Positions 1-42,924 of a stretch of 42,924 nt of DNA are shown here, one piece after another. Source of the stretch: an uncultured Bacteroidales bacterium (GTDB lineage Bacteria; Bacteroidota; Bacteroidia; Bacteroidales; FEN-979). The stretch's first letter is position 1; the number at the start of each line of letters is the position of its first letter. Below the pieces are notes generated by a model that was not told where the DNA came from, did not search any database, and saw nothing but the letters and a program-made list of their open reading frames with translations. Both the position numbers and the translations under genes were made by a program. Location: positions 1 through 42,924 of the forward strand of contig CAIKNA010000095.1 in the NCBI GenBank assembly GCA_903828645.1, read 5' to 3'.

Positions 1-1646
1 CCGGCTTCCATTGCCTGGATCATATCAGCCCCTCCTGCGGTTTTAGCCGCCATGGCAGCGGTCGATGTACAGCAGTATTCACCTGTTGCAGTGATATATC
101 CATGGAGGTAACTCCCGGCCAGTGCCGTTGTTCCATCCAGGAAACGAATATTTTCACCGGCAATCATGGTCACGCTGCCGCCGCCCGCAACCTGGAATGT
201 TGCTCCGTTCCCCGCAACCGTGATGGTTTGCGTGGCATTTTCACATGCCGATTCTGCCACATTAACCGAGCCGGCTACATAAATAGCGGCAGGGAGTGCT
301 GTCGTGATACAGCATGGTGAAGGAATCGTGGCGATTATGGCGGTCGTGCTCAATGCACCTGTGGTGGTAAGGGCCCTTCCGTCGAGTACAACACCTGTAT
401 TAAGTGCCCCCAGTGCGCCGTTGTTGCAAACGATCGTTCCCCGGAACACGGAGTAGTTGTTAATGCTCACAGCGCCTTCAATCTTCCAGTATACATTTTT
501 TGCCTGCGTGCCGTTGATCAGCTTGACCTTTGAATAGGTGCTTGTTGAGAGTGCACCGTTAATCTTGATCACAAATACAGCATCCGGGTTGCCTTGTGCA
601 TCAAGGTACACCTTATCGGTAAAAACCGTGGCGGCATTCAGCAGATAAGTATGCGGCGTGAGAACCAGGTCGTTCCCGAACTGCGCCGGATACAGCAATT
701 CAATATCAGTGGGCAAAGCGTTCAGATAGTTGTATACAACCAGCAGATCGGCGGCACATTGCGCCGTTGAAGCATCCGGAATCGGGTGGATCGTGCCTGC
801 AACTAAAAGCGGATCGAAGCCGATGGTCAGCCCGACATTGGTTCCAACGTCGCCCGTAACGTGGGTAACGCCTGAGTTGGCAACGGCACCGTCGGTCGAG
901 AACAGGGCATAGCAGGCGGTGGTTCCTAGTGAAGGAGCCATGGGACCGGTGAGGACAGCACTGCCGCAACCGATGGGTACATAGGCCAATACACCATCAA
1001 GTGTAACCGCCCCTGTAGTAGAAAGCGCCCTTCCTTCGAGGGTGTCGCCTGCATTCATATTAATTGCCGCGTTGTTCGCAACGATCGTTCCCCGCATGGT
1101 GGTTCCTGAAGCCATGCTCACCAATCCCTCAACTTTCCAGAACACATTACACGCCATCGCACCGTTGACCAGGTTGATTTTCGACGCAGGGCCTGTGGAA
1201 AAAGCTCCCTGAATCTGAAAAATAAAAACCGCATTGCCATTTCCCTGCCCATCTAAAGTCAGGTCAAGGTTCAATGTTGCAGGACTGGAGATAGCATAAA
1301 CTCCTGAAGTCAGCAACTGACCGTTTCCAAGCGAAGGGGCGGGAAAATAGTTTGGAACGGTACTATTCAACTGGTTGTATGCAATCAGCAAGTCTGCAGC
1401 ACACTGGGCACTTGCACCATCATTGTCGTGCATTACGCCGTTTACATTTCCGAAACCGGTACTGGAGCCACTGTTCGTGCCCACGTTGCCGGTAATCTGT
1501 GAAATCCCCGTGTTGGTCACAGCCCCGGTGGTTGCAAAGAGAACGAATCCGGCAGCGGTTCCAAGCGGAGGAGCCTGTGCAAAATTCAACGCAGGTAAAA
1601 GAAGGAGTAAAATAACTTTGAATGCATTGAATATCTGTGATTTCAT
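1..1646 (-). CDS. Ice-binding-like protein with two tandem DUF3494 domains, truncated by the window edge (C-terminus missing)
   Basis: Hand translation from ATG at 1646 (MKSQIFNAFKVILLLLLPALNFAQAPPLGTAAGFVLFATTGAVTNTGISQITGNVGTNSG...) stays open to position 1. Signal peptide present. The pattern LFATTGAVTNTG..ITGNVGTN...NAVFIFQI..KINLVNGA..NVFWKVEG......GTIVANNAAINMNAGDTLEGRALS occurs twice, typical of DUF3494. Not in the supplied ORF track. Confidence 0.85.
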   Translation of the reverse strand, partial: MKSQIFNAFKVILLLLLPALNFAQAPPLGTAAGFVLFATTGAVTNTGISQITGNVGTNSGSSTGFGNVNGVMHDNDGASAQCAADLLIAYNQLNSTVPNYFPAPSLGNGQLLTSGVYAISSPATLNLDLTLDGQGNGNAVFIFQIQGAFSTGPASKINLVNGAMACNVFWKVEGLVSMASGTTMRGTIVANNAAINMNAGDTLEGRALSTTGAVTLDGVLAYVPIGCGSAVLTGPMAPSLGTTACYALFSTDGAVANSGVTHVTGDVGTNVGLTIGFDPLLVAGTIHPIPDASTAQCAADLLVVYNYLNALPTDIELLYPAQFGNDLVLTPHTYLLNAATVFTDKVYLDAQGNPDAVFVIKINGALSTSTYSKVKLINGTQAKNVYWKIEGAVSINNYSVFRGTIVCNNGALGALNTGVVLDGRALTTTGALSTTAIIATIPSPCCITTALPAAIYVAGSVNVAESACENATQTITVAGNGATFQVAGGGSVTMIAGENIRFLDGTTALAGSYLHGYITATGEYCCTSTAAMAAKTAGGADMIQAMEA

Positions 1647-1687
1647 AGCGTTTAATTTTTACGTGTGAATGGATTTTCACAACCTGA

Positions 1688-1754
1688 CAAAGGTCGTCTG
1701 ACTCCTCTCAAAATGTGTTATATAATTCTTACAATGATTTACATGATTCACACA
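1688..1754 (-). promoter_or_regulatory. Copy 1 of the 67-bp promoter module (40-bp element + N23 + TTTG)
   Basis: Minus strand: TGTGTGAATCATGTAAATCATTGTAAGAATTATATAACAC, 23 bp, TTTG (CAAA at 1688-1691). Upstream of the DUF3494 gene. Confidence 0.9.
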
Positions 1755-1819
1755 TGCACGGTCCCCAAAAAAAGTTGCGGTCTCTTTGTTCCATTTTTCT
1801 CCAAAAATTGTCATGGAAA

Positions 1820-1849
1820 AGGCTGCCTGATAAGAAAATCAGGCAGCCT
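1820..1849 (-). terminator. Hairpin, likely terminator of the OmpA-family gene
   Basis: AGGCTGCCTGAT-aagaaa-ATCAGGCAGCCT perfect 12-bp stem; followed by TTTT on the minus strand. Confidence 0.7.
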
Positions 1850-1885
1850 GCATTTATTGATTACCTCGCCATGAGGTGGAAAATA

Positions 1886-3952
1886 TTATTTTTTCGGAAG
1901 AATATCAACGATGACGGTACGGTTGTAAAAACGTTCCTCCGGGTATTTGTTTTCAAACGGCGACAGGTTCTCATCCTCGCCAAACCCATACACTTCAAAA
2001 CTGACACCGCTGATGCCTGCTTTTGAAAGGGCATCGACCAGGATGTTCCTTACATCATTCGCCCTGGCCAGCGACAAGGTCATGTTGTATGCTTCGTCCC
2101 CGATGATATCGGTATAACCATGTATGATCACCGTTCCGCCTGCGGGAATTTTCGGTGTGACAATGTCGGTGAGATATTTTTCATACAGGTTGATGGCTTT
2201 GGATTCATTGAATTCATAAATGATGCTGAATCTCATGACTTCCTCATTTTTAGGCGGGGTCCAGAGAACCATATTTACGGTAGTATCCTTCTTTACGGTC
2301 TTGCCGTTTTTTGCCAGGCCGATCATTGTTACCTTATAGTTGCCTTCGGGCTGGGTTCCCATAATGGTTTTCCCGGGCAGGCTTACCCGTTCCTGTGAAT
2401 AAGGTCCAAAGTGCTGCACGGTTCCTTTATCATCCATTATTTCCAGTGACCATGATGTGAACGCCAGGGTTGCTCCCTCTGCATGGAAGGAAACAAAACT
2501 TTCGACCGGAGCTTTCTGCACGGCAATTATTTCCACGGGTTTCAGCGGGGCGTCAGGACCACTCTGGAATTCCATGAGCAAAGCCGGCGAATTGCTTGCG
2601 ATCGACACCCTGCGGTCTCCCTCGCGAAGCAGGCCAAGTTCTTTGGTCCCTCCGGGTTGTTCCGACGGGATTCTTGGTTTTATACGGCCTTCGGTAGCAA
2701 TCCTTGAAGGCTCAATCCCGAAAACATTTTCCAGGTATGACTTGACCGATTCTGCCAACTCCTTCCCATTTTCCGGACCTTCCATCGATGCTCCGGTCAA
2801 CCTGATCGTTGCCGAAGGATTTCTTCCAAGGCGGTCGCCCAGGATATTGATCACATTATAATAGACAACCATTTGACGTTCAGAACGACCGGACAAGTTT
2901 TTAGGGGTAAACAATGCCACTTGCTCTTCCTTGAAATCTTTTACCTGATCTTTTGTAAGAAGGACATACCTGTTTGGAATCTCTTTAGATCCCAGATCGA
3001 AAAAAACATAGTTCCGAAGGGGAAAGATTTCCCTCACATTGCGTTCGACCGGAATGTTCCTGGGCGCGATGACTGAAAACCGGACCCGGGGATCGGGAAT
3101 CATGACAACAGCTTCAGGAACCATTGTGGCGGCCTGTTTCGGCACCTTCGGGCATGTATACCCGAATTTATAGGTAATGCCGACCGTACCGGAACTGTAC
3201 ATGTCGTTGACAACCCCTTTGGCCCCACCCTTTGTCATATCGAGCAGGTCGGAATTTTGCCATCTCCATAAAAATTCAACAGGAACAGAGAAGTGCCTGC
3301 TCAGGTTAAAATCGAAACCAAGCCCGGCAGCTGCCTTGAATGCAAGGTTGTCGCCACCGAGACCGCTTGTATTTCCAACATTCAGCGCATCCGAACCCTT
3401 TCCCAGGTAAGCTATCTTCGTACCGTTGATATCTTCTTTAAATCCGCTGGAATGATCAACCCCTACGCCGGCAATGAGGTAGGAGGAAAATATCCGTTCA
3501 GGTTTATAACCGAGAATCCAGTTCAACCAGTTGACTGTCAGCTGAAGATCCGATTCAAACAGGGAGGTGCGGAAACTTTGGGAAATTTTCTGTGCCACTC
3601 CGTTTCCACCCAAATATTCCCATGCCCATTTATCCTCGATACTGCTGTGAAGATGTCCGTAGGCAAACCTGGCCCTAACACCTATCACTCGTGAAAACTG
3701 CTTTGTGACATTCAGACCGACCGTATATCCAATGTCGTTGGAATAGAGGTTCACCCACAGGTTTTTTGAAAGGTCACCGTTGAATTGCGTTAAGCCGGCA
3801 AACCCGCCGACTGACCAATAGTTGTAACACGGGGCGGCATTGGTGCTGACCATGTTATCTTTGACCCCTTCCTGGGCGATGGATGCGTAAGGAATGATTG
3901 CGATTAACATCACAACCATTGCCTTGGGTAAACATTGATAGAACTTTTTCAT
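1886..3952 (-). CDS. Outer membrane beta-barrel plus OmpA-like C-terminal domain protein
   Basis: 688-aa ORF with signal peptide, N-terminal barrel motifs (GGFAGLTQFNGDLSKN) and a C-terminal OmpA-like region (HGYTDIIGDEAYNMTLSLARANDVRNIL). Confidence 0.85.
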   Translation of the reverse strand: MKKFYQCLPKAMVVMLIAIIPYASIAQEGVKDNMVSTNAAPCYNYWSVGGFAGLTQFNGDLSKNLWVNLYSNDIGYTVGLNVTKQFSRVIGVRARFAYGHLHSSIEDKWAWEYLGGNGVAQKISQSFRTSLFESDLQLTVNWLNWILGYKPERIFSSYLIAGVGVDHSSGFKEDINGTKIAYLGKGSDALNVGNTSGLGGDNLAFKAAAGLGFDFNLSRHFSVPVEFLWRWQNSDLLDMTKGGAKGVVNDMYSSGTVGITYKFGYTCPKVPKQAATMVPEAVVMIPDPRVRFSVIAPRNIPVERNVREIFPLRNYVFFDLGSKEIPNRYVLLTKDQVKDFKEEQVALFTPKNLSGRSERQMVVYYNVINILGDRLGRNPSATIRLTGASMEGPENGKELAESVKSYLENVFGIEPSRIATEGRIKPRIPSEQPGGTKELGLLREGDRRVSIASNSPALLMEFQSGPDAPLKPVEIIAVQKAPVESFVSFHAEGATLAFTSWSLEIMDDKGTVQHFGPYSQERVSLPGKTIMGTQPEGNYKVTMIGLAKNGKTVKKDTTVNMVLWTPPKNEEVMRFSIIYEFNESKAINLYEKYLTDIVTPKIPAGGTVIIHGYTDIIGDEAYNMTLSLARANDVRNILVDALSKAGISGVSFEVYGFGEDENLSPFENKYPEERFYNRTVIVDILPKK

Positions 3953-4008
3953 AATACTGATTTTTTAGGTTATACAATTGATTTATTATTACAATTTTCA
4001 GAATGTTT

Positions 4009-5367
4009 TCAGACTCCCGTCATTTTGGGAGGTTTGGGTTGTTGAGGTTCCTTCCCGCGTTCATCATTTTTATTGGGATTCGGTTGCTGAACCTGCGGGG
4101 AATGCTGCTGAGGGGCAGGCTGGGCAGGATGCTGCTGAGGGGCCGGCTGCTGCCTTGCAGGTTGAGCAGGATGTTGTTGCTGTGCAGGTTGAGCAGGATG
4201 TTGTTGCTGTGCAGGCTGTTGTTTTGGGGGTTGAGCAGGTTGCTGACGGGGAGGCTGCTGTTGTACCGGTTGAGTTTGATGTTGCTGGGGTGCAGGCTGT
4301 TGTTTTGGAGGTTGAACTGGTTGCTGCCTGGGAGGCTGTTGCTGTACCGGCTGTGTTTGATGTTGCTGGGGCGCAGCCTGTTGTTTGGCAGGCTGTGTTT
4401 GATGTTGCTGCTGTGATGGCTGCTGTTTGGCAGGCTGTGTTTGATGTTGCTGCTGTGATGGCTGCTGTTTGGGTTGTTGCGCAGGACGTTGTTGTGGCGA
4501 TGGTTGCTGCCCTGGCTGCGGATTGACCTTTTGGGTCGGGGGTTCCGTCTTTCGTTGCGCTGAAGTTTTAACATTTTCCAGGCGTTCCACCTTTGCCGGA
4601 GCAGGTTTTGCCCCGTTGGAAATATTTCTTTGTACCTGCGGCCTGTATATCTGCAAACGATTTTTGTCAAGGTTCTGACCCGGCTTCGGGCTTTCTTTAA
4701 TGGTTACCGGGGTAAACGTTCTACCGGCGTGTTTTTCCACTTCAGCTCTTCCCGGGCCTGCATTGTAGGTTACATTGCGCGACCTGTCGACCCTGGTATT
4801 TACAATTACCGTGGAATTGTTGATGATAGTGACATTGTTGGAGGAGTTGACATAATAGTTGTTAATATTTCTTCTTCCAAAATCCCTGTCCCTCACAAAG
4901 GTCCACTGGTTATAAGGAACCTGGTAGCCATTTCCATACGCCATGCTGATACTAACACCTGGTCCGATGGGTGCCCATCCGTAATAACCCTCCGATCTTC
5001 TCCAGGTAACCCATCCCGGGCCCCATTCATAATCGGGAACCCACATGGCTCCATATGCAGGATCATTGAACCACCGGCCATAATGAAAAGGCGCCCATCC
5101 CCATGAATAATCGGAAACCCAGGTCCACCCTTCGTCGGTAAATAACCAGTAACCGTTGGTGTAATAAGGAGTAAACCCGGGGGCGACGTTGGGAATCCAT
5201 ACGTATCCATACTGCGGGCTGTCAATCCAGGTGCCATAGGGACTCAGATTGTCATAAAAAACCTGGAAGCTGACAGAGGCCCCCTGTGCATTTGCTTTTT
5301 GCGCTGTGAATGCTGCACTGGCAATGAGTAAAAGCAAAATCGATATAAGTTTCATTTTCCTTTTCAT
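4009..5367 (-). CDS. DUF6600/YXWGXW-type protein with a long Q/P-rich C-terminal tail
   Basis: Start at MKRKMKLISILLLL (5367), signal peptide, aromatic repeats (YGTWIDSPQYGYVWIP, GWAPFHYGRW, WGPGWVTWR), then PAQQQHPAQPAQQQ repeats. Confidence 0.8.
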   Translation of the reverse strand: MKRKMKLISILLLLIASAAFTAQKANAQGASVSFQVFYDNLSPYGTWIDSPQYGYVWIPNVAPGFTPYYTNGYWLFTDEGWTWVSDYSWGWAPFHYGRWFNDPAYGAMWVPDYEWGPGWVTWRRSEGYYGWAPIGPGVSISMAYGNGYQVPYNQWTFVRDRDFGRRNINNYYVNSSNNVTIINNSTVIVNTRVDRSRNVTYNAGPGRAEVEKHAGRTFTPVTIKESPKPGQNLDKNRLQIYRPQVQRNISNGAKPAPAKVERLENVKTSAQRKTEPPTQKVNPQPGQQPSPQQRPAQQPKQQPSQQQHQTQPAKQQPSQQQHQTQPAKQQAAPQQHQTQPVQQQPPRQQPVQPPKQQPAPQQHQTQPVQQQPPRQQPAQPPKQQPAQQQHPAQPAQQQHPAQPARQQPAPQQHPAQPAPQQHSPQVQQPNPNKNDERGKEPQQPKPPKMTGV

Positions 5368-5401
5368 ATATAAGGTATTAAGTGATGAGATTATCAGGAT
5401 G

Positions 5402-5468
5402 CAAAAATGCACCCGTTTTCTCGCGAAAGTGTTACACAATTCAGGGTAAGAGTTGCATCATTCACACA
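5402..5468 (-). promoter_or_regulatory. Copy 2 of the 67-bp promoter module
   Basis: Minus strand: TGTGTGAATGATGCAACTCTTACCCTGAATTGTGTAACAC, N23, TTTG (CAAA at 5402-5405). Upstream of the DUF6600 gene. Confidence 0.9.
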
Positions 5469-5487
5469 TTCCGGGCAGTGCTTCGTA

Positions 5488-5554
5488 TGTGTGAATCATG
5501 TAACTTATTTAAAAAGTTATATAACACTTTCACAGGAGGATGCCTATAATTTTG
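5488..5554 (+). promoter_or_regulatory. Copy 3 of the 67-bp promoter module
   Basis: TGTGTGAATCATGTAACTTATTTAAAAAGTTATATAACAC (5488-5527), N23, TTTG at 5551-5554 within TATAATTTTG. Upstream of the MlaE-like operon. Confidence 0.92.
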
Positions 5555-5582
5555 TACCCTGCAAGGGCAAAACTGAAATGAA

Positions 5583-6422
5583 ATGAATAAAACAAATCCG
5601 GTTATTAAAGTAAAAGGTTTCGCAACGAACCAATCGGTGAGGCTGAGCGAAAAAACAATGGCAAAAACTGTCCAGGCAAATAATTTCCTGACAGATCTTG
5701 CCGATGTGTTTTTTTTTATTAGCCGGTTCCTGCGTGAAACTTTTTCACGCAATTTTGAATTCAAAGAGTTTCTTCGCCAGTGTTTTCAAATCGGTTATAA
5801 ATCGCTGCCTCTCATTTCTATCACAGGAACCATCATGGGACTGGTGCTTACCATCCAGTCGCGCCCGGTACTTATCAAATTCGGAGCCGTAACCATGTTG
5901 CCGGGGATGGTTGCAATCTCACTGATCAGGGAAATGGGACCGGTGATCACGGCATTGATATGCGCCGGGAAAATCGGTTCGGGAATGGGGGCTGAACTGG
6001 GCTCGATGCGTGTGACCGAACAAATTGACGCCATGGAAGTATCCTCCACCAACCCGATGCGCTTTTTAGTTGTCACGAGGGTGTGGGCAGCCATGATCAT
6101 GATCCCGCTGTTGATATTGTATGCCGATGCATTTGGTATCCTCGGAAGCTGGGCCGGCGCAAACCTTAAGGGCGATGTTTCGTTCGTGTTGTTTTTCTCG
6201 CAGGCTTTCAGCCATGTTAAGTTTATGGACTTTCTACCAGCGGTCATTAAATCATTTTTTTTCGGGGCTGTGATTGGATTTGTCGGCTGTTATAAAGGCT
6301 ACAATGCAGGACGGGGAACAGAAAGCGTAGGCATCGCGGCAAATTCGGCTGTTGTGCTGGCATCGCTGCTGGTGATCATTGTTGATATGATAGCCGTCCA
6401 GATTACGGATATGCTGGTGTGA
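5583..6422 (+). CDS. MlaE-family ABC transporter permease
   Basis: 279 aa; GTIMGLVLTIQSRPVLIKFGA...ALICAGKIGSGMGAELGSMRVTEQIDAMEV is characteristic of MlaE permeases. Confidence 0.93.
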   Translation: MNKTNPVIKVKGFATNQSVRLSEKTMAKTVQANNFLTDLADVFFFISRFLRETFSRNFEFKEFLRQCFQIGYKSLPLISITGTIMGLVLTIQSRPVLIKFGAVTMLPGMVAISLIREMGPVITALICAGKIGSGMGAELGSMRVTEQIDAMEVSSTNPMRFLVVTRVWAAMIMIPLLILYADAFGILGSWAGANLKGDVSFVLFFSQAFSHVKFMDFLPAVIKSFFFGAVIGFVGCYKGYNAGRGTESVGIAANSAVVLASLLVIIVDMIAVQITDMLV

Positions 6423-6423
6423 G

Positions 6424-7266
6424 ATGGAACATAAGAGACTTGAAAATTTGAAAAGTGAACCCCTTAGCATAAATATGATGAATACCTCCCAACCTGAAAT
6501 GATCTCAAAAGTGCTGAATAAAACAACAGGCGGAGATCCGGTCATCGAAATCAATCACCTGAGGAAATCTTTCGGCCAGCAGGAGGTACTGAAAAACATG
6601 TCGGTCTCCCTGATGAAAGGCGAAAACCTGGTTGTGCTTGGAAAATCCGGCTCTGGAAAGTCTGTTCTGATAAAGTGTATTGTGGGTTTATTGAATGCTG
6701 ATGGCGGGACAATCAATGTGTTTAATAAGAATGTCCTTGCGATGAGCCGGGAAGAACTGGGCGAACTGAGGCAGAAAATCGGTTTTCTTTTTCAAAGCGG
6801 CGCACTGTATGATTCCATGACCGTGAAAGAGAACCTTGAATTTCCCCTGCGAAGAATAAAGAAGGAGATGACGGAAAACGAAAGATCTGAAAAAATAAAT
6901 GAGGTCCTTGAGAACGTAGGACTGGCAGACGCTTTGAATAAAATGCCTTCCCAGTTGTCTGGCGGTATGCGAAAAAGGATAAGCCTTGCCCGTACCATTG
7001 TCGTGGACCCGATGATCATGCTCTATGATGAACCCACCACGGGTCTTGACCCGATCACATCCGATGAGATCAGTTCGCTGATCAATGATGTTCAAAAAAA
7101 ATACAAAACTTCCTCCATCATCATCACCCATGACATCAATTGCGCGCACAACACAGCAAACCGGATCGTCATGCTGAAAGATGGAGAAATATACATGGAA
7201 GGAAAGACAGCGGATTTTGAAAACTCATCCGACCCTTTCATTCAATCATTCTTCCAAAAATCGTAA
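6424..7266 (+). CDS. MlaF-like ABC transporter ATP-binding protein
   Basis: Walker A GKSGSGKS, signature LSGGMRKRISLARTI, Walker B MLYDEPTTGLDP. Start could also be 6478. Confidence 0.93.
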   Translation: MEHKRLENLKSEPLSINMMNTSQPEMISKVLNKTTGGDPVIEINHLRKSFGQQEVLKNMSVSLMKGENLVVLGKSGSGKSVLIKCIVGLLNADGGTINVFNKNVLAMSREELGELRQKIGFLFQSGALYDSMTVKENLEFPLRRIKKEMTENERSEKINEVLENVGLADALNKMPSQLSGGMRKRISLARTIVVDPMIMLYDEPTTGLDPITSDEISSLINDVQKKYKTSSIIITHDINCAHNTANRIVMLKDGEIYMEGKTADFENSSDPFIQSFFQKS

Positions 7267-7295
7267 ATCGTAAATCGTAAATCGTAAATCGTAAA
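7261..7295. repeat. Heptanucleotide tandem repeat (TCGTAAA)x5 plus a degenerate sixth unit
   Basis: tcgtaaa repeated five times, overlapping the stop of the ATPase gene and filling the gap before the MCE gene. Confidence 0.95.
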
Positions 7296-7308
7296 TTGTA
7301 ACACCCCC

Positions 7309-8091
7309 ATGGATACTCAAACTCAGAAATTCAAAGTCCGACTGGGACTTTTTATTGCCGGAGGCCTGGCACTTTTTGTAATGGCCATCTTTATCATCGG
7401 AAAACAAAAAAATTTATTCAACCCTGTTTTTCAGCTTACAACGACTTTTTCGAATGTCAGCGGATTGCAGGTTGGGAATAACATCCGGTTCTCGGGCATA
7501 ACGGTGGGCACTGTTGACAAGATCACCATCATCAATGATTCAACGGTTAAAGTTGCCATGCTGATCAAAAAAGAGGTCAAGCAGTTTATTAAATCTGATT
7601 GTGAAGTAGCCATTGGTTCAGAAGGGCTTATCGGCGACCGGCTCCTGGTGATCACCCAGGGCAGTAACGAAGCTCCCCCGGCAAAAGCAGGGCAGCAGCT
7701 TGCTTCGGCCGAGCCGGTTGAAATAGACGCCATCATGGCAAGCCTGCAGGTAACGGCCGGAAATGCCGAGATCATCTCTCAGGAACTTGCCGAGATCATG
7801 TATAAAGTGAACAGCGGGAACGGAACGCTCGGCAGGCTGATCCAGGATACAACGATTGCCAACAATTTGAGCCAGACGATGGTGAACATTAAAAAAAGCA
7901 CCAAGGGGCTGGATGAGAATATGAATGCAGCCAAGCACAATTTCCTTTTAAGAGGTTATTTCAGAAAACAGGCAGAGGCGGCAGAAGAAAAGAAAAAGGA
8001 TGCTGAGAATAAAGCAGCCAGGGAACTAAAGAAACAGGAGTCGGACGATAAAAAAGCGGCGAAGCAGAAAGCGAAAGACGATAAGAAATAG
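7309..8091 (+). CDS. MlaD/MCE-family substrate-binding protein
   Basis: N-terminal TM helix, then TTTFSNVSGLQVGNNIRFSGITVGTVDKI, an MCE domain; Lys-rich C-terminal tail. Confidence 0.92.
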   Translation: MDTQTQKFKVRLGLFIAGGLALFVMAIFIIGKQKNLFNPVFQLTTTFSNVSGLQVGNNIRFSGITVGTVDKITIINDSTVKVAMLIKKEVKQFIKSDCEVAIGSEGLIGDRLLVITQGSNEAPPAKAGQQLASAEPVEIDAIMASLQVTAGNAEIISQELAEIMYKVNSGNGTLGRLIQDTTIANNLSQTMVNIKKSTKGLDENMNAAKHNFLLRGYFRKQAEAAEEKKKDAENKAARELKKQESDDKKAAKQKAKDDKK

Positions 8092-8119
8092 ATCGTGCCC
8101 CTTTACCCGATACCGGAAA

Positions 8120-8186
8120 TGTGTGAATCATGTAAGAATGTCCAAAAGTTGTGTAACATATGTGTGGCATCAGTTACGCACCTTTG
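8120..8186 (+). promoter_or_regulatory. Copy 4 of the 67-bp promoter module
   Basis: TGTGTGAATCATGTAAGAATGTCCAAAAGTTGTGTAACAT, N23, TTTG at 8183-8186. Upstream of the OmpA/MotB lipoprotein gene. Confidence 0.88.
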
Positions 8187-8215
8187 CTCATGATTATTCA
8201 CCAAAAAAAAACAAA

Positions 8216-9013
8216 ATGAAAAACGCAATCCATTCCTTTGCATGCTTATCCCTTCTGATGGGTGTTATGTTCACCTCATGCGTGTCGAACAAAAAATTCC
8301 TGGCTTCGGAAGCCAGGGCAGACAAGTTACAAAAAGAAAACGCAAACTCAGTGAATCAGCTGATCGACTGCAATTTACAGGTAAAAAACTTAAAGGACAC
8401 CAAGGCATCACTTCAGAATGAAAATGCCTCGGTTGAAAATGACCTGAAGACTCTTGCAACCGAGTCAAAAATGACCATTGCCGACCAGGCGAAACGGTTA
8501 AAAAGCCTTCAGAACATCATTCAGTCACAAAAGGATGTCATGAACAACCTTAAGAATTCAATAGCCGCAGCACTGCTGAATTATAAGGCTGATGAGTTGT
8601 CGGTCTATATTAAAGACGGAAACGTTTATGTTTCCCTTGAAGAAAAACTGTTGTTCAAATCGGGCAGCGATGTGGTGAACCCACAGGGAAAAGAAGCCCT
8701 CAAATCTCTGGCCCGGGTTTTAAACAGCACCAAAGATGTGACCGTAAATATCGAGGGTCATACCGACAACGTTCCCATCGCAACCAAATCATTCCAGGAC
8801 AACTGGGATCTCAGCACTGCAAGAGCAACCTCCATTGTGCGCATCCTGGCAAAAGACTACGATGTTGATCCGAATCGCATCATCGCCTCAGGCAGGGGCC
8901 AGTTTCACCCGGTCAAAACAAATGACACTGCTGAAGGACGGGCCGGAAACCGCAGAACTGAAATCATTCTCTCTCCTGATTTGAATGAATTATATAAGCT
9001 GTTGTACCAATAG
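8216..9013 (+). CDS. OmpA/MotB-like lipoprotein
   Basis: Start MKNAIHSFACLSLLMGVMFTSC (lipobox), coiled coil, OmpA domain (LFKSGSDVVNPQGKEAL...IEGHTDNVPI...WDLSTARATSIVRIL). Confidence 0.9.
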   Translation: MKNAIHSFACLSLLMGVMFTSCVSNKKFLASEARADKLQKENANSVNQLIDCNLQVKNLKDTKASLQNENASVENDLKTLATESKMTIADQAKRLKSLQNIIQSQKDVMNNLKNSIAAALLNYKADELSVYIKDGNVYVSLEEKLLFKSGSDVVNPQGKEALKSLARVLNSTKDVTVNIEGHTDNVPIATKSFQDNWDLSTARATSIVRILAKDYDVDPNRIIASGRGQFHPVKTNDTAEGRAGNRRTEIILSPDLNELYKLLYQ

Positions 9014-9046
9014 GCTTCAGGGGATTTAGATCAACTCCCCAATCAC

Positions 9047-9083
9047 AGCACCTCGTATTTAACCAGTGCGGGGTGCTTTTTTA
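9047..9083 (+). terminator. Rho-independent terminator
   Basis: AGCACC...GGTGCT stem followed by TTTTTT. Confidence 0.7.
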
Positions 9084-9108
9084 TCATGACAACCTAAAAA
9101 ATGAAAAA

Positions 9109-9681
9109 ATGAAACACCGCATAACACTCATTGCCATCCTGGTCCTGGCGGCCGGATTTTCTATTCCATCTTACAGTCAACACGGGCCTGATGAACCGGC
9201 AGCCAGGGGAAGCGGCATCCTGGGATTCGGATTCGGTCCGGCTATTCCCTACTATGGGGGTAACGGATTCGGACCCGCCTTTATAGTTCATTATGACCAC
9301 TGCATCTGGCAGGCAGGTCCGGGAACCATCAGCCTTGGAGGTCAGATCGGCACCTCCTTTTTCTGGTACAATTTTTCGCATAAGGAGGCACAATACAAAT
9401 ACACCTGGACAAACCTGGGTTTTGTTTTCAGGGGGGCATACCATTACGGATGGAAGGTACCCGGCCTGGATACCTACGCCGGGTTTGGCGGAGGCACTTT
9501 GTTCAGCATGTACAACGACGGCGGATATGACACCGGGAAAAACCCGTCGCATGTAACTTATCTGCCAACAGCATTTGTTGGCGGATCCTATTTTTTCAAC
9601 CACGCGGTTGGTGTAAATGCCGAATTCGGCTATAATTTCGCTTATGTGGCCATCGGCCTTAATTTCAGAATCACAAAATAG
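9109..9681 (+). CDS. Putative outer-membrane beta-barrel protein
   Basis: Start MKHRITLIAILVLAAGFSIPSYSQ; Gly/aromatic-rich alternating strands ending in an aromatic-rich C-terminus (NAEFGYNFAYVAIGLNFRITK). Confidence 0.65.
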   Translation: MKHRITLIAILVLAAGFSIPSYSQHGPDEPAARGSGILGFGFGPAIPYYGGNGFGPAFIVHYDHCIWQAGPGTISLGGQIGTSFFWYNFSHKEAQYKYTWTNLGFVFRGAYHYGWKVPGLDTYAGFGGGTLFSMYNDGGYDTGKNPSHVTYLPTAFVGGSYFFNHAVGVNAEFGYNFAYVAIGLNFRITK

Positions 9682-9704
9682 ATCTGACATTTTCATTCCC
9701 TATA

Positions 9705-9737
9705 CAAGCCTGACCATTGTTCAGGCTTGTTTTTTTT
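9705..9737 (+). terminator. Rho-independent terminator
   Basis: CAAGCCTGA-ccattgt-TCAGGCTTG perfect stem followed by a T8 tract. Confidence 0.85.
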
Positions 9738-9831
9738 GCCCGGATAAAGTTATTCACCGGCTCTGCCGTCGGTATTCACCCGTGCATGTTTCACCGTTGA
9801 ATTCAAGGTCACGGATTGAATAAATATCAAA

Positions 9832-9898
9832 TGTGTGAATGATGTAAGTTATTCCGGAAATTATATAACAGGTGAGGTATTGGGGTGGCATACCTTTG
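9832..9898 (+). promoter_or_regulatory. Copy 5 of the 67-bp promoter module
   Basis: TGTGTGAATGATGTAAGTTATTCCGGAAATTATATAACAG, N23, TTTG at 9895-9898 within TACCTTTG. Confidence 0.9.
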
Positions 9899-9937
9899 TT
9901 TAAGTAATCAATTATTCACATTTAAAAACTTAACGTC

Positions 9938-10093
9938 ATGGGAAACTTACTTTACATCATCGCGGTCATACTGATCATCGGATGGCTCATCGGATTTTTT
10001 GCATACAGCGCCGGGGGCATGATACACATTCTTCTTGTCATTGCGCTTATTGCAATAATAGTCAGGGTCATACAGGGAAGAAGCGCCATTTGA
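9938..10093 (+). CDS. 51-aa small membrane protein (lmo0937/DUF5670-like)
   Basis: Hand translation MGNLLYIIAVILIIGWLIGFFAYSAGGMIHILLVIALIAIIVRVIQGRSAI*; immediately downstream of promoter copy 5. Below the ORF-track size cut-off. Confidence 0.85.
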   Translation: MGNLLYIIAVILIIGWLIGFFAYSAGGMIHILLVIALIAIIVRVIQGRSAI

Positions 10094-10133
10094 CCCGGGC
10101 CGGAAAGAACTCAATGCCCTGAATAACCCTGCT

Positions 10134-11243
10134 GTGATAAAAAAAGAGCTGATATTACCATTCTACCTGAAGGCAACGATCTTTTTGATCGGGATCATTG
10201 CCCTCATAACGATTTTGTACGTCGCTCAGGGCATTGTAGTTCCCCTGGTATTCGCAATCATCATTGGCATCCTTCTTCAGCCGGTCGTAAGTTTTTTTAC
10301 GCGGATGAAAATAAACAGGCTGGTGGCCATTGCAATGACGCTTTTTCTAACCTTTCTGGTGATTGCAGCGTTTGGTGCGCTGCTGTTTTCACAGGCCAGC
10401 CGTTTCAGTGAGTCTTGGCCGGTGCTGGTTGACAAATTCACGGTTATACTCAACGATTCCATTACCTGGGCTTCGGGATATTTCGATATAAAGCCCCAGA
10501 AGATCCATGAATGGATCCTGAAGTCCAAAAGTGAAATCATCAACACCAGCAGTGCTGCCATCGGGCAAACAATCCTCACAGTCGGGAGCGGTTTGGTGGT
10601 ATTGTTACTGGTCCCCGTTTATGTCTTTATGATCCTCTATTATCAGCCCCTGCTGCGTGATTTCATTCGTAAACTCTTCAACGAAATCCACCAGGGCCAG
10701 GTGAATGAAATCGTAACCCAGATCAAAACGGTTATTCAACATTACCTGATCGGACTTGTGATCGAGGCGGTAATCGTAGCCATACTCGATGCATCTGCCC
10801 TCCTGCTCCTTGGAATTGACTATGCGATCCTTCTGGGAATCATTGGCGCATTGCTCAACGTCATTCCTTACATCGGGGGGATTGTGGCCGTAGCAATGCC
10901 GATGATGATTGCCATCGCCACCAAATCAACTGCATGGTATGCCCTATATGTGCTGGCAGCCTATTATTTTATCCAGCTCATCGACAATAACTACATCGTG
11001 CCCATCATCGTTTCATCGAAAGTGAAAATCAATGCGCTGTTCTCCATTATCGTTGTAATCGCCGGGAATGCATTGTGGGGCATCCCGGGAATGTTTCTTT
11101 CCATTCCTCTCCTGGCCATAATAAAACTTATATTCGACCATATCGAACCTCTAAAACCCTGGGGATTTCTGCTCGGCGACACCATGCCCGTTCTCCTCGA
11201 CATCAAACCAATTTTGAAAAAAATAAAAAGCAAATCCAAATGA
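10134..11243 (+). CDS. AI-2E family transporter (PerM/TqsA-like permease)
   Basis: 369 aa, multi-TM; LLGIIGALLNVIPYIGGIVAVAMPMMIAI and IVPIIVSSKVKINALFSIIVVIAGNALWGIPGMFLSIPLLAIIK typical of the family. Start codon is probably GTG/alternative. Confidence 0.92.
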   Translation: MIKKELILPFYLKATIFLIGIIALITILYVAQGIVVPLVFAIIIGILLQPVVSFFTRMKINRLVAIAMTLFLTFLVIAAFGALLFSQASRFSESWPVLVDKFTVILNDSITWASGYFDIKPQKIHEWILKSKSEIINTSSAAIGQTILTVGSGLVVLLLVPVYVFMILYYQPLLRDFIRKLFNEIHQGQVNEIVTQIKTVIQHYLIGLVIEAVIVAILDASALLLLGIDYAILLGIIGALLNVIPYIGGIVAVAMPMMIAIATKSTAWYALYVLAAYYFIQLIDNNYIVPIIVSSKVKINALFSIIVVIAGNALWGIPGMFLSIPLLAIIKLIFDHIEPLKPWGFLLGDTMPVLLDIKPILKKIKSKSK

Positions 11244-12286
11244 TCGACATAAAAAAAGAGGGCATCATCCTGTCAAAAACCAGTCTGGACTTTGAAAATG
11301 AAGCGGTGCTGAATCCTGCCGCAATACGCGAGGGCGACAACGTTCACCTGTTCTACAGGGCCGTGCGTGAAGGAAATTTTTCAAGTATTGGCTATTGCAG
11401 GCTTGACGGTCCATTGACTGTGGCTGAACGCTGGGACAAACCCATTTTGGTGCCCGAATTCGATTACGAATCGCATGGCGTTGAGGATCCGAGAATTGTG
11501 AAGATAGACGACCTTTACTATATGACCTATACAGCGTATGACGGCATCAATGCCCGTGGTGCCCTGGCCACTTCCAAAGACCTGGTACATTTTAAAAAAC
11601 AAGGGATTATTGTCCCTCCTATCACCTATGCTGAATTTGTGTTCCGGGCCGAATCCGCCGGAAAAGTAAATGTAAATTATTACCGCAACCAGAAGTTTTA
11701 TTACCAGGGATCAGACCCGGAAAAAAAAATAATGCTGTGGGACAAAAATGTGATTTTTTTCCCGCGCAGGATCGAAGGAAATTTAGTATTTCTCCACCGG
11801 ATAAGACCCGGCATCCAGCTTGTCTCGGTAAAGAACCTGAAAGAGCTCACCAAAGAATTTTGGGATAACTATTTTCTTGACCTGCAGGATCATATCGTCA
11901 TTGATCCAATTCATGCGCATGAAGCAAACTATGTTGGCGGAGGTTGCCCTCCCATTGAAACCGAACATGGGTGGCTGCTGATTTATCACGGGGCGGAAGA
12001 AACGGAAAAAGGAATTGTATATTCGGCCTGTGCTGCAGCTTTACTGGACATTAATGATCCTAAAAAAGAGATCGCGCGGTTACCCTATGCCCTCTTCTCC
12101 CCTAAACTCGAATGGGAATGCAAGGGGGACGTAAATAACGTTGTCTTTCCCACCGGAACAGCATTGTTCGGAGATACCCTCTTTATATATTATGGCGCGG
12201 CAGACTCACGCATAGCATGTGCTTCCCTGAGTCTTTCGGCATTATTAACAGAATTACTATCCTACACTGTAAAAAATGAAAAATAG
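11240..12286 (+). CDS. GH130-family glycosidase/phosphorylase (beta-1,4-mannooligosaccharide phosphorylase-like)
   Basis: Start MIDIKKEGIILSKT overlaps the upstream stop; NPAAIREGDNVHLFYRAVREG, GVEDPRIVKIDDLYYMTYTAYDG, GGGCPPIETEHGWLLIYHGAEE are GH130 motifs. Confidence 0.88.
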   Translation: MIDIKKEGIILSKTSLDFENEAVLNPAAIREGDNVHLFYRAVREGNFSSIGYCRLDGPLTVAERWDKPILVPEFDYESHGVEDPRIVKIDDLYYMTYTAYDGINARGALATSKDLVHFKKQGIIVPPITYAEFVFRAESAGKVNVNYYRNQKFYYQGSDPEKKIMLWDKNVIFFPRRIEGNLVFLHRIRPGIQLVSVKNLKELTKEFWDNYFLDLQDHIVIDPIHAHEANYVGGGCPPIETEHGWLLIYHGAEETEKGIVYSACAAALLDINDPKKEIARLPYALFSPKLEWECKGDVNNVVFPTGTALFGDTLFIYYGAADSRIACASLSLSALLTELLSYTVKNEK

Positions 12287-14651
12287 AATCACCTCCAATA
12301 ATCTGGCCGAAATCTTGTTTATCACATCCTATCCACTGCGGGAATGCGGCATTGCCACCTATTCTCAGGATTTAATAAAAGCGCTCAATAACAAATTCAG
12401 TACTTCATTATCCATAAAAGTTTGTGCCCTCGAATCAAACGGAATAACCTATCCCTATCCCGAAGAGGTCAAATACATTCTTAAAACATCGGTATCCGAA
12501 GATTATGGGAAACTGGCTGTAAAAATCAACCATGATGACGGGATCAAAATCGTTTTAATCCAGCATGAGTTTGGCTTCTATCACAAGCAGGAAGAGCCTT
12601 TTCTGAAATTTTTATATGAACTTACCAAGCCTGTGATCATTGTTTTTCATACGGTACTGCCCAATCCCGATGAAAAACTGAAGATGAAGGTAAAAAACAT
12701 AGCTGCCGTTTGCGATTCGATCGTGGTGATGACGAACCGTTCAGTCGATATCCTGACAAATGATTATGGCGTAGCGCCTCACAAAATATCCATGATAGCC
12801 CACGGCACCCACCTCGTACCCCATTTGGACAAGAAAATCCTGAAACTCAAATATGGCCTGAAGGACCGGAAGGTTCTGACAACATTTGGCCTCCTGAGTT
12901 CAGGGAAAAGCATTGAAACGACCCTCGAAGCATTGCCTTCCATCGTCAAACAAAACCCGGAGGTTGTATTTCTTGTGATCGGTAAAACGCATCCCGAAGT
13001 TGTCAAAGCGGAAGGAGAAAAATACCGGGAAATGCTCGTGCAAAAAGTTACCGATCTTGGCCTCCGGGACCATGTGATTTTCATCAACAAATACCTGGCA
13101 CTCCCCGAACTGCTTGAATACCTGCAACTGACCGACATATACCTGTTTACGACCAATGACCCCAACCAGGCAGTAAGCGGCACTTTTGTTTATGCCATGA
13201 GTTGCGGATGTCCAATCATTTCGACCCCAATACCTCACGCACAGGAATTATTGACAGAGGAGACCGGTATCATTTTTGATTTTCGCAATGCAGGCCAGCT
13301 GGCCCAGGCCGTTAACCGGTTACTCAACGACGAACCCCTGCGAAGAAACCTCAGTACAAACACACTGGAGAAGATAACCTCCACGGCCTGGGAAAATTCC
13401 GCAGCTGCGCATGCTCTTTTATTCAGCCGGACTGCCGGTGATAAGATCACCTTGCAATATGATCTCCCGGTGATAAGCCTGGACCATATGCAACGAATGA
13501 CTACCGATACCGGGATCATCCAGTTTTCAAAAAACAACCAGCCCGATCCCGCTACCGGTTATACCCTGGATGACAATGCCAGGGCCCTGGTCGCTTCCTG
13601 TATGGAATTTAAAAGGACCGGTGCCAGGGAGCTCATCAATGACATACAAAAATATCTCCGTTTTATTAAGTTCTGCCTGCAACCGGGAGGCAATTTCCTG
13701 AACTATGTCGACAAGAACAACAATTTTACCGGTCAGAACGAAACAACCAACCTCGACGATGCGAATGGAAGGGCTGTGTGGGCTTTGGGATACCTGGTAT
13801 CCTTAATTGATCTGTTACCCGGTGAAATAACTTCCGAGGCTCAAAGAATACTTGAAAAATCAATGCTTTATATCAGCACAGTTCATTCGACCAGGGCAAT
13901 GGCTTTTGCCATCAAGGGACTCTGTTACAGTCAACGAGCCATAAAGTCCGATGAAAAGCTTTTCCTGGTGAAGATATTAGCCAACCGGCTTGTTCAGATG
14001 TACCGGCACGAAGCGACTGTAAGCTGGGATTGGTTTGAAGGGTATCTGACTTACGCCAACAGCATATTGCCGGAGGCCATGCTGTGCGCATGGACATTAA
14101 CCAGGGAGGCGGTCTATAAAGATATCGCGATAAAATCCTTTGGTTTTCTGTTGTCGCAGACTTTTAATGAAAACGGTATCGAAGTGATCTCCAACAAGAA
14201 CTGGCTGCAAAAAGGAGAAGTTGCCGGCCATTTCGGTGAACAACCGATCGATGTCGCCTACACCATCATGACCCTGGCAAAATTTTATGATGCTTTTATG
14301 GAGGAAGATTATCGCCTCAAAATGGGAACTGCATTCAACTGGTTTCTGGGGAACAACCGCCTGCACCAGATCATCTACAACCCTTGTACCGGCGGCTGTT
14401 ACGACGGACTGGAAGAGACTCATGTAAACCTGAACCAGGGGGCGGAATCAACCGTAAGTTACCTGATGGCCCGGTTGACCATGGAACAGTATATGGATTC
14501 AAACCACATGGTAAGGATGCACAAACGGAATCATGTATGGATTCACTCAAAACAAACAACGAGAATTTATTCAACAGCCTGGAATGAAAAGCCTGTCGGG
14601 TCACCTCTGTTTCACCCTGCCGGAATCCTTTCCAGCGAAACACGGAGTTGA
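12276..14651 (+). CDS. Two-domain protein: GT4-type glycosyltransferase plus C-terminal alpha-helical glycosidase-like domain
   Basis: 791 aa; N-terminal ECGIATYSQDLIKAL..., TFGLLSSGKSIETTLEALP, VSGTFVYAMSCGCPIISTPIPHAQELL; C-terminal half has YTLDDNARALVA...NGRAVWALGYLV...WDWFEGYLTYANSILPEAML. Confidence 0.85.
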   Translation: MKNRITSNNLAEILFITSYPLRECGIATYSQDLIKALNNKFSTSLSIKVCALESNGITYPYPEEVKYILKTSVSEDYGKLAVKINHDDGIKIVLIQHEFGFYHKQEEPFLKFLYELTKPVIIVFHTVLPNPDEKLKMKVKNIAAVCDSIVVMTNRSVDILTNDYGVAPHKISMIAHGTHLVPHLDKKILKLKYGLKDRKVLTTFGLLSSGKSIETTLEALPSIVKQNPEVVFLVIGKTHPEVVKAEGEKYREMLVQKVTDLGLRDHVIFINKYLALPELLEYLQLTDIYLFTTNDPNQAVSGTFVYAMSCGCPIISTPIPHAQELLTEETGIIFDFRNAGQLAQAVNRLLNDEPLRRNLSTNTLEKITSTAWENSAAAHALLFSRTAGDKITLQYDLPVISLDHMQRMTTDTGIIQFSKNNQPDPATGYTLDDNARALVASCMEFKRTGARELINDIQKYLRFIKFCLQPGGNFLNYVDKNNNFTGQNETTNLDDANGRAVWALGYLVSLIDLLPGEITSEAQRILEKSMLYISTVHSTRAMAFAIKGLCYSQRAIKSDEKLFLVKILANRLVQMYRHEATVSWDWFEGYLTYANSILPEAMLCAWTLTREAVYKDIAIKSFGFLLSQTFNENGIEVISNKNWLQKGEVAGHFGEQPIDVAYTIMTLAKFYDAFMEEDYRLKMGTAFNWFLGNNRLHQIIYNPCTGGCYDGLEETHVNLNQGAESTVSYLMARLTMEQYMDSNHMVRMHKRNHVWIHSKQTTRIYSTAWNEKPVGSPLFHPAGILSSETRS

Positions 14652-14655
14652 GAAA

Positions 14656-14722
14656 TGTGTGAATTATGTAACTTTTTTAAAAAATTATGTAAAACATGCC
14701 GGTAAGAAGAAGATGAACTTTG
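14656..14722 (+). promoter_or_regulatory. Copy 6 of the 67-bp promoter module
   Basis: TGTGTGAATTATGTAACTTTTTTAAAAAATTATGTAAAAC, N23, TTTG at 14719-14722. Upstream of the AraC-type regulator. Confidence 0.88.
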
Positions 14723-14779
14723 TAACATTATATGCGAAGGCATTCGACAGGCATTATTCACACAAAAAAAATCAGCTGT

Positions 14780-15361
14780 TTGAAAATATACATCAAATAC
14801 ATGGTGAGCGCCCGATGTAAAATGGCGGTAAAGGAGGCGTTGAAAGGACTTGGACTTCATTTCATCGTGGTGGATCTGGGAGAAGTAGAAATCATGGAGA
14901 CCCTTTCTGCCGAACAGCGAAAGGAGCTCACAACAGTTTTGCTCAATTCGGGGCTCGAATTGATGGATGACAAACGGGCAGTGCTAATTGAAAAAATTAA
15001 AAATGCCATTATTGAAATGGTTCATCATACGGATGAAATCATCAAAATTAACTTTTCCGATTTTTTGAGTAAAAAACTGGCCCACGACTACACCTATCTA
15101 TCCAATTTGTTTTCAGAAGTTCAGGGAACCACCATCGAACAATTCATCATCTCTCACAAAATTGAACGGATTAAGGAGCTGATCATCTATGACGAACTGA
15201 ACATCACGGAAATTGCATGGAAGATGAACTACAGCAGTGTTGCCCATCTCTCCAACCAGTTTAAAAAAGTAACCGGGCTCTCCCCTTCCCATTTTAAACA
15301 ACTGAAGGTTAAACGTCGCAGCCCGATTGAAGATATCGGAAATTCAACGGATGAAAATTAA
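14780..15361 (+). CDS. AraC-family transcriptional regulator
   Basis: Probable TTG start giving (M)KIYIKYMVSARCKMAVKEALKGLG; C-terminal HTH IERIKELIIYDELNITEIAWKMNYSSVAHLSNQFKKVTGLSPSHFKQ matches the AraC double-HTH signature. Confidence 0.9.
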   Translation: MKIYIKYMVSARCKMAVKEALKGLGLHFIVVDLGEVEIMETLSAEQRKELTTVLLNSGLELMDDKRAVLIEKIKNAIIEMVHHTDEIIKINFSDFLSKKLAHDYTYLSNLFSEVQGTTIEQFIISHKIERIKELIIYDELNITEIAWKMNYSSVAHLSNQFKKVTGLSPSHFKQLKVKRRSPIEDIGNSTDEN

Positions 15362-15400
15362 ATTGGATCAAATTCAGAAAAACGCTACAAAAAAGGACAA

Positions 15401-18022
15401 ATGCAACGGACACAATCACATGAATCGCAATACGCCAGCAGCCTGATTGAAGCCAGCCTTGACCCGTTGATCACCATAAGCACCGATGGCAAAATCACCG
15501 ACATGAACCAGGCAAAGGTGGATATCACCGGTGTTGATCGTGAACATCTGATAGGGACCAATTTTTACGACTATTTTACCGACCCGGAAAAAGCGTCTGA
15601 AGTATATAAGGAAGTTTTCCTCAAGGGAACGATTATCGATGCGCCCCTTACCTTCCGGCATGTCAACGGAAAACTGACCGATGTACTATTTAATGGTTCG
15701 GTCTATAAAGATGATCATGGTAATGTGCTTGGTGCGGTTGTGGTGGCAAGAGATATCTCCGAACAAAAATGGGCCAGGGAGTTGCGAAATGCAAACAAAG
15801 AACTTGTTTTTCAGAACAATGAAAAAGGGAAAAGAGCGGAAGAGCTGATCATTGCAAACAAAGAGCTGGCTTTCCAGAATGATGAGAAAGAAAAACGGGC
15901 ACAAGAGTTGATCATTGCCAACAAAGAGCTGGCTTTCCAGAACGATGAGAAAGAAAAACGCGCTGCGGAACTGGTCATTGCCAATAAAGAACTTGCCTTT
16001 CAAAACGATGAGAAGGAAAAACGGGCAGCCGAGCTGATCATCGCAAACTATGCCCGCAGCCTCATCGAGGCGAGCCGAGATCCAATGTTCACGATCAGCC
16101 CGGCGGGAAAAATCACCGACATAAACAATGCATCGGTACAGATCACGGGGATTCCGCGTAATGAACTCACAGGGACCGACTTCTTCGATTATTTTACCGA
16201 ACCGCAGAAAGCACGGGTCGTTTACCGCGATGTATTTGCAAAAGGGTTTGTGGCGGATTATCCGTTAACGATAAAAGATCATAAGCTTACGGATGTGCTG
16301 TTAAATGGTTCCGTTTATAAGGATGCCCGGGGGAATGTGCTTGGTGTAGTCGTGGTGGCCAGGGATATTACCGAACAGAAAAGAATTGAGACGGAACTGA
16401 CAGAGGCGATCGTATTTGCCGAGCTGGCAACAAGTATTGCGGAAGAGGCGAAGCTAAAAGCCGAAGACTCCACTCGGATCGCAGAAAACGCGGTGAAGGC
16501 TAAACAGCAATTCCTGTCGAACATGAGTCACGAAATCCGCACGCCTATGAATGCGATCATCGGATTCACCAAGGTGCTGCTGAAAACAGAACTTTCGTCC
16601 AAACAGAAGGAATACCTGACTGCCATCAAAATGAGCGGCGATGCCCTGATCGTGCTAATCAACGACATACTCGACCTGGCAAAAGTGGATGCCGGGAAGA
16701 TGATCTTCGAGCAGACTCCCTTTACCATGGCGCTGTCGATATCGGCCATGCTTCATCTGTTTGAGGCAAAAATCCAGGAGAAGAATTTAGAGTTGGTGAT
16801 AGAATACGACAAAAACATTCCTGCTGTATTGGTGGGCGACCCTGTGCGGCTGCACCAGATCATTTTAAACCTGGTGAGCAATGCTGTAAAATTCACCACA
16901 AAAGGGAAGATCACCGTGACCGTTAACCTGTTAAGCGAAGACGAAGATAAAGTAACCATTGAGTTTGCCATAGCAGATACCGGGATCGGGATACCGCCAG
17001 ATAAAATAGAGAAGATTTTTGAAAACTTCCAGCAGGCTTCAAGCGGCACATCCAGGTTATATGGCGGAACTGGTTTGGGTCTTGCCATTGTCAAGCAACT
17101 GGTTGAGCCACAGGGCGGCACCATTCGGGTAAAAAGTAAAATCAATGAAGGTTCAACCTTTAGTTTCATATTGAGTTTCCTTAAAACGACCGGTGAAGCT
17201 GAAGCCGAAGAGGAGGTCGTGGAACTGGATACGGAGATAAAAAATATCAAGGTACTGGTTGTTGAAGACATCCCTCTCAACCAGTTGCTAATGAAAACGC
17301 TGCTGGATGACTTCGGATTTGACCGTGATCTTGCCTCCAACGGAAAAATTGCCATCGAAAAACTGCAAACCAAATCATTCGACATCATTTTGATGGACTT
17401 GCAGATGCCGGAAATGAACGGGTTTGAAGCAACGGAATTCATCCGGACCAAACTGAACTCCAAAATCCCCATCATTGCGTTAACGGCTGATGTAACCACT
17501 GTTGACCTCGCAAAATGCAAGGCTGTGGGCATGAACGATTATATTGCAAAACCGGTTGACGAACGTTTGCTATACAGCAAAATAATCGGGCTTGTAAAAA
17601 AACCAGCCCCCGGAAAATTCGGCGGGAATGAAGAGAATGGATACATTCCAACGCAAAAGCTAAAATACACCGATCTCGATTATCTGATCCATCGTACCAA
17701 ATCCAATCCCAAACTGATGATGGAGATGATTTCACTATATCTTGAACAAACTCCCCTGTTGATCAGCGCCATGAGGCGAAGCCTGCAGGATAAAGACTGG
17801 CATTCGCTGCATGCGGCCGTGCATAAGATGATCCCCTCTTTTTCCATCATGGGGATCAGCCCGGATTTTGAAAACATGGCAAAAAAAATCCAGGAATTCG
17901 CAACAACCCAGCAGCAGTCTGAGGAGATACATGACATGGTTTTCCAGGTTGGGAATGTGTGTACCCAGGCATGTAAAGAACTGGAAGTGGAGTTTAACAG
18001 AATTAAAAAATCAGACACGTGA
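15401..18022 (+). CDS. Hybrid sensor histidine kinase (PAS-coiled coil-PAS-HisKA-HATPase-REC-Hpt)
   Basis: Two PAS domains, HisKA FLSNMSHEIRTPMNAIIGFTK, HATPase GTGLGLAIVKQLV, REC ILMDLQMPEMNGFE, C-terminal Hpt-like LHAAVHKMIPSFSIMG. Confidence 0.93.
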   Translation: MQRTQSHESQYASSLIEASLDPLITISTDGKITDMNQAKVDITGVDREHLIGTNFYDYFTDPEKASEVYKEVFLKGTIIDAPLTFRHVNGKLTDVLFNGSVYKDDHGNVLGAVVVARDISEQKWARELRNANKELVFQNNEKGKRAEELIIANKELAFQNDEKEKRAQELIIANKELAFQNDEKEKRAAELVIANKELAFQNDEKEKRAAELIIANYARSLIEASRDPMFTISPAGKITDINNASVQITGIPRNELTGTDFFDYFTEPQKARVVYRDVFAKGFVADYPLTIKDHKLTDVLLNGSVYKDARGNVLGVVVVARDITEQKRIETELTEAIVFAELATSIAEEAKLKAEDSTRIAENAVKAKQQFLSNMSHEIRTPMNAIIGFTKVLLKTELSSKQKEYLTAIKMSGDALIVLINDILDLAKVDAGKMIFEQTPFTMALSISAMLHLFEAKIQEKNLELVIEYDKNIPAVLVGDPVRLHQIILNLVSNAVKFTTKGKITVTVNLLSEDEDKVTIEFAIADTGIGIPPDKIEKIFENFQQASSGTSRLYGGTGLGLAIVKQLVEPQGGTIRVKSKINEGSTFSFILSFLKTTGEAEAEEEVVELDTEIKNIKVLVVEDIPLNQLLMKTLLDDFGFDRDLASNGKIAIEKLQTKSFDIILMDLQMPEMNGFEATEFIRTKLNSKIPIIALTADVTTVDLAKCKAVGMNDYIAKPVDERLLYSKIIGLVKKPAPGKFGGNEENGYIPTQKLKYTDLDYLIHRTKSNPKLMMEMISLYLEQTPLLISAMRRSLQDKDWHSLHAAVHKMIPSFSIMGISPDFENMAKKIQEFATTQQQSEEIHDMVFQVGNVCTQACKELEVEFNRIKKSDT

Positions 18023-18453
18023 AACACGACAATAAAATAAAACTCTTCCTCGTAGATGACGATGCATTGTTCCTGAAATCGCTGGAAATTGAATTCCTGC
18101 AACATGCCGATTTTACCATTGAGACTTTTGCCACGGGAGAACTTTGCGTCGCAAACCTGTCGCACGATCCCGATGTGATCATCCTGGATTACCGGCTTGA
18201 TGGCATCGAGAAAGATGCGATAAACGGAATTGAGACCCTTGACAAAATCAAGGCATTCAACCCCGACATTCCCGTGGTAATGTTGTCTGCACAGGATAAA
18301 ATTGATGTGGCGATAAATTGCATGCACCACAGGGCTTTTGATTATGTTGTGAAAAGCGAAACCGCTTTTATCCGGTTACAAAAAATCATCACCACCATTT
18401 TCCGCTACAAAAAGATGGAAAAGGAGTTGAACTGGTACATGGAGAGGATGTAA
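18019..18453 (+). CDS. Stand-alone response regulator (REC only)
   Basis: 144 aa, GTG start overlapping the kinase stop by 4 nt; LFLVDDDALFLKSL, DVIILDYRLDG, VVMLSAQD. Confidence 0.9.
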   Translation: MKHDNKIKLFLVDDDALFLKSLEIEFLQHADFTIETFATGELCVANLSHDPDVIILDYRLDGIEKDAINGIETLDKIKAFNPDIPVVMLSAQDKIDVAINCMHHRAFDYVVKSETAFIRLQKIITTIFRYKKMEKELNWYMERM

Positions 18454-18458
18454 CCTTT

Positions 18459-20987
18459 ATGATCAAAGGACTAACAACCAGCCAGGCACAGGAAAAATTG
18501 CGCACCGAAGGGTATAACAGCCTTCCCTCTTCAAAACCAAAAAATTATTTTTCCATCGCATTCGGTGTGGTCAGGGAACCCATGTTTATCCTGTTGGTTG
18601 CCTGCGGCACCCTGTACCTGGTGATGGGCGATCTGGCATCGGGGTTGATGCTGATGGGCTTTGTATTCGTGATCATGGGCATTGAATTTTTCCAGGAGAA
18701 GAAGACAGAAAAAGCCCTCACTGCATTGAAAGATATGGCAAGTCCCAGGGCCCTGGTCATCAGGGACGGCGCAGAGACACGAATCGCGGGTTTTGAAGTG
18801 GTTACAGACGACGTCATTGTGCTGCAGGAAGGCGACAGGGTTCCCGCCGATGCAACAGTACTGGAATCGATCAACTTACTCGCCGATGAATCGCTGCTCA
18901 CCGGGGAGTCGGTACCTGTCAGGAAGAAAGATTGGGACGAAATCGAAAAGCCCACCCAACCCGGTGGCGACGATTTGCCATTTGTTTATTCAGGGTCGAT
19001 GATCATCCGGGGAAATGGCATCGCACGTGTTACCGGAACTGGCATCCATACTGAAATCGGGAAAATCGGGAAATCACTGACGGATGTTAAGGAGGAACCC
19101 ACCAGGTTAAAAAAGGAGATGGGATCGCTGGTAAAAAAACTCACCATCATCGCTGCAGTCCTGTGTGTTTTGGTAATTGCCGGGTTCACCATTACCCGCG
19201 GCAGCCTGGTCAATGGATTTCTTGCCGGGATAACCCTGGCAATGGCCGTATTGCCCGAAGAGTTCCCGGTAATTCTCACCGTTTTCATGGCGCTCGGGGC
19301 ATGGCGGATGTCGAAAAAGAAAGTGCTGACCCGGAAACCATCTGCGATAGAAACGCTTGGCTCGGCAACTGTGCTGTGTACCGACAAAACCGGCACCCTG
19401 ACCCAGAATAAAATGACTGTCTCGAGGCTTTACAACGGCAAAGAGTTCCTGACCATCACCAAAGCCATGGTGTTTGGCCCCGAATTCCATGAAATAATCG
19501 AGTATGGCATCCTCTCAAGTCAGACAAATCCATTTGATCCCATGGAACAGGCAATCATGCGCATGGGCGATCTTTACCTCGAAGGGACAGAGCACATACA
19601 CAAAAACTGGGAAATGATCAAAGAGTACCCTCTTTCCAAAGATTTGATGGCTATGTCGCGGTTGTTTTCACGCAAAGGGACCATGGAAAAAATCATAGCC
19701 GCAAAAGGTGCTCCGGAATCCATTTTCGATCTTTGTCACCTGGATGGGAAAAGCAAAATGCCTTTGCTGCACGCAGTTGAAGAATTGGCTGCCGGCGGAC
19801 TGAGGGTGCTGGGTGTGGCCAGGGCAAAAATAACTACCAGCGAATTACCTGAACTCCAGCACGATTTTACATTTGATTTTATTGGTTTGATCGGACTCTC
19901 CGATCCTGTTCGTGAAAATGTAAAGCAAGCTGTCGGCGAATGTTACCAGGCAGGCATCAGGGTCATCATGATTACCGGGGATTACCCGGTTACAGCCATG
20001 CATATTGCCACGGAAATAGGTCTTGAAAATCCCGGCAGGTGCATTACCGGTGAGGAGTTGCAAGCCATGAGCGAAGATGAGTTGTGCAAAAAGATACCCG
20101 GGATCAGCGTGTTTGCCAGGGTAGTACCCGAGCAGAAACTGAAAATTGTCAATGCACTGAAAAAGAACCAGGAGATCGTTGCCATGACCGGCGACGGCAT
20201 CAACGACGCCCCCGCCCTGAAATCAGCCGACATTGGGATTGCCATGGGAAAGAATGGAACGGATGTAGCCAGGGAAGCGGCTTCACTGGTGCTGATGGAT
20301 GATGATTTTTTATCCATTGTCGGGGCCATCAAAATGGGAAGGCGAATCTTTGACAACCTTCAAAAGGCCTTCGGATATACCTTTGCAATACATGTTCCAA
20401 TTGCCGGGCTGTCGCTGATCCCGATATTGCTGGGGAAGTTCCCGATCATTTTATGGCCTGTTCATATCGTTTTCCTCGAATTGATCATCGACCCGGCCTG
20501 CTCCATCATTTTTGAAGCTGAAAAAGAGGAGCGATACATCATGAACCGGCCGCCAAGGAGGATCGATGAACCTTTTTTTGGCAGCAGAAAGATCTGGTTC
20601 AGCTGCCTGCAGGGGGTCGGGATCCTTTTAATGACCGTTTCCGTTTACCTGCTGGCCATACACCAGGGCTACGAAGCGAATGAAGTAAGGGCCATGGCCT
20701 TCATCACCTTAATGGTATCGAACATCGCAGTGATCCTCACGAACCGGTCGTGGACCGACAATATCTTCAGGATCCTGGTAACGCCCAATAAGGCGGTATT
20801 GTGGGTGACAGGCGGGGCAATTTCCTTCCTGGTCCTGATCCTCAACACCCCCTTTTTTCTAAAATTGTTCCAGTTCCAGAAACCAACCCTCATCAATTTG
20901 GGCATCTGTGTATTTGCGGGATTATCCACCATCCTATGGTTCGAATTATACAAGACCTTTAAACGACGAAAACATGCATCGCTTTGA
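18459..20987 (+). CDS. Cation-translocating P-type ATPase (Ca2+-type)
   Basis: 842 aa; DKTGTLTQNKMTV phosphorylation motif, TGDGINDAPALKSADIGIAMG, PEEFPVIL TM motif. Confidence 0.93.
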   Translation: MIKGLTTSQAQEKLRTEGYNSLPSSKPKNYFSIAFGVVREPMFILLVACGTLYLVMGDLASGLMLMGFVFVIMGIEFFQEKKTEKALTALKDMASPRALVIRDGAETRIAGFEVVTDDVIVLQEGDRVPADATVLESINLLADESLLTGESVPVRKKDWDEIEKPTQPGGDDLPFVYSGSMIIRGNGIARVTGTGIHTEIGKIGKSLTDVKEEPTRLKKEMGSLVKKLTIIAAVLCVLVIAGFTITRGSLVNGFLAGITLAMAVLPEEFPVILTVFMALGAWRMSKKKVLTRKPSAIETLGSATVLCTDKTGTLTQNKMTVSRLYNGKEFLTITKAMVFGPEFHEIIEYGILSSQTNPFDPMEQAIMRMGDLYLEGTEHIHKNWEMIKEYPLSKDLMAMSRLFSRKGTMEKIIAAKGAPESIFDLCHLDGKSKMPLLHAVEELAAGGLRVLGVARAKITTSELPELQHDFTFDFIGLIGLSDPVRENVKQAVGECYQAGIRVIMITGDYPVTAMHIATEIGLENPGRCITGEELQAMSEDELCKKIPGISVFARVVPEQKLKIVNALKKNQEIVAMTGDGINDAPALKSADIGIAMGKNGTDVAREAASLVLMDDDFLSIVGAIKMGRRIFDNLQKAFGYTFAIHVPIAGLSLIPILLGKFPIILWPVHIVFLELIIDPACSIIFEAEKEERYIMNRPPRRIDEPFFGSRKIWFSCLQGVGILLMTVSVYLLAIHQGYEANEVRAMAFITLMVSNIAVILTNRSWTDNIFRILVTPNKAVLWVTGGAISFLVLILNTPFFLKLFQFQKPTLINLGICVFAGLSTILWFELYKTFKRRKHASL

Positions 20988-21099
20988 AGAAACCGGGATA
21001 ACCGGATTGTTTGTTGTTTTCACACATTCTGCATTGACTTTTAACCGGAAATAACGTATATTTGATTTTTACAAGTAAAAACGATTTAAGATACATTCA

Positions 21100-21119
21100 T
21101 TATGCCCGATCGGGCATAA
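21100..21119. promoter_or_regulatory. 20-bp perfect palindrome in the leader of the CheB/CheR-PAS gene
   Basis: TTATGCCCGA|TCGGGCATAA, downstream of a TATATTTG -7-like sequence (about 21057) and before the GTG start at 21172. Confidence 0.6.
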
Positions 21120-21171
21120 GAAGGATTCTTCCCCTTAACGGAAACCGGAAAAGTGCGCCAAACAAAGACCC

Positions 21172-24108
21172 GTGAAACCAGATAAAACAAAAGGATCACT
21201 GCCTGTAAAAAACAAATCTTCCGACACAAGCCCCGGTCAGTTTCCGATTGTCAGCATCGGTGCCTCGGCTGGCGGACTGGAAGCCCTGGAGCAATTTTTA
21301 GGGAATATCCCTGAAAACAGCGGCATGGCCTTTATTGTCATTCAACACCTTGACCCCACCCAGAAGGGGATGTTGCCGGAACTGCTTCAGCGGATCTCCA
21401 GGATGAAAGTTTTCCAGGTAAAAGACCTCATGGTTGTAAAGCCAAACTGCGTATATGTTATTCCGCCTAATACGAGCATGTCTATCTTAAACGGGGTTCT
21501 TCACCTGTTTGAGCCAATGGAATCAAGGGGTTTACGCCTTCCGATTGACTTTTTCCTGCGATCCCTTGCCGCCGACAAGCAGGAACGGGCGATTGGTGTC
21601 ATTCTATCGGGCATGGGCTCTGACGGCAGCATCGGACTCCATGCCATCAAAGAAAAAAACGGGATAGCCATGGTCCAGGAACCTGCCACTGCAAAGTTCG
21701 ACAGCATGCCCCGCAATGCCATTGATTCTGTTGTGGTGGATATCGTTGCCCCTGCCAGTGAGCTGTATGAAAAGCTTCTTGAATACTTAAAACTGGCACC
21801 TGCCCTGAGACCAGCTACAGGTAAAGATTTGAACGACAAGAGTTCTCTCGAAAAAATAATCATCCTGCTGAGAACCCATACGGGCAATGATTTCTCATTG
21901 TATAAAAAAAATACGGTATATCGTCGTATTGAACGGCGTATGGGCATTTTTAAAATTGACAAAATTGCCTCCTATGTCGGTTTTTTGCAAGAGAATCCAA
22001 AGGAAATCGAAATCCTTTTCAAAGAATTGCTCATCGGTGTTACTGAATTCTTTCGCGATTCCCCGGTTTGGGAAGAGCTGGCAGCGACGGTATTTCCGGG
22101 CATCATTGCCAACCGGCAAACCGGTTCCGTTTTGAGGGCCTGGGTTCCGGGGTGTTCAACCGGCGAAGAAGCCTATTCCCTCGCCATCGTATTCAAGGAA
22201 GTGGTGGAAAAAATCAATCCTCATGGAGGCTATTCGTTGCAGATATTTGCCACCGATCTCGATAATGAAGCCATCGAAACAGCCAGGAAAGGTGTTTTTC
22301 CGGCAAATATTGCTGCCGGCATATCACCAGCCCGGCTGAACCGTTTTTTCATTCCGGCAGACGACAGCTATCGCGTCAATGCCGAAATAAGGGAAACAGT
22401 TGTGTTTGCGCAGCACAACATCATCATGCATCCGCCATTTACCAAACTTGACATCCTTTCATGCCGTAATTTGCTCATCTACATGGAGCCTGAGTTGCAA
22501 AAAAAACTGCTGGGACTTTTCTTCTACAGTATAAATCCCGGAGGAATTGTCTTGCTTGGCAACTCTGAAACCCTTGGTACACAGAGCCATCTTTTTACCC
22601 CCGTGGATGCGAAGCTGAAAATTTTCAAACGCTCGCCAACTCCCCTGGCAAACGAGCTGTTCGATTTCCCCTCTTCATTTTCACGGGCAAAACCGGCCAG
22701 TGTTGAGAATGTGATTCCAACGAGTTCAACATCAAATATTCAGACGCTTGCCGATCAGCTGCTGTTGCAGCATTTTTCACCTGCAGGTGTTTTGGTAAAC
22801 GAAAACGGCGACATCATATACATCAGCGGGCATACCGGGAAATACCTGGAACCGGCAGTCGGCAAAGCAAACCTGAATATTTTCGCCATGCTGCGCGAAG
22901 GATTGCGCAACGAATTCCCATTGGCTTTCCGCAGATCGATTACCAACAAGGAAACGGTTGTTTTACACAATGTCAAGGTTGACTCAAACGGGAAAACACA
23001 AACATTAAATATCAACATTCACTGGATTGGCAAACCGGAGCCGTTAAATGGCACCCTGATGATCACTTTTGCAGATCTTCCTGACCCTCCCGATACGAAA
23101 CCACGGGCTGAGAACGCCGGGAGGAGCCCAAACAACGCAAGGCAATCCGAGTTGGAAAAAGAGTTGCTGGATATTCGCCATGAACTGCAGAACACCCTGG
23201 AAGAGATGCAAACTTCGCAGGAAGAACTGAAATCAACGAATGAGGAGTTGCAATCCACCAATGAAGAACTTCAATCCACAAACGAAGAACTTACCACTTC
23301 AATAGAGGAAATGCAAAGCCTCAATGAAGAACTTCAAACCGTGAATGCTGAATTGCAATCAAAAGTGGATGATTACTCGCGGGTAAACAATGACATGAAA
23401 AACCTGCTCGACAGCACCGACATTGCCACCCTGTTCCTCGACAAGGAATTGAACATCCGCCGTTATACCCTCCAGGCAACCAAAATTTTCAAATTTATCA
23501 AAAGCGACATCGGGCGTCCCTTTACCGACCAGGTTTCCGACCTGCTTTACCCCAAACTGGCTGCCGATGCAATGGAAGTATTGAGAACGCTAATATTTAT
23601 TGAAAAACAGGTTCCCGCAAAAGACGGAAGGTGGTTTTCCATCCGCATCATGCCCTACCGTACCTTCGATGACAGAATCGACGGACTGGTCATTACCTTT
23701 TTCAACATTTCCGATCTCAAAGATGTTGAAATAAAATTACATGAAACAGCACAGATCAACCGTTTGCTATTAAATTCCTCTCCTGATGTGACCATCAGGT
23801 TATTAAAAGATCTGAAAATCCAGGAATTCAATCCTGCGGCTGAAATGTTTTTCGGAAAAAAACGGGAAGATGTGATAAACGAAAACTACGTTAATTTGTT
23901 TGTTCCTGCCGGTGCGCAAAAAAAGACGGCCAAATACATTGTTTACCTGCTGGAAAAATTAATGGACAGCAAATTTAAAATGCCGGCGCTCACAGGAGCA
24001 GGTATGGTTCCTGATGTTGAATGGTCCTCAACCATACTTCACGACAACAGGAAAATGGCAGCAGGAATGATTATTATTCATAAACAAAAAAAAACAGATC
24101 ATGAATAG
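21172..24108 (+). CDS. CheB methylesterase / CheR methyltransferase fusion with PAS domains
   Basis: CheB: IVSIGASAGGLEALEQFL, GMGSDGSIGLHAIKEKNG; CheR: VTEFFRDSPVWEELA, VPGCSTGEEAYSLAI, DILSCRNLLIYM; coiled-coil STNEELQSTNEELQSTNEEL; C-terminal PAS. Confidence 0.95.
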   Translation: MKPDKTKGSLPVKNKSSDTSPGQFPIVSIGASAGGLEALEQFLGNIPENSGMAFIVIQHLDPTQKGMLPELLQRISRMKVFQVKDLMVVKPNCVYVIPPNTSMSILNGVLHLFEPMESRGLRLPIDFFLRSLAADKQERAIGVILSGMGSDGSIGLHAIKEKNGIAMVQEPATAKFDSMPRNAIDSVVVDIVAPASELYEKLLEYLKLAPALRPATGKDLNDKSSLEKIIILLRTHTGNDFSLYKKNTVYRRIERRMGIFKIDKIASYVGFLQENPKEIEILFKELLIGVTEFFRDSPVWEELAATVFPGIIANRQTGSVLRAWVPGCSTGEEAYSLAIVFKEVVEKINPHGGYSLQIFATDLDNEAIETARKGVFPANIAAGISPARLNRFFIPADDSYRVNAEIRETVVFAQHNIIMHPPFTKLDILSCRNLLIYMEPELQKKLLGLFFYSINPGGIVLLGNSETLGTQSHLFTPVDAKLKIFKRSPTPLANELFDFPSSFSRAKPASVENVIPTSSTSNIQTLADQLLLQHFSPAGVLVNENGDIIYISGHTGKYLEPAVGKANLNIFAMLREGLRNEFPLAFRRSITNKETVVLHNVKVDSNGKTQTLNINIHWIGKPEPLNGTLMITFADLPDPPDTKPRAENAGRSPNNARQSELEKELLDIRHELQNTLEEMQTSQEELKSTNEELQSTNEELQSTNEELTTSIEEMQSLNEELQTVNAELQSKVDDYSRVNNDMKNLLDSTDIATLFLDKELNIRRYTLQATKIFKFIKSDIGRPFTDQVSDLLYPKLAADAMEVLRTLIFIEKQVPAKDGRWFSIRIMPYRTFDDRIDGLVITFFNISDLKDVEIKLHETAQINRLLLNSSPDVTIRLLKDLKIQEFNPAAEMFFGKKREDVINENYVNLFVPAGAQKKTAKYIVYLLEKLMDSKFKMPALTGAGMVPDVEWSSTILHDNRKMAAGMIIIHKQKKTDHE

Positions 24109-24655
24109 AGAAGAAGAGAACCTGACGGATGGACAAATACTGCGGATGAAGGCGGAAGAACAACTGGCCCAAAAGAATAAGAAAGAAGAGAGCAATATCG
24201 TGGAAATTGATGTAAAAAGGCTTTTACATGAATTGCAGGTGCACCAGATAGAACTGGAGATGCAGAATGAAGAATTGCGCCAGGCGAATGAGACGACAGA
24301 AGCAGCATTGAAAAAATACACCATGTTGTATGATTTTGCCCCGATGGGTTATTTCACCCTCGATGAACATTGCGCCATCTGCGACCTGAACTTCACGGGT
24401 GCCGAGATATTGGGAGATAAACGTTTTGCCTTGATAAACAGCAACTTCAGGCTATTTGTTTCTGACGAGTCAAAACCGGTATTTAACACGTTCTTTAGTA
24501 AAGTTTATTCCGGCAATTCAAAGGAAACGTGCGAATTAATGCTGGGTTACGACACTAAGACCTCAATCCATGTTTACCTGGAAGGCATTGTTACGCCTGA
24601 CGACCGGAAATGTCTTTTATCGGTGGTCGACATTTCAGGGTTAACCGGCAGGTAG
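24101..24655 (+). CDS. PAS-domain protein
   Basis: 184 aa; LLHELQVHQIELEMQNEELRQANETTEAALKKYTMLYDFAPMGYFTLDEHCAICDLNFTGAEILG. Confidence 0.85.
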   Translation: MNREEENLTDGQILRMKAEEQLAQKNKKEESNIVEIDVKRLLHELQVHQIELEMQNEELRQANETTEAALKKYTMLYDFAPMGYFTLDEHCAICDLNFTGAEILGDKRFALINSNFRLFVSDESKPVFNTFFSKVYSGNSKETCELMLGYDTKTSIHVYLEGIVTPDDRKCLLSVVDISGLTGR

Positions 24656-24661
24656 GTAAAA

Positions 24662-24728
24662 TGCGTGAATCATGTAACTCTTTTCGAAAATCATGTAACA
24701 CAATCTTACCGGCAGGTACCTAATTTAG
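24662..24728 (+). promoter_or_regulatory. Copy 7 of the 67-bp promoter module (TTAG variant)
   Basis: TGCGTGAATCATGTAACTCTTTTCGAAAATCATGTAACAC, N23, TTAG at 24725-24728. The 11-mer AATCATGTAAC occurs twice, 21 bp apart. Confidence 0.85.
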
Positions 24729-24748
24729 TTGTTTAAACCTCAACAAAA

Positions 24749-25099
24749 ATGAAAGAAGAAGCCGTCTATGCCAAACTGCCCTCCGGGCATAAAAGCAACG
24801 AAGAAGCGAATGATATGCCCGGATACCCGGCATATCCTGCCAGCGAGGATATTTACCGGAAATTCCGGGAAGAACAGGATATAAATCCTGAAGATGTCAC
24901 CCTGATCAAAGTGCCGGATGAAAATAAAGCCGGTGCAAACAATGAAAAGGATTTTCCCGACGACATGTCTGGTAGCGATCTTGACATTCCCGGCTCAGAA
25001 CTGGATGATGAGATGGAAAATACCGGCGGTGAAGATGAGGAGAATAATTTCTACAGCCTTGGAGGAGATGACCACAGCGACCTGGATGAACAAAAGTGA
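24749..25099 (+). CDS. Hypothetical acidic protein
   Basis: 116 aa, strongly acidic C-terminus (DIPGSELDDEMENTGGEDEENNFYSLGGDDHSDLDEQK); immediately downstream of promoter copy 7. Confidence 0.75.
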   Translation: MKEEAVYAKLPSGHKSNEEANDMPGYPAYPASEDIYRKFREEQDINPEDVTLIKVPDENKAGANNEKDFPDDMSGSDLDIPGSELDDEMENTGGEDEENNFYSLGGDDHSDLDEQK

Positions 25100-25128
25100 G
25101 AAGTCCTGAACCTTTTAAAATAACTGAT

Positions 25129-25623
25129 ATGAAACCGATTAAGAAAAAAAAAGTATTGATTGCACTTGATTATAATCCAACCGCACAAAAAGTGGCAGAG
25201 GTGGGCTTTGCAATGGCCCGGTCCATGGATGCGGAAGTAATTTTACTGCATGTGGTATCCGACCCGGTATATTACGCTTCAACTGACTTTTCTCCGATCA
25301 TGGGATATGTTGGCAACCTGGATGTGAGCCAGATGGAACCGGATATTGCTGTCGTGCTGAAAAAAGCATCCCTGGAGTTCCTTGACAAATCAAGACACCA
25401 CCTGGGCGACGACACCATTCAAACCATGGTTGAGGAAGGTGATTTCGCCGAAGCAATCCTGAAGAGTGCAAAAAAAATGAAAGCCGATATCATTGTCTTA
25501 GGTACTCACAGCCGCAAATGGCTGGAGAATATCGTTATGGGAAGCGTTGCCGAAAAGGTTTTACGTCACACGACCATCCCTCTTTTCGTGGTTCCGACAA
25601 AATACAACAACCACCCTTCATAG
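25129..25623 (+). CDS. Universal stress protein (UspA family)
   Basis: MKPIKKKKVLIALDYNPTAQKVAEVGFAMARSMDAEVILLHVV...ADIIVLGTHSRKWLENIVMGSVAEKVLRHTTIPLFVV. Confidence 0.93.
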   Translation: MKPIKKKKVLIALDYNPTAQKVAEVGFAMARSMDAEVILLHVVSDPVYYASTDFSPIMGYVGNLDVSQMEPDIAVVLKKASLEFLDKSRHHLGDDTIQTMVEEGDFAEAILKSAKKMKADIIVLGTHSRKWLENIVMGSVAEKVLRHTTIPLFVVPTKYNNHPS

Positions 25624-25627
25624 AAAA

Positions 25628-28150
25628 ATGGATCAGACTCCTCCTTCATTCTGGAGCTTCCCGGCTTCAGAATTACTTGACAGGCTCCAGGCGACTGTTG
25701 GCGGACTGACATCCCCGGAAGCAAAAAAGAGGCTCATCAGCTTTGGGGCTAACCGCCTGAAGCCAAAAACAAGATCGAATGCATTCACGCTCCTGATCGG
25801 GCAGTTCAAGAGCCCGATCATTCTCATCCTGCTGGTTGCAACGGGGTTATCATTGTTTTTGCATAACCTTGTTGATGCTTCCATCATTTTTGCCATTGTT
25901 CTCATCAGCGGGCTCCTTGGCTTCTGGCAGGAGAACAGCGCCTCCAATGCCGTGGCAAAGTTGCTTGCCATCGTACAAATCAAGGCTGCCGTACTCCGCG
26001 ATGGCAAAGAGGTTGAGATTCCGGTAGAGGATATTGTTCCTGGCGATGTCGTGGTATTGAATGCAGGGGATATTGTACCGGGAGACTGCCTGCTGATAGA
26101 GGAGAAAGATATTTTTGCGGATGAAGCCATGCTTACCGGCGAAACATTCCCGGTTGAAAAATCTGTGACGTTACTGCCAGCCGATACTGCCCTGGCTCAA
26201 AGGACAAACACCGTGTGGATGGGAACACATATCGTAAGCGGTACAGCCAAAGCCCTGGTGATACTTACCGGGATAAACACCGAGTTTGGAAAGGTCTCCG
26301 AGCGACTGAACCTGAAGGCGCCGGAAACGGACTTTGAACATGGCATACGGAAATTCGGATATTTTCTAGGAGAGGTCACACTGGTGCTTGTGGTCGTTAT
26401 TTTCGCCATCAACGTATACCTTCACCGGCCGGTTCTCGACGCCTTTCTTTTTTCACTGGCGCTGGCAGTCGGTCTCACCCCGCAGTTATTACCGGCAATC
26501 ATCAGCATCAACCTGGCGCATGGCGCCAAAAAGATGGCGCAAAATAAAGTGATCGTCAAACGGCTTGCTTCCATTGAGAACTTCGGCAGCATGAATATCA
26601 TCTGTTCCGACAAAACCGGCACGCTTACAGAGGGAACGGTCCAGGTTGAATCGGCCCTCGACGTGAACGGAGCTGCAAACGACAAGGTTTTCCTGTATGC
26701 ATACATCAATGCGTTTTACGAAACGGGCTTCACAAATCCTATTGATGAAGCCATTTTGAAATATCGGAAACCTGACCTGGCGGGCTATGCCAAACACGAT
26801 GAAATTCCCTATGATTTTCTCCGGAAACGACTGAGCATATCCGTCACTCATGGAGACGCCCACGTAATGGTGACCAAGGGTGCGCTTGCCAATATTCTCG
26901 AGGTATGCTCTACCTCAGAAACGAAGGAAGGCACCATTGTTGCCATCGCTTCGGTACAGGAACAGATTCAGGAACATTTTGCTGCATTCAGCAACGAGGG
27001 TTTTCGTACCCTTGGCATCGCTTATAAAAGCATGTCCAATGATTCGCTTATCAGCAAGAGCGATGAGAAAGACATGACCTTCCTGGGGTTTCTTACCCTG
27101 TTTGACCCGCCAAAGGCCAACATAGCCGAAACCATCAACAGCCTGAAAAAACTGGGCGTTGCGCTCAAAATTATCACGGGCGACAACAAACTGGTTGCTG
27201 CCAGCCTGAGTAAAAAGATGGGTCTTACCGATACCAAAATCCTCACGGGTCCTGATCTTCGCAGGATGAGCGATGGCGCATTGCTCCGGCAGGTGGGCAC
27301 GGTGAGCGTTTTCGCAGAAATCGAGCCCAACCAGAAAGAACGAATCATCATCGCCATGCGCAAGGCCGGGAACGTGGTTGGATACATGGGTGATGGCATC
27401 AACGACGCCTCCGCGCTTCACGCCGCCGACGTCGGGATTTCGGTGGATACCGCCGCAGATGTCGCCAAGGATGCTGCTGATATCGTGTTGCTCGACAAGG
27501 ACCTGGGTGTGCTGATCGAAGGCGTCAAAGAAGGAAGGACAACTTTTGCCAATACGCTGAAGTACGTCTTCATGGCCACAAGCGCCAATTTCGGGAATAT
27601 GTTCAGCATGGCAGGCGTATCGCTCTTCATCCCCTTTCTTCCATTGCTGCCCAAACAGATCTTGCTGACCAACCTGCTTACCGACTTTCCGGAGATGACC
27701 ATTGCAACCGACAGGGTTGATGATGAGATGATAAACTACCCCAGGAGGTGGGATATCAAAGCCATTCGCAAGTTCATGATTACCTTTGGCCTGGTAAGCT
27801 CTGTTTTCGACTACCTGACCTTTGGATTGCTGCTGCTCGTGCTTCGGGCCAGCGAGGTTCAGTTCAGGACAGGCTGGTTCCTTGAATCGGTCATTTCAGC
27901 TTCGATGATCGTGCTTGTTATCCGAAGCCGGAAACCGTTTTTCAGGAGCAGGCCGGGAAAATACCTGCTGATCGCCACACTGACGATTGCGGTTGTCACC
28001 ATCATCCTGCCATTCACCCCGCTTGGAAATGTTTTTGGATTCACTCCTCTCACGCTTACCACCTATCTGCTGCTGATGCTGATTGTGATGGCTTATATCT
28101 TTGCAGCAGAGGTCACCAAAAGATTTTTTTATCAAAGGGTCAAATTTTAA
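25628..28150 (+). CDS. Mg2+-importing (MgtA-like) P-type ATPase
   Basis: SDKTGTLTEGTV, GYMGDGINDASALHAADVGISVDTAADVAKDAADIVLL, and the MgtA-like LLTNLLTDFPEMTIATDRVDDEM region. Confidence 0.9.
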   Translation: MDQTPPSFWSFPASELLDRLQATVGGLTSPEAKKRLISFGANRLKPKTRSNAFTLLIGQFKSPIILILLVATGLSLFLHNLVDASIIFAIVLISGLLGFWQENSASNAVAKLLAIVQIKAAVLRDGKEVEIPVEDIVPGDVVVLNAGDIVPGDCLLIEEKDIFADEAMLTGETFPVEKSVTLLPADTALAQRTNTVWMGTHIVSGTAKALVILTGINTEFGKVSERLNLKAPETDFEHGIRKFGYFLGEVTLVLVVVIFAINVYLHRPVLDAFLFSLALAVGLTPQLLPAIISINLAHGAKKMAQNKVIVKRLASIENFGSMNIICSDKTGTLTEGTVQVESALDVNGAANDKVFLYAYINAFYETGFTNPIDEAILKYRKPDLAGYAKHDEIPYDFLRKRLSISVTHGDAHVMVTKGALANILEVCSTSETKEGTIVAIASVQEQIQEHFAAFSNEGFRTLGIAYKSMSNDSLISKSDEKDMTFLGFLTLFDPPKANIAETINSLKKLGVALKIITGDNKLVAASLSKKMGLTDTKILTGPDLRRMSDGALLRQVGTVSVFAEIEPNQKERIIIAMRKAGNVVGYMGDGINDASALHAADVGISVDTAADVAKDAADIVLLDKDLGVLIEGVKEGRTTFANTLKYVFMATSANFGNMFSMAGVSLFIPFLPLLPKQILLTNLLTDFPEMTIATDRVDDEMINYPRRWDIKAIRKFMITFGLVSSVFDYLTFGLLLLVLRASEVQFRTGWFLESVISASMIVLVIRSRKPFFRSRPGKYLLIATLTIAVVTIILPFTPLGNVFGFTPLTLTTYLLLMLIVMAYIFAAEVTKRFFYQRVKF

Positions 28151-28160
28151 TCCTGCAAAA

Positions 28161-28227
28161 TGTGTGAATGATGCAAGTTATCATTAAAGTTATGTAACAC
28201 TTCCGCAATGAAAAGAGTGCAACTTTG
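28161..28227 (+). promoter_or_regulatory. Copy 8 of the 67-bp promoter module
   Basis: TGTGTGAATGATGCAAGTTATCATTAAAGTTATGTAACAC, N23, TTTG at 28224-28227. Confidence 0.92.
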
Positions 28228-28265
28228 TCGTCTAATGTTTCAATGATAAAATAACTTCAGTAAAA

Positions 28266-28652
28266 ATGAAAACAGCAAAAAAATTAGGCATTTGGATGGA
28301 TCATTCAAGCGCTCATATTACGGAATTTTCAACAGGGGTGTTGCAGACCACCGTCATCACCTCGAAATTCACTCACGCGGATAAAGAGCTGAGTCTCGAC
28401 AAAGGAGAAAGCATGATGCACACAAAGGAACAGCACAAACTTTCGGCCTATTACAAAGAACTTGGAGAGGTTATCAGAAATTACGATGAGGTGATTCTCT
28501 TCGGACCGACCGATGCAAAAGTTGAATTGTTCAATTTACTGAAAGCAGATCACCTTTTTGCAAAAACAGAGATCGAGCTTGAACAAACAGATAAAATGAC
28601 AGAACATCAACAACAATCCTTTGTCAAAAAATATTTCATTTCAAAGAATTAA
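28266..28652 (+). CDS. eRF1-like / translational-machinery-like protein
   Basis: 128 aa; GIWMDHSSAHITEF... and YYKELGEVIRNYDEVILFGPTDAKVELFNLLKAD resembles bacterial eRF1-like (baeRF) C-terminal folds. Family assignment from memory of the pattern only. Confidence 0.55.
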   Translation: MKTAKKLGIWMDHSSAHITEFSTGVLQTTVITSKFTHADKELSLDKGESMMHTKEQHKLSAYYKELGEVIRNYDEVILFGPTDAKVELFNLLKADHLFAKTEIELEQTDKMTEHQQQSFVKKYFISKN

Positions 28653-29265
28653 ACAGCCCAGGTCGGTAGCCATTGTCGTGGCTCATCCCGATGATGAAAC
28701 ACTTTGGGCAGGAGGTACAATACTGAGCCATCCCTCATGGGTGTGTTTTATTGCCTGTCTGTGCCGGGGAAGTGATACCGACCGTGCCCCGAAGTTTCAT
28801 GAAGCATTGAAAGTGCTCAAATCCGAAGGGATCATGGGCGACCTGGACGACGGGCCCGAACAGAATCCCCTGGTTGAAACAGTGATTGAACAAACAATAT
28901 TGAAGTTATTGCCTGATAAGCATTACGACCTGATCATCACGCACAGTCCGGCCGGAGAATACACCAGGCACATCCGGCATGAGGAGGTGAGCAAGGGGGT
29001 GATCAAACTCTGGCATGCGGGGAAAATATCCGCCGGTGAACTCTGGACTTTCGCTTACGAAGATGGCGACGGGAAATATTATCCCAGGCCAATCGAAACC
29101 GATACCGTTTTCAGAAGATTAACCAAACGGGTCTGGATGAGAAAGTACAGCATCATCACAGAAACTTATGGATTCGGGAAAAACAGTTTCGAAGCAGAAA
29201 CAACCCCGCTGGCAGAATCATTCCGGCAATTTACAAACTCGTATGATGCTAAAAAAACACTATGA
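28621..29265 (+). CDS. PIG-L/LmbE family deacetylase
   Basis: IVVAHPDDETLWAGGTILSH and ITHSPAGEYTRHIRHEEVSKGVIKLW. Confidence 0.9.
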   Translation: MSKNISFQRIKQPRSVAIVVAHPDDETLWAGGTILSHPSWVCFIACLCRGSDTDRAPKFHEALKVLKSEGIMGDLDDGPEQNPLVETVIEQTILKLLPDKHYDLIITHSPAGEYTRHIRHEEVSKGVIKLWHAGKISAGELWTFAYEDGDGKYYPRPIETDTVFRRLTKRVWMRKYSIITETYGFGKNSFEAETTPLAESFRQFTNSYDAKKTL

Positions 29266-30404
29266 AGGTCCTCGTTTTATATGACTATCCTCCTGCCCCG
29301 GGCGGACTTGCAACGCAGGGTGACCTGTTATACCGCGGATTGCTCGAAATGGGTGTTGATGCGCATGCCGTTCATTTCGAATCAGCCCAGGAAAAGGAAT
29401 GGTACTACCGCTGGTTCAAGCCTGATGTTGTTGTCGGCGTTGGTTACTGGGGACACACACCACAACTGGTGCTCCACCCGCAACGGTTTGGGGTACAGCC
29501 GGTACCATGGCTGGTGGCCGATGGTTATATCGCGAATTACCAGGAAGTCCTGAATGCGCTGCCGCTGATCCTGGTAACATCGGCCTGGGTAAAAGAAATG
29601 TATGTGCGCGATGGAATCAATGGCGAAATAATTGAAATATTGCCTGTAGGGTGTGATACGGACGCATTTATTCCTTACAGCAAATCTGATCCGAAAATTG
29701 TGGCCGTCCGCGAAGCGCTGGGTGTTTCTCCCGAACAATTGATGATTCTCACCGTTGGAGGCGACGCCGCCTCCAAGGGAGCACAGGAGGTGATGCAGGC
29801 ACTTGCCATCATTGATGCGAAAGCACCCGATTGGAGATACATATGCAAGGTGTGGCCTCAGCCACGCACCAGGCTTCAAAACCTTGCCGACCTGGAAATG
29901 GCGATGCACCTGGGCATTCAAAAGAAAGTGACCTATGAAACCAACACCATTTCACGGAATTTCATGCCTTACCTTATAGCAGCATGCGATATTTACGCAG
30001 CCCCTTCACGGCTTGAAGGTTTTGGAATGCCACAGGTGGAGGCAGGCGCCTGCGAAAAACCGGTTATCGGAATCATGGCAATGGGAATGCTTGATACGCT
30101 GGTTCACGGTGAAACAGCATTTTTAGCAAAGGTCGCACAAAGGATTGTCGTGAACCAGGTGATGGTCGGCGGTGAATCGGGCTTTGAGGATCAACATACC
30201 GTACAGTTTAAAGAGCCCCGCACGGTGGATTACCGCGCAAATATTCAGGATATTGCAAAACATTTACTGTTACTCATGAACGATGCCGCTTTGCGGGACA
30301 GGATGGGCAAAGCCGCCCGGGTAAGAGTTGTTGAAAATTTCGACTACCGCATCGTGGCCAAACGTTTTGTGCAGATCATGAATGATAAATTAGGCATAGA
30401 CTGA
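29262..30404 (+). CDS. Glycosyltransferase family 4 protein
   Basis: VLVLYDYPPAPGGLATQGDLLYRGL..., LTVGGDAASKGAQEVMQAL, YAAPSRLEGFGMPQVEAGACEKPVIG. Confidence 0.9.
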   Translation: MKVLVLYDYPPAPGGLATQGDLLYRGLLEMGVDAHAVHFESAQEKEWYYRWFKPDVVVGVGYWGHTPQLVLHPQRFGVQPVPWLVADGYIANYQEVLNALPLILVTSAWVKEMYVRDGINGEIIEILPVGCDTDAFIPYSKSDPKIVAVREALGVSPEQLMILTVGGDAASKGAQEVMQALAIIDAKAPDWRYICKVWPQPRTRLQNLADLEMAMHLGIQKKVTYETNTISRNFMPYLIAACDIYAAPSRLEGFGMPQVEAGACEKPVIGIMAMGMLDTLVHGETAFLAKVAQRIVVNQVMVGGESGFEDQHTVQFKEPRTVDYRANIQDIAKHLLLLMNDAALRDRMGKAARVRVVENFDYRIVAKRFVQIMNDKLGID

Positions 30405-30430
30405 TTTGACAATCCGGAGATTCAAGATCT

Positions 30431-31648
30431 ATGAAAACTGCAAACCGGCATGAAATCGAAGAGGCAAAAATAGCCGCACTTGAGGTGCTGCTTCATAATG
30501 CTCACGGGCCATACCATGGACTTCCCCGCACCGCCGGCTGGGGTTATCCTGAACCATATACCAGGGATCTGATGTTTTCGATCCTGGGAATTGCTGTTTC
30601 AGGGAATCTTCAATTGCTGGCAAGTATAAGGACCGTCCTGGAAACACTTGCAGAGAATCAAACCGAACATGGTCACATTCCTTCGCTCGTACATGACAAG
30701 GATGACCGTGGATCAAGCGATACCACTCCTTTGTTTCTGCTGGGTGCAGCCATTTTCAGAAAAATAAGCCATGAGCCTGATTTTCTTGAGGATGCTGTCG
30801 GCAAAGCCCTGACATGGATGGAGTATCAGAGTCCTTCGGACCGTTACCTTATTGCCCAGCAACCCACCAGCGACTGGCGCGACGAACAGTGGGTGACCGG
30901 GTATGGGTTGTATGTGAACACACTGGTATACAGTTACCTAAGACTTCTAGGCCAGCATGAACGGGCCGAAAATATGCGTCACGACATGGGGCGTTTTACC
31001 ATCACCGGCGGTACGATCCACCACCATGTACACGAAGGGCTGGTGGTAAAGCATAAACCTTACTATGCCTTCTGGTCCTATAAAATACACAGCAGCGAGC
31101 GTTTCGACCTCCTGGGCAACAGTCTCGCCATTCTCTCGGGATTGGCTTCCCCTACACGTGCGGAGGAGATGGTTTCATGGATCGAAGATGAATGTGCAGA
31201 GATGAGAACAAGGGGAGAACTGGCCATTGACCTGCCGCCCAATTTCTTCCCATATATTAAGCCTGAAGATCCCGACTGGCTTGAAAGGTACGCAACATTC
31301 AACAATCCGGGGGAATATCATAACGGAGGCATCTGGCCTTTTATCTGTGGATTTTATGTGGCTGCCCTGGTGGCTGCCAAACGGTACACCCTCGCCGGGG
31401 AAAAACTCCTGGCGCTTACACGTTATATAAAAATTGCCAGTGCCGAAGGGGTTAGTTTTGGATTTAACGAATGGATTAAAGCCCAGGATGGCAAGCCCAT
31501 GGGGCAGGACTGGCAAACCTGGAGCGCGGCTCTTTACCTTTACGCCGCAACATGCGTTGAAAGAAAATCGACACCATTCTTTGATGAGATGCGAACGCCG
31601 ATCCCTGGTATGCAGAAAAGACCGGCAACAACTCCCGATAAAACCTAA
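30431..31648 (+). CDS. Glycoside-hydrolase-like (alpha/alpha)6 protein (GH100/amylo-1,6-glucosidase-like)
   Basis: YPEPYTRDLMFSILGIAVSGN, GHIPSLVHDKDDRGSSDTTPLFLLGA, YHNGGIWPFICGFYVAALVAA. Confidence 0.75.
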   Translation: MKTANRHEIEEAKIAALEVLLHNAHGPYHGLPRTAGWGYPEPYTRDLMFSILGIAVSGNLQLLASIRTVLETLAENQTEHGHIPSLVHDKDDRGSSDTTPLFLLGAAIFRKISHEPDFLEDAVGKALTWMEYQSPSDRYLIAQQPTSDWRDEQWVTGYGLYVNTLVYSYLRLLGQHERAENMRHDMGRFTITGGTIHHHVHEGLVVKHKPYYAFWSYKIHSSERFDLLGNSLAILSGLASPTRAEEMVSWIEDECAEMRTRGELAIDLPPNFFPYIKPEDPDWLERYATFNNPGEYHNGGIWPFICGFYVAALVAAKRYTLAGEKLLALTRYIKIASAEGVSFGFNEWIKAQDGKPMGQDWQTWSAALYLYAATCVERKSTPFFDEMRTPIPGMQKRPATTPDKT

Positions 31649-31669
31649 CCAGTAAAAGTCAAAAAAGAG

Positions 31670-32557
31670 ATGGATTACGTAGACTATTATAAGGTATTGG
31701 GGATAGAGAAGTCGGCAACGCCAAAGGAGATTAAAAGCGCCTACCGGAAACTTGCCAGGAAACTGCACCCCGATTTGAATCCGAACGACAAAGATGCCAA
31801 GAGGAAGTTTCAGCAAATCAATGAAGCCAATGAGGTGCTGAGCGATCCTGAAAAACGTAAAAAATACGATCAGCACGGAGCGGACTGGCAGCACGCCGAT
31901 GAATATGAACAAGCAAGACAAAACCGGGAACAATCCCCAAATTCGCGTGGGGCGGGATTTTCGGGGTCATCTTCCGGTGGGGATTTTTCCGATTTCTTTG
32001 AGTCCATGTTTGGCGGCACCCCCGGTGCAGGCAGGGGCAGGCAGGCGAAATACCGGGGAGAAGATTACAACGCTGAGTTGCAGTTGAATCTGCTTGATGC
32101 GTATAAAACACATCAGCAAACCCTTACGGTCAACGATAAAAAAATCCGCATCACGATCCCCGCCGGCATTGAAAACGGCCAGACCATTAAAATAGCCGGT
32201 CATGGAGGCCCGGGAAGAAACGGAGGGCCAAACGGTGATTTGTTCATATCGTTTTCAATCGCCAACCATCCCACCATCAAAAGGCTGGCAGATAACCTCT
32301 ACACCACTGCTGAACTCGACTTGTACACTGCCGTGCTTGGAGGTGAAATCACCCTCGACACCTTAAGTGGCAAAGTCAAACTGCATGTAAAGCCTGAAAC
32401 GCAAAACGGCAGTAAAGTGAAGTTAAAGGGCAAGGGTTTTCCTGTTTATAAAAACGAGGGCCAGTTTGGAGATCTTTACGTGACTTATCTCATAAAAATA
32501 CCGACAAACCTTACCGACAGGCAGAAGACATTATTTACCGAACTATCGAAATTGTAA
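31670..32557 (+). CDS. cbpA: DnaJ C-terminal domain protein, CbpA-like co-chaperone
   Basis: J domain [39 protein letters not shown] with HPD; G/F-rich linker; DnaJ C-terminal domain. Confidence 0.9.
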
Positions 32558-32574
32558 TATTAAAACCGTGCGCC

Positions 32575-32874
32575 ATGCAAACAGAAAACCTGATCGCTCT
32601 GGATGAATTCTGCACCAGCCACAACATTGAATTTTCGTTTATCAGTTCATTGCAGCAAACCGGACTGATAGAAATTTCTACTGTCGAAGAAACGGGGTTT
32701 ATTGCCGAAAGCCAGTTGCAAAAACTGGAAAAGTTCCTTCGTTTATACTACGAACTGGACATCAACCTCGAGGGAATTGAAACCATCACACATATGCTGC
32801 AACGGATAACTGCCATGCAGGATGAAATAATCTCACTTAAAAACAGGCTCCGGCTATATGAGCCCGGTGAATGA
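32575..32874 (+). CDS. cbpM: CbpM-like chaperone modulator
   Basis: 99 aa MerR-like helix arrangement (LQKLEKFLRLYYELDINLEGIETITHMLQRITAMQDEIISLKNRL), directly after cbpA. Confidence 0.8.
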   Translation: MQTENLIALDEFCTSHNIEFSFISSLQQTGLIEISTVEETGFIAESQLQKLEKFLRLYYELDINLEGIETITHMLQRITAMQDEIISLKNRLRLYEPGE

Positions 32875-33066
32875 AACGGGAGCACCCTCAGTTTGCACTG
32901 AAATGCCGCATGTCCAGACACCTCTGAAGTTGGGCTTGGTGAAAAAGCAGCTATGAAAATACATAAAAATGACTCGACGAACTCATCAACCAAACACATA
33001 TATTTTTAATATTCTGATGGTTGCTTCTTTTTCACCGGCTCCTAAGTAATGATGGAATGCGCTGGG

Positions 33067-33094
33067 AATCTGAAATCTGAAATCTGAAATCCGA
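33067..33094. repeat. Heptanucleotide tandem repeat (AATCTGA)x3 + AATCCGA
   Basis: aatctga aatctga aatctga aatccga, in the 340-bp intergenic region. Confidence 0.9.
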
Positions 33095-33213
33095 AATTCA
33101 CTTCCCTCCGGAAATTCCTTTTAATCCCAATTTATTTTGTGTTTCTCTGCGTTAGTTTGTGTCTAAAGGGATTTAACAACCAATTTTAAGCAGACTCTTT
33201 GTTCCAGGTAAAA

Positions 33214-33280
33214 TGTGTGAATGATGTAACTCTTTGCCAAAGTTATATAACACAGATGGCGGCTCATGAATATAACTTTG
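33214..33280 (+). promoter_or_regulatory. Copy 9 of the 67-bp promoter module
   Basis: TGTGTGAATGATGTAACTCTTTGCCAAAGTTATATAACAC, N23, TTTG at 33277-33280 within TAACTTTG. Confidence 0.92.
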
Positions 33281-33339
33281 TAACCGACTGCATATGTTTA
33301 CAGTTACGCGTTACACATGATTTTCATACAGCCGCAAAA

Positions 33340-34911
33340 ATGAAAGTATTCTTTTTTTCAATCCTTTTTATATTCGCTTCCACCTTGATTTTCGGGCAGG
33401 AAGTAGCACCCCAGAATCCCCAAAAAGTGGCCCCGAACGATACCATCGTACCGGGTAAAGGCACCAGGGAAACCCAGATCAAGAAGATCGAAGAGGTAAA
33501 AGTGAAAAAACTTTCAGATTCAACCGGCAATGAACCAGCAAAAAGTGCGCTCGTTGATACCACAAAGCAAAACAAATACGGTGATTTGCTCGATGACGAC
33601 CCTGAATACAATAAAAGGTACCCGCTTTGGATCCCCACAGTTGAAGTACTGGGAGCGCTAACGCTCACCTGGGCTTTGGACAGGTATGCACTGAATGCTG
33701 CTTATGCACGCATCGGTTTCCAAACCTGGAAATACAACGTGGATAAAGGATGGGAATGGGACAACGACCGGTTCGGCGTAAATTTCATCGGGCACCCCTA
33801 TTCGGGAACCCTTTCGTACAATGCCGGACGTGCCAATGGTTATAATTTTTACCAGTCATTCGGTTTTGCAGTCGAAGGCAGCCTCCTTTGGGAATATTTC
33901 GGTGAAAATACGCGTCCATCCTTCAACGACATCATCTACACCCCGGTCAATGGAACATTTTTCGGAGAGATACTATACCGGTTAAGTTCGAACATTCTGG
34001 ATGACCGCACCAGGGGAAGGGAGCGGGTTTTTCGTGAAATTGCAGCCGGACTGGTTGATCCGGTGAGGGGTTTTAACCGGCTGATCCAGGGAAAATCATT
34101 CAGGCGGACCAACAAGGAGGTTTATGAAAAAGAGCCGATCAATATTTCACTCTACGGAGGTGCACGTAAAATTGATGATGTGCCCAACAAAGTTTTCGGA
34201 AGCGGAACATACAGTGGTATTTTTAATGTCCAGTTTGACTATGGAAATCCTTTTGAACTTCGAAAAAGAAAACCTTTTGATTTTTTCAAGCTTCGTCTTG
34301 ATCTGAATATCGGTGTAGGAAGGAAATACCTCGACAACATTCTTGGCTATGGAATTTTATTCGGCAAAAACATGCAATTGGGTAAAATGGCTCTGCTTGT
34401 CGGGGGATTTCAATATTATGATTACTGGGACAATGACAAATTTGAGTTAGGCACCATCGGGTTAGGAGGCGGAGTAGTATCGAAGTTGCCGTTAAGCAAG
34501 GAGAGCAACCTTTATACAAGCATCCACCTGGCACTGGTGCCATTTGGAGGAAACAGCACAAAGTTCGTCATTGATACGACCCAGGTGCGGGATTATAATT
34601 TTGTAGGCGGACTGGAGGCGAAGTTTGAAACCACCATAAACCTGAGTAAATATGCGACCGCCACCCTGAGGTACTATTTTTACTGGATGCGCACCTACAT
34701 CGGCACAAACGGGAACAACTTCATCCAGATTTTAAAACCCAGGGTGACTGTGCGATTGTTTAAAACCCTGAGCATCGGTACGGAAGCCCAGCTCTATTAC
34801 AATGACCTTTACCAGCGAGGCGTGCCCGGCCACCATTCTATACAGACAGATCAGAGCGTCTTCTTACTGTTGTATCTTGAGGATAAACAACGCCGGGGAC
34901 ACTATAACTGA
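33340..34911 (+). CDS. DUF3943 domain-containing outer-membrane-associated protein
   Basis: Start MKVFFFSILFIFASTLIFGQ; WNVDKGWEWDNDRFGVNFIGHPYSGTLSYNAGRANGYNFYQSFGFAVEGSLLWEYFGE pattern (as read: KYNVDKGWEWDNDRFGVNFIGHPYSG). Confidence 0.85.
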   Translation: MKVFFFSILFIFASTLIFGQEVAPQNPQKVAPNDTIVPGKGTRETQIKKIEEVKVKKLSDSTGNEPAKSALVDTTKQNKYGDLLDDDPEYNKRYPLWIPTVEVLGALTLTWALDRYALNAAYARIGFQTWKYNVDKGWEWDNDRFGVNFIGHPYSGTLSYNAGRANGYNFYQSFGFAVEGSLLWEYFGENTRPSFNDIIYTPVNGTFFGEILYRLSSNILDDRTRGRERVFREIAAGLVDPVRGFNRLIQGKSFRRTNKEVYEKEPINISLYGGARKIDDVPNKVFGSGTYSGIFNVQFDYGNPFELRKRKPFDFFKLRLDLNIGVGRKYLDNILGYGILFGKNMQLGKMALLVGGFQYYDYWDNDKFELGTIGLGGGVVSKLPLSKESNLYTSIHLALVPFGGNSTKFVIDTTQVRDYNFVGGLEAKFETTINLSKYATATLRYYFYWMRTYIGTNGNNFIQILKPRVTVRLFKTLSIGTEAQLYYNDLYQRGVPGHHSIQTDQSVFLLLYLEDKQRRGHYN

Positions 34912-35095
34912 CAATAACCCTTTTCCCTGTATTGTTTCTTCAGGAAAGAACAGTCGTATCCTCCCTACCAACCCCATCTTTTCCAATAGCTGGCCCCGGT
35001 TTACCTTTACGGCAAAAATCAGGGTACCGTGAGAACACCGAAGCCGGCAGCAATGTTTGCCAAAGCAGATGAATGGCAGAACAGTGACCTAACGC

Positions 35096-35215
35096 TACGG
35101 GAGTTTGCCGCATTGGTATGTGTATAAAGATGTACGGGTAGATGCTTCTGTTCCTGATCACAAATTTGTTGCCCATGATGCCTATTATTCCTTTGCTGAT
35201 GAAGGCACTATGTAA
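35096..35215 (+). pseudogene. Possible 3' remnant of a decayed gene
   Basis: Open segment YGSLPHWYVYKDVRVDASVPDHKFVAHDAYYSFADEGTM* has no start codon and is followed by a strong terminator. Confidence 0.3.
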
Positions 35216-35222
35216 TATTTTA

Positions 35223-35261
35223 GTCCCGGATTCCAATTGTAATCGGAATCCGGGACATTTT
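35223..35261 (+). terminator. Rho-independent terminator-like hairpin
   Basis: GTCCCGGATTCC ... GGAATCCGGGAC followed by ATTTTT. Confidence 0.75.
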
Positions 35262-35397
35262 TAATGGCCTGCAATTTTTTGTTAAAAAATGTTAATTTGA
35301 ATTATAAAACAGATAATACCCTAATATTAATCGTAATATTGCATTGTATTAGGTTAATAATCATATTGTTACATAATTAACAATTAATTCTCCTGCC

Positions 35398-36487
35398 ATG
35401 AAAAAAGTCATTGCATTTATATTCTTGTTCCTGCTTGCAAGCATCGCCTTATTTGCCCAGGTGGCTATCAACACCGACAACAGCCCACCAAATGCATCAG
35501 CCGGGTTGGATGTGAAATTCCGCTTACACCCGCTATGCCTGGGCTTACAGTGCTTGCGGGAATTCCACCCCGGTTACCCTTACGCAAACAACTTCCCTCA
35601 ACCCGCCTGCCGCGCCAACCGCCGGAACACAGGTGCCATCTCCAACTCAGATCGTCTGGAACTGGAATGCGGTTTCCGGTGCTACGGGGTATAAATGGAG
35701 CGCGGTAAACAACTATGCAGGAGCAACAGATATGGGCACTGCTTTAACCAACACCGAAACCGGGTTGACCTGCAATACTGCTTATACCCGCTATGCCTGG
35801 GCATACAGTGTTTGCGGAAACTCAACCCCTGTTACCCTTTCACAGACAACTTCTGCCTGTGCTGGAGTGCCCTGCCCGGGAACACCCACAGTATCTTATG
35901 GTGGCCAAACTTACAATACAGTTCAGATAGGCTCACAATGCTGGTTTAAAGAAAACCTAAATATCGGAACAAGGATAAATGGCGCACTGGAACAAACAAA
36001 TAACAGCATAATTGAGAAATACTGTTACAACGACCTTGAATCGAATTGCAACATATACGGTGGTTTATACGAATGGAGTGAAATGATGCAATATGTAACC
36101 ACAGCCGGTGTGAAAGGAATATGTCCTACAGGCTGGCATATTCCAACAGATGCTGAGTGGACTGCATCTACAAATTTCCTGGGAGGAGAAAGTGTCTCAG
36201 GTGGGAAAATGAAATCTACAGGTACAATCGAAGCAGGCACCGGTCTATGGTATGCTCCAAATACCGGGGCAACCAACGAAAGTGGCTTTACAGCCGGTCC
36301 GGCAGGCTTTCGTATCTACAATGGAGCGTTCTACTCCATTGGCAGCGTCGGCTACTGGTGGAGTTCATCTGAGGAAGTTACAAGTTATGCCTGGAGCCGG
36401 AACACGACGTCTAGCTACAGCAATGTATACAGGTTCGACAATACTGAGAGTGGCAGTATGTCTGTGCGTTGCGTTCGGAATTTTTAA
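35398..36487 (+). pseudogene. FISUMP-domain secreted protein, apparently frameshifted/internally deleted
   Basis: Signal peptide ORF (35398, frame 1) breaks near 35517. Coding continues in frame 2 as SAYTRYAWAYSACGNSTPVTLTQTTS..., repeats, then FISUMP (YNTVQIGSQCWFKENLNIGTRI...WHIPTDAEWT...VRCVRNF). Confidence 0.75.
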
Positions 36488-36695
36488 AACTATTTGCCTG
36501 TTTGATTATTTTGAGAAATGGGGTTACATCAGGAATTGCCGGTATATAAAGCAAGTTACGATTTGTTGGTGGAAATTTTTCGGTTACGAAAGAATTAAGC
36601 AGGAAGTATAGCTAAACTGTGTTTTTCACCACAGTAACAAGCGAATCCAGCGATTACTGAATATTTCCCAACACAAAAATGATAATCCCCACCAA

Positions 36696-37019
36696 TTGTC
36701 CCGTATCCATGACATCCGGAGTTCCGAAAAAGTATTTTACCGGAAAGTGTGCGAGATTTACGCCACCAGTACCGGTTATGAACATTCACAACAAAAGACA
36801 TTGGATTTCTTCGGTTCGGTGCAAAATAAATTCCATCTGGCAGTGACCGGGAAAACAGTTGCAAAGATCTTGACCGACAGGGCCGATGCAACAAAACCCA
36901 ACATGGGTTTTACAAATTGGCCTGGTGAAACGATCAAAAAGCAGGATACAGAGGTGGCAAAAAATTATCTGAATTCCCCGGAACCTGATCAATTGAACCT
37001 GCTAGTCAACCAACCTTGA
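36696..37019 (+). pseudogene. RhuM-family protein fragment
   Basis: YRKVCEIYATSTGYEHSQQKTLDFFGSVQNKFHLAVTGKTVAKILTDRADATKPNMGFTNWPGETIKKQDTEVAKNYLN matches the RhuM C-terminal pattern; no intact N-terminal domain upstream. Confidence 0.65.
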
Positions 37020-37059
37020 ATTCGCCGAATAGCAGGCCATTGAACAAACATTGAATAAA

Positions 37060-37181
37060 CATCGAAGGAACATCGAAGGAACATCGAAGGAACATCAAAG
37101 GAACATCGAAGGTAACTTAGAGAAGACTTAGGGAAGACTTAGAGAAGGCTTAGGGGAGTCTTAAAGAAGACTTAGAAAAGG
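37060..37181. repeat. Two adjacent 11-bp-period tandem repeats
   Basis: CATCGAAGGAA x5 (37060-37114, one variant unit), then CTTAGAGAAGA-type x6 (37116-37181). Confidence 0.92.
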
Positions 37182-37197
37182 GGAAACTGGAAGAACT

Positions 37198-37773
37198 TTA
37201 CCCAAAGCAGGCGAACTCTTTTTCAGTGACATTTCCGGGAATGTCGGTGGCCCTCACGCGGCAAATGGTCCCCGGTTGCAGCAATGAGGATTCTTTTATA
37301 ACATATTTATATTGACCGCAGTAATCCGGGTCGCCGGTCTCTCCTTCTTCAAGGATTCTGCCATCGGGTGCAACAAGAGTCACACTCACCCTGGGCATTC
37401 TGAAGCGATCCCTGGCACTGATTATGACCGAATTGCCTGCACCCCCGATCTTGGAATCGGGTCCGGCCTCCCGGATTGAAGGAGGATTCATGAAATCCAT
37501 GATGGCCAGCTGGTATATTCCTATATTTTTCTTTTTCTTTTTCCAGCGTTTAAGGTACACAGCATAGCCGGCTGATTGTTGCGGATCTGCAACCGTCTGG
37601 CGACCATACTCCTTGGCACGTTCAAACCGGAGAAGATGCTGCTTTTGTTTTTCCGAGCGGATTGTTTCCGACAGGTCGGGAATCGACCTTATGACCCCAT
37701 CATCTTGCATGACGATGTTGCCGAGTTTCCCGCTGTATGTTCTCGTTATCATATTATAATTGCTGCGTGCCAT
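37198..37773 (-). CDS. Hypothetical protein
   Basis: 191-aa ORF (MARSNYNMITRTYSGKLGNIVMQDDGVIRS...); typical codon use, no family recognised. Confidence 0.7.
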   Translation of the reverse strand: MARSNYNMITRTYSGKLGNIVMQDDGVIRSIPDLSETIRSEKQKQHLLRFERAKEYGRQTVADPQQSAGYAVYLKRWKKKKKNIGIYQLAIMDFMNPPSIREAGPDSKIGGAGNSVIISARDRFRMPRVSVTLVAPDGRILEEGETGDPDYCGQYKYVIKESSLLQPGTICRVRATDIPGNVTEKEFACFG

Positions 37774-37979
37774 AAGCTTTTATTGCTTAATCGGAATTTT
37801 TCAAAAAGGTGATACCGAATGTTGATAACTTTTTCGCCAGTTATCTCGTCCTGGAACCAGGAGCGTTACCGATAACAATGTGAGACTATTTCACCGTTGA
37901 TTTCGCCGGAAGTTTTGATGATTTTTCAAAACGGGAAGAAATTCAAACAGCATCTGAGAATTTCAGGGAATTCCAGGGA

Positions 37980-38900
37980 TTAAAACCGGTAGATCAGGGT
38001 TGCTCCCACTCCTGTGGAGCTGACGGGAATCACCTCCAGTTTTTTGTTGGCATTGAAATAGACCATGCTGCCTACGGCAAAGCCAAGCGCAGATCCGAAC
38101 AATACATCCGATGCCCAGTGGTCATTGACAGCCAGCCGGTAAAGGGCCGTGAAACCTGCCATTCCGAAACTGACGGCCGGCACCCATTTCGTGTTCCAGT
38201 ACTCCAGCCCCACAACGGTCGCAATGGCAAAAATCGCCGAAGAGTGACCCGAAGGAAATGAGTTGTAGCCAAAAGTGCCATAATCGCCGCCCCAGCTGAA
38301 AGGCCCTTCCCAGATATGGGGATCGGGAGGAGTATCCTGGTAAGGACGATGCCGGTGCGTGACCTGTTTGATGACATTGGTCAAAACAGCCGTAATCACA
38401 TAGGCTTCAACCCCCTTCATGCCTGTTTCCTTTGCTTTTTTATTCTTCCAGATCACACCGCAGGCATAAAAAACACCCAGAGCCGGGATGGCAATCACAC
38501 CACTTCCAAGTGGACTAAAAAAGTAATAGGAACTTTTACTGATGAAATAGGATTGGTTTCGGTAAAAAAACTGCTGGATCGGTTTGTCACCAATTGCTAT
38601 AAGGGTTATGGTTCCGGCGACTATTGCCGATGCTGCAATGATCTGACTCTTTTTCCATCGGAACGGGTTGGTAAAAACCGATTTTGTATCTGTCCAGTAA
38701 GAATATGCATAGGACCTGGAAAAGTTACTGGTGGGCAGGATGTTCTGGGGTTCAGCCGTAATGATTAAAGTATCCGGTTTCTTACTCACCGAATCACTTT
38801 TCTGTGGTGGGATGGAGTCTGTTTTTTCCTGGGCTTCGACCCTGTGCATCAAAAAAACACAAAACAGAAATACAAAAAAAATTGTCTTGCGAATCATCAA
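37980..38900 (-). CDS. PAP2-family phosphatase
   Basis: KQVTHRHRP, SFPSGHSSAIFA, YRLAVNDHWASDVLFGSALG are PAP2 signature motifs. Confidence 0.92.
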   Translation of the reverse strand: MMIRKTIFFVFLFCVFLMHRVEAQEKTDSIPPQKSDSVSKKPDTLIITAEPQNILPTSNFSRSYAYSYWTDTKSVFTNPFRWKKSQIIAASAIVAGTITLIAIGDKPIQQFFYRNQSYFISKSSYYFFSPLGSGVIAIPALGVFYACGVIWKNKKAKETGMKGVEAYVITAVLTNVIKQVTHRHRPYQDTPPDPHIWEGPFSWGGDYGTFGYNSFPSGHSSAIFAIATVVGLEYWNTKWVPAVSFGMAGFTALYRLAVNDHWASDVLFGSALGFAVGSMVYFNANKKLEVIPVSSTGVGATLIYRF

Positions 38901-38970
38901 TTTGTCTTGCTAATAATCATAACTGCTGCAAACTTAATTAAATTACAATCCGGTATTCCAAGATCGGAAT

Positions 38971-39150
38971 TCAATTGTCATGGTGGTCGTCGTTGTCATG
39001 ATGGCCGTCGTTTCCATGATGCTGGCTTTGGCCGTGTGGTTCATGATGGCCCCTGGAACTTCCCATTCCCGGACCCGGGAACATACAGGACGACATGAAC
39101 GTGGTACCTGATACCATGATGACGAAGAGGACCATTCGTAACTTTTTCAT
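38971..39150 (-). CDS. 59-aa His-rich putative lipoprotein
   Basis: Hand translation MKKLRMVLFVIMVSGTTFMSSCMFPGPGMGSSRGHHEPHGQSQHHGNDGHHDNDDHHDN*; lipobox-like MSSC; downstream of promoter copy 10. Just under the ORF-track cut-off. Confidence 0.8.
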   Translation of the reverse strand: MKKLRMVLFVIMVSGTTFMSSCMFPGPGMGSSRGHHEPHGQSQHHGNDGHHDNDDHHDN

Positions 39151-39186
39151 TTTATTTCAATTGTTTTTGTGGATCATTTCAGGATA

Positions 39187-39253
39187 CAAAGTTCAGTTCA
39201 TTTGGATCCTAAAGTGTTACATAACTCCTGAAATAACTTACATCATTCACACA
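39187..39253 (-). promoter_or_regulatory. Copy 10 of the 67-bp promoter module
   Basis: Minus strand: TGTGTGAATGATGTAAGTTATTTCAGGAGTTATGTAACAC, N23, TTTG (CAAA at 39187-39190). Confidence 0.92.
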
Positions 39254-40315
39254 TTAAAAAGCGGCCGGAATCTTCTTCTTCTTTTTAAAGATGTCAAACC
39301 GGGTTCCTCCCCACAGGCGAAATTGTGCCACATCATAACTGAAGAGTGCCTTGCTGAGTTTGTCGGGAACTTCGTTAAAGCCTGTCTGAACCGACCCGCC
39401 GAGGAACCATTTATCTGAATTGTAACCAAAGGCGAACCTCCCGCTGAGTTGAAAAGCAAATTCAAAGTCGGAAAAGGCTTTCTCTCCACCGCTATATGAG
39501 GAAAACTGGGCGGCAACACCCGGGAAAAGAGCTGCCGTGAGATATATATTCTTCAGGAATACCAGGGTGTAGGCATATCCCGGCGAAAGTCCCAGGGAAT
39601 AAAAAGTACCGCTTGTCACAACGCTTGTCAATGGTATGTGATACTCGTTAACAAGTCCTGCAGGAATGATGCCCTGATCGGAAGTTATGTTATAATATAA
39701 CAATGCAGGCCTGACAACCAGGCTCCCGGCACTCCTCTTCTGGCGTTCATTCTGGATAAATGCCGCCCGGATGGAAAATCGCCTGGCATTATAAATCCAA
39801 TACCCGGCCAGGCCAAGTGAAAATGTGCGCATGTCGGGAAGGGTATAATGAGTTCCGTCAGGTTTTTCAGGAGAGCTGATAAAATAACCGTGGTATTGCT
39901 GCAGAAACAACTCCCCTGCAACGACTCGCCCGAACGCGTTTACGCGGAGGTCAAGGGTGGATGTTTTTCCATAGGCATCCTGGTCGGTTTTGTAGAAAGG
40001 ATTATCAATGGACAATCCCAATCCGAACCATTTCCAGAATCCTGCGATCCCCACCCGGAGGTTTACATTCGGCCGGTAAACGATCTTTGGAATATTATCA
40101 CCGGCGGTATTGATGAGCAGCGAGGCATTCTGAAACAGCAGGAACAGTCGGGTCGTGAACAAACCGGTGTAATCTGCCAGGTACGTACTGTCGAAATTTC
40201 CCGGAAGCGATTCCTCCTGGTTGGGGTAAGATTGTGAAAAAGATTCTTTCCCCGGCAATGACAGGCAAACAGCAATCAGACCGGCTATCCAAACTTTATG
40301 CAACATCCCCGACAA
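39254..40315 (-). CDS. DUF4421 domain-containing protein
   Basis: 353 aa, signal peptide, outer-membrane strands (IVYRPNVNLRVGIAGFWKWFGLGLSIDNPF...SFSLGL..YW); family from pattern recognition. Confidence 0.7.
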   Translation of the reverse strand: MSGMLHKVWIAGLIAVCLSLPGKESFSQSYPNQEESLPGNFDSTYLADYTGLFTTRLFLLFQNASLLINTAGDNIPKIVYRPNVNLRVGIAGFWKWFGLGLSIDNPFYKTDQDAYGKTSTLDLRVNAFGRVVAGELFLQQYHGYFISSPEKPDGTHYTLPDMRTFSLGLAGYWIYNARRFSIRAAFIQNERQKRSAGSLVVRPALLYYNITSDQGIIPAGLVNEYHIPLTSVVTSGTFYSLGLSPGYAYTLVFLKNIYLTAALFPGVAAQFSSYSGGEKAFSDFEFAFQLSGRFAFGYNSDKWFLGGSVQTGFNEVPDKLSKALFSYDVAQFRLWGGTRFDIFKKKKKIPAAF

Positions 40316-40335
40316 ACCGTTATTCGTCTATCGTG

Positions 40336-40521
40336 TTAAACATGTATGGCCATCAGGTAGGCAAAAAGTCCGAATACCTTGAGGAGCCAGATGACAATGA
40401 CAACAACGACAACAACGTTAAAGATCCTTTTGATTTTTACATCCATGGGGATGTATGTATTGACAAGCCATAACAGGATGCCTGCGACAACCAGTACGAT
40501 TAAGATAGTGAACAGTGGCAT
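40336..40521 (-). CDS. Thivi_2564-like small membrane protein
   Basis: 61 aa MPLFTILIVLVVAGILLWLVNTYIPMDVKIKRIFNVVVVVVIVIWLLKVFG, two TM helices. Confidence 0.75.
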   Translation of the reverse strand: MPLFTILIVLVVAGILLWLVNTYIPMDVKIKRIFNVVVVVVIVIWLLKVFGLFAYLMAIHV

Positions 40522-40564
40522 AATAAATTGGGTTAGTGATCAATAAAAGGTAAAGGTATTGAAC

Positions 40565-41899
40565 CTATTGTTTCACGATTTTTACAGAGGCAACCTGGTT
40601 TTTGGATACTATCCTGAGCAGATATATCCCCCCGGGTTTACCGAATAGTGAAATGGCATATTTTCCGGATTGGTTCATGTTTTGCGACAGAACCTCCTCG
40701 CTCTGCATGCTGAAAATTTCAACCCTAACGGGTCCGGAATCTTCGACATTTGCCAGGTCAAGTGTTACCATACCGGGTGTTGGGTTGGGATAGATTTTAA
40801 AAAAGTTTCCGGCGGGTTTTCGGGGAATTGTTTTGTTCAGGGTTTCATTCTCTCCGGAGGATGTAATTTCGGTATTTTTCAGGACGCTGCAATACAGACC
40901 ATCGGGGGTGATGTACCCATGCAGGTATCCCCCGGCATTGACCCTTGTTCCTTCAAGGCAGGTTATTATTTGGCCGGCGATCATGACAACATTGGCGCCG
41001 TTGCTGATTGTAAAGGTAGTTCCATTTCCGGCAGTGGTGATGGTTTGGGTGGCATCATAACAGGTACTCTGGTCGATCCCGAAATTCAAATCCTGGAGAA
41101 CCAGATTGCAGTTCACACCCGGCTGATTAATGGCAAAGGCTCCGCTTGTCGTACATGAATTCTGATCGGTAATGATCACCGAATAATTTCCGGCCACAAG
41201 ACTATCCAGGTTCATGGTGGTCGCCCCTGTATTCCAGGCACATGCATACGGGGGCACCCCGCCTGTAACAACAAGGTGAATGCTTCCGTCATTGCCGCCG
41301 CTGCAAGTTACTTCAACCGTCGATGCTATGATCGAAAAGGCTGGCGGTTGCGTGACCTGATAAGATTTTGTGATTTGGCAATTATTCGCATCTGTTATTG
41401 TGAGGTTATATGCTCCAGCGGCAACTCCAGCCAAACTGCCTGTTGTGGAACCGTTATCCCATTGGTAGGCGAATGGTTCCAATCCCCCTGAAACTGCAAC
41501 ATCAATGGCACCGGTTTGAGAACCAGAACATAAGACATTGGTAATCGTTTCTGTTGAAAAAAGTTGTGGAAGTAATATTACATTGACTGATCCTTCAGAG
41601 AAACTTCCGGCCGGTGGCGCGAAAAATACAATTAAATGAATCTGGTCACTGGCATAACCGGGCGAACCCGGTAAAATTACAGGAGCCCGATCCGAGGAAG
41701 TCCAGGATCCGCTCAAATTGGTCCAGGCAAAAGTTGCATCCGGATTATTACACCCCTGCAGGGTACAAAACAGATTGACAGGATCACCGTAGCAAACAGG
41801 ATTGGGTAATACAACCTGTGCGTTTGCAGTCTTCAACACGGTAACTATAAATAAAAAAGCAATTAACAATGCCTTATGGAATATAGAGGTTGGTTTCAT
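40565..41899 (-). CDS. SprB-repeat secreted protein with T9SS-type C-terminal sorting domain
   Basis: Start MKPTSIFHKALLIAFLFIVTVLKTANAQ (41899); two SprB-like repeats (SGGLEPFAYQWDNGSTTGSLAGVAAGAYNLTITDANNC); C-terminal FKIYPNPTPGMVTLDL...GIYLLRIVSKNQVASVKIVKQ. Confidence 0.88.
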   Translation of the reverse strand: MKPTSIFHKALLIAFLFIVTVLKTANAQVVLPNPVCYGDPVNLFCTLQGCNNPDATFAWTNLSGSWTSSDRAPVILPGSPGYASDQIHLIVFFAPPAGSFSEGSVNVILLPQLFSTETITNVLCSGSQTGAIDVAVSGGLEPFAYQWDNGSTTGSLAGVAAGAYNLTITDANNCQITKSYQVTQPPAFSIIASTVEVTCSGGNDGSIHLVVTGGVPPYACAWNTGATTMNLDSLVAGNYSVIITDQNSCTTSGAFAINQPGVNCNLVLQDLNFGIDQSTCYDATQTITTAGNGTTFTISNGANVVMIAGQIITCLEGTRVNAGGYLHGYITPDGLYCSVLKNTEITSSGENETLNKTIPRKPAGNFFKIYPNPTPGMVTLDLANVEDSGPVRVEIFSMQSEEVLSQNMNQSGKYAISLFGKPGGIYLLRIVSKNQVASVKIVKQ

Positions 41900-41937
41900 G
41901 GAATTTGGTTTTAATGACGGGTATAACTCTTGTTTTA

Positions 41938-42004
41938 CAAATATCATCACCATCAATGCTATATCTGTTATATAATTTTAATAATAAATTACATAATTCA
42001 CACT
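41938..42004 (-). promoter_or_regulatory. Copy 11 of the 67-bp promoter module
   Basis: Minus strand: AGTGTGAATTATGTAATTTATTATTAAAATTATATAACAG, N23, TTTG (CAAA at 41938-41941). Confidence 0.87.
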
Positions 42005-42161
42005 TTTAGGAATTATCAGCAGATCATACTTTTGGGAGTTACCTGCAGACAATTGTCATCCTGAAGTGTTATGCATCACGTTTGCCCTTACAGGGAGTCA
42101 GGTCAACATGATCCGGACAATTCCCTGCAGGGGCATGAAGATTGTCAAAGCACCAGCCTTA

Positions 42162-42761
42162 TTATAATTTTAAAAGCGCGACCGGTTCCATTTGCAAGGT
42201 GAGATCTTCTTTTCCGATGTTCGTAAGTTCGATTTCACAGGAGATGGAAACTTCCTCGCTTACCATTAACCCCCCGGTTTCGAGAGGGGCATTCCAAACC
42301 AGTCCCCATTCACTTCTTGTTAATTTCCCGCTAACGGTAAAACCTGCTTTTTCATTTCCCCAGAGGTCATGTACAATTCCCCCGAATTGCATATTCAGTT
42401 TCACGTTGCGGGTAATACCAACCATCGTCAATTCTCCCCAGAGTTCATGATTGCCTTCATGATCGGGATTTCCAATGGTGCCGGAAGAAAAGGTTATTTG
42501 CTTATGATTTATGACATCGAAGAAATCAGCACTTTTCAAATGCTCATCCCGTTTTTCATTGTTTGTTGTGATGGAAGCAGTGTCAATCCAGAGATCAATT
42601 TCTGCAGTTGTAAAGTCTTTCTCGGTAGTATAAATATTCGCATCGAATTTAAGGAACGCCCCTTTTACATGAGAGATCATCAGGTGTTTCACGCTGAAGG
42701 ATATTTCACTGTGCACCAGGTCGATTGACCATTTTGTTTTTGTTCCGGTCTTGGTTTTCAT
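42162..42761 (-). CDS. YceI-family protein
   Basis: KWSIDLVHSEISFSVKHLMISHVKGAFLKFDANIYTTEKDFTTAEIDLWIDTASITTNNEKRDEHLKSADFFDVINHKQITFSS. Confidence 0.92.
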   Translation of the reverse strand: MKTKTGTKTKWSIDLVHSEISFSVKHLMISHVKGAFLKFDANIYTTEKDFTTAEIDLWIDTASITTNNEKRDEHLKSADFFDVINHKQITFSSGTIGNPDHEGNHELWGELTMVGITRNVKLNMQFGGIVHDLWGNEKAGFTVSGKLTRSEWGLVWNAPLETGGLMVSEEVSISCEIELTNIGKEDLTLQMEPVALLKL

Positions 42762-42853
42762 CTTGCTTGTTTTATTGTTTAATTAGTTGTTGAGTAGTCC
42801 TGTCCTGATCGGGCAGGTTTGACTATCCCTGAAAAGATACGCTATCATCACCG

Positions 42854-42920
42854 CAAAGGTGAGCCTCTTAATGGTTGAATGTGTTACACAACTTTAAAAT
42901 TAAGTTACATGATTCACACA
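42854..42920 (-). promoter_or_regulatory. Copy 12 of the 67-bp promoter module
   Basis: Minus strand: TGTGTGAATCATGTAACTTAATTTTAAAGTTGTGTAACAC, N23, TTTG (CAAA at 42854-42857). Upstream of YceI. Confidence 0.92.
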
Positions 42921-42924
42921 TTGC

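Follow-up and report, generated by a model that had tools for sequence, protein, structure and literature searches.

A 45-bp element recurs twelve times in the window (the whole 42,924-nt stretch of DNA analysed here, from an uncultured Bacteroidales bacterium), and we regard it, with a probability of about 0.82, as the combined operator and promoter of a regulon that a small AraC-type activator switches on, the candidate reader being the protein encoded at 14780-15361. Two monomers of the activator, oriented head to tail at a distance of 21 bp, would occupy the element. In this class II mode of activation, the proximal monomer would stand where a -33 box would otherwise lie and bring the main RNA polymerase to a standard -7 box. 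The activator would also turn on its own operon, which includes a PAS hybrid kinase, while its HMA-derived, one-cysteine N-terminal domain would probably sense or dimerise. Envelope, surface and general-stress proteins would form the output of the regulon, and in many relatives close paralogues of the activator may act on the element as well.

The original prediction described a direct repeat with a period of 21 bp. In copy 7, the 11-mer AATCATGTAAC indeed occurs at 24668-24678 and again, identical and 21 bp further on, at 24689-24699, and the repeat of AATTATGTAA predicted at the same spacing in copy 6 was found at 14662-14671 and 14683-14692. The two half-sites agree at 7-9 of 11 bases in the remaining ten window copies. 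The pattern AATNATGTAA-N11-AATNATGTAA, with at most 3 mismatches, matched the window 12 times, where shuffles predict 0.02, and every match stands before an open reading frame. Scored with a weight matrix refined on sites of other genomes, each of the 12 copies reached at least 44; the maximum over 20 shuffled windows was -1, and that of the reversed window -9. The copies and their putative targets are the following:

1713-1757, - strand: element; target from 1646 (- strand), a probable ice-binding-like secreted protein that runs off the window, labelled Ice_binding solely from its likeness to other targets
5427-5471, - strand: element; target DUF6600 protein, 4009-5439
5485-5529, + strand: element; target MlaE-ABC-MlaD operon, 5583-8091
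8117-8161, + strand: element; target OmpA-family protein in ORF 8162-9013, which probably starts at a later ATG
9829-9873, + strand: element; target DUF5670 membrane peptide, 9938-10093
14653-14697, + strand: element before the regulator gene (copy 6), -7 box region AACTTTG, kept in orthologues
24659-24703, + strand: element copy 7, with the half-sites given above
24721-24728, + strand: imperfect -7 box TAATTTAG, at the usual spacing from copy 7
24749-25099, + strand: copy 7 target, a 116-aa acidic protein with no Pfam match
25096-25623, + strand: universal stress protein (PF00582), second gene behind copy 7
25547-28150, + strand: P-type cation ATPase, third gene behind copy 7
28158-28202, + strand: element; target 128-aa protein with no family match, 28266-28652
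33211-33255, + strand: element; target DUF3943 protein
39212-39256, - strand: element; target small His-rich lipoprotein-like ORF, 38971-39150
41963-42007, - strand: element; target SprB-repeat protein with a type IX secretion tail, 40565-41956
42879-42923, - strand: element; target YceI-like protein, 42162-42761

Relatives of the 116-aa acidic protein also stand behind an element elsewhere (e.g., L142:12043-12399), and the 128-aa target is followed by PIG-L, glycosyltransferase and DnaJ-like genes. The element at 42879-42923 is identical to a site on another contig of the same assembly (G000:C307:99-131); contig C307 probably overlaps that of the window or is its continuation. Degenerate repeats of 42/39 bp at 4100-4495, within the DUF6600 gene, probably represent a low-complexity tail.

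Across the 5.1-Mb source genome, 33 element sites were found, one of them probably a duplicate contig end, hence about 32; 12 of these 32 fall in the window, which is 0.84% of the genome (binomial P 2e-17). A matrix built from the 12 copies retrieved 246 sites in 80 named loci of other Bacteroidota, and a reversed control of 2.47 million positions yielded no site exceeding the same threshold. A logo made from 245 sites of other genomes reads AAATGTGTGAATNATGTAAC-TTATTTNNAAA-RTTRTGTAACACTT over the 45 bp of the element, followed by about 18 weakly conserved bases and then A-Y-C-TTTG. Its self-similarity peaks at an offset of 21 (0.38), the runner-up being offset 9 (0.255); a purely palindromic site was rejected, the best inverted repeat scoring 0.268, below the 0.38 of the 21-bp direct repeat. 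The predicted period thus stands, whereas the description as a simple direct repeat needs amendment: the element is larger (45 bp), and an extra TGTG is conserved in the distal half and missing from the proximal half, so the element is not a pure direct repeat and its half-sites are not simply equivalent.

The spacing to the downstream promoter box is nearly fixed, with YTTTG at offset 20 in 153 and at offset 19 in 18 of the 245 sites. A -33 TTTG is expected 19-21 bp upstream of a -7 box. At these positions the logo reads TAACAC and the -33 TTTG is absent, and therefore the proximal half-site takes the place of the -33 box. The 3' part of the logo, A-Y-C-TTTG, fits the Bacteroidetes -7 box, for which the consensus TAnnTTTG has been quoted (PMC5682007); copy 7 is followed by the imperfect TAATTTAG instead. 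Two same-orientation half-sites 21 bp apart, with the proximal one overlapping the -35/-33 region at a fixed distance from the -10/-7 box, make up an arrangement that is, as predicted from the sequence, class II activator geometry, in line with the AraC/XylS-like geometry originally proposed. The position of the site also suggests a positive sign, that is, an activator rather than a repressor.

At araI and Pm, two same-orientation half-sites are likewise present, with the proximal one at the -35 region. AraC at araI1/araI2 and XylS at Pm share with the present system the orientation of the half-sites, the overlap of the proximal one with -35/-33 and the AraC-type double HTH. However, the half-site sequence differs, the -7 box here is that of Bacteroidetes, and there are 30 or more sites here versus a few. 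A role of araI1/araI2 in activation has been described (PMC4760080, PMC6018408).

The candidate regulator gene has its own element copy 88 bp upstream, which suggests autoregulation of the predicted activator, and it is followed by two signalling genes:

14780-15361, + strand: candidate regulator, 193 aa, TTG start inferred, HMA-like N-terminal domain and AraC HTH
15401-18022, + strand: hybrid histidine kinase with PAS and receiver domains, the next gene after the regulator
18019-18453, + strand: single-domain response regulator

The AraC HTH (PF12833, 2.2e-16, 60 bits against a cut-off of 33.6) places the protein in the AraC/XylS family. An AlphaFold2 model (mean pLDDT 82) predicted a beta-alpha-beta-beta-alpha-beta order, that of the HMA fold, for roughly residues 1-64, with the AraC HTHs after them. 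When the model was searched with Foldseek, its C-terminal half matched the DNA-binding domains of AraT, SoxS, MarA and AraC, and its N-terminal part matched the copper chaperone Atx1 (2xmv, probability 1.00, TM 0.71 on target, E 0.09), an E-value that limits the likeness to the level of the fold. Pfam HMA (PF00403), run on the domain alone, gave 14.5 bits (E 0.046), below the gathering threshold of 24.8, and we therefore term the domain HMA-like rather than file it as HMA. The MxCxxC metal-binding motif of HMA/Atx1 copper chaperones was not found in the regulator's branch: unlike in those proteins, the first cysteine is absent, and M-V-S-x-R-C replaces the motif in 58 of 58 aligned orthologues. 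More distant relatives keep the full MVCxRC, which is MxCxxC and supports the descent of the N-terminal domain from an HMA domain. This predicted one-cysteine derivative of the HMA fold is probably a sensor or dimerisation domain.

The cupin-type, effector-binding N-terminal domain of sugar-responsive AraC was not found in the regulator, whose N-terminal part is predicted to be HMA-like instead; because the N-terminal domains of the AraC/XylS family vary, this excludes the AraC subtype and not the family. MarA, SoxS and Rob bind single sites as monomers. They too are small activators of the AraC family that act at numerous scattered promoters and on stress genes, and the predicted DNA-binding domain superposes on theirs, whereas the element described here has two half-sites. 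Full-text literature searches returned no earlier description of the HMA-AraC domain combination, which is not proof of absence, and searches for the motif gave nothing relevant. If true, the combination would be an unusual sensor type within the AraC family.

The arrangement of the operon is conserved. A PAS-kinase-like gene lies downstream on the same strand within 4.5 kb, mostly at less than 100 bp, at all 74 loci with enough sequence (74/74), and a single receiver gene was found at 58 of the 74 downstream-testable loci. At one locus (L022, G145:C53), AraC orthologue and PAS kinase form an in-frame fusion with an open frame of more than 1000 aa, and genome G026 has an open frame of similar length. 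Within the window, the kinase gene carries a direct duplication at 15431-16381, with a spacing of about 600 bp, in the PAS region. At least one element was present at 75 of 80 named orthologue loci; it lay within 400 bp upstream of the orthologue in 63 of the 80, mostly 43-59 bp from the start, and no element was found in the 400 bp upstream of the other 17.

The element also follows the regulator across genomes. In a sample of 148 genomes of the order, with homologues called at 195 bits or more and elements at no more than 1 mismatch, the element was present in 21 of 34 genomes with a regulator homologue and in 9 of 114 without (Fisher P 3e-10), and a phylum-wide sample gave 13 of 35 with and 5 of 214 without (Fisher P 5e-9), values that overstate independence because the sampled genomes are related. 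Three or more copies of the element were found in 15 of the 34 order genomes with a homologue and in 1 of the 114 without; in this lone exception (G106), a 60%-identical but truncated homologue lies close to a contig end, and an element precedes the match by 48 bp. In other genomes, where the search was not anchored on the protein, 10 of 109 elements stood within 150 bp of a homologue (0.055 expected) and 44 of 109 within 20 kb (2.6 expected). Together with the fixed -7 spacing and the AraC-HTH gene that carries an element in the window itself, this co-occurrence and adjacency support the AraC-family assignment of the original prediction.

The association has exceptions on both sides. No element was detected at up to 1 mismatch in 13 of the 34 order genomes with a good homologue, and 9 order genomes carry 1-12 elements with no homologue of at least 195 bits. 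Other paralogues may read some of these sites, or the gene may have gone undetected in draft assemblies. Three genomes of the phylum sample (G158, G163 and G340) have good elements and a weak or absent regulator homologue, and another paralogue may read these too. On the supporting side, no element was found near the source genome's AraC-HTH loci outside the regulator family, nor near a more distant family member on contig C35.

A second paralogue group is arranged differently. Its element stands at the 3' end of the AraC gene, before varied genes, and no kinase was seen beside the AraC gene. At six loci (L031, L033, L034, L041, L043 and L160), the stop codon of the second paralogue lies inside the element, an overlap of coding sequence and operator. 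The component common to both arrangements is thus the AraC protein. This bears on the reading in which some other regulator recognises the element and the AraC operon is merely one conserved target. An autoregulation-like position cannot by itself separate target from regulator, and the hybrid kinase and receiver protein share the operon with the AraC gene, but neither the kinase nor the single receiver has a recognised DNA-binding domain, and both the co-occurrence across genomes and the two paralogue groups point to the AraC protein. We consider such a reader unlikely.

A LytTR-type response regulator is a slightly poorer candidate. The sites of LytTR operons consist of 9-bp repeats, mostly 12 bp apart, a layout that has the same 21-bp period, and LytTR systems also show positive feedback on their own operon (PMC6193735); nine LytTR matches were found in the source genome. 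However, the DNA-binding fold differs, and LytTR is present in 142 of the 148 order genomes, a near-ubiquity that cannot explain which genomes have the element. No LytTR domain was found among the scanned window proteins. Moreover, LytTR operon repeats are strongly biased to 10 bp upstream of the -35 box (PMC6193735) and usually stand clear of it, whereas here a half-site replaces the -33 box. LytTR was therefore rejected as the reader, ubiquitous as it is and unlinked to the element. Least probable of all, and likewise rejected, is that the element is no activator site but a promoter read by an alternative (ECF-type) sigma factor: the fixed spacing to the start-site-proximal box and the regulon-like distribution would suit it, but the -7 box conforms to the common Bacteroidetes TAnnTTTG (PMC5682007), the conserved stretch of 45 bp, which includes a direct repeat, greatly exceeds a sigma -35 box in length, and the AraC gene travels with the element.

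The regulon of the AraC-type activator would comprise mostly surface, envelope and stress proteins, with more than 30 genes in the source bacterium, and a role in stress is suggested by these targets. Pfam searches on 139 genes behind elements, a sample biased toward genes near the AraC locus, gave ice-binding-like (24), CsbD (10), receiver (9) and OmpA (6) domains, and further targets included MlaE, Usp, DUF5670, cupin and outer-membrane barrels. The commonest target is ice-binding-like (PF11999; 24/139, L076-L155), and a link to cold is possible.

To our knowledge, Bacteroidota are generally thought not to have the general-stress sigma factors found in other phyla. The coordination of their stress genes becomes a testable question now that a candidate regulator, an operator and many targets can be named. 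The element-bearing named loci include Flavobacterium, Labilibaculum, Paludibacter and others, and in the cultured F. gawalongense the regulator gene has the element (L140). A wider reading, which we offer tentatively and at a little less than even odds, is that a widespread and so far undescribed stress/envelope regulon of Bacteroidota may be governed by an AraC-type activator and not by an alternative sigma factor, and that its sensor may be a repurposed, single-cysteine copper-chaperone fold coupled to the PAS hybrid kinase that the activator's autoregulated operon also encodes.

In addition, the window contains an intergenic tandem array of the 11-bp unit CATCGAAGGAA, in about seven copies, at 37038-37114.
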